Source of the DNA: Pseudoruegeria sp. SK021
GTDB taxonomy: Bacteria; Pseudomonadota; Alphaproteobacteria; Rhodobacterales; Rhodobacteraceae
DNA length: 58,736 bases
Assembly: GCF_002119405.1 (NCBI RefSeq)
Contig: NZ_MTBG01000022.1
Span: 1 to 58,736, forward strand
Direction: 5' to 3'
Shown: positions 1 to 58,736 of the stretch, piece by piece
How positions within the stretch are numbered: position 1 is the first letter of the stretch
Layout: the number at the start of each line of letters is the position of its first letter
The notes under the pieces: model-generated
Database searches by the model: none
What the model was told of the DNA's origin: nothing
The model's input: the letters and a program-made list of their open reading frames with translations, nothing else
Translations under genes and position numbers: made by a program

Positions 1-3
1 TGG

Positions 4-807
4 TCAGGAAAAACCCGAAACTGGCAACCGGCCGGACCTGTCTGGCTGAATCCAGAAAACGAATTCAGCGCCCCTGAAATCAGAGACGCCGCATGAAATC
101 GGCGGACAACTAGTTTGACAAACACCGCAATCTGCCAAGCGACGGCCAGCCCCGAAAAGCTTGGCAACCCCGAGGGTCTCTGCAATCAACCCGAGCGCAT
201 CAAGCGGGAAACCATCTGCCCACCCGAGCGATGACGGATTTCCGGAAAATACATCGGAAACATGAGCTTCATATCCCGCTCCGCCTGGAACCAGAACATC
301 CATGTCCCCGTCAACGATATCCTGAAGCCAAGCCTCCCAGCTTTGGCTAAACTCATGAGGTTGAGAGGCTTCAAGCGGATGCACCAAAAGCAAATTGTGC
401 TGCGGGCATTGAACAACCGGCCGGATCGACCACGCCATTCGGGGATAAGCGTTTAACGCAGATTTGGGAGAGAGAACTGTTCCGATGTCAGCGCGCAAAC
501 AGGCGGGGCAAACCCGGAACTGGCTGCGCAGCAGTCGCTTGTCGTGCAGGACAACACCCGCCAGCCGAACATTTTGGCCATCATCACGGGAAAACGTCTG
601 CCACTTGGCCCGCGCGGGATCGACCCCAAGAGCTTTGGCGACGCGGGAAATTGCTTCGGGCTGCCCTGACTGGAAATCCGCCTGAAGGGCTCTGAGATCG
701 GCCAAGAAGTCGACAACGCTGGTCAGACTCAAAGCACGGGCACATCGACTAACGTAGCCGGTGAACAGTTCGTCATCGTGGAAAGGCAGGACTGTGAGGG
801 TCATCAA
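4..807 (-). CDS. tniQ: TniQ-family protein, probably 3'-truncated
   Basis: The 267-residue product resembles TniQ/TnsD target-site proteins of Tn5053- and Tn7-like transposons. The N-terminal segment FHDDELFTGYVSR matches the family's start, and a zinc-binding-like pair follows: CPACLR near residue 100 and CPQHN near residue 136. Similarity ends after GAGRRLAD (about residue 226). The last 40 or so residues are Cys/Ser/Pro-rich and look like read-through of non-coding DNA, so the gene is probably truncated. TniQ proteins are commonly longer. No tniA/tnsB or tniB/tnsC lies between this gene and nrdJ, although upstream of a minus-strand tniQ is where they usually sit. The start has two adjacent ATGs and no good Shine-Dalgarno sequence. 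The family call is fairly secure; whether it is functional is doubtful. Confidence 0.65.
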   Translation of the reverse strand: MMTLTVLPFHDDELFTGYVSRCARALSLTSVVDFLADLRALQADFQSGQPEAISRVAKALGVDPARAKWQTFSRDDGQNVRLAGVVLHDKRLLRSQFRVCPACLRADIGTVLSPKSALNAYPRMAWSIRPVVQCPQHNLLLVHPLEASQPHEFSQSWEAWLQDIVDGDMDVLVPGGAGYEAHVSDVFSGNPSSLGWADGFPLDALGLIAETLGVAKLFGAGRRLADCGVCQTSCPPISCGVSDFRGAEFVFWIQPDRSGRLPVSGFS

Positions 808-848
808 GGCATCTTCTGAGAACTGCCCTCTTCATAACCGGGCCGCCC

Positions 849-888
849 GGGTTTCCCAACCAGATGATGCAGACGAGTTGGGGAGCCC
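849..888. other. 12-bp hairpin upstream of tniQ
   Basis: GGGTTTCCCAAC (849-860) can pair with GTTGGGGAGCCC (877-888), with two G-U pairs and a 16-nt loop. It sits about 40 bp upstream of the tniQ start, so on the minus strand it would lie in the tniQ leader or promoter region. There is no T-run after it. The role is unknown. Confidence 0.4.
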
Positions 889-978
889 GAGCCCCCCCAA
901 TCATGGCCCGACGGAATGAACCGCACCGGAAACTCGTGTGAAGTTCAGGAAATCAGGCAACGATTAGACAAAAATCGC

Positions 979-1209
979 TGAATTAAAACCGAAATTCCTG
1001 AACCAAAACTCGTTCAAATTTTCGACGCATTTTGAAATTTCGTAAGAAATTCTGAAATCTGACACATGAAAGCTGGGAAAACTCCGAATACTGCGTTGAA
1101 TTAAAACGGTTATCCTTGGAACCTCACCCACCAAAAAATTCGACGCATTTCGAAATTTCGTAAGAAATTCTGAAATCTGACAGGAGGATTACCCTGTCAC
1201 ATGAAAGCT
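979..1209. repeat. Two-unit tandem repeat, 118-bp period, downstream of nrdJ
   Basis: TGAATTAAAAC occurs at 979-989 and 1097-1107. A 44-bp block with one mismatch occurs at 1021-1064 and 1139-1182. CACATGAAAGCT follows at 1063-1074 and 1198-1209. The first two spacings are exactly 118 bp. The second unit carries a short insertion that creates the 7-bp hairpin TGACAGG/CCTGTCA (1178-1184 with 1193-1199). Read on the minus strand, both blocks start TGTCAGATTTCAGAA, which resembles the TGTCA-type termini and transposase-binding repeats of Tn5053/Tn402-like elements. Each block also contains AATTTC-GTAA-GAAATT. The region is visibly AT-rich compared with its flanks. The repeat is directly seen; its identity as a transposon end is inference. 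Apart from this repeat and the 849-888 hairpin, nothing gene-like is seen in 808-1218. Confidence 0.85.
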
Positions 1210-1218
1210 AACAGACAC

Positions 1219-4200
1219 TCAACTACATCCTGAGGTCCCGCCGCAGGTGTTGCATTTCATGCAGGTGCCGTTTCGGACCAAGGTATAGTTGCCGCATTCG
1301 CCGCAGGGATCGCCCTCGTATCCCTGAATTTTGGCCTTGACCCGCGCGTCAATCGGCACTGCGCCAGTGGACATCGCGGTGGTACTTCCCAGGGTGTCGA
1401 TAGCGGTTGCGACGGTCAGGTCATGGCCAAACGCCATCGCCGCCCCCTGCCCCCCTTGCAGCACCACCAGTTCCTGCGGCATCCGCTTGCGCAGATACCC
1501 GGTGGAGGAAATCTGGCGCAGCACTTCCAGCGACTTGCTGGCCGAGCTTTGGCTGACCGGGGTCAGATTATTGCGCCCCTCGTCCTCGCCCCGGCCCAAA
1601 TCGTCGAAGGCAGTGCCTTCGGGCTGGACATGGGCGAGGTCCGTACGATCAAGATAACTGACGGCCAATTCACGGAAAATGTAATCTAGGATCGAGGTCG
1701 CATTTTTGATGCTGTCATTGCCCTGCACCATCCCGGCCGGTTCAAACCGGGTAAAGGTGAACGCCTCAACGAACTCTTCCAACGGCACCCCGTATTGCAG
1801 GCCGACGCTGATGGCGATGGCGAAGTTGTTCATCATCGCCCGGAAGCCTGCGCCTTCCTTATGCATATCGATGAAAATTTCGCCCAGCTTGCCGTCCTGA
1901 TATTCACCGGTGCGCAAATAGACCTTGTGCCCCCCGATAATCGCCTTCTGCGTATAGCCCTTGCGGCGCTGGGGAAGTTTGTCACGGCTCGTCCGCACCA
2001 CATCGCGCAGAACCTCTTTGATCACGATTTTTTCGGCGATTTTCTCGGCCAAGACCGCGGCCTTTTCGGTCTGTGACCCGGTCGCCAGCACCTCTTCGGC
2101 CTCGTCGTCATCCTCGACCAGCGCTGCCGCCAATGGCTGGCTAAGCTTGGAGCCGTCGCGGTAAAGCGCGTTGGCCTTGACCCCGAGCGACCAGCTTAGC
2201 TCATAGGCGCGCTGGCAATCCTCGATCGTGGCATCGTTGGGCATGTTTATGGTCTTGGAGATCGCCCCCGAGATGAAGCTCTGGGCTGCCGCCATCATGT
2301 GGATGTGGCTGTCGACACTGAGATAGCGCTTGCCGGTCTTGCCGCAGGGATTGGCGCAATCGAAAATCGCGTAGTGTTCAGGCTTCAGGTGCGGCGCACC
2401 CTCCAAGGTCATCGTCCCGCAGACATGGGCGTTTGCGGCGTCGATCTGGGCGCGGCTGAAGCCAAGGCTGGTCAGCAGATCAAAGGTCGGATCAGCCAGC
2501 TTCTTGGCGGGAATGCCAAGGATATCGGTGCAGAACTCCTCGCCCAGCGTCCACTGGTTGAACACGAAGCGGATATCGAACGCCGATGGCAGCGCGGCCT
2601 CAATCCGGTCAATCTCGGCCTGACCAAAGCCATGGCCAAGCAGCGAGGTGTGGTTGATGCCGGGCGCGGAGCCAAGGCTGCCATGGCCCACCGCATAGCC
2701 GACGATCTCGGCGATCTCGGCGGTCGAATACCCCAAGTTTTTCAACGCGCCGGGAACGGCCCGGTTGATGATCTTGAAATAGCCGCCGCCCGCCAGTTTC
2801 TTGAACTTCACCAGCGCAAAATCCGGCTCGATCCCGGTGGTGTCGCAATCCATCACCAAGCCGATGGTGCCGGTCGGGGCGATCACGCTGGTCTGCGCAT
2901 TGCGATAGCCATGGGCCTGCCCCAGCCGCAGCGCCTCGTCCCACGAATGGACGGCCAGACCGATCAATGACGGGTCCGGGCAGTGGTCATGGTCCAGCGG
3001 CACCGGGATCACGGCCAGCGCCTCATAGCCGTCGCGCTTGCCATAGGCTGCATTGCGGTGGTTGCGGATCACCCGTTGCATGTGCTCGGCATTGGCCGGG
3101 TATCCCGGGAAGGCCCCAAGTTCACCCGCCATCTCAGCTGAGGTTGCGTAGGCCACCCCGGTCATGATCGCGGTCAGGGCACCGCACATGGCGCGGCCTT
3201 CCGGACTGTCGTAGCTGTGGCCCATGGCCATCAGCAATCCGCCGATATTGGCATAGCCGAGGCCAAGGGTGCGAAAGTCATAGGACCGCTGGGCAATCTC
3301 CTTTGACGGGAACTGCGCCATCAGCACGCTGATTTCCAGCGTGATGGTCCAGAGCCGGGTGGCATGGATGTAATCTTCCGCCTGAAAGACGCCGTCCTGA
3401 TAGAAGGCCAGCAGGTTCATCGACGCCAGATTACAGGCCGTGTCATCAAGGAACATGTATTCGGAACAGGGGTTCGATCCTCGGATCGGACCATCCGCCG
3501 GGCAGGTGTGCCACGCATTGACCGTGTCGTGGTACTGGATGCCGGGATCGGCACAAGCCCAAGCGGCATGGCCGATCTGCTCCCACAGGTCGCGGGCTTT
3601 GATGGTCTTGGCAACGGTGCCATCGGTGCGGCGCAGTAGCTCCCAATCGGCATCGTCACGGACGGCCTGAAGGAACGCATCCGTGACCCGGACCGAGTTG
3701 TTGGAGTTCTGGCCCGACACCGACGCATAGGCATCAGAATCCCAGTCGGTATCATAGGTCGGAAATTCGATGTTGATGTATCCCTGCTTGGCATAATCCA
3801 GCACCCGCTTGACATAGGTCTCGGGGATCGCCGCTTTTTTCGCGGCTTTCACGGCGGTTTTCAGGCTAGGATTCACCGCCGGATTGGTGGCGTCTTCCAA
3901 CGCGCCGTCCCAAGTAGCGATCGCGGCGAAAATGTCGTTCAGGTGGCGTTCGTGGGATTTGGACCCGGCCACCAACGACGCCACTTTCTGTTCTTCGATC
4001 ACCTTCCAGTTAATGAATTGTTCCACGTCCGGATGATCCGCGTCACAGATCACCATTTTGGCAGCGCGTCGGGTTGTTCCCCCCGATTTGATCGCCCCCG
4101 CTGCCCGGTCGCCAATCTTCAGGAACCCCATCAGACCACTTGACCGTCCACCGCCCGAAAGGGCCTCGCCTTCAGCCCGCAGGCTGGAGAAGTTGGTTCC

Positions 4201-4893
4201 GGTGCCGGAACCGTATTTGAACAACCGCGCCTCGCGAACCCAAAGGTCCATGATGCCGCCCTCGTTCACCAGATCATCGCTGACCGACTGGATGAAACAG
4301 GCATGGGGCTGCGGATGTTCATAAGAACTTTGTGATTTCGTCAGTTTTCCGGACTTGAAGTCGACATAAAAATGCCCCTGCGCCGGACCGTCGATGCCGT
4401 AAGCCCAGTGCAGACCAGTGTTGAACCATTGCGGGCTGTTAGGGGCCGCAGCTTGGGTCGCCAGCATATAGCGCATCTCGTCATAATAGGCGCGAGCGTC
4501 GGCTTCCTTGGTGAAATAGCCGCCCTTCCAGCCCCAATAGGCCCATGCGCCCGCCAGCCGATCAAAGACTTGGCGCGCCGACGTTTCCCCGCCCATACGG
4601 GTATCTTCGGGCAATTTCGCCAGCGCCACAGTATCGGGAACCGACCGCCACAGGAATTCCGGCACGCCCTTTTCGCGCACCGGCTTTAAACACGCCGGAA
4701 CACCCGCTTTTCGGAAATACTTTTGGGCCAGCACATCCGACGCAACTTGGGACCAGCTTTCCGGCACTTCCAGATCATCCAGTCGGAAGACGATCGTGCC
4801 GTCGGGATTGCGAATCTCCGAGAACGTGGTCGTGAATGCGATCCCGGCATAAGCATTGTCAGACTCTGCGGTGAATTTACGCTCGATTCTCAT
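1219..4893 (-). CDS. nrdJ: Adenosylcobalamin-dependent class II ribonucleotide reductase
   Basis: The enzyme reduces ribonucleotides to deoxyribonucleotides for DNA synthesis using adenosylcobalamin as radical generator, so it works without oxygen or a small subunit. The 1224 residues fit the long NrdJ form. The catalytic NPCSE signature (N-x-C-x-E) lies near residue 470. A stretch matching the usual phosphate-binding region, PTGTIG, is near residue 675. The C-terminus carries the Cys-rich tail CGECGNY...CMKCNTCGG...GCS that delivers reducing equivalents. The ATG at 4893-4891 is preceded by GGCAGGGGC, a weak ribosome site. No cobalamin riboswitch was seen upstream, but two NrdR-box-like sequences were. 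The gene stands alone, between the tandem repeat and the divergent yqaA-like gene. No nrdAB or nrdEF genes occur in the window. Confidence 0.97.
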
Positions 4894-5407
4894 ACTATGC
4901 CCCTGCCAATCATCGGTTAAATCATGCGCCGATGTCGGGACCGGTCCCGACCGACGCGCGTTTCAGTGAAATGCAGGTCATGGGGACATAGGGAACGCCC
5001 TACATCTTGTTTCATGTCACTGCCCGTAAAATTGCGACACCCACCACATCTAGTAGTTCAGTGCCATCTGAGCACAATCAAGCGTAAAACAGCAGCCTCG
5101 GTCAACGCATATTTTTACCAGATTTAGGGATTTTTCCGTTGACCAAATAAAACAGAGGCTTGGCCGCCGACCGGCGACATTCGGCAGACGGAATGTTAAG
5201 CATCTGTTAATCAATATTAATGAAAAACAGGTATTTAGGGTGCATATCATTCAGGTTTGATCTGACATCACATGCCACGAATCGAGTGAACTGCTGGCCA
5301 CAGATTCTGGCAGGCGCGCATCCGCCACCCACAATATCTGGGACAATCCTGCGCATTGACCGCGCATAAGCGGCACGGCATATGCTGCACGCGCGAAGGA
5401 GACCGAT
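4894..5407. other. 514-bp divergent intergenic region, nrdJ / yqaA-like gene
   Basis: This holds the upstream regions of nrdJ (minus) and the yqaA-like gene (plus). Besides the NrdR-like boxes it contains an AT-rich stretch near 5190-5230. A short inverted repeat, GTCGGGACCGGTCCCGAC, spans 4933-4950 and is an 18-bp perfect palindrome. No gene-like reading frame was recognised. Confidence 0.5.
4998..5058 (-). promoter_or_regulatory. Two candidate NrdR boxes upstream of nrdJ
   Basis: CTACATCTTGTTT (from 5000) and CCACATCTAGTAG (from 5044) share the core ACATCTwGT and partly fit the general NrdR box acaCwAtATaTwGtgt. They lie 44 bp apart, roughly four helical turns, and 107-151 bp upstream of the nrdJ start. 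Pairs of such boxes are typical of NrdR, the ATP/dATP-sensing repressor of ribonucleotide reductase genes. The match is imperfect and the assignment tentative. Confidence 0.35.
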
Positions 5408-5986
5408 GTGATCAGGAAACTCTACGATTGGACGATGGGGCTGGCCGAAACGCGCTATGCGCTTTGGGCTCTGGCGATCATCGCCTTCATTGAAAGCTCA
5501 GTCTTTCCTATTCCCCCCGACATCTTGATGATTCCGATGATCCTTGCTGCCCCTAAGCGGGCTTGGTTGATCGCCGGTATCGCCACGGTGTCTTCGGTCT
5601 TGGGCGGCATGGCGGGCTATTATATCGGCTACGGTCTGTTCGACACGGTGGGCCGACCTGTTCTGGAATTCTACGGCAAGGACAAGTATTTCGACGAGTT
5701 CGCCGTGCGCTATAATGAGTGGGGTGCATGGGCGGTGCTGATCGCGGGGGTGACCCCGTTCCCTTACAAAGTCATCACCATCCTATCCGGCAGCACGGCC
5801 CTGTCTTTGCCGATCTTCATCGCCGCCTCGGTGGTGGCCCGGGCCTTGCGGTTCTTTGTCGTGGCAGCCTTGCTGAAGGCGTTTGGCCCCCCGATCCGTG
5901 AGTTTATCGAAAAGCGCCTTGGCCTGATGTTCATCCTGTTCATTGCGGTCTTGCTGGCCGGATTTTACGTGGTGAAGTTCCTATGA
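5408..5986 (+). CDS. YqaA/DedA-family (VTT domain) inner-membrane protein
   Basis: A 192-residue hydrophobic protein of the SNARE-associated/VTT superfamily, closest in appearance to the YqaA subgroup. The family signature region FPIPPDILMIPMI is near residue 32, followed by the glycine-rich helix GGMAGYYIGYGLF. GVTPFPYKVITILSG is near residue 115, and there are several transmembrane segments. Relatives are implicated in lipid scrambling and envelope homeostasis; the substrate here is unknown. The start is GTG at 5408 because the overlapping ATG at 5406 runs straight into TGA; AAGGAGA lies just upstream. The stop codon overlaps the dsbB start (ATGA), so the two genes are probably translationally coupled. 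Confidence 0.85.
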   Translation: MIRKLYDWTMGLAETRYALWALAIIAFIESSVFPIPPDILMIPMILAAPKRAWLIAGIATVSSVLGGMAGYYIGYGLFDTVGRPVLEFYGKDKYFDEFAVRYNEWGAWAVLIAGVTPFPYKVITILSGSTALSLPIFIAASVVARALRFFVVAALLKAFGPPIREFIEKRLGLMFILFIAVLLAGFYVVKFL

Positions 5987-6456
5987 CCTATCGAACGGCG
6001 GTGATTTTAGCGGCCGCCGGGTCATTCGCGCTGTTGGCCGGGGCTTTTGCGTTCCAATACATTGGCGGTCTGCCCCCCTGCGCCATGTGCCTGTGGCAAC
6101 GCTGGCCGCACGCCGCCGCGATCCTGATTGGCGGAGTGGCGTTAATGCTGCGCCCCTCCCGCGCGCTGGCCATTGCCGGCATGTTGGCAGCAGGCAGCAC
6201 GGCGGCCATTGGGTTGTTTCATGCCGGGGTCGAACAGGGCTGGTGGCAAGGGCCAACCTCTTGCACCGGCTCTGGGCTGAGTGCTTTGTCCGGCAGCGAT
6301 CTGCTCAGTTTGGACGCCGCCCCGCCCTTGGTGATGTGCGACCAGATCTCATGGCAAATGCTGGGCCTGTCGATGGCCGCGTGGAATGGCGTGCTGTCGT
6401 TGGTCCTTGTGATGCTCTGGGCGGTTGCCGCGGCGAAGGCCCGTCACCGCGGCTGA
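5983..6456 (+). CDS. dsbB: Disulfide bond formation protein DsbB
   Basis: An inner-membrane quinone reductase that reoxidises the periplasmic thiol oxidase DsbA. The 157-residue product has four predicted membrane helices. The first redox pair is C33-x-x-C36 (PPCAMC) near the periplasmic end of helix 1. A second pair, C94 and C119, lies in the expected second periplasmic loop, with the family's PTSC context. The start overlaps the end of the preceding membrane-protein gene by 4 nt. It ends 5 bp before the convergent usg gene. No dsbA occurs in the window. Confidence 0.93.
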   Translation: MTYRTAVILAAAGSFALLAGAFAFQYIGGLPPCAMCLWQRWPHAAAILIGGVALMLRPSRALAIAGMLAAGSTAAIGLFHAGVEQGWWQGPTSCTGSGLSALSGSDLLSLDAAPPLVMCDQISWQMLGLSMAAWNGVLSLVLVMLWAVAAAKARHRG

Positions 6457-6461
6457 CCGCA

Positions 6462-6731
6462 TCAGTGCAGGGTCAACTCGCCCACCACATTGCGCCATTC
6501 CCCCGGGGCGATCATCTTGCGATGGCTGAACGCCACCGAATGCAGCGGCCCCTCGATCTTGTCCTGCCAGAATTCGATGAATTCAAATAATTTGGGATGA
6601 TCTGGGGCCAGATCGTACTCTTGCCAGACATACGTGTTCAGCACGCTTTTGAAATCCGGCATCCGATAAAAGATTTTGGCCGTGGTCAGACCATAGCCCT
6701 TCAGCATCAGTTCGGTCTCTGTAAGTGACAT
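6462..6731 (-). CDS. usg: Usg-like small protein
   Basis: An 89-residue protein matching the alphaproteobacterial Usg family, named for its position near tryptophan biosynthesis genes in some species; its molecular role is not established. Recognisable parts are the N-terminus LTETELMLKGYGLTTAKI and the C-terminal part SVAFSHRKMIAPGEWR. The ATG at 6731 was chosen over an upstream in-frame start because GAGGTGG lies 5-6 nt before it and family members start at this point. It is convergent with dsbB and divergent from gyrA, about 190 bp away. No trp gene is nearby. Confidence 0.85.
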   Translation of the reverse strand: MSLTETELMLKGYGLTTAKIFYRMPDFKSVLNTYVWQEYDLAPDHPKLFEFIEFWQDKIEGPLHSVAFSHRKMIAPGEWRNVVGELTLH

Positions 6732-6924
6732 GTTTCCACCTCGCATGACGTCCGTGTAAAACAACTGTGCCAAAGAAAATTTTCTTTTCAAATAATATCA
6801 GCATGTTGGCACTTGGGTTCGAGTGCTGCCAACGCTTTGACCACTGCTACGTTGCAGCCGACCTATCCTGTCTGATATAGCATGCCGAACCAGGCCAAGC
6901 GCCCGAAAAGAAAAGGCGAAAAAC

Positions 6925-9681
<2,757 letters not shown>

Positions 9682-9685
9682 TCAG

Positions 9686-9716
9686 GGGTGCTTTGGCCAA
9701 TTCGGTCAAAGCACCC
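9686..9716 (+). terminator. Hairpin after gyrA
   Basis: GGGTGCTTTGGCC (9686-9698) pairs with GGTCAAAGCACCC (9704-9716) over 13 positions, with one G-U pair and loop AATTC. It begins 5 bp after the gyrA stop. There is no long T-run, so it may act as a Rho-assisted or mRNA 3'-end structure. Confidence 0.55.
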
Positions 9717-9839
9717 GCACTTTCGGCAAGGAAATATCGTAAGAGATCGCCAGGGCGACAGGAAATTGCGCCTTTTCGCGGTTGACGCCGGTTTTTACTC
9801 TCCCTAAGGTCCAAGGACTGAACGGAGGACCCCCTTGAG

Positions 9840-9887
9840 ATGACCACTCTCGTAGTAATTGTAAGACGATGGTGCATGGGCCGGTAA
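9840..9887 (+). CDS. ilvL: ilv leader peptide (attenuator peptide)
   Basis: A 15-codon reading frame encodes MTTLVVIVRRWCMGR. Five consecutive codons (CTC GTA GTA ATT GTA, 9849-9863) specify Leu, Val, Val, Ile and Val, the three branched-chain amino acids. GGAGG lies at 9824-9828, upstream of the ATG at 9840. The frame ends at TAA (9885-9887), just before a terminator/antiterminator pair and 96 bp before ilvB. The peptide itself is expected to have no function. Its translation should report the supply of charged Leu/Val/Ile tRNA. The codon run, the ribosome site and the position relative to the competing hairpins together make the assignment strong. Confidence 0.88.
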   Translation: MTTLVVIVRRWCMGR

Positions 9888-9938
9888 CGGACACCCTAAC
9901 GATCCCATGCACCCCCGAGTAAGATCGGGGGTTTTTTT
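9871..9938 (+). promoter_or_regulatory. ilvBN transcription attenuator (terminator/antiterminator)
   Basis: The terminator is CCCCCGA (9912-9918), loop GTAAGA, TCGGGGG (9925-9931), then seven Ts (9932-9938). The competing antiterminator is GGTGCATGGG (9871-9880) with CCCATGCACC (9904-9913), a perfect 10-bp match that takes the first two bases of the terminator stem. The 5' strand of the antiterminator lies inside the end of the leader-peptide frame, 7 nt after the Leu/Val/Ile codon run. A ribosome stalled on that run leaves it free, so the antiterminator forms and ilvB is transcribed. A ribosome that reaches the stop codon masks it, so the terminator forms. Sequence and geometry are directly seen; the mechanism is by analogy with known amino-acid attenuators. 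Confidence 0.87.
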
Positions 9939-9982
9939 ATGGCAAGAAGGCACACGCAGATGACGAAGAACGGAGCGGGACG

Positions 9983-11734
9983 ATGACCCAGATGAGCGGC
10001 GCCAAGATGGTGATACAAGCCCTGAAGGATCAGGGCGTCGAAGTGATTTTTGGATATCCAGGCGGTGCCGTTCTTCCGATCTACGACGAAATTCACCAAC
10101 AGGACGACATTAAGCACATCCTTGTGCGGCACGAGCAGGCAGCAGTTCATGCCGCCGAAGGCTATGCCCGGTCCACCGGCAAACCCGGTGTTGCCTTGGT
10201 GACCTCTGGCCCCGGGGCCACCAATGCGGTCACCGGATTGACCGATGCGCTGATGGATTCGATCCCGATCATCGTGCTCAGCGGTCAGGTGCCCACGTTC
10301 ATGATCGGCAACGACGCCTTTCAGGAAGCCGACACCGTTGGAATTACCCGGCCCTGCACCAAGCATAACTGGCTGGTCAAGGAAACCGACGCGCTGGCCA
10401 ATACCATCCATCAGGCTTTTCACGTGGCAACCCATGGGCGGCCCGGTCCGGTTCTGGTCGACATTCCGAAGGACGTGCAATTCGCGTCGGGGACCTATCT
10501 CCGCCCGGAACAGGCCCGCACGCATCACTATCAGCCGCGCACCAAGGGCGACCCTGAGCGGATCCTTGAACTGGTTGAGATGATCGAGACAGCAGAATGT
10601 CCGATTTTCTATACCGGCGGCGGCGTCATCAATGCCGGACCGGTCGCCAGCCAATTGCTGCGGGAACTTGTGGCGGCAACCGGGTTTCCAATCACGTCGA
10701 CCCTGATGGGGCTTGGGGCCTACCCTGCCTCGGGGAAGGCGTGGCTGGGCATGCTCGGGATGCACGGGCTTTATGAGGCCAATCTGGCCATGCATGGCTG
10801 TGACGTCATGATCAATATCGGGGCTCGGTTCGATGACCGCATCACCGGACGGGTTCAGGATTTCAGCCCCCGCTCGCGCAAGGCCCATATCGATATTGAC
10901 CCATCCTCGATCAACAAAGTCATCCATGCGGATGTGCCGATCATCGGTGATGTCGCCAGCGTGTTGAAGGACGTTCTGGACCTGTGGACAGAACGCGGCC
11001 GCAAGGTCAATCACGAAGCTGTGGCCAAGTGGTTTAAAAAGATCGATAAATGGCGGGCGGTGCGCTGTCTTGACTACAAACCATCGACCACGACGATCAA
11101 ACCGCAATATGCGTTGCAACGCCTGGAAGCACTGACCAAGGATCGGGACCGCTATGTCACCACCGAAGTCGGTCAGCACCAGATGTGGGCGGCGCAGTAT
11201 CTGGGCTTCGAAGCTCCGAACCGCTGGATGACCTCAGGCGGTCTGGGCACCATGGGCTATGGGTTTCCTGCATCCATCGGTGCGCAAGTCGCCCATCCAG
11301 ACAGCCTTGTGATCAACGTCGCCGGCGAGGCAAGCTGGCTGATGAACATGCAAGAGCTGGGCACGGCCCGCCAATACATGCTGCCGGTCAAACAGTTCAT
11401 TCTGAACAATGAACGGTTGGGGATGGTGCGGCAGTGGCAAGAATTGCTGCATGGCGAGCGGTACAGCCATTCGTGGTCCGAAGCCCTGCCTGATTTCGTC
11501 AAACTGGCCGAAGCCTTCGGGATGAAAGGTATCCAGTGCAGCGATCCAAAGGATTTGGACGATGCCATCATGGACATGATCTCGCATGACGGGCCGGTGG
11601 TGTTCGATTGTCTGGTCGAAAAGCATGAGAATTGCTTCCCGATGATTCCGTCGGGTGAACCGCACAACAAGATGATCCTTGGCGATGCGTCCAAGAAAGA
11701 TGCAATCGGCAAATCCGGCGCAGTTCTGGTTTAG
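9983..11734 (+). CDS. ilvB: Acetolactate synthase large (catalytic) subunit
   Basis: The thiamine-diphosphate enzyme for the first common step of valine, leucine and isoleucine synthesis (two pyruvate to acetolactate, or pyruvate plus 2-oxobutyrate). The 583 residues include [13 protein letters not shown] near residue 24 and the catalytic glutamate E51 in [20 protein letters not shown] central FAD-binding-like domain is followed by the C-terminal ThDP region. The usual GDGS metal-binding motif reads GEAS here ([13 protein letters not shown]), followed by the expected [14 protein letters not shown] recall this variant from other alphaproteobacteria, so the protein is probably active. The start has GGAG at 9972-9975. 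The regulatory subunit gene follows 13 bp later. It is controlled by the upstream attenuator. Confidence 0.96.
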
Positions 11735-11747
11735 AAAGATGGGAAAT

Positions 11748-12308
11748 ATGTCTCCACTTGTGATCAAGAAAGGCACGTCGAAGCATTCGGCGTACGACCT
11801 GCGCAACCATCTGAGCGATGTTGTCGAGCGCCACACCCTTGCGGTGATCGTGGACAACGAAGCAGGCGTTTTGGCCCGCGTGATCGGGCTGTTTTCCGGC
11901 CGCGGCTACAACATCGACAGCCTGACTGTGGCCGAGATCGATCATACCGGCCACACCTCGCGAGTGACTGTCGTGACGACAGGCACGCCGCAGGTGATCC
12001 AGCAGATCAAAGCGCAGCTAGAACGTATGGTGCCGGTCCATGAGGTCCATGACCTGACGGTGGAAGGTGCCGCTGTCGAGCGGGAACTGGCACTGATCAA
12101 GGTTGCGGGCGACGGCGATAAGCGGGTCGAAGCCCTGCGATTGGCCGATATCTTTCGCGCCAAGGTCGTCGATACAACGTTGTCCAGTTTCGTATTCGAG
12201 ATCACGGGAACCCCGGAAAAGGTGGATGCCTTCGCTGATCTAATGCGTCCCCTTGGGCGCGTCGAGGTCGCACGGACGGGCGTTGCTGCCTTGTCGCGCG
12301 GGGCGTAA
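11748..12308 (+). CDS. ilvN: Acetolactate synthase small (regulatory) subunit
   Basis: A 186-residue ACT-domain subunit that activates the large subunit and confers feedback inhibition by branched-chain amino acids. The N-terminal ACT domain carries the typical run LAVIVDNEAGVLARVIGLF and YNIDSLTVAEI. The C-terminal half has the usual VHDLTVEG and ADIFRAKVVD segments. The start is placed at ATG 11748 (MSPLVIKKG) on family resemblance; an in-frame ATG at 11739 is the alternative. It lies 13 bp after ilvB in the same operon and is followed by a strong hairpin terminator. Confidence 0.94.
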   Translation: MSPLVIKKGTSKHSAYDLRNHLSDVVERHTLAVIVDNEAGVLARVIGLFSGRGYNIDSLTVAEIDHTGHTSRVTVVTTGTPQVIQQIKAQLERMVPVHEVHDLTVEGAAVERELALIKVAGDGDKRVEALRLADIFRAKVVDTTLSSFVFEITGTPEKVDAFADLMRPLGRVEVARTGVAALSRGA

Positions 12309-12337
12309 CGCCCAACCTGACGAAACATTGACGCGAA

Positions 12338-12375
12338 AATTTAGCCCGGACGGCAACAGCCCTCCGGGCTAAATT
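12338..12375. terminator. Bidirectional terminator between ilvN and the HNOBA-GGDEF gene
   Basis: AATTTAGCCCGGA (12338-12350) is perfectly complementary to TCCGGGCTAAATT (12363-12375), with a 12-nt loop. On the minus strand the stem is followed by TTTT. The stop codon of the minus-strand cyclase gene (12369-12371) lies inside the stem. The hairpin can serve both converging operons. Confidence 0.78.
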
Positions 12376-13355
12376 GTGTCGGAAAAAACGGTCACGCGGC
12401 CGCGCCCTGTATTTTTCGACGCGTAAAGCGCTTTATCTGCTTGCCCCAAAAGATCAAAGGCGCTCACCCCGGGAACTCCCAAGGACACGGTGATTCCGGC
12501 GCTGCCCGAAATGCGGCAAATATCGTCTCCGAAGGGGATCGGCACCTCCAGCCGCTCGATCAGACGACTCCCAAGATCAACCAAATGCCCGGCTTCGACA
12601 GTTTCCGGCAGGATCAGGACGAATTCATCGCCACCAGCACGCGCAAGGGTATCTTTATCCCGCGTGCTACGCAGCATCACTTCAGCCGCTTTTTGAAGCA
12701 CCAGATCGCCGGCCGCATGCCCCAGCTTGTCGTTCACCTGTTTAAAATAATCGAGGTCAAGCTGGATCAATCCAAAAGGCACTCCGGCATCCACATAGCG
12801 CCCAAGGATGTGGTCCATCGCGCGGCGGTTTTTCAACCCCGTCAGCGTATCCGTGAAGGCTTGTTCCTCGGCAGCAATTTTGGCCGATTGCAAACGGACA
12901 TTTAACCGACGCCATTCCTCTAGGATCGCGGACTTCGCCTCTATCAGGTATAGCATTTCCACGGTCAGGTCGGTCGGCGCGAAGTCCGCGCTATGAAGAT
13001 CGTAATCGCGGATGGCATCCACAATGGAGATACCGAAGGACAGGTTCACGATCAATTCGGACGCAGATGCGTCAGCCACCAGCACCCCTTTGAACGCCGT
13101 GTCCGGCCCGTCGCGAAATTGCAGGCTTAACCGGAGCCCGCTGTGCTGCCGCAATCCGTCCATCGTGACCACTCCGCGCGGACGGCGCAGATCAAACACG
13201 TCAAAAAATTGCCGCCCGATCAACTGGCCTTCGGGACGGAGTTTTCGCAATGTCGGCCCGGCATGAAGGATTTCGCCCGTTCCTGACACCCGCAGGTGCA
13301 TGGGCAGCAGGATATCCCGTGCGTCATGCGTTAACGAGATCGACAGCGCACCCAT
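12369..13355 (-). CDS. HNOBA-GGDEF diguanylate cyclase (H-NOX partner)
   Basis: A predicted c-di-GMP synthase of 328 residues. Residues 1 to about 150 resemble the HNOBA (H-NOX-associated, PAS-like) domain, for example the stretch HLRVSGTGEILHAGPTL. A helical linker follows, then a GGDEF domain. The active site is intact (GGDEF, residues 241-245), preceded by a product-inhibition I-site RDKD five residues upstream. DxLTGLxNRR and LDLDYFKQVND are also present. The ATG at 13355 starts 2 nt after the stop of the H-NOX-like gene, indicating coupled translation. In known pairs the H-NOX protein modulates the cyclase on gas binding. The domain assignment is by eye. It ends in the bidirectional terminator. 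Confidence 0.87.
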   Translation of the reverse strand: MGALSISLTHDARDILLPMHLRVSGTGEILHAGPTLRKLRPEGQLIGRQFFDVFDLRRPRGVVTMDGLRQHSGLRLSLQFRDGPDTAFKGVLVADASASELIVNLSFGISIVDAIRDYDLHSADFAPTDLTVEMLYLIEAKSAILEEWRRLNVRLQSAKIAAEEQAFTDTLTGLKNRRAMDHILGRYVDAGVPFGLIQLDLDYFKQVNDKLGHAAGDLVLQKAAEVMLRSTRDKDTLARAGGDEFVLILPETVEAGHLVDLGSRLIERLEVPIPFGDDICRISGSAGITVSLGVPGVSAFDLLGQADKALYASKNTGRGRVTVFSDTI

Positions 13356-13357
13356 CT

Positions 13358-13948
13358 TCAACTGAATGGTCCAGTTGCCAATTCAAAGGGGCGACCTTCA
13401 GTAAATTCATTCTGCAAAATCTGGATAGAGATTGTTTCTTCCAGACCGTTACGGCCTTCATAATCCAGCACAACCAATGCGCCATAATCATCCGCCATTG
13501 TACGTAGCAAGCCGACCATGACATGCCCAAAACCGGGCCGATCACCGCGGCAGATCAATTCAAACGCCCCATAGTCGCCTTCGATAATTTCCATTGCAGG
13601 CAGGCCCAGATCGGGGACCGCCAGACGGGCACGGCGGGGTAGATCATCAACAGACAACAGGAATTCCAGAAAGGTCTCGCCACCAAACCGCAACAAGCGG
13701 CGCAACGATTCCACATTCGGATGGGAGACGATGTACGTCCCGATATCTTCGAGGATCGATTCCTGCGGGCGGTTCAACAAGCGTGTCGCGCCGTCCAGCA
13801 TCCGGTCCGTCATCGCATCATCGTAGACGAACATCGCCTCAAAGCCGGCCATCGGAACATCGGCACTATAGGCAAGCGCCTTCCACATCTCGACACCGTA
13901 GGTATCGCGAACAAAACACTGAACTGCACGATTCATTAGCCCATGCAT
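13358..13948 (-). CDS. H-NOX-like (heme NO-binding domain) sensor, heme motifs degenerate
   Basis: A soluble protein of 196 residues with the H-NOX N-terminus MHGLMNRAVQCFV and the family's overall helix-to-strand layout. Canonical H-NOX proteins bind heme through a proximal histidine and hold the propionates with YxSxR. Aligned by eye, the proximal histidine region reads SVDDLPRRARLAVPDL (about residues 99-114) with Asp in place of His. The YxSxR region reads CRGDR (133-137), keeping only Arg. H76 in VSHPNVE is the only nearby alternative and sits one helix too early. The ATG at 13948 matches the family start. The cyclase gene follows 2 nt later. The fold call is fairly secure; heme binding is uncertain. 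Confidence 0.8.
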   Translation of the reverse strand: MHGLMNRAVQCFVRDTYGVEMWKALAYSADVPMAGFEAMFVYDDAMTDRMLDGATRLLNRPQESILEDIGTYIVSHPNVESLRRLLRFGGETFLEFLLSVDDLPRRARLAVPDLGLPAMEIIEGDYGAFELICRGDRPGFGHVMVGLLRTMADDYGALVVLDYEGRNGLEETISIQILQNEFTEGRPFELATGPFS

Positions 13949-13976
13949 AGTACACCCAATTGTTTGTTGTGGATGT

Positions 13977-13990
13977 TTGATAGCGTGCAA
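13977..13990. promoter_or_regulatory. FNR/Dnr-like half-conserved box upstream of the H-NOX-like gene
   Basis: TTGATAGCGTGCAA has one perfect half of the CRP/FNR-type site TTGAT-N4-ATCAA and three of five bases of the other half. It lies about 30 bp upstream of the H-NOX-like start, where an FnrL- or Dnr-type regulator could act. One weak site could occur by chance. Confidence 0.25.
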
Positions 13991-14066
13991 GCATTAACAA
14001 AATCCCAACCGAGTCCGCATCAAAGCCAAGCGGTCCGCAGACATCGCGCTAAACTGTGCCGTGGTG

Positions 14067-14783
14067 TCAGGCTGCGGATTCTGTGGCGCACACACCATCC
14101 AGCCATTGGGGCAGCGCCGCAATACTGGGCAGGACCACATCGGCCAATGGCGACAGTTGTGCGCGGCGGGCAATCCCGGTCAAAACCGCGATCGACACCA
14201 TCCCGGCATCACGCGCCGCAGACATATCGTGCCAGCTATCCCCGACCATGACCACCTCCGCCGGTTGCAGATCGGTGCGGTCGCAAAATGCCAGCAACAT
14301 CTCGGGACTGGGCTTCGGAGAATAGCCACTGTCGCACCCGAGAATGTGGTCGAACATGTCCTGAATGCCGACCGATCCCAGATGGCTTCGCGCCGGGGCT
14401 TCGCAATCATTCGTGGCAACGCCGAGTCGCAGACCACGCGAGAGCAGACCCTGCATCAGCGGCAAAAGCGGCGTCGCCTCCGCTTGCTCAAGATCAGCCG
14501 ACATCGCCGACATCCGCGTCACAATTCCGGCCATTGACGCCCCTGGCAACTGGGGCAGCAACGTCCGCGCAATGTCATGCGGGGTTGCGCTGACCAAGAT
14601 ACTGTCCGGTCGAAAAGCGAGCATTTCAATATCGAAATCAACGACATCCGCCAGGCGCTGTGTCAATGCCGGATCGTTTTCAGCCAAGGCCGCAAGAAAA
14701 TCACGCGACCATAGCGCCCAAGTCTTGTGGTAGTCAAAGAGCGTGCCGTCCTTGTCAAAAAGGATCGCTGAAATTCTGGTCAT
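14067..14783 (-). CDS. HAD-superfamily hydrolase (Gph-like phosphatase)
   Basis: A 238-residue phosphatase of the phosphoglycolate-phosphatase type. Motif I is FDKDGTLFD, with nucleophile D10 and acid/base D12. Motif II is the threonine in GVATND. A lysine lies in SPKPSPEM, and motif III is VMVGDSWHDM with two aspartates. A helical cap domain lies between motif I and motif II. The exact substrate cannot be told from sequence; phosphoglycolate and related small phosphates are typical. It is transcribed in the same direction as the H-NOX-like gene 118 bp downstream and as DUF3572 84 bp upstream. Confidence 0.88.
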   Translation of the reverse strand: MTRISAILFDKDGTLFDYHKTWALWSRDFLAALAENDPALTQRLADVVDFDIEMLAFRPDSILVSATPHDIARTLLPQLPGASMAGIVTRMSAMSADLEQAEATPLLPLMQGLLSRGLRLGVATNDCEAPARSHLGSVGIQDMFDHILGCDSGYSPKPSPEMLLAFCDRTDLQPAEVVMVGDSWHDMSAARDAGMVSIAVLTGIARRAQLSPLADVVLPSIAALPQWLDGVCATESAA

Positions 14784-14867
14784 TCGGTCTCCAACCCCAG
14801 GCTATGATGCCGCAAAAACCCCTTTCTGACAATGAAGATCATGGGTGGGCCATATGCGGCACAGGGC

Positions 14868-15158
14868 TCAGGTCCAGACTGGGGTATCCCCACCGGGAAG
14901 GCCGGCTCGTGCCGCATGAAGCACCTCTGGCGCCACCTCCGCGTGCTGCATGAACTCAATGACCCATTGGTCGTCCAGAAACAAAAAATCCATCGCCGCC
15001 GCCAAGAGATGCGGATCCCCCAACCCCGCCTTCAGATCGTCAGGGGCCAGCCCACTGGTGCCAAGAAATACTCCCAAAAGATCGCCCGGGCCCGCAATCC
15101 AGCCGACGACCTGCAAGGCGACAGCTTCGGCTGCCGATCTTTGCATTGGCTGAGTCAT
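14868..15158 (-). CDS. DUF3572 family protein
   Basis: A 96-residue conserved alphaproteobacterial protein of unknown function. Residues AEAVALQVVGWIAGPGDLL and the C-terminal FLFLDDQWVIEFMQ are the recognisable parts. The ATG at 15158 (MTQPMQRSAAE) was chosen because the in-frame extension upstream is not family-like. It is probably helical and soluble, with no signal peptide. It sits divergently from the pleD-like gene across a 446-bp gap, an arrangement that could reflect shared cell-cycle control, though nothing in the sequence proves it. Confidence 0.75.
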   Translation of the reverse strand: MTQPMQRSAAEAVALQVVGWIAGPGDLLGVFLGTSGLAPDDLKAGLGDPHLLAAAMDFLFLDDQWVIEFMQHAEVAPEVLHAARAGLPGGDTPVWT

Positions 15159-15604
15159 TGGCCTCGCTCCAAGCGGCAAGGCGCAGCGCCCTCGGCACGA
15201 TATAGACAGGATCTCATCATCACTTCCAACCACCTTTTGCGCCGCTGACAACGCACTTCCACTTAAATCATGCCCCTCACCGACACCCGTGCATACGCTT
15301 AGCCAAACTCATGTCTGCCAGCAACAGAAGGCATAGGCTAGCGCGACCGCCGCTCACCCTACGACGTCACAGGTTTACGGTCTGTTGTAGAATTTTCCCC
15401 TGCCGTGAAATCCGTTCGGGTTATAACCAAACATCTGGAAACGGCGCCGGAACGTCGGCGATCAGCTTGGGCCTTTTAAATCCGCGAACATCCCCAACGA
15501 AGCCGGAAGCGAGACCAACGTAAAATCTTGGCTCCCGTTCGGTAATTCTTAACGCTTGGTGCCAATGATCGACCCTAACTACAATAAACTTGGGGCAGAA
15601 TGCC
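15159..15604. other. 446-bp intergenic region, DUF3572 / pleD-like gene
   Basis: No reading frame with family resemblance was found. Visible elements are the 10-bp palindrome GGTTATAACC (15419-15428) and the sequence AATTCTTAACG (near 15543), which contains a CtrA-like TTAAC half. Neither amounts to a full consensus. The ribosome site for the pleD-like gene is weak (TTGGGGCAG, near 15590). Confidence 0.4.
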
Positions 15605-17011
15605 ATGGCCGGTCGGATTCTCATCTATGACGGCATTGCCGCGAACCGGATCATCCTGCGGTGCAAGCTGTCATCGGCCTGTTACGATGTCATCCCGGCG
15701 ACGTCCCTTGCGGATATGCGCCGCCGGATTGCGCTCCAGTGTCCAGACATTGTTATTCTCGACGCGGACGAAGATTTCGCGGCCAGCCTGACCTTATGCG
15801 CGGAAATTCAGGCCGGTCGCCTGCCCGCATCGGTTCCGGTTCTGCTGATGGCCAAAGCCCCCGACGCCGCCATGCGCGTTGCGGCATTGAATGCGGGGGC
15901 CTGGGATGTTGTCGCGAAGCCCCTGCATGATGATCTATTGATGGCGACGCTGCGACGGTTTTTGCGGCAGCGCAATAGTCTGCACGACCGCCGCAGCGGT
16001 GGCGCGCGGATCGCGGAACTAGGGCTACTCGAAGACGCCGTCGCTTACAGCACGGTCGGTCGTGTCGCCCTTGTCACGCAGTCCTCTCAGGTCGGGGCGG
16101 CATGGTTATCGCCAATTTGCGCCGCAAGTCCGCACGATTTCCGTTTGATGTCGGCAGACGAGGCCTTGGCGCCGTCTGCCGAACACTCCGCTCCAGATAT
16201 TTACGTTATCAAGGCGCGCCTGAAACGCGCCCGGGAAGGGCTGCGGCTGTTATCCGAACTGCGCTGCCGCACTGATAGCAGTGGCACTCGAACCATCATC
16301 ATTCTCGACCCCGATGATGATCACACGGGTTCCCTTCAGGATGACGCCGCGATGGCCCTCGATCTGGGGGCTGATGATGTGATGATCAACGGGTTCCAGC
16401 CTCAGGAGCTCGCCTGTCGGTTGAATATTCAGATGGCACAAAAGCGCTATTCCGATCATCTTCAAAAATCGCTGAACGCCGGAATGCAACTGGCGGTGCT
16501 TGACCCTTTGACCGGGCTCTACAACCGTCGATATGCCCTGCCCCGACTGCAACGCATGCTGAGCAGTGCACAGGCCACTGGTGGCGCCCTGTCCTTGATG
16601 GTTCTGGATTTGGACCGGTTCAAGGCGGTGAACGACACCTATGGCCACGCTGCCGGCGATGCGGTGCTGGTCAATGTGGCCAGCCACCTGTCAGAAACCT
16701 TGCGGCCGCAGGATCTGGTGGCCCGGATCGGGGGTGAAGAATTCCTGATCGCACTGGCGGATTCTGATGCTGCATCCGCGCGCAGCGTGGCCCAACACTT
16801 ACGGGAACTGATCAGGTCCAGCCCGATTGCTTTATCCGAGCGCAAGACCTTGGTCCGGGTCACGTTAAGCATCGGCGTCGCACTTTTCGATGGCAAAAGC
16901 GGCATGGCACGCCCCTCGCCCGAAACATTCATGGATCAAGCGGATCGCGCGCTATTCATTGCCAAGTCAGAGGGGCGCGATCAGGTCACATTTGCCCGGC
17001 CCGCAGCCTAA
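15605..17011 (+). CDS. pleD: PleD-like response regulator with GGEEF diguanylate cyclase domain
   Basis: A 468-residue protein with the PleD layout: receiver 1 (about 1-120), a second degenerate receiver (about 150-290), then GGDEF. In receiver 1 the phosphoacceptor is D53 (VILDADED) and the conserved lysine is in AKPL, but the usual acidic pair DD reads D9-G10 and the MMPGMDG loop is lost. Phosphorylation may therefore be weak or altered. The cyclase active site is GGEEF, with an intact I-site RPQD five residues before it, and DPLTGLYNRR and LDLDRFKAVND are present. PleD controls motile-to-sessile transitions in Caulobacter. ATG 15605 is preferred over an in-frame TTG 15 bp upstream. DivK, its usual neighbour, is not adjacent. 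Confidence 0.85.
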   Translation: MAGRILIYDGIAANRIILRCKLSSACYDVIPATSLADMRRRIALQCPDIVILDADEDFAASLTLCAEIQAGRLPASVPVLLMAKAPDAAMRVAALNAGAWDVVAKPLHDDLLMATLRRFLRQRNSLHDRRSGGARIAELGLLEDAVAYSTVGRVALVTQSSQVGAAWLSPICAASPHDFRLMSADEALAPSAEHSAPDIYVIKARLKRAREGLRLLSELRCRTDSSGTRTIIILDPDDDHTGSLQDDAAMALDLGADDVMINGFQPQELACRLNIQMAQKRYSDHLQKSLNAGMQLAVLDPLTGLYNRRYALPRLQRMLSSAQATGGALSLMVLDLDRFKAVNDTYGHAAGDAVLVNVASHLSETLRPQDLVARIGGEEFLIALADSDAASARSVAQHLRELIRSSPIALSERKTLVRVTLSIGVALFDGKSGMARPSPETFMDQADRALFIAKSEGRDQVTFARPAA

Positions 17012-17095
17012 CCTCATCCGGGCTATCCCTCGGCCGCGCCGATTGGCCAACGGACCGGTGCTGCCGTTCGGTAGGTCCCGCAGGCCTGCGTCCGT

Positions 17096-17611
17096 TTACG
17101 GCCGCTTCCCATCCCTGTGATCGGGGGCTCGATCATGCGCCCGTTTGGGGGGGTGATCGCTGATCTCGGACAGGCGTTGTACATAGTCCAGCCGCTGCTC
17201 TAAAGTCATAGCCGCCAGAAAGCCGGACAGGGCCTGCTCCGTCTGTACATTTGCCTGTGTGCTGCGTTCCCGGGGGCCAGCCAAAAGGGTCTGCAACCGT
17301 TCGGCCGAGGGCACCGGCTGTTCCAATTCCGCAATCAACGCCGCACGATCGGACATGATCAAGCGCCGCCGTTCATCGCGGGGCACCTTGTGTTCGGCCA
17401 TGATCTGGGCGCGAAAGGCTTCACGGCCCTCTGGCGGCAACATCGCAATCAGGCCGAAGGTGCCACGGTCCAAACCGCCCGGGAAATCCCGCGTATCTTG
17501 CGGCCCGCGTAGAGCGAAAACTCCGACGACAGTTCCCAAAATCATCAGGTTCAGTGCCAGAGACACGCCGAACACAGCTTTCCAAACCCGTCTTTTGTTG
17601 GTCTTTTCCAT
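17096..17611 (-). CDS. Spy/CpxP-like periplasmic protein (Metal_resist type)
   Basis: A 171-residue protein with an N-terminal membrane anchor or uncleaved signal (about residues 12-33). The periplasmic part is helical and rich in Arg/Glu/Gln, resembling the heavy-metal-sensor/Spy superfamily. LPPEGREAFRAQIMAEH and LAAMTLEQRLDYVQRL have the spaced leucines of that fold. The C-terminus is His/Arg/Asp-rich (PPKRAHDRAPDHRD), possibly metal-binding. It lies 4 bp downstream of the candidate anti-sigma gene and is the last gene of the EF-hand/sigma operon. A role as an envelope-stress or metal sensor is inferred from position and fold. Confidence 0.72.
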   Translation of the reverse strand: MEKTNKRRVWKAVFGVSLALNLMILGTVVGVFALRGPQDTRDFPGGLDRGTFGLIAMLPPEGREAFRAQIMAEHKVPRDERRRLIMSDRAALIAELEQPVPSAERLQTLLAGPRERSTQANVQTEQALSGFLAAMTLEQRLDYVQRLSEISDHPPKRAHDRAPDHRDGKRP

Positions 17612-17615
17612 CGCG

Positions 17616-18005
17616 TTAATACCCCACCAGATAATCAGTCAGCGCCGGAAGCTGATATGCCAAATTGAAGGCCAGATCAGACCCGAGCAGCGCGTCGGTC
17701 GAGACCAGACCATTGTCCATCGCCCATCCACCAAACCAGACTCCCATCAGCGTCGACGCGGTCAAGCCGACCGGCAAAAGCAGGTGCATGGCCCGATGAA
17801 CCGCCGCCGAAAGCGACGGAACTCGCCAGCTACGCGGCTTTGGTCGCGGTAACGGCTCCGGCTCAGACCGCAAGGCCTGCTCGCGGCTTGCATCGCGGGC
17901 AATCCGGTCCATCAAGGCCAGCGGCACCACGTCCGGTTCAGCACGGACGGCCTGAAACATCCGGTCAAGATCGGTCTCTGTCAGGCGATTTTCCGGTTCA
18001 GTCAT
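17616..18005 (-). CDS. Candidate membrane anti-sigma factor
   Basis: A 129-residue protein that I do not recognise as a named family. The N-terminal 45 residues are charged and helical (LTETDLDRMFQAVRAE), fitting a sigma-binding region. A Pro/Arg/Glu linker leads to one membrane helix (about 73-95), followed by a short C-terminal tail. It contains no cysteine, so it is not a zinc-binding anti-sigma factor. The start overlaps the end of the sigma factor gene by 8 nt, the usual arrangement of an ECF sigma factor with its cognate regulator. The function is inferred from position and topology only. Confidence 0.65.
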   Translation of the reverse strand: MTEPENRLTETDLDRMFQAVRAEPDVVPLALMDRIARDASREQALRSEPEPLPRPKPRSWRVPSLSAAVHRAMHLLLPVGLTASTLMGVWFGGWAMDNGLVSTDALLGSDLAFNLAYQLPALTDYLVGY

Positions 18006-18576
18006 CTGCAAACCCCAGTTCTTCTTTTCGTCCACTCAACAACGTGGTTAGTGTCCGTTTGCCTCGTGCGGACAGGCTTTCAACCGCTTCCACCGAGATG
18101 CCCATGATCTCGGCAATCTCCGGGTTGGCAAGACCGTCCAAGTGGCGCAAGACCACTGCTTGGCGTTGGCGCAATGGCAGATGGGCCAGCGCATCTTCCA
18201 GCGCCGCGACACGCGTGCGGCCTTGCATCACGTGGGTCACATCCGGCGTTGGATCGGCGACCTCCCAGTCCTCGGCCAATTCGGCGGGTTTCTTGCGCCG
18301 TTGACGGTCGATGCACAGGTTCGACGCCACCCGATAGAGCCACGTTGAGACCCGGGCACGCCCCGGATCCCAGTCTGGCGCAATCCGCCACAACCGCAGC
18401 ATTGCCTCCTGCGTCACGTCCTCGGCCTCGGCGCCATCCTGCAACAGACGGCGCGCAAGGCCCAGAATCCGGGGCGTCAAACGCTGTACCAATTCAGCCG
18501 AGGCGTGCCGGTCACCCCCGGCATAGCGCGCAAGCAGAACGGCATCAGGGTCAGAAACAGTCTGGTCGAATGCCAT
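17998..18576 (-). CDS. ECF-family RNA polymerase sigma factor
   Basis: A 192-residue extracytoplasmic-function sigma factor. Region 2 is seen in AEDVTQEAMLRLW and VSTWLYRVASNLCIDRQRR. Region 4 is LPLRQRQAVVLRHLDGL, followed by the helix-turn-helix NPEIAEIMGISVEAVES. ATG 18576 was chosen because AAGGG lies 6 nt before it; ATG 18582 is the alternative. It follows the EF-hand gene by 62 bp and overlaps the candidate anti-sigma gene by 8 nt. ECF factors usually respond to envelope or oxidative signals; the neighbours here suggest a periplasmic metal or calcium cue. Confidence 0.92.
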   Translation of the reverse strand: MAFDQTVSDPDAVLLARYAGGDRHASAELVQRLTPRILGLARRLLQDGAEAEDVTQEAMLRLWRIAPDWDPGRARVSTWLYRVASNLCIDRQRRKKPAELAEDWEVADPTPDVTHVMQGRTRVAALEDALAHLPLRQRQAVVLRHLDGLANPEIAEIMGISVEAVESLSARGKRTLTTLLSGRKEELGFADD

Positions 18577-18638
18577 CTTCATCCCTTGAGAGGTGACAGG
18601 AACGGCCCGGAACATCCAGACCGTCCTGTCAAACCCGC

Positions 18639-19166
18639 TTAGCCGTCGATCTTCTCGTCGGGCATGCCATCCTTTTGGTGCTGTTCGTGCTGCCCGCGTT
18701 GCTTGCCATCCTTGTGACCGCCACGTGGTCCTTTGTGCTGCATCTTGGAAAACTCCTCGGCATCGATCACGCCATCTTTGTTGACGTCGATCCGTTCGAA
18801 CATCGTCATTTTGCCTTTGGCGGAAAACTCTTCCATCGTCAGCATGGCGTCGCCGTCGGCGTCCATTTCTTCAATCATACGTGCCGCACGGCGTTCCATG
18901 TGCTGCATTTCGGCATTCTGACGGTGCGCCGCCATTTCTTGGGCCGACAACTTGCCGTCACCGTTCGTGTCGACCTCATTGAATCGGCCTTGCTGGTGCG
19001 CCGTCATTTCTTCGACGCTGATTTGGCCATCGGCATTCGTATCGAACGCGCCGAATTGCGGCCCATTCCGGTCTTTGGTCTCGGCCATCACCGGCAACGC
19101 CAGTGCCGTCATCATTGCCATGCCGAGGATCGTCAGTTTCGCGGTCGAGACTTTCATTTGCTTCAT
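18639..19166 (-). CDS. Secreted EF-hand (calmodulin-like) protein
   Basis: A 175-residue protein with a signal peptide (about 1-28, ending LPVMA). Four EF-hand-type loops follow, starting at D42 (DTNADGQISVEE), D66 (DTNGDGKLSAQE), D102 (DADGDAMLTMEE) and D127 (DVNKDGVIDAEE). All four keep the Asp/Asn ligand positions and the closing Glu, so calcium binding is likely. The C-terminal tail is His/Gly/Lys-rich (GGHKDGKQRGQHEQHQ), which could bind transition metals. It is first in the minus-strand operon with the sigma factor. No enzymatic domain is present. The start has AGGAC three bases upstream. Confidence 0.88.
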   Translation of the reverse strand: MKQMKVSTAKLTILGMAMMTALALPVMAETKDRNGPQFGAFDTNADGQISVEEMTAHQQGRFNEVDTNGDGKLSAQEMAAHRQNAEMQHMERRAARMIEEMDADGDAMLTMEEFSAKGKMTMFERIDVNKDGVIDAEEFSKMQHKGPRGGHKDGKQRGQHEQHQKDGMPDEKIDG

Positions 19167-19365
19167 GTCCTATTTTGTTCACTCACCGTCGGCGTCATAT
19201 CCGACGATACAAATAGAACGGTGGCCGTTCGGATTTCCGTCGCAGATTTTTCATCAGGTCACATTGGCACCGTGGCAGACCTGCGCGGCAGAGGTGACAT
19301 GCAGCCACATTGACTGAGGCACCGCAAAGGACCAGTCTTGGGGAACAAAATTACAGCGAGGCTCC

Positions 19366-19770
19366 ATGCACACTTCGTCTCATTCGGCAATGATCGACGA
19401 TCGCCCGATCAAGACTGCCATCCTGCGCGGCCTGCGGTGTCGATGCCCCAATTGCGGCGAGGGCCGTATTCTTGAAGGCTTGCTGAAGGTCCGCCCGTCC
19501 TGTCCCGCCTGTGGCGAGGATTTTCACCATCATCGGGCCGACGATGGCCCGGCCTATCTGACCATTCTGGTGGTTGGGCACCTGATGGCACCGCTTATTC
19601 TGGCCGTGTTCAACATCTACCGTCCCGACCCGATGGTACTGGCGCTGACCTTTTCGGTGGGCTGTGTGGCCTTGTCCCTTGCCTTGCTGCCGCGCATGAA
19701 GGGCATGATCGTTGCCATCCAGTGGTCACGGCGGATGCATGGATTTGGCAGCGCATCCGCAAAGGTCTGA
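19366..19770 (+). CDS. DUF983 family membrane protein
   Basis: A 134-residue protein with an N-terminal zinc-ribbon-like pair, CRCPNCGEGRI near residue 25 and CPACGEDF near residue 46. Two membrane helices follow (about 63-81 and 87-106). Family DUF983 is widespread in alphaproteobacteria and is sometimes near cytochrome oxidase genes; its function is unknown. It precedes the NUDIX gene by 60 bp in the same direction and could share its transcript. Confidence 0.85.
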   Translation: MHTSSHSAMIDDRPIKTAILRGLRCRCPNCGEGRILEGLLKVRPSCPACGEDFHHHRADDGPAYLTILVVGHLMAPLILAVFNIYRPDPMVLALTFSVGCVALSLALLPRMKGMIVAIQWSRRMHGFGSASAKV

Positions 19771-19830
19771 TCTTGGGCTGTCCGCGCTTTGCGGTCTTTG
19801 TGAAACAAGCGCGAACCCGCAGGTGTCAAA

Positions 19831-20514
19831 ATGCCAACTGAGCCCGTGATCCGGGACGCCGCTACCCTTATCCTATTTCGCAATCCGGACGCGCCTGAAA
19901 TCCTGATGGGACAGCGCGGCGCCAAGGCCGCGTTCATGCCCAACAAGGTGGTGTTCCCAGGCGGGGCCGTCGATGCCTGTGACGCGGCGGTTCCGTTGGC
20001 CAACTTGCCCGCGTCTGCTTGCCTTGACCGCCTGCAGGAAGACACGCCGTCGGACCTGTCCACCGCCCTGATTGCGGCGGCTATTCGCGAACTCTGGGAA
20101 GAGACTGGACTCATTTTGGGTCAGCCCGGCACGTGGCCCGACCCGCCTGCGGATTGGGCGACCTTTGCGGCAACGGGTCACCTCCCCTGCGGAGAACATC
20201 TGCGCTTTGTGTTTCGCGCCATTACCCCACCGGGCCGGCCCCGCCGGTTTGACGCGCGGTTCTTTGTGGCCCCCGCCGAGCAGATTTGTGGGGATACCAA
20301 TGATTTCAGTCGCGCCAGTGACGAGTTGTCGAACCTGCAATGGATCGCGCTGGCCGATGTTCGAAACTTTGACCTGCCGTTCATCACACAGGTCGTCCTG
20401 TCCGAAGTGGCGCATCTGATCCGGTCGGGCGAGGCCCCCTCCAGCGTCCCGTTCTTTCGAAATGACGACGAAGAGAGCCTGTTCCTACGGATCGGCGGTC
20501 AAGCCCCGGTTTAG
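19831..20514 (+). CDS. NUDIX hydrolase
   Basis: A 227-residue pyrophosphohydrolase. The Nudix box is split by an insertion between the glycine-rich start (FPGGAVDACD, about residue 43) and the catalytic helix (AAIRELWEETGL, about residue 86). This layout resembles NUDT19-like, CoA- or nucleotide-diphosphate-hydrolysing members. The core REx2EExGx motif is intact, so it is probably active. The substrate is unknown. Its 3' end overlaps the convergent aldo/keto reductase gene by 4 bp. Confidence 0.9.
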   Translation: MPTEPVIRDAATLILFRNPDAPEILMGQRGAKAAFMPNKVVFPGGAVDACDAAVPLANLPASACLDRLQEDTPSDLSTALIAAAIRELWEETGLILGQPGTWPDPPADWATFAATGHLPCGEHLRFVFRAITPPGRPRRFDARFFVAPAEQICGDTNDFSRASDELSNLQWIALADVRNFDLPFITQVVLSEVAHLIRSGEAPSSVPFFRNDDEESLFLRIGGQAPV

Positions 20515-21554
20515 TAGGGCATTGGGTGGTCACGATGGGCGGTGTTGAGATCAGTCAGAACATCATCGGACAGGATTAGGTCTGCACCCGCCAGAATATG
20601 CTCTAGTTGCGCCTGTGTCGTGGCCCCGAAGATCACCGAGGTCATGAATGGGCGAGCCTTGCAAAAGGCCAGCGCCATATGGATCGGGTCAAGCCCATGG
20701 CGTTCGGCGATGGTCAGGTAGGCCGCGACGGCCGCATCTGACCGCGGTGTCATGCGTCCGCCCAGCGTATCAGCAAAGGTGGCGCGCGATCCCTCAGGGA
20801 TGGCTCCATTGCGATATTTTCCGGTCAACAGCCCGGCCGCCAACGGGGAATAGGCCAGCAGCCCGACCTGTTCATTGGCGCTCACCTCGGCCATGTCCGT
20901 GTCATACAGCCGGTACAGCAACGAATATTCATTCTGGATGCTCTGCACCCGCGGCCCGCCAACGGCGTCAGCGGCGGCCAGCCATGCCATCGTGCCCCAC
21001 GCCGACTCATTGGACAGACCGAACTGCCGGATCCGGCCGGCGTCGACCTCGCGCTGCAACGCACCCAGCACGTCTTCCATATGTGCGCGCGTTTCAGCCC
21101 GGTTCTGGCCCGACGGATCATAGGTCCAGTTCTGCCGAAACGCATATGACCCCCGGTTTGGCCAGTGCAGTTGATAGAGGTCGATGACGTCCGTCTTCAG
21201 CCGCTTCAGCGATCCATCCAACGCGCGGCGGATAGCGTCAGCCGAGATCGCCTCACCATCGCGGGTATGTCCGCCGTTTGGGCCGCAAATTTTCGAGGCA
21301 AGGACGATGTCGTTCCGCCGCCCGCTTTTCTCGATCCAATTCCCGATGACGGTTTCCGTCATGCCAACGGTTTCGGCCAGAACCGGGGCGACCGGATACA
21401 TTTCGGCAGTGTCGACCATGGTGATGCCATGCGCGAGGGCGGTCTCAATCTGAAGATGCGCGTCTGCCTCCGGGGTATGGGTGCCCCAGGTCATGCTGCC
21501 CAAGCACAATTCCGATACCAGAATGTCCGATTGTCCCAATGTGTTGTATTGCAT
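20511..21554 (-). CDS. Aldo/keto reductase (Tas-like)
   Basis: A 347-residue NAD(P)H-dependent oxidoreductase of the AKR superfamily, close in length and pattern to the E. coli Tas group. Catalytic residues are visible: Asp and Tyr in VDTAEMYP, Lys in LASKICG and His in LYQLHWPNRG. The cofactor-binding end has QVGLLAYSPLAAGLLTGKY. The ATG at 21554 is supported by AAGGA 7 nt upstream; a longer in-frame extension is not family-like. It is divergent from the ImuA-like gene, with the LexA box between the two. Confidence 0.92.
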   Translation of the reverse strand: MQYNTLGQSDILVSELCLGSMTWGTHTPEADAHLQIETALAHGITMVDTAEMYPVAPVLAETVGMTETVIGNWIEKSGRRNDIVLASKICGPNGGHTRDGEAISADAIRRALDGSLKRLKTDVIDLYQLHWPNRGSYAFRQNWTYDPSGQNRAETRAHMEDVLGALQREVDAGRIRQFGLSNESAWGTMAWLAAADAVGGPRVQSIQNEYSLLYRLYDTDMAEVSANEQVGLLAYSPLAAGLLTGKYRNGAIPEGSRATFADTLGGRMTPRSDAAVAAYLTIAERHGLDPIHMALAFCKARPFMTSVIFGATTQAQLEHILAGADLILSDDVLTDLNTAHRDHPMPY

Positions 21555-21669
21555 TTGCATTTCCTTATGATCGATTGCGGTTGATCTAGGACGAGGCGCG
21601 GCTGTGCTCAAGGCGAAGTTGCCCGATGGGGCGCTTGCCCTTGCCGTCAGCCGGCAGCGCAGCCATTGA

Positions 21670-21684
21670 GAACACAACATGAAC
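21670..21684. promoter_or_regulatory. LexA (SOS) box, alphaproteobacterial type
   Basis: GAACACAACATGAAC is a perfect GAAC-N7-GAAC, the reverse complement of the GTTC-N7-GTTC box recognised by LexA in Rhodobacter and relatives. It overlaps the annotated start codon of the ImuA-like gene (ATG 21679). Repression is therefore plausible, and the true translation start may be one of the in-frame ATGs downstream (21685, 21700 or 21766). Confidence 0.75.
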
Positions 21685-22305
21685 ATGCAATGCTGGCGCA
21701 TGGACCAGATTCGCCTTCATCGCAGCGCGTACAACCCGCAGTCGCAAGTGCGGGTAACCCCCGACATGGCATTGCAATTGGGGCGGACCCACGAGATCTG
21801 CGGCCCGGCACGTTGGACGCTGGGAATGATGATTGCGGCGCGGCTGACCGGGCCGGTCATCTGGATCCGCCCTTCGTGGCAATCCGAAATCCTGCATTTC
21901 GACGGGGTGCAACCTTGGATCGATCCCGGCCGGCTGATCGACGTCACGCCGCGTCGGGCCGAAGATCTGTTGTGGGCCGCCGAGGAAAGCCTGCGCTCAG
22001 GCGCCGCTACGTTGGTGGTGGTGGAACTTCCCGAACCGCCGCCCCTGACCCCCGTGCGTCGGCTGCATCTTGCCGCCCAAACCGGCACGTGGCATGCCGC
22101 AACAGCACCTTTGGGACTGCTGTTAACCCCGGGGAATGGCGGCGCCGCCGGTGTGGACAGCCGCTGGTCTTTGTCCGCCACCCATCGCCCGGACACCACC
22201 GAATGGCGGCTGGAATGTCGGCGCGCCCGCAGCGCGCCGCCCGGCATGTGGTCCCTGACACCGGAAATCTTGCAAGTGCTGCATCCAATCCCGGCACCGC
22301 AGTAA
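21679..22305 (+). CDS. ImuA-like (RecA-fold, SOS-associated) protein
   Basis: Up to 208 residues, resembling ImuA/SulA-like RecA relatives that support mutagenic translesion synthesis. Matching parts are LGRTHEICGPARW, GPVIWIRPSW, the helix AEDLLWAAEESLRSGAATLVVVE and the C-terminal TEWRLECRRARSAPPGMWSL. No Walker A motif is present, as is usual in ImuA. It normally stands in an operon with imuB and dnaE2, neither of which is here. The perfect LexA box at the start supports an SOS role. The start codon is uncertain. It could also be a diverged RecA-like accessory protein with a different partner. Confidence 0.65.
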   Translation: MNMQCWRMDQIRLHRSAYNPQSQVRVTPDMALQLGRTHEICGPARWTLGMMIAARLTGPVIWIRPSWQSEILHFDGVQPWIDPGRLIDVTPRRAEDLLWAAEESLRSGAATLVVVELPEPPPLTPVRRLHLAAQTGTWHAATAPLGLLLTPGNGGAAGVDSRWSLSATHRPDTTEWRLECRRARSAPPGMWSLTPEILQVLHPIPAPQ

Positions 22306-22371
22306 CGCGCACGAACGAATGGGGCGCCTGCCCTGTAAACGATCCCGCGCCGACCTTATATATATCCAATC

Positions 22372-22947
22372 ATGCGGGTTTCGTTGACCATACTGGCGAC
22401 AATAGCGGCTCTGTTCGCGGGGGCGTCCGCAGGGGCAAAACCGCGCGCCTACCTTTTGGATGCCGAAAAATCCAAGGTGCAGTTTGGCTATTCGATGATG
22501 GGACAAACGAACACCGGCACCATCCCGATCGACACCGCCAAGCTGACACTCGATCTTCAGAATATCTCAAATTCCACTGCCACGGTGTCCCTGAACGCCG
22601 ACGGCACCCAAGCCGGGGTTATTTTCGCAACCAACGCCTTGAAAAGTGCCAGTGTGTTTGACACCGCGACCTATCCAACAATCGTCTTTCATAGCACCCG
22701 GTTTACCCCGCATGGGACTGGCGCGACAGTTGCCGGGACCCTCACGCTTCGCGGCGTCACACAGCCACTGGTTCTGGACGCCCAGATTTACCGCCAGACA
22801 GGCACAGACACCGGCGATCTGTCCCGGTTAAGTGTGCTTCTGACCGGCACGCTTAACCGCAGCGCATTCGGCGCAACCGGCTATGCCGAGTCGGTGGCCG
22901 ATGCGGTCAGCCTGCGCATTCTGGTTCGGCTGACACGCGCCGACTGA
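22372..22947 (+). CDS. YceI-family secreted lipocalin-like protein
   Basis: A 191-residue protein with a signal peptide (about 1-22, cleavage near AGAKP). A YceI beta-barrel follows, a fold that binds isoprenoid or polyprenyl lipids in the periplasm. Typical segments are YLLDAEKSKVQFGYSMMG at the start of the mature protein, PTIVFHSTRF near residue 103, GTLTLRGVTQPLVLD near 123, and LNRSAFG near the end. No ribosome site is visible. A TATATAT stretch lies only about 7 nt before the ATG, suggesting a leaderless mRNA. It follows the ImuA-like gene by 66 bp. Confidence 0.88.
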   Translation: MRVSLTILATIAALFAGASAGAKPRAYLLDAEKSKVQFGYSMMGQTNTGTIPIDTAKLTLDLQNISNSTATVSLNADGTQAGVIFATNALKSASVFDTATYPTIVFHSTRFTPHGTGATVAGTLTLRGVTQPLVLDAQIYRQTGTDTGDLSRLSVLLTGTLNRSAFGATGYAESVADAVSLRILVRLTRAD

Positions 22948-23389
22948 TTGCCCAACCGGCAACTCGGATTGACAGACCACTCGGCCCGGCCCGCGCACTC
23001 GAATCATTAATTTTAAAATGCGCAATGCTGTTCGCCCGCCACCGGGCAACTTGCGCGTGCCCCCCCTGCGGCGGAGCAACGCGGCCTGTGACTGCCCGGC
23101 TTGCCAAGGCATAGACGGTCGCGGTTCGTTAACACTAACTCATTCAATTATCAGGGTTAATTAACCACGCGACCCCACCGCGATGATCCCTGTGGGCGCT
23201 GTGCAACACAAGAAAAAGGTCACTGAAAAACCCCACAAGGCAATTGCATGGATGACTGAAAACATGTACACATTCGTTAATAAGTGATCTCAGCGGTCGA
23301 ATTTTGCCGGTGTGATACAAACTAGAGTATCGATTTGCCGACGGGCTCCGGACGGGTTTGATCGGCCTTAACTAAAAGGATGTTAAGCA
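22948..23389. other. 442-bp intergenic region upstream of the first VPLPA-CTERM gene
   Basis: No gene-like frame is seen. The 12-bp perfect palindrome GGTTAATTAACC lies at 23155-23166, close to GTTAACACTAAC (from 23128), and could be an operator or contain CtrA-like TTAAC halves. The part from about 23120 to 23389 is AT-rich and presumably carries the promoter. Confidence 0.45.
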
Positions 23390-23902
23390 GTGACCTACAT
23401 GAAAAATGCACTTTTCGCCGCAGCTTTCGCAATCTCCGCACCGCTTGCAGCTCAGGCTGCAACAGTGAACAAGGACGTTTTTGCAAACAACTCGTACGCG
23501 TTTGCAGAAGTTCTGATGCCCGGCACCTCGGCTGAGTACAACTTCAACGTAATGGAAGACCTCAAGGTCAATAACTTCTCCATCACCGCAAACGGCAACA
23601 ACTTCGGTGCCGATGTGGGCAGCGTGCGGTACAGCGTTAACGGCGCCGATGCACAGGCTCTGACCATTTCCGGGAGTGGTGAAAGCCAATCCGGTTACGC
23701 CTTCTCTGTTGGCGAAAACTTCTCCGCAGGCGACGTGGTACAGTTCCTCTTCTCCTACGCCATCAAGGACGACATCACTTTGAGCCTGGCATTCGCCACC
23801 GGCCCTGCCGATGTCGCACCCGTTCCGCTGCCGGCCGCTGGCCTGCTGCTGGGTTCGCTCCTGGTTGCTGGCGGCACCGTCGCTGCACGCAAAAAGAAGT
23901 AA
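23390..23902 (+). CDS. VPLPA-CTERM sorting domain-containing surface protein
   Basis: A 170-residue secreted protein. An N-terminal signal peptide (about 1-24, ending AQA) is followed by a beta-rich, Asn/Gly/Ser-rich domain of unknown function. The C-terminal tripartite sorting signal has VPLPAAG, a hydrophobic helix and a basic end (AARKKK). Such proteins are processed by an exosortase and displayed or released at the surface. GTG 23390 is chosen because AAAGGA lies 9 nt before it; ATG 23399 is the alternative. The leader (AAAGGATGTTAA) resembles that of the second VPLPA protein at 34482. No exosortase gene lies in this window. Confidence 0.85.
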   Translation: MTYMKNALFAAAFAISAPLAAQAATVNKDVFANNSYAFAEVLMPGTSAEYNFNVMEDLKVNNFSITANGNNFGADVGSVRYSVNGADAQALTISGSGESQSGYAFSVGENFSAGDVVQFLFSYAIKDDITLSLAFATGPADVAPVPLPAAGLLLGSLLVAGGTVAARKKK

Positions 23903-23940
23903 TCTGCCCGATCCAACGGATCAGACAGTTTCAAAAATGG

Positions 23941-23970
23941 AAAAGCATCGGTTCGCCGGTGCTTTTTCTT
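23941..23970 (+). terminator. UUCG-loop terminator after the VPLPA-CTERM gene
   Basis: AAAAGCATCGG (23941-23951) pairs with CCGGTGCTTTT (23956-23966) around the stable loop TTCG, with one G-U pair. The T-rich sequence TTCTTTT follows. It is 38 bp after the stop codon. Confidence 0.78.
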
Positions 23971-24066
23971 TTGCCGCGCATGACACGCGGAGACGGATCA
24001 CGCCGGGCACTGGTTCTTCATGATCCGTTGCGGTAAGGCAGGGCGAATTCAGACCAAGGCGGCGCG

Positions 24067-25785
24067 ATGGCACGTATCCTCATTACTTCAGCGATTCCCT
24101 ATATCAACGGGATCAAGCATCTTGGAAATCTGGTCGGCAGTCAGCTGCCAGCAGACCTCCACGCCCGCTATCACCGGGCGCGTGGCAATGAGGTTCTGTT
24201 TCTTTGCTCAACCGACGAGCACGGCACACCTGCGGAACTGGCCGCGGCCAAGGCAGGAAAGCCGGTCGCCGACTACTGCGCCGAGATGCACGCCGTGCAA
24301 GCCGATCTGGCCAAGGGCTTCTGCCTATCCTTCGATCACTTCGGACGGTCCTCCAGCCCGCAAAACCGCCGCCTGACCCAATATTTTGCCGGTCGCTTGG
24401 CCGATCAGGGCCTGATCCGCGAAGTCAGCGAGCGCCAAGTCTATTCCCATGCCGACGGACGGTTCTTGCCCGACCGCTATATCGAAGGCACCTGCCCCAA
24501 CTGTGGCTACGACCGCGCCCGCGGCGATCAATGCGAAAACTGCACCAAACAGTTGGATCCGACCGACCTGATCGATCCGCGCTCGGCGATCTCAGGCTCC
24601 ACCAATCTAGAAGTGCGCGAGACCAAGCATCTCTATCTTCGCCAATCGGTGTTGCGCCCCGATCTGGAGGCATGGATCGACACCAAAACCGACTGGCCGA
24701 TCCTGACCACCTCCATTGCCAAAAAGTGGCTCAACGATGGCGATGGCTTGCAAGATCGCGGCATCACCCGGGATCTGGACTGGGGTGTGCCGGTCAAGAA
24801 GGGCACCGAGGATTGGCCCGGCATGGAAGGCAAAGTCTTCTATGTCTGGTTCGATGCACCAATCGAATACATCGCATCCGCGGCTGAATGGGCCGAAGCC
24901 AGTAACCTGACCGACAGCGAATGGGAACGCTGGTGGCGCACCGACAAGGGCGCCGAAGACGTGCGCTATGTCCAGTTCATGGGCAAAGACAATGTGCCGT
25001 TCCACACCCTCAGCTTCCCGGCGACGATCATGGGATCGGGCGATCCGTGGAAGTTGGTGGATTACATCAAGTCGTTCAATTACCTCAACTATGACGGCGG
25101 TCAGTTCAGCACCAGTCAGGGCCGCGGCGTCTTTATGGATCAGGCGCTGTCGATCCTGCCTGCCGATTACTGGCGCTGGTGGCTGCTCAGCCACGTCCCG
25201 GAAAGCAGCGATACCGAATTCACGTGGGAGAATTTCCAAACCAACGTGAACAAGGATTTGGCGGATGTTTTGGGCAACTTCGTCAGCCGGGTCACCAAAT
25301 TCTGCCGCTCGAAATTTGGCGAAGCGGTGCCTGCTGGCGGCGCGGATACGCCCGAGGCGGCGGCGCTGGTTGCAGACCTCACCGCGCGGGTCCAGCAGTA
25401 TCAGGCCCATATGGATGCCATCGACATCCGCAAGGCCGCAGCGGAATTGCGCGCGATTTGGGTCGTTGGCAATGAGTATCTGCAAAATGCGGCCCCGTGG
25501 ACCCTGTACAAGACCGACCCGGATGCCGCCGCTGCGGTGACACGGCTGGCCCTGAACTTGATCGGTCTCTATGCGGCCCTGTCGCAACCGTTCATTCCTA
25601 ATGCCAGCGAAACCCTGCGCCAAGCCATGGGGCTGGCGAGCCTCGACTGGCCAGAAGATGTCGCGGCCGCCCTCACCGCCTTGTCCGCCGGTGCCCCCTT
25701 CACCGTGCCGGACGTTCTGTTCCGCAAGATCACGGACGAAGAGCGCGAAGGCTGGCAAGAGCAGTTCGCCGGTCAACGCGGGTAA
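24067..25785 (+). CDS. metG: Methionyl-tRNA synthetase
   Basis: A class I aminoacyl-tRNA synthetase of 572 residues that charges tRNA-Met. The N-terminus is [18 protein letters not shown], where HLGN is the HIGH-type motif. A zinc knuckle has [17 protein letters not shown] (near residue 143). [12 protein letters not shown] is near 258. The KMSKS-type loop reads [10 protein letters not shown], the form seen in the alphaproteobacterial and archaeal-like MetRS group. No C-terminal tRNA-binding (EMAP/OB) domain is appended. The downstream 19-bp inverted repeat begins 2 bp after the stop codon. Confidence 0.97.
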
Positions 25786-25786
25786 C

Positions 25787-25828
25787 GCTTATCTGCGGGC
25801 GGCAACAGATTGCCGCCCGCAGATAAGC
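25787..25828. repeat. 19-bp perfect inverted repeat at the metG 3' end
   Basis: GCTTATCTGCGGGCGGCAA (25787-25805) is exactly complementary to 25810-25828, with a 4-nt loop CAGA. No T-run follows on either strand. It probably forms a very stable 3'-end hairpin, either terminating metG or protecting its mRNA. Confidence 0.6.
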
Positions 25829-25913
25829 TTCAAACAAATGTCGCATCTTGCATATGCGGGCGTCACATCGGGGTGAGACATCCGCGTGACGCTCGTTTCA
25901 TGCAGGATTGAAC

Positions 25914-27122
25914 ATGACCTTTCACCGTACCCTCGTCAGTGCGTCAGCACTGGCTCTTGTCGCCACCACCGCTTTGGCCGATGTCGTGACCATGGGCCCT
26001 CGTCCCTATTACCTAATCGACAAGATGACCGATGGCCCGCTGAAGGACAAACTTCTGTCCTGCGCCGAGGGTCCGTTTACGCGCAGCGATTTTTCCATCG
26101 GCCATCGCGGCGCGCAGATGCAGTTCCCCGAGCACACGGTTGAGGCCAACGTTGCCGCCGCACGGATGGGCGCTGGTATTCTGGAATGCGATGTCACCTT
26201 CACCAAGGACAAAGAACTGGTCTGCCGTCACGCCCAGAATGACCTGCACACCACCACCAACATTCTGGCCACCGATCTGGCCGAGACCTGTGTTACGCCG
26301 TTCAGCCCCGCGTCGGGTGATGACAAGGCCACAGCCGAGTGCCGCACCTCGGAGGTCACCCTCGACGAATTCATGACCCTGACCCCAAAGATGGATGCAG
26401 CAAGTTCCGTAGCAACCACGGTCGAGGCGTACATGGACTCCACCGCTGGCTGGCGCACCGACCTATATGCGGTCGAGCCGACCACGTTGATGACCCATGC
26501 CGAATCCATCGAATTGTTCAAATCGCTGGGAGCCAAGTTCACGCCGGAACTGAAAGGCCCCTCGGTCGAGATGCCGTTCGACGGCTTCACGCAGGAAGAC
26601 TATGCACAGAAGTTGGTGGACGAGTACAAAGCCGCTGGCATCCCCGCGTCGGACGTTTTCTTGCAGTCCTTTAATCTGGACGACGTGCTCTATTGGATCA
26701 AGGCAGAGCCAGAGTTCGGCGCGCAAGCCGTCTATCTGGTCGAAGGCCACGAAAATTATGACAACATGGACCCTGAAAGCTGGGATCTGACCCCCGCCGA
26801 GATCAAGGCCATGGGCGTCAACTACCTCGCCCCTGCGCTCTGGATGATGGTCACGCTCGACGCGGATAACAAGATCGTGCCGTCCGAATACGCGATTGCC
26901 GCCAAAGAGGCCGATCTGAAGCTGATCGCCTGGTCGCTGGAACGCTCGGGTCCGCTGACCACTGGCGGAGGCTGGTATTACCAATCGATCGCCCCTGCCA
27001 TCACCTCGGACGGCATGATGTACGAACTGGTTGACGTACTGGCACAAGACGTCGGCGTCGAAGGCATCTTCACCGACTGGAACTCCACGGTGACCTATTA
27101 CGCTAACTGCATGGGCCTGTGA
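25914..27122 (+). CDS. Secreted glycerophosphodiester phosphodiesterase (GDPD)
   Basis: A 402-residue GlpQ-type enzyme that splits deacylated phospholipid headgroups into glycerol-3-phosphate and an alcohol. The signal peptide is about residues 1-23 (ending TTALA). The catalytic start [16 protein letters not shown], near residue 62, has the family's His-Arg-Gly and Glu. [11 protein letters not shown] and LVCRHAQND follow. FTPELKG and a C-terminal GIFTDW complete the barrel. The ATG at 25914 has AGGA upstream; an in-frame TTG 6 nt earlier is less likely. It lies upstream of the plcP-btaAB genes, a context of phosphorus salvage. No convincing Pho box was found upstream. Confidence 0.92.
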
Positions 27123-27145
27123 TTTAAGGCGGGCATAAGACCTGC

Positions 27146-27168
27146 GACCCCAGCCGCGCGCTGGGGTC
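27146..27168 (+). terminator. Hairpin after the GDPD gene
   Basis: GACCCCAGC (27146-27154) pairs perfectly with GCTGGGGTC (27160-27168), loop CGCGC. It lacks a clear T-run. It separates the GDPD gene from the plcP-like gene, suggesting independent transcription of the latter. Confidence 0.5.
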
Positions 27169-27252
27169 TGCAATGCGCGACAAGCCGTGACACCGGGCCG
27201 ATTTCCTGCCAAAAGGCCGGTATCCGGCTTGCACGTCTGGCCAGCCCGGCAT

Positions 27253-27279
27253 CGCACCGTTCCAATTTGATACGGTGCG
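27253..27279. repeat. 8-bp inverted repeat in the plcP leader
   Basis: CGCACCGT (27253-27260) and ACGGTGCG (27272-27279) form a perfect inverted repeat with an 11-bp spacer, 23 bp before the chosen plcP start. It could be an operator for a dimeric regulator or an mRNA hairpin. It does not match the direct-repeat structure of a Pho box. Confidence 0.45.
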
Positions 27280-27302
27280 GCGTTGATCATGGGTCAGGCG
27301 CG

Positions 27303-28175
27303 ATGAGACCCCTTATGTATGGCGTCATGACCAAAACCGACCCTTTGCCCGTCCCACGCTTTCGGACCCTATTCTTGTCCGACATTCACCTTGGCGCCCG
27401 CGGCTGCCAAGCAGAGATGCTGCTGGATTTTCTGGGGCGCTATGATGCCGAAAAGATTTATCTCGTCGGTGACATCTTCGACGGATGGCGGTTGCGCCGG
27501 GGCTGGCATTGGCCGCAATCGCACAACAATGTCATTGAGGCACTGTTGACCAAGGCGCATCAGGGCATTCCGATCATCTATGTTCCGGGCAACCATGATG
27601 AGGTTATGCGCAATTATCTTGGCACCCATTTCGGCGGGATCGAGGTCAAGGAAAAGGACGAACACGTCACCGCAGCCGGTCTGCGCCTGCTGGTTACCCA
27701 CGGCGATCAATATGATGTGGTGGTGGTGAATGCCAAATGGCTCGCGCATCTGGGCGACCGGGCCTATAATTTCGTGCTGTGGCTGAACACCTGGATCAAC
27801 CAGATCCGACGGCTGTGGGGTGGCCAGTTCTGGTCCCTGTCAAACTGGGCCAAGCAACAGATCAAGCGCGCGGTCAACTTTATCGGCGATTATGAGGCGG
27901 TGTTGGCCGACGAGGCCAAGCGTGGCGAATTTGACGGCGTCGTCTGCGGCCACATCCACAAGGCGGAACTGCGCCACATCGACGACATCCTATACGTTAA
28001 TTGCGGCGATTGGGTGGAAAGCTGCACCGCGATCGTCGAAGAGCAAGACGGGACCCTGCGCCTGATCGACTGGGCCCGGGTGACCCGGCGGGCCCGGCGC
28101 CGGCAGAAGCTGAAAGAGCGGGCGCAGCCCTCCGGTGATGGGCAGCAGCAGGGGATCCCCGAAACCACCGATTGA
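27303..28175 (+). CDS. plcP: PlcP-like calcineurin-fold phospholipase C
   Basis: A 290-residue metallophosphoesterase. All five metal-site blocks are present: FLSDIHLG, LVGDIFDGW, VPGNHDE, VTHGDQYD and GHIHKAE. This fold is shared with LpxH, but the neighbouring btaA and btaB point to PlcP, the phospholipase that degrades phosphatidylglycerol or phosphatidylethanolamine to diacylglycerol during phosphate limitation in Sinorhizobium and marine bacteria. The diacylglycerol is the BtaA substrate. The start is uncertain: ATG 27303 has AGGCG nearby, while ATG 27327 (MTKTDPLPVPRF) also fits. The C-terminus is Arg/Lys-rich, which may help membrane association. btaA follows 26 bp later. Confidence 0.82.
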   Translation: MRPLMYGVMTKTDPLPVPRFRTLFLSDIHLGARGCQAEMLLDFLGRYDAEKIYLVGDIFDGWRLRRGWHWPQSHNNVIEALLTKAHQGIPIIYVPGNHDEVMRNYLGTHFGGIEVKEKDEHVTAAGLRLLVTHGDQYDVVVVNAKWLAHLGDRAYNFVLWLNTWINQIRRLWGGQFWSLSNWAKQQIKRAVNFIGDYEAVLADEAKRGEFDGVVCGHIHKAELRHIDDILYVNCGDWVESCTAIVEEQDGTLRLIDWARVTRRARRRQKLKERAQPSGDGQQQGIPETTD

Positions 28176-28201
28176 ATCTATGCATAGTTAAAGGGCCTTC
28201 T

Positions 28202-29431
28202 ATGACCGAAACAGATCTTGCACGCGGCCAGCTTGGCGGCGCGGTTCATCAAAAACCGCTATTCAGTCGCACAGGCGCGCAGGAGAGACTGTTTTCCAAG
28301 TTGTTTACTGGTCTGGTCTATGCCCAGATCTGGGAGGACCCCTGCGTCGACATGGCGGGACTGGAATTAGGTCCGGGCGATAACGTGATCTGCATTTCTT
28401 CGGGCGGCTGCAACCTGTTGTCGTATCTGACGGCAAACCCGGCATCGGTCACTGCCGTCGATCTGTCCCCGGCCCATGTGGCGCTGGTGCGTCTGAAACT
28501 GGTGGCGGCGCAGACCTTGCCGGACCACGCCGCCTTCTATGACCTGCTGGGCCATGCCAACCGCCCTTCCAACATCGCCCTGTATGACCGGTACGTTGCC
28601 CCTGCCCTCGATCCGGTCAGTCGCGCGTGGTGGGACGCGCGCCAAGGCCTGATGCCGCGCCGGGTCAACATGTTTGGCAAGGGCCTCTATCGCTTTGGCG
28701 TTCTGGGGCAGTTCATCTCGACGATGCACGTTGTCTCACGAATCGCCGGGGTCGATTACCGGCCATTGCTGGCGTGCCAATCCCTGGCCGAGCAGCAGGA
28801 TTTCTTTGACCGCGAGATCGCGCCGCTGTTCGATCGTGGGATCGTCAAAATGATCGCGCGTCGGCGGGCCTCGTTGTTCGGGCTCGGCATACCGCCAGCG
28901 CAATTCGACAAGTTGGCGCTGGACGGCGGCGGCGATATCGTGCCGGTCCTGCGCGAGCGCACCCGCAAGCTAATCTGCGATTTCCCGATCTCAGAGAACT
29001 ATTTCGCATGGGCCGCCTTCAACCGTGGCTATCGCGCCGATGGCAACGGGCCGGTCCCGCCCTATCTTGAGGCGGCCAATTTCGACATGGTCCGCGCGAA
29101 CGCGCCGCGCGCCAGCATCGTCAACCGCCCGCTGACAGCCGTTCTGGCCGACCTGCCCCCGGCCAGCAAACAGGCCTATGTGCTGCTCGATGCGCAGGAC
29201 TGGATGAACGACCGACAGTTGACCGACCTGTGGACCGAGATCACCCGAACCGCCACTCCCGGTGCCCGGGTGCTGTTCCGCACAGGCGGGGCCGCAGATA
29301 TTCTGCCCGGTCGCGTGCCAGCCCCGCTGCTGGACCGCTGGACGTATCAGCCAGACCGCTCGCATGCGCTTTGGCAGCAAGACCGCTCGGCGATTTATGG
29401 CGGGCTGCATCTGTACCAGATGAAGGACTAA
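28202..29431 (+). CDS. btaA: BtaA, diacylglycerol 3-amino-3-carboxypropyltransferase (DUF3419)
   Basis: A 409-residue enzyme that transfers the aminocarboxypropyl group of S-adenosylmethionine to diacylglycerol, giving diacylglycerylhomoserine, the first step of betaine lipid (DGTS) synthesis. Family signatures are LVYAQIWEDPCVDMAGLEL near residue 39, the SAM-binding SSGGCNLLSYL near 66, AVDLSPAHVAL near 86, and the C-terminal LLDAQDWM region. ATG 28202 is supported by AAAGGG 6-7 nt upstream; the longer frame that overlaps plcP is not family-like. btaB starts 3 bp after its stop. Confidence 0.93.
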   Translation: MTETDLARGQLGGAVHQKPLFSRTGAQERLFSKLFTGLVYAQIWEDPCVDMAGLELGPGDNVICISSGGCNLLSYLTANPASVTAVDLSPAHVALVRLKLVAAQTLPDHAAFYDLLGHANRPSNIALYDRYVAPALDPVSRAWWDARQGLMPRRVNMFGKGLYRFGVLGQFISTMHVVSRIAGVDYRPLLACQSLAEQQDFFDREIAPLFDRGIVKMIARRRASLFGLGIPPAQFDKLALDGGGDIVPVLRERTRKLICDFPISENYFAWAAFNRGYRADGNGPVPPYLEAANFDMVRANAPRASIVNRPLTAVLADLPPASKQAYVLLDAQDWMNDRQLTDLWTEITRTATPGARVLFRTGGAADILPGRVPAPLLDRWTYQPDRSHALWQQDRSAIYGGLHLYQMKD

Positions 29432-29434
29432 GCA

Positions 29435-30088
29435 ATGGCCGACCTGCCCCAAGGCGCCCTGATGGACAGCATCTATCGCAAGCAACGCCTGATCTATGAT
29501 GCCACGCGCAAATACTATCTGCTGGGCCGCGACGAGATGATCAACAGCCTGACCCCGCCCGAAAATGGCACGGTTTTGGAAGTTGCCTGCGGCACCGGTC
29601 GAAACCTGATCAAAACGGGACAACGCTATCCGACGGCACGGCTCTTTGGCCTCGACATATCGTCCGAGATGCTGATCACCGCACGAACAAATATCGCCCG
29701 GGCAGGCATGAGCGCGCGGACCCAGTTACAACAGGCCGACGCCTGCGATTTTGATGCAGCCGCCCTGTTCGGACAGACCCGCTTTGATCGTGTATTCCTG
29801 TCGTACAGCCTGTCGATGATCCCCGACTGGCAAGCCGCCCTCAGCATGGCGGCCTCGAAGGTGGCCCCGGGCGGGCAACTGGCCGTGGTGGATTTCGGCC
29901 AGCAAACCGGCCTGCCCCGTTGGTTCAATGCAGGGCTATTGGCGTGGCTGGCGAAGTTCCATGTCGCACCGCGCGGCACCCTGCCAGAGGTCCTAGGCCG
30001 GATCGGCGCGGACATGGGCGGCGCGGTCACAATCAGCCATCCGTTTCGCGACTACGCGGTACAAGGGCGGCTGACCCTCCCCTCCTGA
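29435..30088 (+). CDS. btaB: BtaB, SAM-dependent N-methyltransferase of betaine lipid synthesis
   Basis: A 217-residue class I methyltransferase that would trimethylate diacylglycerylhomoserine to DGTS. SAM motif I is LEVACGTGRNL near residue 48, LFGLDISSEML follows near 69, and a post-motif FLSYSLSMIPDW lies near 128. The start region has the BtaB-like SIYRKQRLIYDATRKYYLLGRD. It follows btaA by 3 bp, so the pair is co-translated or nearly so. It is the last gene of the plcP-btaAB unit and ends 13 bp before the convergent DUF4198 gene. Confidence 0.92.
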   Translation: MADLPQGALMDSIYRKQRLIYDATRKYYLLGRDEMINSLTPPENGTVLEVACGTGRNLIKTGQRYPTARLFGLDISSEMLITARTNIARAGMSARTQLQQADACDFDAAALFGQTRFDRVFLSYSLSMIPDWQAALSMAASKVAPGGQLAVVDFGQQTGLPRWFNAGLLAWLAKFHVAPRGTLPEVLGRIGADMGGAVTISHPFRDYAVQGRLTLPS

Positions 30089-30101
30089 GGCCACGGCTCG
30101 A

Positions 30102-30911
30102 TCATTGCGGCACCGCAAAGGTCATAGACGCCCACAGCGATCGCCACGCCGGACCGTTCTCCGCCGCATCCCACGCCACCGGCCGCAGCACGACGAAATT
30201 CAGCAGCACCTCGCTTGCGGCGGCGACCGGAACTTCCACCCGTCCTTCGGCATCGGTGCGCAACGTGGTATAGGTCACATCGGGCCCCAGACGTTGAAAG
30301 ACTTCAAGCTGCGCATCGCCGCGCGGCACGCCGCCCTCAAACAGGCGCACTGTGACCGGCGCGCCAGCAGGCTTGGTATAGGGGTTGGTCTCGGCCACAA
30401 TTTCGACCTCCAGACCAACCTGACCGTCCGCCCCTACGCCGTCACCGACCGCAATCAGGGATTTGGCATAGCGGCGGTATGCCTCGAGGAAGCCGGTCTC
30501 GGGAATACCGCGCACTTTGTGCTGGGCGACGGCATCGCCAAGGTCGTGCTGGGCTACAAACCCGGCGAACAGATCCCAATTGGCATAGGTCACACGATTG
30601 TCTGCCGTCTCATGCACAATCAGCAACAGACCATCCGCCCCGGATGGCATCGACAGCGCCGGACGGTCGCCCAATCGGCCTGCAACCGGACCAAGCGCAT
30701 CGGGCGACCCCGCCTCGAACCGCGCAAAGTTTGCGGGCAGGTAAGAATGGCTGGTCCCGTCAAAGTTTTGTCCGACCCTCAAATGCGCGGTGACTTGTTC
30801 CCCTGAGGCAATCTGATACGAATCAGGTGAGATCCAAAACTCATGCGCGTGTGCGGGCAGAGAACTGGCCGCAATGGACAAGATGACGGCGGCAGCATGG
30901 AAAAGGGGCAT
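30102..30911 (-). CDS. DUF4198 periplasmic protein (NikK-like)
   Basis: A 269-residue secreted protein. The signal peptide ends about AHA at residue 22, giving a mature protein that starts HEFWISPDSYQ, the hallmark of DUF4198 and of the nickel-uptake accessory protein NikK. An N-terminal His followed by acidic residues could ligate a metal. The rest is an Ig/carboxypeptidase-regulatory-like beta fold, with a C-terminal GRVEVPVAAAS strand region. Its start codon is 2 bp from that of the divergent hupE-like gene, so the two genes must be regulated together or overlap in their promoters. Cobalt or nickel handling is the inferred role. Confidence 0.82.
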   Translation of the reverse strand: MPLFHAAAVILSIAASSLPAHAHEFWISPDSYQIASGEQVTAHLRVGQNFDGTSHSYLPANFARFEAGSPDALGPVAGRLGDRPALSMPSGADGLLLIVHETADNRVTYANWDLFAGFVAQHDLGDAVAQHKVRGIPETGFLEAYRRYAKSLIAVGDGVGADGQVGLEVEIVAETNPYTKPAGAPVTVRLFEGGVPRGDAQLEVFQRLGPDVTYTTLRTDAEGRVEVPVAAASEVLLNFVVLRPVAWDAAENGPAWRSLWASMTFAVPQ

Positions 30912-30913
30912 GG

Positions 30914-32089
30914 ATGATCCATTGGAATGAGGTCACCACAAGGCTGCGCCTGTTGCGCGGGAAGTCAAGCGCCGCGATGGCGCTAATCCTGATCTTGGTG
31001 TTCGCGACTGCCGCACAGGCGCATGAAACCCGCCCCGCCATTGCCGATCTGGACATCGGGCAAACCCGGGCGCAACTGAGCATCACCCTGCCCCTCGAAG
31101 CACCGCTAGCCGAGATCGATCTGGACGGGATCACCGATACGAACGACGCCCCTCAGGCCGCCCAATATGACCAGCTTCGCGCCCTGTCTGCCCCGGATTT
31201 GGCGGCACTTGTGCGCAAGGATTGGCCGCGCCTGTCAGGCAAGATCACACTAGAAAGCGGCGGTGTGCGACTGCCATTGTCGCTGACGGGCGTGGATGTG
31301 CCCGCAGACATCGCCCGAGACCTGCCACGGGACTCACTGTTGTCGATCTCTGCGGCCTTACCGCCCGGCGACGCCGCCGTGACCTTTGCATGGGACGCGG
31401 ACCTCGGGCCCATCGTTCTGCGCCAGATCGGAGCAGGACCAGAGGGCTATACCGCGTATCTGACATCGGGCGCTGCCAGTGATCCGATCCCGCGCGGCGC
31501 CCAAGCGGCCCCGACCTCGGCGACAAGCAGCTTCCTGCGCTATCTCGTGTTGGGCTTTGAGCATATCATCCCGAAAGGCACCGATCATATTCTGTTCGTG
31601 CTTGGGCTGTTCTTCTTTTCGACCAAGCTGCGCCCGCTTTTGGTGCAAATTACCGCGTTTACCGCAGCGCATACGGTAACGCTGGCTCTGGCGATCTTTG
31701 GGGTCGTGTCGGTGCCGTCCGGGATCGTCGAGCCGCTGATTGCCTTATCAATCGCCTATATCGCGTTCGAAAACATCACCTTAAAACAGATCACCCCGTG
31801 GCGCACATTTGTCGTCTTCGCATTTGGACTGCTGCACGGCTTGGGCTTCGCATCGGTTCTGGGCGACATTGGCCTGTCATCCGGCCATGCCCTGCGCAGC
31901 CTTCTGGCCTTCAATATCGGCGTCGAGATTGGGCAACTGTCCGTCATCTTGCTGGCCTACGGGCTGATCGGCGCTTGGTTTGGCCAGAAACCATGGTACC
32001 GGACCCGTATCGCCATTCCGGCGTCGGTGATGATCGGCTTGGTGGGCGTTTATTGGTTCGTGGAGCGGATAGTGGGTCAGATCGCCTGA
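30914..32089 (+). CDS. hupE: HupE/UreJ-family membrane protein
   Basis: A 391-residue protein with a signal peptide (about 1-35, ending AQA) and a periplasmic domain of about 170 residues. The C-terminal HupE/UreJ_2 membrane domain has six or so helices. The conserved segment LGFEHIIPKGTDHILFVLGLF starts that domain and keeps the histidines thought to bind nickel or cobalt. AFTAAHTVTLALA and LLHGLGFA follow. The mature N-terminus would be HETRP, again His-Glu. AAGGGG lies 5 nt before ATG 30914, overlapping the divergent gene's first codons. The transported metal is not determinable from sequence; the B12-dependent nrdJ would create cobalt demand. Confidence 0.87.
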   Translation: MIHWNEVTTRLRLLRGKSSAAMALILILVFATAAQAHETRPAIADLDIGQTRAQLSITLPLEAPLAEIDLDGITDTNDAPQAAQYDQLRALSAPDLAALVRKDWPRLSGKITLESGGVRLPLSLTGVDVPADIARDLPRDSLLSISAALPPGDAAVTFAWDADLGPIVLRQIGAGPEGYTAYLTSGAASDPIPRGAQAAPTSATSSFLRYLVLGFEHIIPKGTDHILFVLGLFFFSTKLRPLLVQITAFTAAHTVTLALAIFGVVSVPSGIVEPLIALSIAYIAFENITLKQITPWRTFVVFAFGLLHGLGFASVLGDIGLSSGHALRSLLAFNIGVEIGQLSVILLAYGLIGAWFGQKPWYRTRIAIPASVMIGLVGVYWFVERIVGQIA

Positions 32090-32098
32090 CCCACCGGA

Positions 32099-32824
32099 TC
32101 AGGCGTCGGCCTCGTCAGGCGAGATGCCCTTGAAGCCACGGGCAACCACGAACTTTTCAGAGCTGTCCGACCGACTTGCGTTGGGTTTGACATTGGCCAC
32201 GGATTTAAACCGCAGTTTCAGCAGCTTTTGCAACTCGCCCTCGGCCCCACCCGCCAAAACTTTGGCGACGAACGTGCCGTTCTCGGCCAAGACATCAAAG
32301 GCCAAATAGGCCGCGGCCTCGCAGAGGGCAATGATGCGGATGTGGTCGGTCTGTTTGTGCCCGGAACTGGCGGCAGCCATGTCCGACATCACGACATCGG
32401 CAGGCCCGTCCAGCCAGCCTTTCACAACATCATCAGCACCGTCTGACAAGAAATCCAGCACGTGAATTTCCGCCCCTGCAATCGGCTCGACCTCTTGCAA
32501 GTCGAGGCCGACAACCCGCCCGCGCGCCTTGCCGCCCTTGGTCCCAAGCGCATTGACCCGGTCCACGGCGATCTGGCACCAGCCCCCCGGGGCGCAGCCA
32601 AGATCCAGAACCCGGGCGCCGGGCACCAGAAACCGGAACTTGTCGTCCAGTTCAGAGATCTTGAAGGCCGCGCGGCCGCGAAACCCCTCGGCCCGCGCCC
32701 GGGCGACATAGGGATCGTTAAGCTGACGCTCAAGCCACAGGGTCGAAGACAGCTTCCGCCCCCGCGCCGTTTTGACTTTCACACGCAAGTCGCGCGCACC
32801 GCGACCACTGGTCGGTTTGGCCAT
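32099..32824 (-). CDS. rlmE: 23S rRNA (uridine-2552-2'-O)-methyltransferase RlmE
   Basis: A 241-residue FtsJ/RrmJ-type methyltransferase that modifies U2552 in the ribosomal A-loop late in 50S assembly. SAM motif [14 protein letters not shown] is near residue 73, [15 protein letters not shown] near 147, the catalytic Lys lies in FVAKVLAGG, and the C-terminal ARGFKG closes the fold. The N-terminal extension of about 35 basic residues is common in alphaproteobacteria. It starts 3 bp after the ppx/gppA-like stop codon, forming a two-gene operon. It is convergent with hupE. Confidence 0.94.
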
Positions 32825-32827
32825 AAC

Positions 32828-33952
32828 TCAGCCGCCTTTCTGATTTTGAAACGTGTCACTGCCGAACAATCCGTCAGCAGACATCTGAGCATAAAGCAGC
32901 CCTTCGCGCAGCCCCCGGTCGGCCACGGACAGCCGGTCGGTAGGCCACAGCCTGAGCAGGGCCTGCAAGATCGCCGCGCCCGGCATGATCAGCGTATGCC
33001 GATCCCGTCCAATCCGCGGATCGGTCCGCCGCCCTTCCGGGCCCAGTCGTAAATATTCATGGATCACTGTGTCGATCTGATCCGAGCTTAACTCCATCCC
33101 GTCCACCAAAGCCCGGTCATACCGGCGCAACCCCAGATGCGACGCAGCCACGGTCGTGACGGTGCCGCTGGTCCCGACAATCTGAAAACCGCTACGCTCG
33201 TGCAACAGATCATAGGGGGTGAAGCTGGCAAGGTTTTCTTCAAAGAACCAGCTCATCAGCGCGAACCGTCCCGCATCGTCTTCGACGTCGATGAACCGGT
33301 CCCGCAAGGTGGCAACGCCCAGCGGCACCGAAATCCAGTCCACAACCTTTGCGCCACGGCGGCCTGGTTCTGAGAACGGCCGCCCATGCATCGCCAGAAT
33401 GGCCGCCGAGCGTTCCTCCGGCGCGACCTGAGACAGATCGATCCAAACCAGTTCGGTCGAACCGCCGCCGATATCGACCACCAGCAACTGTTCGGCAGAC
33501 CGATGCACCAGTGGTCCGCAGCTAACTACTGCAAGGCGGGCTTCTTCCTCGGGCGAGATCACTTCCAGCTTTAAGCCGGTTTCGCGTTGAACCTGTGCGA
33601 TGAAGGCCGGGCCGTTGCGGGCCCTCCGGCAGGCTTCGGTCGCGACAAGCCGCATCCGCTTAACCCGGTGTTGATCAAGTTTACGGCTGCAAACGCGCAA
33701 GGCTTGAACCGTGCGTCGGACCGCGACACGCGAAAGCGATCCGGAACTTTCCAGTCCGGTTCCCAATTGAACAGCCTTTGAGAAGCTGTCAACGATGCGC
33801 AGATGATCTCCCTCGGCACGGGCAATCAACATACGGCAACTATTTGTGCCCAGATCGAGCGCCGCATACAGCTCATCTGGGTTGGCAGGCTGGGGGGAAC
33901 GAACACCATGTATCGGCAGCGTCTCGACCAGCCCGGAACGCCTGGGCGTCAT
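32828..33952 (-). CDS. ppx: Ppx/GppA-family exopolyphosphatase
   Basis: A 374-residue phosphatase of the actin-like ASKHA superfamily acting on polyphosphate or pppGpp. YAALDLGTNSCRMLIAR near residue 30 is phosphate loop 1, and LLVVDIGGGSTELVWI near 165 is the second. ISPEEEARLAVV and the glutamate motif between these loops match the family. GTSGTVTTVAA near 260 is also typical. ATG 33952 is supported by GGAGGG 5 nt upstream; an in-frame ATG at 33964 is the alternative. It is co-directional with rlmE, with 3 bp between them. The C-terminal HD domain of longer GppA proteins is missing, as is usual for this short form. Confidence 0.9.
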   Translation of the reverse strand: MTPRRSGLVETLPIHGVRSPQPANPDELYAALDLGTNSCRMLIARAEGDHLRIVDSFSKAVQLGTGLESSGSLSRVAVRRTVQALRVCSRKLDQHRVKRMRLVATEACRRARNGPAFIAQVQRETGLKLEVISPEEEARLAVVSCGPLVHRSAEQLLVVDIGGGSTELVWIDLSQVAPEERSAAILAMHGRPFSEPGRRGAKVVDWISVPLGVATLRDRFIDVEDDAGRFALMSWFFEENLASFTPYDLLHERSGFQIVGTSGTVTTVAASHLGLRRYDRALVDGMELSSDQIDTVIHEYLRLGPEGRRTDPRIGRDRHTLIMPGAAILQALLRLWPTDRLSVADRGLREGLLYAQMSADGLFGSDTFQNQKGG

Positions 33953-33964
33953 AACGCCCTCCAT

Positions 33965-34481
33965 TTGTGGTTATGGACAAGGTAGACGTGACAGTTCTGC
34001 AACGCAAGCGTTCACAGGTCACTTCTCGGTTCCAAACGCGTGAGATCAGTACTGATCGCAGAGGTTAGACCCGGTCGCCGCCCACCTTATTACGGCACCT
34101 ATGCGTCGAGGCGATCATCCCAAAGACTCCGCGTCAGCAGATCACAGGGCGGGCGCATCACATCCAGATGCATGGCGACTTCATCCTCAAGCACAGATAT
34201 TTGGGCCAGGTTGATATGCTGCATTCGCCCATCGCCTGCCTATTGAAAAGGCGCCACTAAATCGATTGAGGCGATTCTTTGCCAAACGCGCCAAAGTTTG
34301 CCTCCAATTCGTTAACAACTCTTGTTTGATGCAAATATTACGGCTAAATCGATAACAACAAACTTAACGTCAAGACGAAGAATCACGTCACGTCATTTCG
34401 CTAACCGTTTGAATGCCGCGACCACGTACTTAAGGGCACCGCTGACTTGGTGACCAGTTTCATTTTAAAGGTGCTTAACGT
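33965..34481. other. 517-bp intergenic region upstream of the second VPLPA-CTERM gene
   Basis: Between the divergent ppx and VPLPA-CTERM genes. From about 34250 onward it is AT-rich, with several TTAAC or GTTAAC sequences (near 34311, 34361 and 34476). A possible 41-codon frame on the minus strand (34099-34224) is listed separately. No terminator or RNA gene is recognised. Confidence 0.45.
34099..34224 (-). CDS. Possible 41-aa small protein
   Basis: The frame MQHINLAQISVLEDEVAMHL continues to a total of 41 residues, ending WDDRLDA. Its composition is balanced, acidic and helical, unlike typical shadow frames. The start ATG is at 34224. AGGCAGG lies about 12 nt upstream, which is a poor position for a ribosome site. 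No family is recognised. It is upstream of and co-directional with ppx. It may be a chance frame. Confidence 0.3.
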   Translation of the reverse strand: MQHINLAQISVLEDEVAMHLDVMRPPCDLLTRSLWDDRLDA

Positions 34482-35192
34482 ATGAAAAAGTTGATTGTTG
34501 CCATCGCCGTGTTCTCTGGCCTTTCTTCCGCCGCACAGGCCGCGCCTGTTCTGATCGACGCCTTTAACGCCGAACAGATTGTCGCGTACAAACCAATCCC
34601 TGGCTTCGTTTCGGATCAGAGCGAAGTCGAAGCCCCGGTCATCGGCGGATATCGTGACATCAGTGTCGTCTCGAGTGCGACCGCGTATTTTGGTTCGATC
34701 CTGCAAGTTGTCGACGGTGAAGGCAGCATTGATCTGTCCAACACCCGTGGCGTCACCGGTTCGGGATCCGTGACCTGGGATGGTATGGGATCAACTGGCC
34801 TGGGCGGCATCGATTTGACCGATGGCGGCAGCAATGATGCCTTGATCACCAGCATTGTGTTTTCACGTGGGTCCGGGGCGCTGACATTTAGCGCTGTCGA
34901 CACGAACGGCGTCAGCGGAATGGCAACATACGCCTTTAATACCGATATCTCGTCGGCCTCCCCGGTGGCTTTTCTGTTTTCCAGCTTTTCAAATGGCGTT
35001 GACCTGACCTCGGTCAATTCTCTGACCATGTTGATGAGCGGCATTGATCCAGCTGCATCCAACTCGGTCGGGTCGGTCTATGCTGGCGTAGCCCCCGTTC
35101 CTGCGCCGGTGCCTCTGCCTGCCGCTGGCTTGTTGCTGGGCACGGTGCTTTTGGGTGGCGGTGTTGCAGCCCGTCGGCGCAAGACTGCCTGA
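34482..35192 (+). CDS. VPLPA-CTERM sorting domain-containing surface protein
   Basis: A 236-residue secreted protein with a signal peptide (1-20, ending AQA). The beta-rich Gly/Ser/Asp/Thr body has no recognised domain. The C-terminal sorting signal is VPLPAAGLLLGTVLLGGG plus a basic end (AARRRKTA). It differs from the 23390 protein in the body but shares the signal and a similar leader (AAAGGTGCTTAACG before the ATG). AAAGG lies 8-10 nt before the start. Processing by an exosortase is expected from family knowledge. A strong terminator follows. Confidence 0.88.
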   Translation: MKKLIVAIAVFSGLSSAAQAAPVLIDAFNAEQIVAYKPIPGFVSDQSEVEAPVIGGYRDISVVSSATAYFGSILQVVDGEGSIDLSNTRGVTGSGSVTWDGMGSTGLGGIDLTDGGSNDALITSIVFSRGSGALTFSAVDTNGVSGMATYAFNTDISSASPVAFLFSSFSNGVDLTSVNSLTMLMSGIDPAASNSVGSVYAGVAPVPAPVPLPAAGLLLGTVLLGGGVAARRRKTA

Positions 35193-35227
35193 ACCTCGGG
35201 CCACACGTACTCGGCCTTTGCAATTTG

Positions 35228-35253
35228 GGCGCGCCATCACGGCGCGCCTTTTT
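35228..35253 (+). terminator. Rho-independent terminator after the second VPLPA-CTERM gene
   Basis: GGCGCGCC (35228-35235) and GGCGCGCC (35241-35248) form an 8-bp G/C stem with loop ATCAC, followed by TTTTT (35249-35253). Confidence 0.85.
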
Positions 35254-35323
35254 CTTTGTCCGGCCGATTGCAAGCAATCGTCCTTGACCGCAGCAAGCAC
35301 CTTGGCTATTGCCAAGCACGGTC

Positions 35324-35397
35324 GCGGGTGTAGCTCAATGGTAGAGCAGCAGCTTCCCAAGCTGAATACGAGGGTTCGATTCCCTTCACCCGCTCCA
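35324..35397 (+). tRNA. tRNA-Gly (anticodon CCC)
   Basis: A 74-nt cloverleaf. The acceptor stem GCGGGTG pairs with CACCCGC, the D-arm is GCTC/GAGC, and the T-arm is GAGGG-TTCGATT-CCCTT. The anticodon loop TTCCCAA gives CCC at 35356-35358, and the CCA tail is encoded (35395-35397). The first anticodon-stem pair is a G-A mismatch. Two small hairpins (35265-35280 and 35301-35316) lie just upstream. It reads GGG codons. Confidence 0.95.
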
Positions 35398-35422
35398 ACA
35401 CCCTATCTCTCCGCTCAGGGCA

Positions 35423-36526
35423 TCAATCCGCGATCTGCCCCCCTGTCAGGGCTACAGACACAGCTGTCGTCGACGGGCCTGAGATCGGCAAGCCGCGCAG
35501 ACATCGGACCGCCAAAAATCCGAAAGCCTGCGCCTCAAGCATATCCCCATCAAGGCCGACATCTTCGACTGGCGCGACCGAACAGCCAAGCGTCTGCGCG
35601 AGGTCGCGCATAATAACGGGATTGCGCCGCCCTCCGCCGGTCACAAGCACCCGAACTGCCGGAGCCGGGCACAGCTGGAGACCGCGCGCGACCCCGATCA
35701 CAGCCGCATGAGCAAGGGTCGCGGCCGCGCAAGCATCTGGCAGCGTAGCGACATCGGCGGTCAGTTGCGCAAACGCATCGCGGTCAAGGCTTTTCGGCGC
35801 AGGCTGATCGAAATACGGGTGGGCCGCGAACCGTGCCAGCACCCGGTCGTCAGCAATACCCGCAGCAGCCAAGGCCCCGTCTATATCCAGATCCACCCCG
35901 AACCGTCGGCGCATCAGGTCATTGATCGGCGCGTTGGCTGGACCGGTATCAAAGGCCAGCATCGCACCGGGATCAAATGGTGACGTCTTCTCCGGATCAA
36001 TCCAAGTTAAGTTTCCGACGCCGCCAAGATTGAGGAACACCACGGGAGCTGTCGCGCCGATCCGCTGCGCCAGCGCGAAGTGAAAGACCGGAGCCAACGG
36101 CGCGCCCTGCCCGCCCGCAGCCACATCTGCACTGCGGAAATCCCACGCCACCGGCAGCCCCAACCCTTGGGCCAGTTTGGCGCCTTCGCCCGCCTGATGT
36201 GTGCCGCGCATTGCAGGCTCATGCGCCAACGTCTGACCGTGAAAGCCAACAAGGTCGGCCCCGTCAAACCCGGACAAAAGTGCAAGATGGGCGCGATCAA
36301 CCACCTCGGCCGCCGCCGCAACCGCAGGCTCGCCCGGCCATCGTCCAAGCCCGGCCCGCAGCACGGCGCGCTCTGCCTCGGTATAAGCGCGATACCCGGT
36401 GGCGCCAAAATCGGTGATCTGCACCCCATCGGTCAGAATCATAGCCGCATCGACCCCGTCCAATGACGTTCCCGACATGGATCCCAGAGCCCAGATCGGA
36501 CCCGCTTCGGCACGCTGTCGCAACAT
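35423..36526 (-). CDS. anmK: Anhydro-N-acetylmuramic acid kinase
   Basis: A 367-residue sugar kinase that phosphorylates and opens 1,6-anhydro-MurNAc during peptidoglycan recycling. The N-terminal [15 protein letters not shown] is the phosphate-binding signature. Also visible are [27 protein letters not shown] near residue 165, [11 protein letters not shown] near 195 and [12 protein letters not shown] near 300. ATG 36526 was chosen because AAGGA lies 7 nt upstream; an in-frame GTG five codons earlier is less likely. It is divergent from tyrS, an arrangement common in Rhodobacterales as far as I recall. Confidence 0.94.
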
Positions 36527-36591
36527 GGTCTTTTCCTTCACAGGTCTTGCCCCTATAAGCCACTGATTGCCCGAGAATGGACCCTGCGACG

Positions 36592-37851
36592 ATGACCTTC
36601 CAGCCGAAATCTGACTTTTTGAACGTCATGATCACGCGCGGCTTCCTTGCCGACTGCACCGATCTTGAGGGCCTCGATGAGGCGCTGCTGAATGGCATCG
36701 TGCCCACCTATATTGGCTATGACGCCACGGCGGCGTCGCTGCATGTCGGCCATCTGTTGAACATCATGATGCTGCGCTGGCTGCAAAAAACTGGCCACAG
36801 GCCAATTACGCTGATGGGCGGCGGCACAACTAAGGTCGGTGATCCGTCGTTCCGGTCGGATGAACGCCCGTTGCTGGGTCCGGAGCAGATTAACGCCAAT
36901 ATCGCGGGCATGGGCCAAGTCTTTGCCCGCTACTTGGATTACAGCGACGCCGGAAATGGCGCGTTGATGCTGAACAATGCGGAATGGCTGGACAGCCTGA
37001 ATTACCTCGAATTCCTGCGGGATATCGGGCGGCATTTCAGTGTGAACCGGATGCTGAGCTTTGAGTCGGTCAAATCGCGTCTAGACCGCGAGCAATCGCT
37101 GAGCTTTCTTGAATTCAACTACATGATCTTGCAGGCCTACGATTTTCTGGAATTGAACCGCCGGTATGGCTGTCAGTTGCAGATGGGCGGCTCGGATCAG
37201 TGGGGCAATATCATTAACGGGATCGACCTGACCCGCCGGGTGGCCGATACAACGATCTATGGCCTGACTTCGCCGCTGTTGACCACGTCTGACGGCAAGA
37301 AGATGGGCAAAAGTGCGGGTGGCGCGATTTGGCTGAACGGCGACATGTTGAGCCCCTATGAGTTCTGGCAGTTCTGGCGCAATTCCACCGATGCCGATGT
37401 CGGACGATTCCTGAAGCTGTACACAGAACTGCCACTGGACGAATGCGACCGTCTGGGGGCGCTGGAAGGCTCAGAAATCAACGAGGGCAAAATCCGGCTG
37501 GCCAACGAAGTCACGACGCTGCTGCACGGCGCCGCTGCCGCTGCCGCTGCCGAGGCCACAGCGCGTGAAGTCTTTGAAAAGGGCGGAACCGGCGACGACC
37601 TGCCGACCCTTGCCCTCAGCGCCGACGAGGTTGGCGACGGCATTTCCATCGTGCAACTGATCGTGCGTGCCGGGTTGGCCAAGACCGGCAAAGAGGCCAA
37701 GCGCCTGATCGCAGACAATGGCGCGCGGCTTGACGACGCCCCCCTGACCGATGCCGGGCTGGTCCTGCACCTGTCCGACTTAGACAGCCCGCTGAAACTC
37801 AGCGCTGGACGCAAGCGCCATGCCTTGATCACCTTGGCCACCAAGTCCTAA
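36592..37851 (+). CDS. tyrS: Tyrosyl-tRNA synthetase
   Basis: A class I synthetase of 419 residues that charges tRNA-Tyr. The HIGH-type motif is [13 protein letters not shown] near residue 46. The tyrosine pocket includes DAYDFLEL-like QAYDFLEL near 184 and [16 protein letters not shown] near 200. The KMSKS motif reads KKMGKS near 240. A C-terminal S4-like RNA-binding domain ([22 protein letters not shown]) completes it. ATG 36592 matches the family start; ATG 36577 in frame is the alternative. Its stop codon overlaps the end of a small convergent membrane-protein frame. Confidence 0.96.
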
Positions 37852-38000
37852 CCGGACAGCCAACGCCAAATCCCTTCGCCTGCACTGAGCAACACGAAGG
37901 TCGGGATCGACAGAACAAGGGCCAGCCATAGCGCGCTGGCCCAACTTGGCCGGGCCCGCGGCGCAACGACCCCCATAATCGGATTGAGTGGCTTTTTCAT
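37848..38000 (-). CDS. 50-aa single-pass membrane protein
   Basis: The frame begins [20 protein letters not shown] and ends [10 protein letters not shown], 50 residues in total. A basic N-terminal 18 residues precede one hydrophobic helix (about 20-40) and a tryptophan-containing end, which is convincing topology for a small inner-membrane protein. The stop overlaps the tyrS stop by 2 nt on the opposite strand. AGGG lies very close before the ATG. No family is recognised. It is divergent from the GNAT-like gene, 45 bp away. Confidence 0.6.
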
Positions 38001-38045
38001 AGCCCTATTAACGCCGCTTTAGGTTTTCGACGCGTTAACAGGGCT

Positions 38046-39044
38046 ATGACGCTGAAATGGTCCGACACGTCTGGGATTTTTCCATCGGCGGCGCCTGCGA
38101 TGCAGCAGCACCCTTGCTATGGGGCTGCCTGCCGCGCCTTGGGCGCCGAAGTTCTGAACTTGTCCTTTGGCCGGGGGACCGCACCTCTGGCGACAGCGCA
38201 AGTGGTGCTACGACGGTGGCCATTGCTGGGTCGGTTCGCCTTGGTGACTCGCGGCCCGGTCTGGTCCGAGCAGTTCCCCCCCGCTGATCGCCATACTGCG
38301 CTGCACGCGCTGGTGGATCAGTTGGCACAGCGGTTCACCGGCGTGATCCTCACGCCGGATCGCGATCAGGGGCGTGACCTGCTGGAGGGACGCGGGTTGC
38401 TGCGCATGATGTCGCCGTTCCATCTGGCCGAGATCGATTTGACCGGGCCACATAGCGCCCGACGTGCGGCACTGGATCAAAAGTGGCGCAACCGGCTGAA
38501 CCGGGCCGAAGCGTCGGGGCTGCAAGTAAAAATAACTCGGTTGCCTGCGGACCCGCAGCACTGGCTGTTGCGCGCGGAGGCCGCGCAAAGCCGACAACGC
38601 CGCTACAGCCGCCTTCCACCCAGCTTTTCAGTTGCATGGGAAACGGCCACTCCCGGGGGCACCCGACTGTTCAGCCTCTATCAGGCCGGACGCCCGATCG
38701 CGGGCATTTTGGTGTTACTGCATGCGCCGACAGCGACCTATCACATCGGCTGGACCGGCCCCGAAGGTCGCCACGTGTCGGCCCATAATCTGTTGATGTG
38801 GCAGGCCGGGTGCTGGTTGGCAGAGCGCGGATACACCGGATTTGATCTGGGGGTTCTGGACACGGAAACGACGCCCGGTTTGGCGCGTTTTAAGCTCGGC
38901 GCAGGGGCCAAACCTGTTCACCTTAGCAGCACATGGATGCGAGCACCGGGCACCGCAATGGTCGCGCGTTTGGGTGCCGCATGGTCTCAGCATTGGGGCG
39001 CGGTGTCGCCCGGGCCAAACGGTTGGCCCGGGCGGATGTCTTGA
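38046..39044 (+). CDS. GNAT/FemAB-like acyltransferase
   Basis: A 332-residue protein of the FemAB-type double-GNAT fold. WRNRLNRAEASGLQVKI near residue 147 and YHIGWTGPEGRHVSAHNLLMWQAGCWLAERGYTGFDLG in the C-terminal half are typical; the latter holds the acyl-donor binding region. Relatives transfer amino acids or acyl groups in cell-envelope or exopolysaccharide synthesis. The substrate is unknown. It is not part of an evident polysaccharide locus. It is co-directional with no close neighbour and convergent with the cyclophilin pair. Confidence 0.8.
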   Translation: MTLKWSDTSGIFPSAAPAMQQHPCYGAACRALGAEVLNLSFGRGTAPLATAQVVLRRWPLLGRFALVTRGPVWSEQFPPADRHTALHALVDQLAQRFTGVILTPDRDQGRDLLEGRGLLRMMSPFHLAEIDLTGPHSARRAALDQKWRNRLNRAEASGLQVKITRLPADPQHWLLRAEAAQSRQRRYSRLPPSFSVAWETATPGGTRLFSLYQAGRPIAGILVLLHAPTATYHIGWTGPEGRHVSAHNLLMWQAGCWLAERGYTGFDLGVLDTETTPGLARFKLGAGAKPVHLSSTWMRAPGTAMVARLGAAWSQHWGAVSPGPNGWPGRMS

Positions 39045-39060
39045 TCTTCCCGGCGGACGA

Positions 39061-39618
39061 TCAGTCGGTGACAGTGACCGAGACCATACGGTCAGGCTCT
39101 CCGACCACGGCACCATTTGGTCCGGTTCCAAGCTTGATGGCGTCGACGATGTCCATGCCTTCGGTCACTTCACCGATGATGGTGTACTGTCCGTTCAGGA
39201 ATTCACCCGGCGCGAACATGATGAAGAATTGGCTATTGGCACTGTCCGGGTTCTGGGACCGCGCCATCCCAACTACACCGCGTTCAAACGATTCTTCTGA
39301 GAACTCGGCAGGGATGTTGTCGCGGTCAGAGCCGCCCATTCCCGCTTGGCGGATATCGAAGTCCGCGTCCATCTTGCCGAATTCCACATCCCCGGTCTGG
39401 GCCATGAAACCGTCGATAACCCGGTGAAACGCGACATTATCATACGCGCCTTCTTCGGCCAGAGCGACGATCTGCGCCACGTGTTGTGGGGCCAGATCAT
39501 CGCGCAGCTGAATCTCAATCACACCGTTTGCTTCGCCAGCAACGGTGATTTCAAGTCCGGTGGCAAAGGCCGGCGCTGCGGCCAGCACCGTCAGAGCCGT
39601 CGCAGCGACCTTAAACAT
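39061..39618 (-). CDS. Periplasmic peptidyl-prolyl cis-trans isomerase (cyclophilin)
   Basis: A 185-residue cyclophilin with a signal peptide (about 1-20, APAFA). The core has VAFHRVIDGFMAQTGDVEFG and SQFFIMFA; the FHRVI Arg and FFIMF pocket residues are conserved. ATG 39618 is chosen: AGGTGG lies 6 nt upstream, inside the end of the preceding gene. It overlaps the cytosolic paralogue by 8 nt, so translation is probably coupled. It acts in periplasmic protein folding. Confidence 0.9.
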   Translation of the reverse strand: MFKVAATALTVLAAAPAFATGLEITVAGEANGVIEIQLRDDLAPQHVAQIVALAEEGAYDNVAFHRVIDGFMAQTGDVEFGKMDADFDIRQAGMGGSDRDNIPAEFSEESFERGVVGMARSQNPDSANSQFFIMFAPGEFLNGQYTIIGEVTEGMDIVDAIKLGTGPNGAVVGEPDRMVSVTVTD

Positions 39619-40117
39619 CTGCGGCCACCTTGACACTGATCATCCGGTCCGGGGCCGCAGGCGGCTCACCCCGGGCAATCTTATCGACGAATTCCATCCC
39701 CGACAGAACGCGACCATAAACGGTGTACTGACCGTTCAGAAAGCTGTTGTCGGAGAAGTTGATAAAGAACTGCGAGTTGGCCGAGTTGGGATTGGATGAG
39801 CGCGCAGCGCCGATCGTGCCCCGGTCATGCGGCAGCTTGGAAAATTCCGCCGGAAGATCGGGAAGGTCAGACCCGCCGGTGCCAGCGCGACGGATGTTGA
39901 AATCCTGTTCCATGTTGCCATTGGCGACATCACCGGTCTGCGCCATGAAGCCATCGATGACCCGGTGAAAGGCAACGTTGTCGTACGCTCCGGCCCGCGC
40001 CAGTTCCTTCATTCGTGCGGTATGCTGGGGCGCCACGGCTGGCAGCAGTTCAATCACTACGGCGCCATCCTTCAGCTCCACAATGATGGTATTTTCTGGA
40101 TCTTTGATCTCGGCCAT
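39611..40117 (-). CDS. Cytoplasmic peptidyl-prolyl cis-trans isomerase (cyclophilin)
   Basis: A 168-residue PpiB-type cyclophilin without a signal peptide. VAFHRVIDGFMAQTGDVANG and SQFFINFSDNSFLNGQYTVYGRV are the catalytic and proline-pocket regions. ATG 40117 is supported by AGGAGG 7 nt upstream. It is first in the two-gene unit with the periplasmic cyclophilin. The two share long identical segments, which suggests an old tandem duplication followed by signal peptide gain in one copy. It is divergent from pgk. Confidence 0.92.
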   Translation of the reverse strand: MAEIKDPENTIIVELKDGAVVIELLPAVAPQHTARMKELARAGAYDNVAFHRVIDGFMAQTGDVANGNMEQDFNIRRAGTGGSDLPDLPAEFSKLPHDRGTIGAARSSNPNSANSQFFINFSDNSFLNGQYTVYGRVLSGMEFVDKIARGEPPAAPDRMISVKVAADV

Positions 40118-40259
40118 TGGGGGCCTCCTTTTCTGCGTCGAATTGCGCCGGACCCTAGGGTGCATTTCGTCAAAGGAAAAGCCGAAAGCAGGTCAGTGAT
40201 TGACCGCTCGTCCGATCTGGGGTGAAAGAACCCAACCGCAAATTGACTGGAGAACCCAA

Positions 40260-41456
40260 ATGGCTTGGAAATCGCTCGACGACCTGGATCTGAGCGGCAA
40301 GGTTGTCTTGACCCGCGTGGACATCAATGTTCCCGTTGCGGATGGCAAGGTAACCGACGCAACGCGGATCGAGCGGATTGCGCCGACCATTGCGGATATT
40401 TTGGCGAAAGGCGGCAAGCCGGTCCTCATGGCGCATTACGGGCGGCCCAAAGGCAAGGTGGTTCCCGACCTGTCCCTTGAGTTCCTCGTGCCGGTTTTGC
40501 AGGATATTCTCGGCGTTCCGGTCACTTTCGCGTCCGATTGCATCGGCAGCGCCGCGAAACAGGCGGTGGGTGAATTGCCGAACGGGTCGGTTTTGTTACT
40601 AGAGAACACCCGGTTCCACGCCGAAGAAGAAGCCAACGATGCGCGGTTCGCGGCGTCTCTGGCCGCATTGGGACAGATCTATTGCAACGATGCGTTCTCG
40701 GCCGCACACCGCGCTCATGCCTCGACCGAAGCCCTCGCCCGGCTGATGCCCGCCTGCGCGGGACGCCTGATGCAGGCTGAACTGCAAGCGCTTGAGGCAG
40801 CATTATCCGCACCAAAACGGCCCGTGGTTGCGGTGGTGGGCGGTGCCAAGGTATCAACCAAACTCGAATTGCTCAGCAATTTGGTGGAAAAGGTCGACAC
40901 GCTGGTGATCGGCGGCGGCATGGCAAACACGTTTCTGGTCGCCCAAGGCAAACCTATTGGGACATCGCTGGCCGAAGCCGATATGGCCGACACCGCCCGT
41001 GCGATCCTGACCAAGGCTGAATCAGCTGGCTGTACGATTGTCCTGCCAATCGACATCGTCGTCGCGCGTGAATTCAAGGCCGGAGCCGCCTATGAGGTCC
41101 TCCCGGCAGATGCTTGCCCGGATGATGCGATGATTCTGGATGCGGGACCAGAAAGCGTGGCGGCCTTGGATGCGGTATTCAAAGCTTCCGCCACGTTGAT
41201 CTGGAACGGTCCGCTTGGCGCGTTCGAGATCCCGCCCTTCGACATGGCGACCAATGCTGCCGCCAAATGCGCTGCCACTCTCAGCCGAGAGGGCAAACTG
41301 ATCAGCGTTGCGGGAGGTGGCGACACGGTGGCCGCTTTGAACATCTCCGGCGCGGCAGATGATTTCACTTATATTTCGACCGCAGGCGGTGCGTTTTTGG
41401 AATGGATGGAAGGAAAAACCCTTCCGGGTGTGGCCGCTTTGAACGATCAGGGGTGA
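40260..41456 (+). CDS. pgk: Phosphoglycerate kinase
   Basis: A 398-residue glycolytic and Calvin-cycle kinase converting 1,3-bisphosphoglycerate and ADP to 3-phosphoglycerate and ATP. Visible are [10 protein letters not shown] near residue 19, [10 protein letters not shown] near 58, [14 protein letters not shown] near 115, [14 protein letters not shown] near 200, WNGPLGAFE near 325 and the nucleotide loop GGGDTVAAL near 362. ATG 40260 has GGAG 7-8 nt upstream. The class I aldolase gene follows about 90 bp downstream in the same direction, with an inverted repeat GCTCCC/GGGAGC (41475-41503) between them. Confidence 0.97.
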
Positions 41457-41546
41457 CAAACACTCACCGTTAGCGCTCCCAGTATTGCTTGCCATGCGGG
41501 AGCCGACTAACCAATGACGCAGTTCAATCAGTCAAAGGTTCCTACG

Positions 41547-42476
41547 ATGAAAGCCACTGAAGCCGTCCAAAAGATCCTGAGAAACTATGAAGGTGAAACC
41601 CCGGGCGTAAAGGCCAAACTTTGCAGCATTCTGATGAATGGCGCGTTGGGTGGAACCGGAAAAATGATCATCCTTCCGGTTGATCAGGGCTTTGAGCACG
41701 GACCCGCACGGACCTTTGCGCCCAATCCAGCCGGGTATGATCCGCACTACCACTACCAACTGGCCATCGACGCGGGCATGAATGCTTATGCCGCGCCGCT
41801 TGGACAGTTGGAGGCAGGCGCGGATACCTTCGCCGGTCAAATTCCGACAATTCTGAAGGTAAATTCTTCCAACTCGCTGATGTCAGAGACTGCCGGAAAA
41901 AACCAAGCGTTGACCGCGTCTGTGGATGACGCGCTGCGACTCGGCTGTGCGGCAATCGGGTTCACGATCTACCCCGGCTCGGATTGCGCCATCGAGATGT
42001 TCGAAGAGATCGTCGAAATGCGCAAGGAAGCTGCTGCCAAGGGCGTCGCCACGGTGATCTGGTCCTACCCGCGTGGCGAAGCCATCAGCAAAGACGGCGA
42101 AACCGCAATCGACGTTGCTGCTTATGCCGCCCACATCGCAGGTCAGATTGGCGCGCATATCATTAAGATCAAGCTGTCGACAGACCACCTCATGCTGCCG
42201 GAAGCCAAGAAAGTCTACGAAGACCTCGGCATTGATGTCTCGACCCAAGCGGCGCGCGTCAAGCATTGCATGGATAGCGCCTTTGCCGGTCGTCGCATCA
42301 TGGTGTTTTCGGGCGGTGCGAAAAAGGGTACGGATAGCGTCTATGACGATGCCCGGGCAATCCGCGACGGTGGCGGAAACGGCTCGATCATTGGGCGCAA
42401 CAGCTTCCAGCGGTCCCGTGAAGACGCCATGGAAATGCTTGGCAAACTGGTCGACATCTACAAAGGCGCCGCCTGA
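41547..42476 (+). CDS. fbaB: Class I fructose-bisphosphate aldolase (FbaB type)
   Basis: A 309-residue Schiff-base aldolase of the archaeal/DhnA type that interconverts fructose-1,6-bisphosphate with two triose phosphates. LPVDQGFEHGPARTFA is near residue 40, VIWSYPRGEAI near 170, HIIKIKLSTDH near 205 (with the Schiff-base lysine region), and FSGGAKKGTD plus GSIIGRNSFQR form the phosphate site. ATG 41547 is preferred because AAAGG lies about 10 nt upstream; ATG 41514 in frame is the alternative. It follows pgk, and a hairpin follows it. Confidence 0.93.
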   Translation: MKATEAVQKILRNYEGETPGVKAKLCSILMNGALGGTGKMIILPVDQGFEHGPARTFAPNPAGYDPHYHYQLAIDAGMNAYAAPLGQLEAGADTFAGQIPTILKVNSSNSLMSETAGKNQALTASVDDALRLGCAAIGFTIYPGSDCAIEMFEEIVEMRKEAAAKGVATVIWSYPRGEAISKDGETAIDVAAYAAHIAGQIGAHIIKIKLSTDHLMLPEAKKVYEDLGIDVSTQAARVKHCMDSAFAGRRIMVFSGGAKKGTDSVYDDARAIRDGGGNGSIIGRNSFQRSREDAMEMLGKLVDIYKGAA

Positions 42477-42482
42477 TCCCTT

Positions 42483-42516
42483 GGCAATGGCCGGACCTTT
42501 CAGACCGGCTGTTGCC
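42483..42516 (+). terminator. Hairpin after fbaB
   Basis: GGCAATGGCCGG (42483-42494) pairs with CCGGCTGTTGCC (42505-42516), with two central mismatches and a 10-nt loop. TTTT follows 6 nt later. Confidence 0.55.
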
Positions 42517-42593
42517 ATGATGTTTTAGATTCAAAATCCGCTTCGGATGTGCGATAGTCAACGCAACGCACATCCGGGCGGATCAGGGCAGCA

Positions 42594-42887
42594 ATGACAA
42601 AAAACAGTGGTTTCGGTTTCCTCGCTTACGCGACCATGGCAGTCGCCCTTGCGATCTACTTCGCGTTCGCTGCGGTCCAAGGCGATCTTGGCGTATTGCA
42701 ACGGATTGCGATTCAATCCGAATTGAACGCATTGATTGAGACTCGTGATGCGCTGGAAGGCGACGTTGCAGCAATGACCAACAAAACCCGTCGGCTGTCA
42801 GACAACTTCCTCGACCTCGATCTGCTCGACGAACGGGCGCGCAATATCTTAGGCACCTTGCGCGCAGACGATTTGGTCGTTCGCTAA
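42594..42887 (+). CDS. ftsB: FtsB/DivIC-type septum formation protein
   Basis: A 97-residue bitopic protein. A short cytoplasmic N-terminus is followed by one membrane helix (about 9-28, FLAYATMAVALAIYFAFAA) and a coiled-coil segment (LQRIAIQSELNALIETRDALE). The C-terminal ERARNILG motif is typical of FtsB in alphaproteobacteria. It would act in the FtsQLB divisome complex. AGGG lies upstream of ATG 42594. Pyruvate dehydrogenase genes, which often follow in related genomes, are absent here. Confidence 0.85.
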   Translation: MTKNSGFGFLAYATMAVALAIYFAFAAVQGDLGVLQRIAIQSELNALIETRDALEGDVAAMTNKTRRLSDNFLDLDLLDERARNILGTLRADDLVVR

Positions 42888-43064
42888 GACTGGAGCCCGC
42901 GCTGCCGTCATCCATCCTGACCCAGGATCAGGCCGCTATACAGCCAAAGCAAAGCTCACGACGTTCGATCCCCTGCGTTACCAGCCCCACGAGGACAAAA
43001 AACTGCGTGGCACTCCGTCTCAGAGGAGCATCCCATCAATGGTGAGGGTGAATTTTGCGGAATT

Positions 43065-43862
43065 CTAAAGACGTTGGTTCATGGAAATTGACGGCTGCGC
43101 ACACCCTGCCTCGCCCACGATCTTTGCCGGCACACCCGCAACGGTCGTACACGCAGGAACATCTTCCAGAACAACCGAACCGGCGGCAATTCTTGAACAA
43201 TGCCCGACGATGATATTGCCCAACACTTTAGCCCCAGCGCCAATCAGCACCCCATCCTCAATTTTCGGATGACGGTCATGATCTTCCTTGCCCGTGCCCC
43301 CAAGTGTAACCGCATGCAGCATCGATACGTTGTCGCCAACTACAGCCGTTTCCCCGATCACAATCGAATGCGCATGGTCGATCATGATGCCTTTGCCCAT
43401 CCGCGCCGCCGGATGAATGTCGACACCGAAGCATTCTGATACCCGCATCTGAACAAAATAGGCCATATCCTCGCGCTCCTGCGCCCAGAGCCAATGACCG
43501 ATCCTGTACGCCTGAATTGCCTGATACCCTTTGAAATAAAGGATAGGTTGGATCATTCTGTGGCACGCGGGGTCACGCTCGTAAACTGCGACCAAATCCG
43601 CACGCGCCGCCTGAACCAATGACGCATCCGATCCATAGGCTTCGTCCATGATTTCGCGCAACAACTGGTCAGGCATTTCGCTGGACGACAGCTTCATGGA
43701 AAGCCGATAGGACAGCGCCCGTTCAAGCGTCGAGTGGTGGAGGATACCAGAATGGATCAAGCCGCCTAACAGCGGCTCGGCCCGGATCGCATCTTTGGCC
43801 TCTGACGTGATTTGGGCCCACACGGGGTCAAAAGACGAAATGCTCTTGTGAAGTTCCGCCAT
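43065..43862 (-). CDS. cysE: Serine O-acetyltransferase
   Basis: A 265-residue enzyme that acetylates serine for cysteine synthesis. The N-terminal helical domain is about residues 1-140. The left-handed beta-helix of hexapeptide repeats follows, with FGVDIHPAARMGKGIMIDHAHSIVIG and GGTGKEDHDRHPKI holding the catalytic His/Asp region. ATG 43862 has GGAGG 7-8 nt upstream. The gene lies downstream of the GTA cluster in the same direction, with 84 bp between it and the DUF2793 gene. I recall cysE near GTA clusters in other Rhodobacterales. Confidence 0.95.
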   Translation of the reverse strand: MAELHKSISSFDPVWAQITSEAKDAIRAEPLLGGLIHSGILHHSTLERALSYRLSMKLSSSEMPDQLLREIMDEAYGSDASLVQAARADLVAVYERDPACHRMIQPILYFKGYQAIQAYRIGHWLWAQEREDMAYFVQMRVSECFGVDIHPAARMGKGIMIDHAHSIVIGETAVVGDNVSMLHAVTLGGTGKEDHDRHPKIEDGVLIGAGAKVLGNIIVGHCSRIAAGSVVLEDVPACTTVAGVPAKIVGEAGCAQPSISMNQRL

Positions 43863-43946
43863 ATCGGCCTCCTCTTTGCTCGGTCATATACGGGAAGACT
43901 GAGGCACAGAAAAGATCATACCGGTTTGCGCCCTATCCACCAAGGG

Positions 43947-44657
43947 TCAACGGCGCGGTATACCCAATCGCAGCAGGTGAACCGCAAGACGGATTTGCCC
44001 GGACGTAAAGGCGCCCCCTTCGGCTTCAAGTGACAACGCCGTATCCACGTAATACGCGAGTGGCTGCCCCGTCAGACCCATCGCAGTGGAACCCTCTGCA
44101 ATCCCAAGGCCAGAGCCGTACCGGTTTGAACTGCTCGCCACGCCAAGGCGCCATGACGTCAGGCTTCCCGAGATGGCTTGAAGGACGCGCCCAGTCACAC
44201 CGAAAACCACGGATGAGGCCGGGATGATTGCGGCGCTAGTCACATTTGTTCCGGGGGTCAGATCTAGATCAAACTCGATCACGTCGATCAGTGTCGCCGC
44301 CCCATTTGGCGACAGTGCGACACCGGCTGCAACCCATGTCGAACCGTCGTGAAGAACCGGTTGGCTCATGTCCTTGACCCATCCACGCCACCCTGCCTGA
44401 GGCGAAACGAACAGCCAGCCGCCGTTGCAAAAGACTGCAAGTTTTCCCTGTTCCGTTGCCCACTCTGCTGATGCCCCGACAGGCACCCCCCATGCTTGGC
44501 CATCTATCGCTGTGATAGGTGGCTGGGATATGGACAGTGATTCCAACGTCATCTGGCACAGGCCGTCCAACAGGGCAAAAGCCTCGTTCACCGTTACATG
44601 CTTCTGCGCTTGTGATGCCTGGACAAGCGGCAGATTCAGATTTTCCGTTTTAGTCAT
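43947..44657 (-). CDS. DUF2793 protein, GTA-associated (possible fibre/receptor-binding)
   Basis: A 236-residue protein whose N-terminal half is the DUF2793 domain, recognisable by LNLPLVQASQAQKHVTVNEAFALLDGL. This domain is common at the distal end of phage and GTA tail gene blocks. The C-terminal half is a beta-rich domain that varies and may bind cell-surface glycans. The start overlaps the end of the gp15 gene by 8 nt, so it belongs to the same transcript. It is not part of the RcGTA core set. A host-recognition role is inferred from position. Confidence 0.75.
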   Translation of the reverse strand: MTKTENLNLPLVQASQAQKHVTVNEAFALLDGLCQMTLESLSISQPPITAIDGQAWGVPVGASAEWATEQGKLAVFCNGGWLFVSPQAGWRGWVKDMSQPVLHDGSTWVAAGVALSPNGAATLIDVIEFDLDLTPGTNVTSAAIIPASSVVFGVTGRVLQAISGSLTSWRLGVASSSNRYGSGLGIAEGSTAMGLTGQPLAYYVDTALSLEAEGGAFTSGQIRLAVHLLRLGIPRR

Positions 44658-47600
44658 TGATCATGATCCTTCTAAATAAACCGGCCCCGACACGATCGGA
44701 AATTTGTGCGACCTGAACTTCATATGCTCCAACCACACCGTCCGCAGCGCGCATGGACGGCTCGTAACTCCACAGAGGTTGGGCCACGGTTACGGTCCGC
44801 ACGACCGTTCCTGCCACGAGCACGTGCAGCAGATACTCTTCACGCGCTTCGCCAAGCGGCGCGTCGGCTATAGACCAAATGTCTCCGTCAATCCGGGTGC
44901 GCCTGATCCAACTGATACGATCAACTCCCGCCGCATCCCGAACCTGCTGCAAATGTACCGGTGCAAATGGTCTTAGACCCGCCGCTTCGCAGGCCACCTG
45001 CAAATGAACGAAATTGTTATCGTCATATGTCAGGTCAGCGGGCCCGATCCGATAGTGTCGCGCAAGCCCTCGCATATTGCTCGGAAAGGATAGCTGCTTG
45101 ATGGCATCATCCAGCAGAACTACCGTCGATCCAGCGGGCCACAGATCCGGGATCAGCGCGTCTGTTCCAAGTTGACCGCGAAGGCGGTCGCTCAGCCCAT
45201 AAATGCCAGAGCCCAAAGGCACGGCAGTCTGAAACTGGAAGATTTCCCAATGCCCCGTATCCTGATCGCCGATGGCCATCGCATTCGCGCCAGCCAGAAG
45301 CGCGTCCATCGTGACAGAACTAAGCGCCCCACCAGATAGGACCACTTCGAGCGTCGGCCCGCGGTCGAAAATGCCATGTGCTGCTTTCGCCAACGGGGTT
45401 TGGGTCACACCAAGGATTGCCGAGACCTCGACCACAGCATTCAAGGAATAGGCTTGATCATAAGCCGAGTCGTAAATGGCCACCGCGCCCGGCCATGGAT
45501 CACTGGCCACAGCAATATAGGGTGCCGATTGGACGTCGGTGTTGGTCAACAGTGGCAGATCTAGAATCACAGGCGTCGGCGGCACCTTTGCAGGAGGCGC
45601 AACCAAAGTCACGGAACCCTCAACAACGCCCCCAGGAAGATAGGACTCAGGCTCTACTCGGATTGCCTCTAGCAGCCGCAATCCCATGTCCTCGACGCGG
45701 TCGATGCGATAGCGCGCCACGCCAGAAGGCGTCGGAATTGCCACCACATCCCCTGCCCCTAAAGCCAAAGACGACGGGGGCAATGCAAACTTACAGCTTT
45801 CTCCGGCGATCCGTGCTTCCGATAGCCACCTCTCGGCCACATGACGCGCCTCTGCGGTGGTCATCACCAAATTCAACTCCGTCGCCGACACCGACTGGGC
45901 CTCTGCCTCGGGAAAGCTTGTCTCCGACACCTGAGCGTCGAACGAACCATCAGCAGCGACAAAGGTCAGCCGGATGCGCCCAGCGCTCTCTGAACCCGCC
46001 CCACGAAGCGTCAGAAGGGTGCTTTCCTGCTCATCGGAAAGAACAAGTTCGCCTTTTTCGACGGTCTTGGCGATTTTTCCAGATCGATTCCGGAAAACCA
46101 ACGTACCATTTCGTTCATGCGCATCAAATCCATAGGCAAGCATAAGCGGCTCTAACGCCTGTCTGGCAGTCGTTGGCTGCGCAATTCCAAACCCACGAAC
46201 AAGCCCATATAGGCCCGAGACATCCACATTGGTCAGCCCTGAGTTTTGGCAAATCTCGGTGACAACCGTCGCCAAAAGTTGAGACCCTGTGCGGCCATTC
46301 AGCCAATGCCCATGGGTGTAATTATCGCCGTCACTCCAAATTTCTGGTAGCCCCGGAAACCAAGGGTATGGCCGGGCGTCCCACGCCCAGACATGCGCGT
46401 GCGCCATGTCGACCATCCTGCCGCCGTACGTTCCTGACATCGGGTTGTTCAGGGGGTCGGTCCAGTAATCGTATGTCGCCCGCAGGTATTGCATCTGAAT
46501 GAGGTCATCGCGCGCGCCATTAGAGGCGCGCGGCAGCACCGATTCAGAGGATTTTGGATCGAGAAACTTGTTCGGCTCGTTGGTCGCTTTATCGAGCGCG
46601 GCGCACCCGATTTCCGTGAACCAGATCGGTTTCGACTGAGGCACCCATGACGTTGGCACCATTTGGCGAACGCCGCCAATCCGATTGTGATGCGCGTTAG
46701 ACCACCACGAAACCAAATCCTTATATCGATAGACCCAAGGCTCTCCATATGCCCCGTCGGTAATGGGCGTGCGCACTTGGTCATGCGCCGCTTGGGCATC
46801 CGGATAGAACCAATCGAACCCCTCCCCCCCTGCAATATTGCTTTTCAAGTAGTCGAGATCATAGATGGTCTCCCATCCGGCTTGGGCGTCGGCATGCTGC
46901 GTACCCTCTCTCCAATCTGAAAGCGGCATATAATTGTCGATGCCGATGAAATCGATATCAGAATGCGCCCAAAGGGGATCAAGGTGAAAAAAGTGATCGC
47001 CGGTCCCATCAGCAGGATCGTAGCCGAAGTATTCTGACCAGTCGGCCGCGTATCCGATCTTGACCGCAGGCCCGAGAATAGACCGCACCTCATCGGCCAA
47101 ACGGACAAGTTCCGACACTGCCGGGAAACTATTTCCGGCCCCGCGAATTTGCGTCAGCCCACGCATTTCAGAGCCGATGCAAAATGCATCCACGCCGCCG
47201 GCAGCCAAACATAAAGCGGCATTGTGCAAGATGAATCTGCGAAAGCTCCATTCCGATGCGCCGGAATAGGTTACCTTACGGTCACTGATCGTAAAATCCG
47301 ACGCAGTTGCACTCCCGAAAAATGCCGCGACTTCGCTTGCCGCGGCGACTGTCCCATCAGGACTGCCCGCGCGGCCCGGCGCTATCGACAGGGAAATGCG
47401 CCCGCGCCAGGGTAACGGCGGCTGCTCCGCCTCTCCAGTCCAAGGGTCGACTAGGCCATTTCCAGCAAGCTGCTCCATCAAAATAAACGGATAGAACACT
47501 ACACTCTTTCCGCGCGACCGAAGCGATGTGATGGCTTCGACAACACTCTGATCTGATGGGGTCCCCCCATAAACCGGACGCCCTGCCTCTTGCGCCACCT

Positions 47601-48582
47601 GAAGGGCCGAAAAACGGTCCAGTCCTGCAACCCCCCATTGCATCGGCGTCCCGTCGGCATCCTTGTGCTCAACTTTTGGCCGGATCTTGGCCTTGCCGCA
47701 GCGAAGATCGTCGCCGAACCAAGACACAACCAGAGAGACCGACGCACACTTGGGCAGTTCAGCTTCCAAGGCCGTCATTGACGCCAGAAAATCCGTCCGC
47801 CCATCATAACTGTGAACATTGGCAGGCCGCTTGCGTCCCGGTCCTTCTGAATAATGCACCGGTGTCGTTGCCAGTGCATATTCCCCAGTCCCCGGGATCA
47901 GCGCGACGGCCTGAACCGTCTCAACCAGGGATTTCGCAGATGCAGTCGCAGCAGCTTGCTCTGGTCGAATGACCTCGAAGCTGAATTGCGGCACCCGATT
48001 TCCGAACTGACCTAAATCAAGGTCTTCCAGAACGATATAGGCGGTCCCGCGATAGGCCGGAACATTGCCTGCCCCTTCAATTGCCGAGATTTTGGGATCG
48101 GGTACTTGGGTTTCAGACCCCGGATACACCCGCAAATTCAGCGCACTCCTTGCCACTTCATACCCGTCGGCCCAAATGCGTCCGACATGGCTGATCTCAC
48201 CTTCACATAGGGCAATCGCCAAACTGACCGAATAGGAATAGCTGCGAACAGACGCGCCGCCTGCTCCGCCTTTTCCGCCACTCGATTTCTGTGTCTGGCG
48301 CCGCTCCAGAAAATTTGATGCCCAGATCACTTGGCCCGCAATCCGTGTACGTCCGAACACTTGGGCAACGCCGCTGCCCTCGCTTGCGCCAGTGACGCGA
48401 AAACGATCAATTCGGCCCGTCTCGATGACTTCCGAGCCCGCCCCCATCAACCGTTGATCCAACGACTGGCCGATCGTTGCGCCAACAGCCCGACCGATCA
48501 CGGCAGCAGAAAGCCCCAAGACCGAACCACCGATTGCGCCACCCACTGCCGCTCCTGCCGCAGACAAAAGAATTGTCGCCAT
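44650..48582 (-). CDS. GTA gp15-like tail-tip 'megatron' protein (host specificity)
   Basis: A 1310-residue tail-tip protein matching RcGTA gp15. A hydrophobic glycine/alanine-rich N-terminus (GAAVGGAIGGSVLG) probably serves membrane insertion. A central GTA TIM-barrel-like domain carries FIGIDNYMPLSDWREG and PIWFTEIGCAALDKATNEPNKF. C-terminal fibronectin-like and receptor-type domains follow. In RcGTA it forms the tip and channels DNA through the recipient's envelope. No stop or frameshift is seen over almost 4 kb, evidence that the element is under selection. Its ATG overlaps the gp14 stop. Confidence 0.95.
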   Translation of the reverse strand: MATILLSAAGAAVGGAIGGSVLGLSAAVIGRAVGATIGQSLDQRLMGAGSEVIETGRIDRFRVTGASEGSGVAQVFGRTRIAGQVIWASNFLERRQTQKSSGGKGGAGGASVRSYSYSVSLAIALCEGEISHVGRIWADGYEVARSALNLRVYPGSETQVPDPKISAIEGAGNVPAYRGTAYIVLEDLDLGQFGNRVPQFSFEVIRPEQAAATASAKSLVETVQAVALIPGTGEYALATTPVHYSEGPGRKRPANVHSYDGRTDFLASMTALEAELPKCASVSLVVSWFGDDLRCGKAKIRPKVEHKDADGTPMQWGVAGLDRFSALQVAQEAGRPVYGGTPSDQSVVEAITSLRSRGKSVVFYPFILMEQLAGNGLVDPWTGEAEQPPLPWRGRISLSIAPGRAGSPDGTVAAASEVAAFFGSATASDFTISDRKVTYSGASEWSFRRFILHNAALCLAAGGVDAFCIGSEMRGLTQIRGAGNSFPAVSELVRLADEVRSILGPAVKIGYAADWSEYFGYDPADGTGDHFFHLDPLWAHSDIDFIGIDNYMPLSDWREGTQHADAQAGWETIYDLDYLKSNIAGGEGFDWFYPDAQAAHDQVRTPITDGAYGEPWVYRYKDLVSWWSNAHHNRIGGVRQMVPTSWVPQSKPIWFTEIGCAALDKATNEPNKFLDPKSSESVLPRASNGARDDLIQMQYLRATYDYWTDPLNNPMSGTYGGRMVDMAHAHVWAWDARPYPWFPGLPEIWSDGDNYTHGHWLNGRTGSQLLATVVTEICQNSGLTNVDVSGLYGLVRGFGIAQPTTARQALEPLMLAYGFDAHERNGTLVFRNRSGKIAKTVEKGELVLSDEQESTLLTLRGAGSESAGRIRLTFVAADGSFDAQVSETSFPEAEAQSVSATELNLVMTTAEARHVAERWLSEARIAGESCKFALPPSSLALGAGDVVAIPTPSGVARYRIDRVEDMGLRLLEAIRVEPESYLPGGVVEGSVTLVAPPAKVPPTPVILDLPLLTNTDVQSAPYIAVASDPWPGAVAIYDSAYDQAYSLNAVVEVSAILGVTQTPLAKAAHGIFDRGPTLEVVLSGGALSSVTMDALLAGANAMAIGDQDTGHWEIFQFQTAVPLGSGIYGLSDRLRGQLGTDALIPDLWPAGSTVVLLDDAIKQLSFPSNMRGLARHYRIGPADLTYDDNNFVHLQVACEAAGLRPFAPVHLQQVRDAAGVDRISWIRRTRIDGDIWSIADAPLGEAREEYLLHVLVAGTVVRTVTVAQPLWSYEPSMRAADGVVGAYEVQVAQISDRVGAGLFRRIMIND

Positions 48583-49028
48583 CAGATCACCTCCTCGGGA
48601 AACTCAAAGCGCGCAACGATCTTGCGCGCCCAAGGCGCGGAAAGGGGGCTTTCGATCACGCCATGTTGCGCATAAGCGTGCAGAAAGGTCGCCGCCGGAG
48701 AAAGCTCCGCTTGGATGCCGAGATGTTTGGCAATCGTGCTGTCTCGCATCCGAAACAGCACAACGTCGCCGGGTTTGGGATGATCGAGGGGCCTCGGCGT
48801 CAAATGCCGCAATGCGGCGGCCCACAGCACCTCTTCATGCTGCGGCTCGGCCCAATCGGACGTGTATGCCGGGACAACTTCTGGCTCAGCCCCATACAAC
48901 TCTCTCCACACGCCGCGCAAAAGCCCAAGACAATCGCAACCGATGCCTTCATGTGTCGCTTGATGGCGATACGGCGTCCCAATCCATCGCCGCGCGATTT
49001 GGATGCTGCGTCGCGAAACCGTACTCAT
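48582..49028 (-). CDS. GTA gp14-like NlpC/P60 cell-wall peptidase
   Basis: A 148-residue peptidase matching RcGTA gp14. The active-site Cys lies in EGIGCDCLGLLRG (about residue 32), and a candidate His is in PLDHPKPGDVVLF. It would cleave recipient peptidoglycan during DNA entry. Its start overlaps gp13 by 4 nt. Confidence 0.92.
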   Translation of the reverse strand: MSTVSRRSIQIARRWIGTPYRHQATHEGIGCDCLGLLRGVWRELYGAEPEVVPAYTSDWAEPQHEEVLWAAALRHLTPRPLDHPKPGDVVLFRMRDSTIAKHLGIQAELSPAATFLHAYAQHGVIESPLSAPWARKIVARFEFPEEVI

Positions 49029-49912
49029 TGGTACCGACTCCCGCCATTGTTTTTGCCTTTGCTTCTGGGATAGGCCAACATCCAGTCCTCCCCCGGGATA
49101 TTTGGGAACCCTCGGAAATTCAGAAGATTGCCGAATTTCTGCTGACAGGTAGCCAACCGCTTGTCACAGCCCGCCGTCAAACGAACCTGATCGCCGGTGA
49201 CCAGAACCTCCCGTAAATCTTGCCAAAGTGTGATCCGACTGGCGGCAGACACGCGCCGATCAAATTTCACCTGACCAAGCAACCCGGCGGCGGAACCACT
49301 CAGGACCTTCAGGGACCCGCGCTCGAACCACCCCTCCTGATAACTCTCAGCCCCGACCAAGGTGAACACTTGGGACCCACCTTGCGAACTCACCGTCGCC
49401 ACCGTTGAAAACGTCGAGCTTGTCGTATCGACACCACATGCAGCGTCGCCCAATCCTGCCCCACATAACGCCTGATAAGTCCGGCCCTGCTGCTGGTTCA
49501 GCTTTTCCGTCAATCCGCGCAACTCTGCGCGAAACGCGCCACCGCCAATCTGCACGTCACCCAACGTCCCCCGGAACAGCAAATAGCGTTGTTCCGGATC
49601 ATTCCAATTGACCAACCAAGTTTCAACCTCGGCACCATCGTAGCGTCCGGCAGTGATGTCCGCTTCAGTTATTGCGGCATCGCTCAGCGCACCCATCGCT
49701 TCACTATTGTCGATCGACAGACCTGTGGTCTGCTGCAATGCATGCGCGGTCAGTCCCGTATCTGCCTTGAACACCATTCCAGCTAGCACGAGTGGCCGGT
49801 CATGATCAGTAAAGCCAAGCGCGTGGCCATCTTTGCGACGGACAACCCAACAGCGGCAAAGCGAGGTCGCGCCCTGATCCAGATGCGCCTGAAGCTCCGG
49901 AGAAATTGCCAT
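49025..49912 (-). CDS. GTA gp13-like tail hub protein (DUF2163)
   Basis: A 295-residue protein with an N-terminal DUF2163 domain (CWVVRRKDGHALGFTDHDRPL) and a C-terminal BR0599-like domain. Four cysteines in CGAGLGDAACGV and AGCDKRLATCQQKF match the conserved set that, as I recall, coordinates an iron-sulfur cluster in the RcGTA hub. The gene overlaps gp12 by 1 nt and gp14 by 4 nt. Confidence 0.92.
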   Translation of the reverse strand: MAISPELQAHLDQGATSLCRCWVVRRKDGHALGFTDHDRPLVLAGMVFKADTGLTAHALQQTTGLSIDNSEAMGALSDAAITEADITAGRYDGAEVETWLVNWNDPEQRYLLFRGTLGDVQIGGGAFRAELRGLTEKLNQQQGRTYQALCGAGLGDAACGVDTTSSTFSTVATVSSQGGSQVFTLVGAESYQEGWFERGSLKVLSGSAAGLLGQVKFDRRVSAASRITLWQDLREVLVTGDQVRLTAGCDKRLATCQQKFGNLLNFRGFPNIPGEDWMLAYPRSKGKNNGGSRYQ

Positions 49913-50541
49913 CAGACCCGAACCTCCACAACCGGAACGTCCGAGATTTCCCCGCTTTGAAACGACGAAAGGGATGTAAAAATTCGGTCGGTATCAAACC
50001 GAACCGGAACATCAAACTCAAACCCCGCAGTCACAGGAACGCCCACTGCTGGAGCAGACATGAGGCTAACCACGCCGGACGTGATATCGACCGAAAACTC
50101 TGATGGGCCAAGGTCGACACCATCTACCGCTACCCGTACAGTTCCGGCCACCGGCTTTCCAATCGGGCGTTGGTAGGCGGCATCTCCGGAGGCATAGCGT
50201 TTCACCAATTGGAACGTGGCTATGACGCCGTTCCCAAGTCCCAACGCTTGATCTAAAGCAGAGACCTGACCGGACGGCACACAGCTCTTGAAATCGGCCC
50301 AATCTTTCCAGCGGAAGGCGAAGACCTGTCCTTGCCGTGCCTCAAAGAACGCGGTCAACAGGGCCATATCGTCGAGTGATTTGACGCCCATGCCAGCATC
50401 ATATCGCCGCCGCGACTGCGACCATGGCGTATTTCGCTCCTCAAACCCATTTGCCAAGGTGACAATTTCGGTCCGGCGCTCTGGCCCACCGGCCGAACCA
50501 AAGCTCAGAGACGTGGGAAACCTGACGTCATGAAAACTCAT
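49912..50541 (-). CDS. GTA gp12-like distal tail protein (DUF2460)
   Basis: A 209-residue DUF2460 protein matching RcGTA gp12. The family start is FHDVRFPTSLSFGSAGGPERRTEIV, and the domain includes RRRYDAG and GQVFAFRWKDWADFKS. It forms the distal tail ring that connects tube and hub. It lies 22 bp downstream of the gp11 gene and is co-transcribed with gp13. Confidence 0.93.
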   Translation of the reverse strand: MSFHDVRFPTSLSFGSAGGPERRTEIVTLANGFEERNTPWSQSRRRYDAGMGVKSLDDMALLTAFFEARQGQVFAFRWKDWADFKSCVPSGQVSALDQALGLGNGVIATFQLVKRYASGDAAYQRPIGKPVAGTVRVAVDGVDLGPSEFSVDITSGVVSLMSAPAVGVPVTAGFEFDVPVRFDTDRIFTSLSSFQSGEISDVPVVEVRV

Positions 50542-50563
50542 GGCAATGTCCTTTTGTATTGCT

Positions 50564-51226
50564 CTAACGAAGTCTCTGGCCGCGCCCTAAAGCGCGGCTT
50601 AGCTGCGCGGCGACCTGGCCCTGAGACCTCTGAAATCCGGTGACATCCGGGGTCGAAATATTCATGACGACGGTCACCGCTCGTCCACCACCATCCGCCG
50701 CAACCCCAAGGCGGCCGTCGGCACCACGGGTCAGTGGCATGATGGCTTCAGGTCCGGCCTCGCCCATCAGCCCGGTGCCGCCGCGCATTGGAAAGGTCGT
50801 CGGTGCGCTGACCACCCCCCCTTTCGCAAATGGCGTCACCCGGCCCTGCACAAAGCTTCCCCCTTTGGCAAAAGGAAGCGCGCCGCTGATCACGCCCTCA
50901 AGCCCAGCGCCGAACATGGTCCCGATATGTTTGGTGACCGGATTGATGGCAGACGAATAGGCCGCACTGACCATCGACTTTCCAATATTCTGCAACGCAT
51001 CCGACAACTTCATTCCGTCGAAAACGACACCGTCAAACGCGCCTCTCAGACCACGGCTCATGCCGTTTGACAGGGTGCGCACTTCCCGGCTGGTATCCGA
51101 CATTGTGGTCCGGATTTGCTGCATCTCGCCGGCAAACGTTGACGCGACCGCTTGCGCCCCCGCAAGACTGGTTTCCAGCACAGTCACCTGATCGGTGAAG
51201 TCATCAAGCCCATCAATTTCCGCCAT
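50564..51226 (-). CDS. GTA gp11-like tail tape measure protein
   Basis: A 220-residue short tape measure protein matching RcGTA gp11. The helical N-terminal part leads to the typical C-terminal stretch PFAKGGSFVQG and GGTGLMGEAGPEAIMPLTRG, which many tape measures share. The small size agrees with the short tail of GTA particles. ATG 51226 (MAEIDGLDDF) has AAAGGAG 6-7 nt upstream. It starts 1 bp after the gp10.1 stop. Confidence 0.92.
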   Translation of the reverse strand: MAEIDGLDDFTDQVTVLETSLAGAQAVASTFAGEMQQIRTTMSDTSREVRTLSNGMSRGLRGAFDGVVFDGMKLSDALQNIGKSMVSAAYSSAINPVTKHIGTMFGAGLEGVISGALPFAKGGSFVQGRVTPFAKGGVVSAPTTFPMRGGTGLMGEAGPEAIMPLTRGADGRLGVAADGGGRAVTVVMNISTPDVTGFQRSQGQVAAQLSRALGRGQRLR

Positions 51227-51227
51227 T

Positions 51228-51422
51228 TCACACTCCTTTGACTGTGTCCGGGAACCGGCTGGCCAGTTGTTCAAGCTGCGCCCGGGACAACGGCACCTCG
51301 CCTTGACCCGCCCCAAGCATCAGCAGCAACTCTGCCGGCGTCAGTTTCCAGAATTCCTCGGGCTTCAGCCCGACCCGCTGAACGCCTGTACGCAAAAGCC
51401 CGGGCCAATCGATTTCCGTCAT
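51228..51422 (-). CDS. GTA gp10.1-like tail assembly chaperone partner
   Basis: A 64-residue protein of the short phage tail assembly chaperone family (WPGLLRTGVQRVGLKPEEFWKLTPAELLLML). In many phages this segment is made by a frameshift from the upstream chaperone gene; here it has its own ATG overlapping the gp10 stop by 4 nt, as in RcGTA. Confidence 0.9.
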   Translation of the reverse strand: MTEIDWPGLLRTGVQRVGLKPEEFWKLTPAELLLMLGAGQGEVPLSRAQLEQLASRFPDTVKGV

Positions 51423-51745
51423 GACCGATCGCCACCGGGGACCGTGAACGCGCGGGTCAGTAACAGTGCCGCTGCCTTTGCAGCTTCAACCGGTCCACCC
51501 GCGATCTCGACCGTCAGCAAGTCCTTAGCATGGCCATTCCAGCCACCGCCCCGCAGCCCGGCGACGACAAGCGCCAGAACGTCTCGGGTTGAGATCGCGT
51601 TCGTTTCGAACCGTGTGATCAGATCGACCAAGGTTCCGCTTTGCAATTCCGTTTCCAGCTCCGCCAAAGCACCCAAAGTCAGTTTCATCCGCGTCGGCAC
51701 ACCGTCCAACGTCAGTGAAACTTCTCCGGCCCATGGATTGGCCAT
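51419..51745 (-). CDS. GTA gp10-like tail assembly chaperone
   Basis: A 108-residue GTA-family protein (NPWAGEVSLTLDGVPTRMKLTLGALAELE) that, with gp10.1, would load the tape measure before tube polymerisation. ATG 51745 shares its first base with the gp9 stop codon (TGATG); an upstream in-frame TTG is less likely. It corresponds to RcGTA gp10. Confidence 0.9.
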   Translation of the reverse strand: MANPWAGEVSLTLDGVPTRMKLTLGALAELETELQSGTLVDLITRFETNAISTRDVLALVVAGLRGGGWNGHAKDLLTVEIAGGPVEAAKAAALLLTRAFTVPGGDRS

Positions 51746-52158
51746 CAAATCGCCGTAAAGCTCAGCGCCCCAGCCGACGCCATCGACAGCTCATAGGTGG
51801 CTTCACCGTCATGGCTTCCGGCATACTCTAGGGCTGTGACTTGAAACGCCCCCTCAACGATTCCGAAATCCGGGATAATAACCTGAAACTGGGGCACCTG
51901 CCCTGCAAAGAAGACATCCCGTGTCCGAGCATCCGTCGCCTCATCGCGAAAGACGCCCGACCCCGACAATGCTGCCGACCGAATACCCGCTCCGGCCAGC
52001 AACTCCCGCCATCCCCCTGTACTATCCAGATTTGTGACATCCACAGTTTCCGCGTTGAAGCTGATCCGGGTCGCGCGCAGCCCCGCAATGGTCTGAAAAT
52101 TTCCCATGCCGTCGATGTCGATCTTGATCAAAAGATCCTTGCCGCTTTGAGCTGTCAT
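51745..52158 (-). CDS. GTA gp9-like major tail (tube) protein
   Basis: A 137-residue major tail protein of the TP901-1 family. AGLRATRISFNAETVDVTNLDSTGGWRELL is the recognisable part. It polymerises into the tail tube in RcGTA. It lies 60 bp downstream of gp8 and overlaps gp10 by 1 nt. Confidence 0.93.
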   Translation of the reverse strand: MTAQSGKDLLIKIDIDGMGNFQTIAGLRATRISFNAETVDVTNLDSTGGWRELLAGAGIRSAALSGSGVFRDEATDARTRDVFFAGQVPQFQVIIPDFGIVEGAFQVTALEYAGSHDGEATYELSMASAGALSFTAI

Positions 52159-52218
52159 CTCTCATCTCCATGTCATTTTTGCGATTGGTTGGCCGCACTG
52201 TTGAGTGCGAAAAGCGGC

Positions 52219-52629
52219 TCAGGCGTCGTCGACGAGCGCTTGAAACTGAAGGTCGATACGGCGGCGGGTTCCCGCCCGCTCGCGCCGCGCCTTGGCTTTG
52301 TAAAACGACAAAGACACCACCGTGCCACGCGCCATCGGCAAACGGGCCGTGGTCAAAGCGGTGTCTACGACAGCCGCGACCCGTTTCGCGGCCTGAAACC
52401 CTGCTTCGTCCGTCACAATGCTGACGACAAACCGATGCTGTGCCGTACGCCCCGTCTTATCGCTACGCGCGACCACATCCTCCGGCCCGATTGCAACGTA
52501 AATCGACGGAAGCTGGCCCTGTGGCGCCGCATCAAAAATCGCGGTACCAACCAATCCAGCAAGCGCAGTGTCACCCGTGAGCCGCGCGAAAACGGCCTCT
52601 TGAAGGCATGACGCCAAGACATAAGTCAA
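52219..52629 (-). CDS. GTA gp8-like tail terminator (DUF3168)
   Basis: A 136-residue DUF3168 protein matching RcGTA gp8: LQEAVFARLTGDTALAGLVGTAIFDAAPQG and YVAIGPEDV are typical. It caps the tail tube for joining to the head. It overlaps gp7 by 4 nt and is followed by a 60-bp gap before gp9. Confidence 0.92.
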   Translation of the reverse strand: MTYVLASCLQEAVFARLTGDTALAGLVGTAIFDAAPQGQLPSIYVAIGPEDVVARSDKTGRTAQHRFVVSIVTDEAGFQAAKRVAAVVDTALTTARLPMARGTVVSLSFYKAKARRERAGTRRRIDLQFQALVDDA

Positions 52630-52964
52630 ACCGTCTCCTCCTCAGTGACCTTGCAGGTGAGATAGCGCCCCTCAGGGTCCGCCTCATAGACCGCGTTGAT
52701 CGAGAAAAGACGCTGACCCAGCCGAAACCGCTGGCGTGCTGTCGGCCGCGACGGCGCACCAACAGGGGCGCCCCGAACCACAATCCGTTGCGACAGTTCC
52801 GACACACCCGCGGCCTCGACTGTCCGCTCGCGGCCACTGCTGGTCTTCAGTGCGCCCCACATAACCCCGATCACAGCCCAGGTTTCGACAAATCCTCCGG
52901 CCCCATCCGGCACATATTGCGGGGCCTCCAGATCGAATTCATGGGTCAAGGCAACGGTCTTCAT
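52626..52964 (-). CDS. GTA gp7-like head-tail adaptor / stopper
   Basis: A 112-residue head-closure protein (phage head-tail joining family). LEAPQYVPDGAGGFVETWAVIGVMWGALK is typical. In RcGTA it seals the portal between adaptor and tail terminator. It overlaps gp6 and gp8 by 4 nt each. Confidence 0.92.
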   Translation of the reverse strand: MKTVALTHEFDLEAPQYVPDGAGGFVETWAVIGVMWGALKTSSGRERTVEAAGVSELSQRIVVRGAPVGAPSRPTARQRFRLGQRLFSINAVYEADPEGRYLTCKVTEEETV

Positions 52965-53560
52965 GCGCCCGCCCCGCCAAGGATGCGGACCGTGCGGTAA
53001 CGCTCGATCAGGCTGGTCACGCCGAACGGCATATTGCCATCATTCGTCGGCTGCTCTTGGCGCGTCTCATAGTAATGCGCGGCCAGCAGCAAAACCGCCT
53101 GTGCCAGATCAGGCGGCATCCCTGACCAGTCGACACTATAGCCCGCCGAGAAGGTCACCTCGGCCGTCCCACCCGTTGGGATTGACGGCAGAAAGTAGGA
53201 CACCGCGCGCAACAACGGGCGCAACGCATCTTGTTCAAGATAATAATATTCAGGGTCCGCAAAACTGGCATCCCCCTGGCGCGTGATAATCGTGATGCCC
53301 GACACGTTAGAGACCGGAGCCACCGGAAGGGCCTGCACATCGCGGCATCGCCACGCAGGCAGGGTCCATCGAAAACCGCGACTGTATAGCGCTTTGCCAG
53401 TCCGCCCTTCGATGGCGGCAATCGCGGCGCGCAGACAGGTTTCCAGAACGCTGTCCTGCACGGCGTCATCGGCAAATCCGCGGCCCAACCTCAGATGCGC
53501 GCGAAACGGCACAATCGGCAGGTCCGAAAGCGGGGTCTGCATAATCTCGACAAGCATCAT
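52961..53560 (-). CDS. GTA gp6-like head-tail connector (adaptor)
   Basis: A 199-residue adaptor protein matching RcGTA gp6. VPFRAHLRLGRGFADDAVQDSVLETCLRAAIAAIEGRTGKALYSR is the conserved N-terminal helical part and YRTVRILGGAGA the end. The start at 53560 has GGAG in position upstream. A longer frame reaches back to 53941 but its extra residues are Arg/Ser-rich and overlap the capsid gene in another frame, so it is rejected. It follows the 166-bp structured gap after gp5. Confidence 0.9.
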   Translation of the reverse strand: MMLVEIMQTPLSDLPIVPFRAHLRLGRGFADDAVQDSVLETCLRAAIAAIEGRTGKALYSRGFRWTLPAWRCRDVQALPVAPVSNVSGITIITRQGDASFADPEYYYLEQDALRPLLRAVSYFLPSIPTGGTAEVTFSAGYSVDWSGMPPDLAQAVLLLAAHYYETRQEQPTNDGNMPFGVTSLIERYRTVRILGGAGA

Positions 53561-53605
53561 GGCGGTTCTCCGAAATCTGGGCGATTGGCGAATTCTGGGA
53601 AGGCA

Positions 53606-53681
53606 GGGGCGATCAACCGTCCGTGCTGCTCTGACGGAGGGAAGCTGGACAACACGTCTGGAATTGACCTTTGATCGCCCC
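53606..53681. repeat. 11-bp inverted repeat in the gp5-gp6 gap
   Basis: GGGGCGATCAA (53606-53616) and TTGATCGCCCC (53671-53681) are perfectly complementary, 54 nt apart. The enclosed segment has a further 5-bp pair CCGTC/GACGG (53617-53621 with 53633-53637). In the minus-strand mRNA this would be a branched hairpin 45 nt after the capsid stop. No T-run follows, so it may act as an mRNA stability or partial-termination element. Confidence 0.7.
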
Positions 53682-53726
53682 AATGAACCGCGCCTCTTCT
53701 CCAGCACGGTCCATCCGGTCGCTGGA

Positions 53727-54941
53727 TCAGGTCGCGCTGAAACGCAGGACCTTGATCGCGGCAAAATCACTGACATCGCCACCGACGCGCTTGGTGGCAT
53801 AGAACAGCACATGCGGTTTGGCCGAGAACGGGTCCCGCAGCACCCGCAGGTCGGGACGCTCGGCAATCGTGTAGCCTGCGCTAAAATCACCGAAGGCAAT
53901 CGCCGCCGAGTTGATCGCAATGTCCGGCATTTGCTCCGCAATCAGGACGGGATACCCCATCAATCGCGCCGGTTCAGCAGCAGCCAAACCGTCCGACCAC
54001 AAGAAGCGACCATCCGAGTCCTTCATCTTCCGCACCGCACCGGCGGTTTTCGAATTCATCACGAATGTCGCATTGCCGCGATATTGCGAGTCCAGCGCAT
54101 AGACCAGTTCGATGATCGAATCCGACGGTGCCGTGGTCGCGAAGTCTCCGTCTGCACCCGTGGGCAGATACCCAAGACTGCCCCACGCCCAATTGTCGTT
54201 CAACATCAGCGGATGGTTTAAAAACCCGCGCGGCTTGTCCTGCCCGTCCCCGGTGATGAACGCACTCGCTTCAGCCCGCGAGAATTTGTCCGCGATCCGG
54301 CTCGCCAGCCAAGTCTCGATGTCAAACGCGCTATCGTCCAGCAACCGCTGGCTCGCTTTGGGCATCGCGCTAAGCTCATGTAGCGGGATCACAATGCGGT
54401 CGATCTTGGCGCTGGTGTTGTCGGTCAGCGTCGTGGTCTCGTTCGCCCATGTGTGATCGATGTCGGTGCGGTCAACCAGCACATCGTACGAGGTCGCTTC
54501 GATGTTCACTACCGTAGAGACCGACCGCAACGACGACGACGAGTTCAAAACAGCGTGGATTGTGGCCGAGGTTTGCGGATCAACCAAAAAACCGCCTTCC
54601 GATGCGATCGCGGCATTGAAGGCCTTGCCTTCCAGTTCGACCCCCCGCAAGGCATCTTCATCGCCGTTGCGAAGATAGCCGTTAAAGGCCTTCTGGTGCG
54701 GCGCCTCAAGATCGGCGGCCATGGACAGTGCGGGGCGCCCGGAACGGGCAGATTTACGATCCAGCATGGTCAACTTCATTTCCTGTTCTTTCAGTTGAGT
54801 GGAAATCCCGGTCCGGAATTCGGTTAGGTCCTGCATCAATCCGACAAGCGCGGACTTGATTTCTGATGCCGCCGATGGCGGCTCTGTCTGGGCATCGGGC
54901 GCACTTGTCCCGGCCCGAGCCTTGGTCTCGGGTTGGTTCAT
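53727..54941 (-). CDS. GTA gp5-like major capsid protein (HK97 fold)
   Basis: A 404-residue HK97-type capsid protein. The N-terminal helical delta/scaffold part (about 1-100) is removed by the gp4 protease in relatives. FLVDPQTSATIHAVLNSSSSLRSVSTVV marks the start of the mature domain, and GDGQDKPRGFLNHP and a C-terminal LRDPFSAKPHVLFYATKRVGGDV follow. AAAGGAG lies before ATG 54941, the strongest ribosome site in the cluster, as expected for the most abundant protein. It starts 1 bp after gp4. Confidence 0.96.
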   Translation of the reverse strand: MNQPETKARAGTSAPDAQTEPPSAASEIKSALVGLMQDLTEFRTGISTQLKEQEMKLTMLDRKSARSGRPALSMAADLEAPHQKAFNGYLRNGDEDALRGVELEGKAFNAAIASEGGFLVDPQTSATIHAVLNSSSSLRSVSTVVNIEATSYDVLVDRTDIDHTWANETTTLTDNTSAKIDRIVIPLHELSAMPKASQRLLDDSAFDIETWLASRIADKFSRAEASAFITGDGQDKPRGFLNHPLMLNDNWAWGSLGYLPTGADGDFATTAPSDSIIELVYALDSQYRGNATFVMNSKTAGAVRKMKDSDGRFLWSDGLAAAEPARLMGYPVLIAEQMPDIAINSAAIAFGDFSAGYTIAERPDLRVLRDPFSAKPHVLFYATKRVGGDVSDFAAIKVLRFSAT

Positions 54942-54942
54942 C

Positions 54943-55536
54943 TCAAACTCCTTTCAGCGGTGGTGGGCCGGCCCAGTCCGCGCTGGCCAGTCGGCGGCGG
55001 GCATCATTGACGACCTCCGCAAGGTCACGAAACAGGCGGTCCGACAGGTCTTCCGACTTGGCCCCAATTCGTGCCGTTGGCAGCATCGGGAAGGTCACCA
55101 GCGACACTTCCCAAAGCTCCACTTCAGACAGAACCCTGCGGCCACTGTCGTCCTTGCTCGCCCGGATCGTCCGATATCCAATCGACAGCCCATCGATGGC
55201 TCCCGCCTCGATCAAGGCAATGGCTTCTCGTCCACGGGCCACGTCCGTCAGCAATCGGCCCTTCACATGCAGGCCGCGCTCGTCCTCGTGCACGTCATCC
55301 CAAATACCGATCGGCTGGGTCGGGTCGTGCTGCCACAGCAACTTGACCGCTCGGCCGCTTGCTTTCATTCGCTGCAGCGACGCCGCATAGGCCCCCCGCG
55401 CCACAACATCGCCCCCCTGATCCATCGCCCCAAATAACGACGCGTATCCTGCGATTTCCGCTCCGTCTTTGATCTTGATATCCTGATCAAATCGACAGAA
55501 CTTATGCTCTAGTCCGCTCAATTCCTGGCTCTGCAT
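54943..55536 (-). CDS. GTA gp4-like prohead protease (HK97 family)
   Basis: A 197-residue maturation protease of the U35 type. The catalytic His lies in LLWQHDPTQPIGIW and the Ser in GLSIGYRT, with family context AGYASLFGAMDQGGDVVARGAY. It processes the capsid N-terminus. It lies 6 bp downstream of the gp3.5 frame and 1 bp before gp5. Confidence 0.95.
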   Translation of the reverse strand: MQSQELSGLEHKFCRFDQDIKIKDGAEIAGYASLFGAMDQGGDVVARGAYAASLQRMKASGRAVKLLWQHDPTQPIGIWDDVHEDERGLHVKGRLLTDVARGREAIALIEAGAIDGLSIGYRTIRASKDDSGRRVLSEVELWEVSLVTFPMLPTARIGAKSEDLSDRLFRDLAEVVNDARRRLASADWAGPPPLKGV

Positions 55537-55542
55537 TCTCTG

Positions 55543-55800
55543 CTATCCTCCGTTTGGGGCGATGGTCAGCAGATCGCCGATCGCCTGCGCCAAAATGGTG
55601 GCCACGACCCCGAACACCGTCAGCCATAGCCGCCGTTCAAGCCGCTCCATCAACTCTTCGATCCGGGTCAGGCGACCGTCGATTCCTTGGAATTGCAGCT
55701 CTAAAACCCGTTCATGCGCCTCACGCATCTGGGCCGGGCCATATTCGAAAGGTTCGTACAGAAACCGGGAACCGCTGGTTGCGCGGCGCACCTCGCTCAC
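55543..55800 (-). CDS. GTA gp3.5-like small membrane protein
   Basis: An 85-residue protein with an N-terminal coiled-coil (MREAHERVLELQFQGIDGRLTRIEELMERLERRL) and one C-terminal membrane helix (WLTVFGVVATILAQAIGDLL). It corresponds by position to gene 3.5 of RcGTA, reported to be needed for head formation. It starts with GTG overlapping the portal gene's stop codon. Confidence 0.85.
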   Translation of the reverse strand: MSEVRRATSGSRFLYEPFEYGPAQMREAHERVLELQFQGIDGRLTRIEELMERLERRLWLTVFGVVATILAQAIGDLLTIAPNGG

Positions 55801-56978
55801 GGCTCCCCCTGGGTCAGCGGCGGCAGCCCGAGCATCGCGCGCTTTTCATCCCGCGTCAGGAAATCGGCATCGCTGACCCGGCGCCATTGGGTCTCGCGCT
55901 CGCTTGCAAGCGCGGGGATCTGATCTTGATCCGGTTTGACCTCAATGGTCTCGCCGGTGAACCGGCTCAGCCAACTGCCCACCGCATGGGCAACCCGTGT
56001 CGCAAGCGGCAACACCGTCAGGCGATAGAAGGCGCGGTTGGCCTCCTGATAATTCGCATAGGTCGCATCCCCCGGAATCCCCAGCAACATGGGCGGCACC
56101 CCAAAGGCCAACGCGATCTCGCGCGCCGCAGATTCCTTGGTTTGTTGAAACTCCATGTCACTGGGGCTGAATCCCATCGGCTTCCAATCCAGACCGCCCT
56201 CAAGCAGCATTGGCCGCCCCGCGTTCTTCGCCCCTTGATAGTTGGCCGCCAACTCATCAACCAAACGCTCGTACTGGTCATTGGTCATCGATCCGTGCCC
56301 GTCCGGACTGCGGTAGACCATGGCGCCCGAGGGACGCGCGGCGTTGTCCAGCAAGGACTTCGACCAGCGCGAAGCCGAGTTGTGGACATCAATCGCACTG
56401 GCCGCGGCCTGCAGCGCCGACAAGCCATAATGATCATCCAGCGGATGAAAGCTTTTGATATGACAGATCGGTGGCACATCCGCGGTCATATCAAAGCGAT
56501 GCTTCTTGCCTCCGACCGCATAGTCATAACCCACCGGCCAGCCATCCGACCCGGGGATCAAGTTCATCCGGTCCGAGCGCAGGACATGCAACTCGAACGG
56601 AAGCACCCCGTCATCACCGCCGACCGCCTCTAAATAGCCGTTCCCGGACAATAACAGCTGGCCATACAACGCCTCGAACAGTTCAGCCCGGCCCTGCATC
56701 TGATTTGGGGAGGCGATCAGCGATGCAATCTGGTGAATCTCAAAGCGTTGATCTTTGTTCTGCACGATCAACGGCAGCGCGGCCGCCGCCTCCGAAATCA
56801 TCTTCACCGTGCGAAAGCCAATTGGATTGCCAGAAAACCCGTTCCGGATCAGCGATCCGGTGTCGCGCGGGCTCCATGCGACCCGACCAGACCCGCTCCA
56901 CGCAATCACCGGGCCTGTGGCCGACGCTTTTTGCTCGGGGGGTTTCGGGGTCTCTCGTCTGAGAAAACTCATTGCCAT
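55797..56978 (-). CDS. GTA gp3-like portal protein
   Basis: A 393-residue HK97-type portal protein. Family segments are NPIGFRTVKMISEAAAALPLIV, GRAELFEALYGQLLLSGNGYLEAVGG, HIKSFHPLDDHYGLSALQAAASAIDVHN and the C-terminal FTGETIEVKPDQDQIPALASERE. It forms the dodecameric DNA gate. ATG 56978 is chosen because AGGAGG lies 7 nt upstream; an ATG two codons earlier is too close to that site. It follows the terminase gene by 124 bp. Confidence 0.94.
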   Translation of the reverse strand: MAMSFLRRETPKPPEQKASATGPVIAWSGSGRVAWSPRDTGSLIRNGFSGNPIGFRTVKMISEAAAALPLIVQNKDQRFEIHQIASLIASPNQMQGRAELFEALYGQLLLSGNGYLEAVGGDDGVLPFELHVLRSDRMNLIPGSDGWPVGYDYAVGGKKHRFDMTADVPPICHIKSFHPLDDHYGLSALQAAASAIDVHNSASRWSKSLLDNAARPSGAMVYRSPDGHGSMTNDQYERLVDELAANYQGAKNAGRPMLLEGGLDWKPMGFSPSDMEFQQTKESAAREIALAFGVPPMLLGIPGDATYANYQEANRAFYRLTVLPLATRVAHAVGSWLSRFTGETIEVKPDQDQIPALASERETQWRRVSDADFLTRDEKRAMLGLPPLTQGEP

Positions 56979-57102
56979 AGGCATACCTCCTCGGTTGCCG
57001 CGGCGCTGCGGCGTGACCCGTCCGGGCCGGTATTCATCATGTGTCGTATGTTGCTGCCGAAGATCGGAAAGGCTGACCTTCAACCCGTTCCGACCGACCG
57101 GT

Positions 57103-58458
57103 TTACAATCCGCGCACGCGGGGGCGCTGCCACGTCGAGGCCGGGCCGATAATTAGGTCATGCAAGTCCCAGACCAATGCATCGACCCGGTCCGGACTTC
57201 CCTTGCCCTCGTAGCCCCGCACGGTCATCAGACACATCTGGTCCTCCAGCGTCCCCAACCCCCGCACGTGGCTTACCCGCCCCTGCTCATAAAGGGCCGC
57301 AACAGGCTCGGCTCGTGCTGCCTTGCCCCGACTGGCCCGCACCGCCCGAAACGGTACCAGCGGGTCCACCTGACGGACCACACTCTCCACCATGTCGCCG
57401 CCCTGATTGACCTCTGCGACCAAGCGGTCGGCCCCATGCCGCGCCATCGCGGCCAACGCGGCTTCGGCCCAGCCCCGCGGGCTTGTGCCCTGAATGGTCG
57501 CGTCCTCAATCACGCAGGCGGTCCACCCCTGCGGGCTGCCGCCTGTCCGCGCTCCGACCACCAATATTCCGCACTCGTCCGAGGCGCTTGTGCCGGTGAC
57601 CGGCGGGTCAACCGCAACCACGATCCGATCGAACTCGGGCACCTTGTCGACCTGCACCTTTTCCAGCATCGACTGGGTCCACATCGCGCCCTCTGCATCT
57701 TCCAGCAGCACACCGTCCAGTTCTTGCCGTCCCAGCCGTGTCCCGGCATAGCGGGCCCGAACTTCGGTCAGGAAACTATCCGCCAGAAATGCCCGGTTGG
57801 CCTCGGTCGGCGCGGCGGTCACCACGGTTGAGCTGTTATCCAAAATGCGTTTCAAGACGCTCACATTGCGCGGCGTCGTCGTCACCACCTGACGCGGCGT
57901 CTCGCCCAAGCGCAGCCCAAATTGCAACATGTCCCACGCGTCGTCGGCCTTCTTCCATTTGGCCAACTCATCGACCCATGCGGCATCGAATTGCGGCCCT
58001 CTCAGACTCTCAGGCTCATGGGCGGAAAACACCTGCGCAACGGCGCCATTGGGCCAAACCAATCGCTTGCGGGTCACTTCCCAGGTCGGGCGACGGTCCG
58101 GAGGCGAGCACGCCATGATCCCGCTTTCGCCCAGAACCATCACCTCGCGCACCTGTTCGATGGTTTCGCCGACCAATGCGACCCGGCGTGACCGGCCCGG
58201 ATCCAACGGGCGCGCACCTTCCACCTCACTGCGCACCCACTCGGCCCCGGCCCGGGTCTTACCCGCGCCGCGACCGCCCATGATCACCCATGTGCGCCAG
58301 TCGCCTTCGGGCGGCAACTGATGCTCCAACGCCCAGAATTCAAACAGGTAAGGAAGCGCCAAAAGCGCTCCCTCAGACATGTCATTCAGAAAGGCGTCCC
58401 GGATCTCCTGCGGCGCGCAGGCAAGCAAGGCGCCGCCCGATCTCAAGTCGGGCCGCAT
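57103..58458 (-). CDS. GTA gp2-like large terminase subunit
   Basis: A 451-residue packaging ATPase-nuclease. Walker A is GGRGAGKT near residue 63, Walker B is AAWVDELAKWKKADDAWDM near 155, motif C is VVTTTPRN, and the nuclease acidic residues lie in VAVDPPVTGTSASDECG and ALVWDLHDL. It cuts and packages host DNA in headfuls in RcGTA. The start is uncertain. ATG 58458 overlaps gp1 by 77 nt but keeps a family-like N-terminus; ATG 58380, just after the gp1 stop, and TTG 58515 are alternatives. Confidence 0.93.
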   Translation of the reverse strand: MRPDLRSGGALLACAPQEIRDAFLNDMSEGALLALPYLFEFWALEHQLPPEGDWRTWVIMGGRGAGKTRAGAEWVRSEVEGARPLDPGRSRRVALVGETIEQVREVMVLGESGIMACSPPDRRPTWEVTRKRLVWPNGAVAQVFSAHEPESLRGPQFDAAWVDELAKWKKADDAWDMLQFGLRLGETPRQVVTTTPRNVSVLKRILDNSSTVVTAAPTEANRAFLADSFLTEVRARYAGTRLGRQELDGVLLEDAEGAMWTQSMLEKVQVDKVPEFDRIVVAVDPPVTGTSASDECGILVVGARTGGSPQGWTACVIEDATIQGTSPRGWAEAALAAMARHGADRLVAEVNQGGDMVESVVRQVDPLVPFRAVRASRGKAARAEPVAALYEQGRVSHVRGLGTLEDQMCLMTVRGYEGKGSPDRVDALVWDLHDLIIGPASTWQRPRVRGL

Positions 58459-58684
58459 CGAAGTCGACTGCGTAGTCGTTGACGACGCCAGCTTCGTGTT
58501 TTCGTCGTTTTTCAAGGCGCTCCCTCTCTGACACGGCAGGGATCAAAATCGCCTTCAATTCCTTGAGAAGCGATGATGTCTCGGCAGCCGCGCCGGTTTT
58601 GTTGTCTTCTAATACTACAGTTGCATTTTGAGCCCGGTTTTCCGATGAGCTCTTGCGGCGTCGAGTTGATGGGCGCGTCGCCAT
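58382..58684 (-). CDS. GTA gp1-like small terminase subunit
   Basis: A 100-residue basic protein (ATRPSTRRRKSSSENRAQ at the start, helical LLKELKAILIPAVSERERLEKRRKHEAG after). By position and composition it matches RcGTA gp1, reported as the small terminase. ATG 58684 was chosen; an upstream in-frame TTG exists. The gene lies 52 bp from the window edge, so its promoter is mostly outside. Sequence similarity alone is weak; the call rests on position. Confidence 0.78.
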   Translation of the reverse strand: MATRPSTRRRKSSSENRAQNATVVLEDNKTGAAAETSSLLKELKAILIPAVSERERLEKRRKHEAGVVNDYAVDFDAARLEIGRRLACLRAAGDPGRLSE

Positions 58685-58736
58685 CTTGACCAATCCCAGA
58701 TGACATTGGTGGAAAGAATAGGGCGCAAGAGAAGGC

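Follow-up and report, generated by a model that had tools for sequence, protein, structure and literature searches.

An H-NOX-like protein without the heme-ligating histidine, and its probable role as a regulator of the adjacent diguanylate cyclase in Pseudoruegeria sp. SK021

The window analysed here, a 58,736-nt stretch of Pseudoruegeria sp. SK021 (contig NZ_MTBG01000022.1), encodes an H-NOX-like protein that carries neither the proximal heme histidine nor the YxSxR motif, which we take to be the propionate motif of heme-binding H-NOX proteins (Table 1). We think that this H-NOX fold has probably lost the usual way of holding heme, and that it is made with, binds and restrains the cyclase encoded next to it, a protein with an HNOBA (PAS) domain, a coiled coil and a GGDEF domain. 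The lack of a His-ligated heme, the contact with the PAS/coiled coil and the inhibition of the cyclase are the parts of this proposal that we infer. As a large group of such proteins was described in 2022 (group 5) and the genetics of Paracoccus hnoX in 2017, the window gene joins a known, unexplained kind. To this kind our analysis adds the loss of YxSxR throughout a family, a proline that appears to have arisen repeatedly at the histidine site, and a tendency of those members that keep the histidine to occur with cytochrome d1 genes.

Over residues 2–156 the protein matches the Pfam HNOB profile (PF07700) with 79 bits (E 4.9e-22, cut-off 25.5), in agreement with the initial annotation, which had called it H-NOX-like; a profile search of the window's genome at E ≤ 1 returned no HNOB match besides this gene. 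The gene lies on the minus strand, a point on which the initial annotation was silent. Pro104 aligns with His105 of Nostoc H-NOX, and the distances from this site to Pro117 (12 residues between) and to the Tyr site (15) are identical in the two proteins. The initial annotation had placed an Asp at the proximal position (SVDDLP). The loss of the histidine stands, but the residue in its place does not: since Pro104 aligns to the Nostoc histidine with the same spacing, the Asp call (Asp101 or Asp102) was 2–3 residues off, and Asp can be ruled out as the proximal residue. The reading of YxSxR as CRGDR (Cys133, Gly135, Arg137) holds in both the Nostoc and the family alignments, and leaves the Arg as the only residue of the motif; the cysteines of the protein are Cys11 and Cys133. 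In summary, the fold, the H-x12-P spacing and Pro117 are shared with canonical H-NOX proteins (Nostoc Alr2278, Shewanella, Thermoanaerobacter), whereas the axial His and YxSxR expected of a canonical heme/NO sensor are replaced by Pro104 and CRGDR.

Table 1 Features of the H-NOX-like gene and its surroundings in the window
Feature	Position	Strand	Details
H-NOX-like gene, without proximal His and without YxSxR	13358..13948	-	intact open frame, 196 aa, ATG at 13948, TGA stop
Pro104 codon (CCC) at the proximal heme histidine site	13637..13639	-	placed by Nostoc alignment, motif spacing and family alignment
C133-R-G-D-R137 codons at the YxSxR position	13538..13552	-	placed by sequence, Nostoc and family alignments
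Partner diguanylate cyclase (HNOBA PAS-like domain, long helix, GGDEF)	12369..13361	-	330 aa from TTG
GGDEF active-site motif of the partner	12621..12635	-	residues 243-247, intact
HAD-type hydrolase gene, upstream of H-NOX	14067..14783	-	domain match
Second diguanylate cyclase, two response-regulator receiver stretches then GGDEF	15590-17011	+	

Structure prediction, which the initial annotation had proposed as a check, gives a confident H-NOX fold (pLDDT 93, pTM 0.89) whose best PDB match in a fold search is Nostoc H-NOX 2o09 (TM 0.80/0.85, rmsd 2.4), and all 68 of the 68 aligned family members match HNOB at E ≤ 0.01. The family also has conserved residues of its own. R83, R84, R87, E67, D68, A152-D153-D154-Y155-G156, F188 and L190 are invariant or nearly so, and the canonical proteins used for comparison show no such conservation, with the qualifications that R87 occurs in two of the three closer ones and that F188 and L190 lie beyond their aligned part. 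The gene is under purifying selection. When it is compared with the five named relatives nearest to it (from Fluviibacterium, Phycocomes and Meridianimarinicoccus, and a MAG), all of which have Pro at the proximal site, Nei–Gojobori counts give a pS of 0.65–0.81 and a pN of 0.24–0.27 per site; the selection analysis covered 71 of 80 named loci (Pro 64, His 3, Glu 2, Lys 1, Thr 1).

The survey covered 394 genomes of the GTDB family Rhodobacteraceae, at roughly one genome for each genus; HNOB was found in 296 of them at 1e-3 and the window protein was matched in 287 at 1e-4. Among the latter, 244 hold the family of the window protein (family B), three hold the canonical type (G004, G294, G360), and 40, fragmentary ones included, were left unread. 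Family B was delimited independently of group 5 and comprises 245 distinct sequences from the 244 genomes; two of its genes, L104 and L211, lie in one genome (G246). At the proximal site 179 sequences have Pro and 21 have His, so that the histidine is absent from 224 of 245; the 45 others have Arg (11), Gln (8), Asn (7), Ala (6), Ser (4), Gly (3), Thr (2), or Glu, Tyr, Asp or Lys (one each). None of the 245 has the Tyr of YxSxR (Cys 139, Val 56, others 50); its Ser is kept in 51 and its Arg in 13, and Pro117 of H-x12-P is kept in every one. Column entropy ranks the Ser and Arg of YxSxR among the most variable sites of the family (87th and 96th percentiles) and puts the His site at the 51st percentile. 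A single in-frame stop interrupts otherwise alignable family genes in three genomes (L270 in G271, L284 in G176, and G273), and in G036 and G061 the family match is split into two pieces.

Canonical H-NOX proteins from the same bacterial family differ at these positions: the 20 tallied have His in 20/20, Tyr in 20/20, Ser in 20/20 and Arg in 18/20, with gaps in the remaining two. This tally was drawn from 30 loci (L002–L031), ten of which scored below the family-B profile and stand outside it; the seven of those ten that were viewed all have both His and Tyr, and L028 is without the Arg. With Pro in 179 of 245 family members and a different residue in canonical H-NOX, Pro104 is not a matter of chance, and the motif survey of homologues beside HNOBA–GGDEF genes that the initial annotation had suggested finds both losses to be family-wide. 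A set of 289 genomes drawn from the whole class gave only six matches at 1e-8, four of them in Rhodobacteraceae, and one scan of viral contigs with the window protein gave no relative.

The cyclase lies directly downstream of the H-NOX-like gene, as the initial annotation had stated, with a GGDEF domain of 128.3 bits and an HNOBA match just under threshold (22.8 against a cut-off of 23.4 bits); at E ≤ 0.01 HNOBA is found in 39 of 44 aligned cyclases, the window's included. Its TTG start overlaps the H-NOX stop by 4 nt, and an ATG two codons on would leave a 2-nt gap. The predicted structure (pLDDT 95, pTM 0.73) has PAS-like strands and helices at residues 12–121 and a helix at 132–168, followed by the GGDEF domain, just upstream of whose active-site motif an RxxD (residues 234–237) presumably marks a candidate inhibitory site. 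A profile built from 44 partners matches residues 205–383 of sGC beta1 at profile positions 8–171 (E 1.6e-9), as well as chains 2p04 and 2p08, entries labelled histidine kinase that we take to be H-NOXA domains. Judged by these profiles, the N-terminal half of the partner is homologous to the PAS and coiled coil of sGC beta1, which makes the gene pair a split sGC-like unit with GGDEF output. Both systems combine H-NOX, H-NOXA/PAS, coiled coil and cyclase, but sGC has a class III cyclase as its output, whereas the window system consists of two separate chains and ends in GGDEF. The H-NOX domain of the sGC alpha subunit is likewise without heme. It counts against this part of our proposal that the sGC link comes from sequence profiles: Foldseek with the cyclase model returned diguanylate cyclases, PAS-GGDEF proteins among them, and the best 50 matches listed include no sGC.

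The pairing of the two genes is uniform across the family. A simple rule places a cyclase downstream on the same strand at 235 loci, and in 234 of them its open frame starts at most 30 nt after the H-NOX frame ends; at nine further loci the cyclase frame starts before the H-NOX frame ends. The cyclase is thus next to H-NOX in 244 of 244 loci with room for it, the contig ending at that point in the remaining locus (L181), and was extracted from 244 of the 245 family loci. The GGDEF motif is present in 228 of 235 scored cyclases.

A family of this kind is known in the literature. In Lee-Lopez & Yukl 2022 (PMC8738867), H-NOX group 5 is "very large", has a proximal His in fewer than 10% of its members and Pro in most, and prompts the question of how such proteins sense anything. 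The frequency in our family (21/245, 8.6%) agrees with this figure, Pro is the majority residue in both, and we see no difference in kind; by homology and motif, the window protein would be a member. The rarity of His-less H-NOX proteins that the initial annotation implied is therefore not upheld, as most members of a large published group are of this kind (Pro in 179 of our 245). A figure legend in the same paper names GGDEF, HAD and MTTB as neighbours, group unspecified. In the literature searched, which was mostly open-access papers and the 2022 review apart from its figures, we came upon no mention of a family-wide loss of YxSxR, a direction for the loss of the His or a nirS tendency, although these may be known.

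A group 5 member with published genetics is HnoX of Paracoccus denitrificans (Pden_3719), whose gene overlaps its cyclase gene; the window pair is likewise GGDEF-adjacent. The window protein matches the P. denitrificans H-NOX with 36% identity over 97% of the query (tblastn, E 1e-32). In strain HAMBI_2443, whose orthologue we took to be the same gene as Pden_3719, reading by eye gives Pro at the proximal site and AESHQ in place of YxSxR, and there is a 4-nt overlap between the H-NOX stop and a TTG start of the cyclase. According to Kumar & Spiro 2017 (PMC5588039), the Paracoccus and R. sphaeroides proteins are without the axial His, an hnoX mutant of Paracoccus is biofilm-poor, is without BapA and consumes NO faster, dgcAB mutants show the opposite, and NO stimulates biofilm formation. 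The deletion phenotype was confirmed by Islam et al. 2025 (PMC12582929), where direct measurement of c-di-GMP in Paracoccus failed.

A second relative, from Dinoroseobacter shibae (identified in part by a 100% plasmid match), is 46% identical to the window protein and belongs to the same gene pair with Dgc1, which it inhibits when NO is bound according to PMC7232146 and PMC8846402 (original, Bedrunka 2018). This orthologue keeps the proximal His (GLDDLHDRAR) that the window protein lacks, and YxSxR is lost there too (CIWHR). Because of the retained histidine, it is uninformative on the Pro members.

The initial annotation had left three options unranked, namely a heme held differently, another ligand, or a heme-free regulator of c-di-GMP. 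We find the last of these to be the best supported, if partly so, because both motifs are lost family-wide, the link to the cyclase is unbroken and the published Paracoccus genetics point the same way. In such a mechanism the H-NOX-like protein would be made together with the cyclase of the next gene, would bind its HNOBA (PAS)/coiled coil and, once bound, would restrain it without a His-ligated heme. As breaking the iron–His bond is thought to activate an ordinary H-NOX, a His-less protein could rest in the activated, inhibiting shape, and our guess is that a natural His-less H-NOX may be permanently in this "released" state, with input from some ligand, a partner or gene dosage. The H103G variant of S. 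oneidensis H-NOX reportedly adopts such a partner-inhibiting shape. There too the axial His is removed, but in an engineered protein and, as known from the title of the PDB entry (2kil), in the Fe(II)CO state.

Several points weigh against the proposal of a His-less protein that restrains its cyclase. An H-NOX can in principle retain heme without an axial His, and a subunit that inhibited its co-produced target all the time would serve no purpose unless some signal released it; we found no such signal. The five-coordinate NO form of a Caulobacter H-NOX is reported to be non-inhibitory to its kinase (PMC12329717), so that a broken bond does not generally mean inhibition. The Paracoccus biofilm phenotypes may be indirect, direct measurement of c-di-GMP failed there (PMC12582929), and the models put forward by Kumar & Spiro (PMC5588039) and by Lee-Lopez & Yukl (PMC8738867) have NO acting through this H-NOX.

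That heme is still bound via another residue and NO still sensed is a reading that we regard as quite improbable. In its favor is the stimulation of Paracoccus biofilm by NO (PMC5588039). Candidate ligands were sought among the His, Cys, Tyr, Met and Lys columns present in more than 40% of Pro types. His2 occurs in 92% of Pro types and in 0/20 canonical proteins, and His76 in 73%; however, His2 is not a likely replacement because it is nearly as common (81%) in members that keep the proximal His. No column was both near-universal in Pro types and missing from the His-keepers. Cys133 (60% of Pro types against 33% of His-keepers) and Met144 (45% against 14%) lean in this direction but are far from universal, and the Tyr of YxSxR is gone in every member read. 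The Vibrio cholerae H-NOX is reported to be a cysteine redox switch without heme. A switch of this type would fit the 139 of 245 sequences that have Cys133 where the Tyr used to be, and the window protein has Cys11 besides Cys133, but there is no family-wide Cys, which Lee-Lopez & Yukl (PMC8738867) also state for group 5, and in P. denitrificans the residue in place of the Tyr is Ala (read by eye); we consider it very improbable.

Alternatively, the vacated heme pocket may bind another small molecule, so that the protein would act on the cyclase as a sensor with a new ligand specificity. In favor of this, the predicted fold is preserved, the family has specific conserved residues (R83, R84, E67, D68, ADDYG), an inhibitor made alongside its target needs an input, and the same question is raised by Lee-Lopez & Yukl (PMC8738867). 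The neighboring genes that we viewed suggest no ligand, however, and this reading strikes us as unlikely. To a relaxed or decaying gene without function we give almost no credence. The variable motif sites, the three genomes with an in-frame stop and the two with a split match speak for it, but we reject it on account of the purifying selection and of the conserved gene pair, intact at 244 of 244 loci with room, and the invariant residues and the Paracoccus deletion phenotype stand against it as well; the initial annotation, too, had argued against decay.

The history of the loss rests on one FastTree topology for H-NOX plus cyclase, in which motif columns were removed, 96 of 251 inner branches have support below 80 and the outgroup is distant and covers only a third of the columns; on it the His label changes 16 times, with at least 9 changes forced by the starred branches. 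A tree of H-NOX alone gives 18 changes, at least 3 of them forced. A simple three-state rate model on the combined tree gives root log-likelihoods of −143.37 for His, −143.42 for "other" and −147.17 for Pro, with His leaving fast (to Pro 1.04) and Pro leaving slowly; change from Pro to His is rare (0.027), but the rate from other to His is not negligible (0.30). Since the canonical outgroup has His, His is the natural ancestor. On these trees, Pro at the proximal site looks derived and repeatedly reached, and the loss of the Tyr looks as old as the family.

Members that keep the histidine more often occur with nirS-type genes, a suggestive association that is phylogenetically unsettled. Cytochrome d1 (PF02239) is found in 9/21 His genomes and 8/59 of the nearest His-less ones (Fisher p 0.011), a comparison picked after the first table was seen, and in 9/21 against 19/139 when 80 randomly drawn His-less genomes are added (p 0.003). 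As PF02239 also matches other d1-like proteins, several per genome, it marks a nirS-type cluster and not NirS strictly. NirK alone shows no tendency (3/21 against 10/59, p 1.0), and NirK or d1 gives 11/21 against 18/59 (p 0.11); denitrification was rejected as the explanation of His retention. Eight phylogenetically independent pairs, which are too few, agree in direction (d1, 3.9 against 0.1; either gene, 3.4 against 0.3). The window's genome, searched at 1e-30, has neither a NirK nor a d1 protein, and P. denitrificans, which has NirS (PMC5588039) yet Pro at the site, is a counter-example. A second HNOB gene that relieves the need for the His was also rejected (0/21 against 26/224, p 0.14). 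Trp135, which stands in for the former Ser of YxSxR, is associated with His104 (10/21, against 8/179 Pro types and 13/45 others, uncorrected for kinship) and might give the His-keepers another contact to heme; these members may still sense NO. A broader and more doubtful picture, which we offer tentatively, is that heme has been lost many times in this one bacterial family, with Pro as the recurrent end point because a His-less signalling helix bearing Pro would mimic the broken iron–His bond. The products would be cyclase inhibitors that are locked on, free of heme and supplied with a new input (the vacated pocket, a partner or dosage), while lineages that make NO with NirS would tend to keep the ancestral His sensor.

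Sites resembling TTAA-N7-TTAA, which we take to be the CtrA-like consensus, occur with at most one mismatch in the 250 bp upstream of the H-NOX start at 52 of 243 loci, compared to 2–8 in shuffles; perfect sites occur at one of 243, no more than in shuffles. The window's own upstream 250 bp has no such site with at most one mismatch. These sites agree with the reported membership of hnox in the CtrA regulon of D. shibae and P. inhibens. An HAD gene, as in the window, also lies near a Phaeobacter copy (L368; Phaeobacter sp. G2, on a 120 kb plasmid), whose neighborhood consists of HAD, trimethylamine methyltransferase, H-NOX and GGDEF genes. Some 1.6 kb separate the second cyclase of the window, on the opposite strand, from the 5′ end of the H-NOX gene; according to PMC7232146 and PMC5588039, D. 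shibae and P. denitrificans each possess a cyclase linked to H-NOX and another of the receiver type.

It has already been asked in print how c-di-GMP is controlled by a very common H-NOX group that has no heme ligand. To this question the window adds one clean member, and the survey adds a uniform gene pair together with related orthologues with and without the histidine; P. denitrificans offers a tractable laboratory relative for the family. The D. shibae member is the one for which we found a report of an NO response in vitro and, being among the minority that retain the His, is unfit as a basis for annotating the rest as NO sensors. If heme has indeed been lost repeatedly, each divergence of a His from a Pro orthologue would be a natural experiment in how a gas sensor takes on another role.
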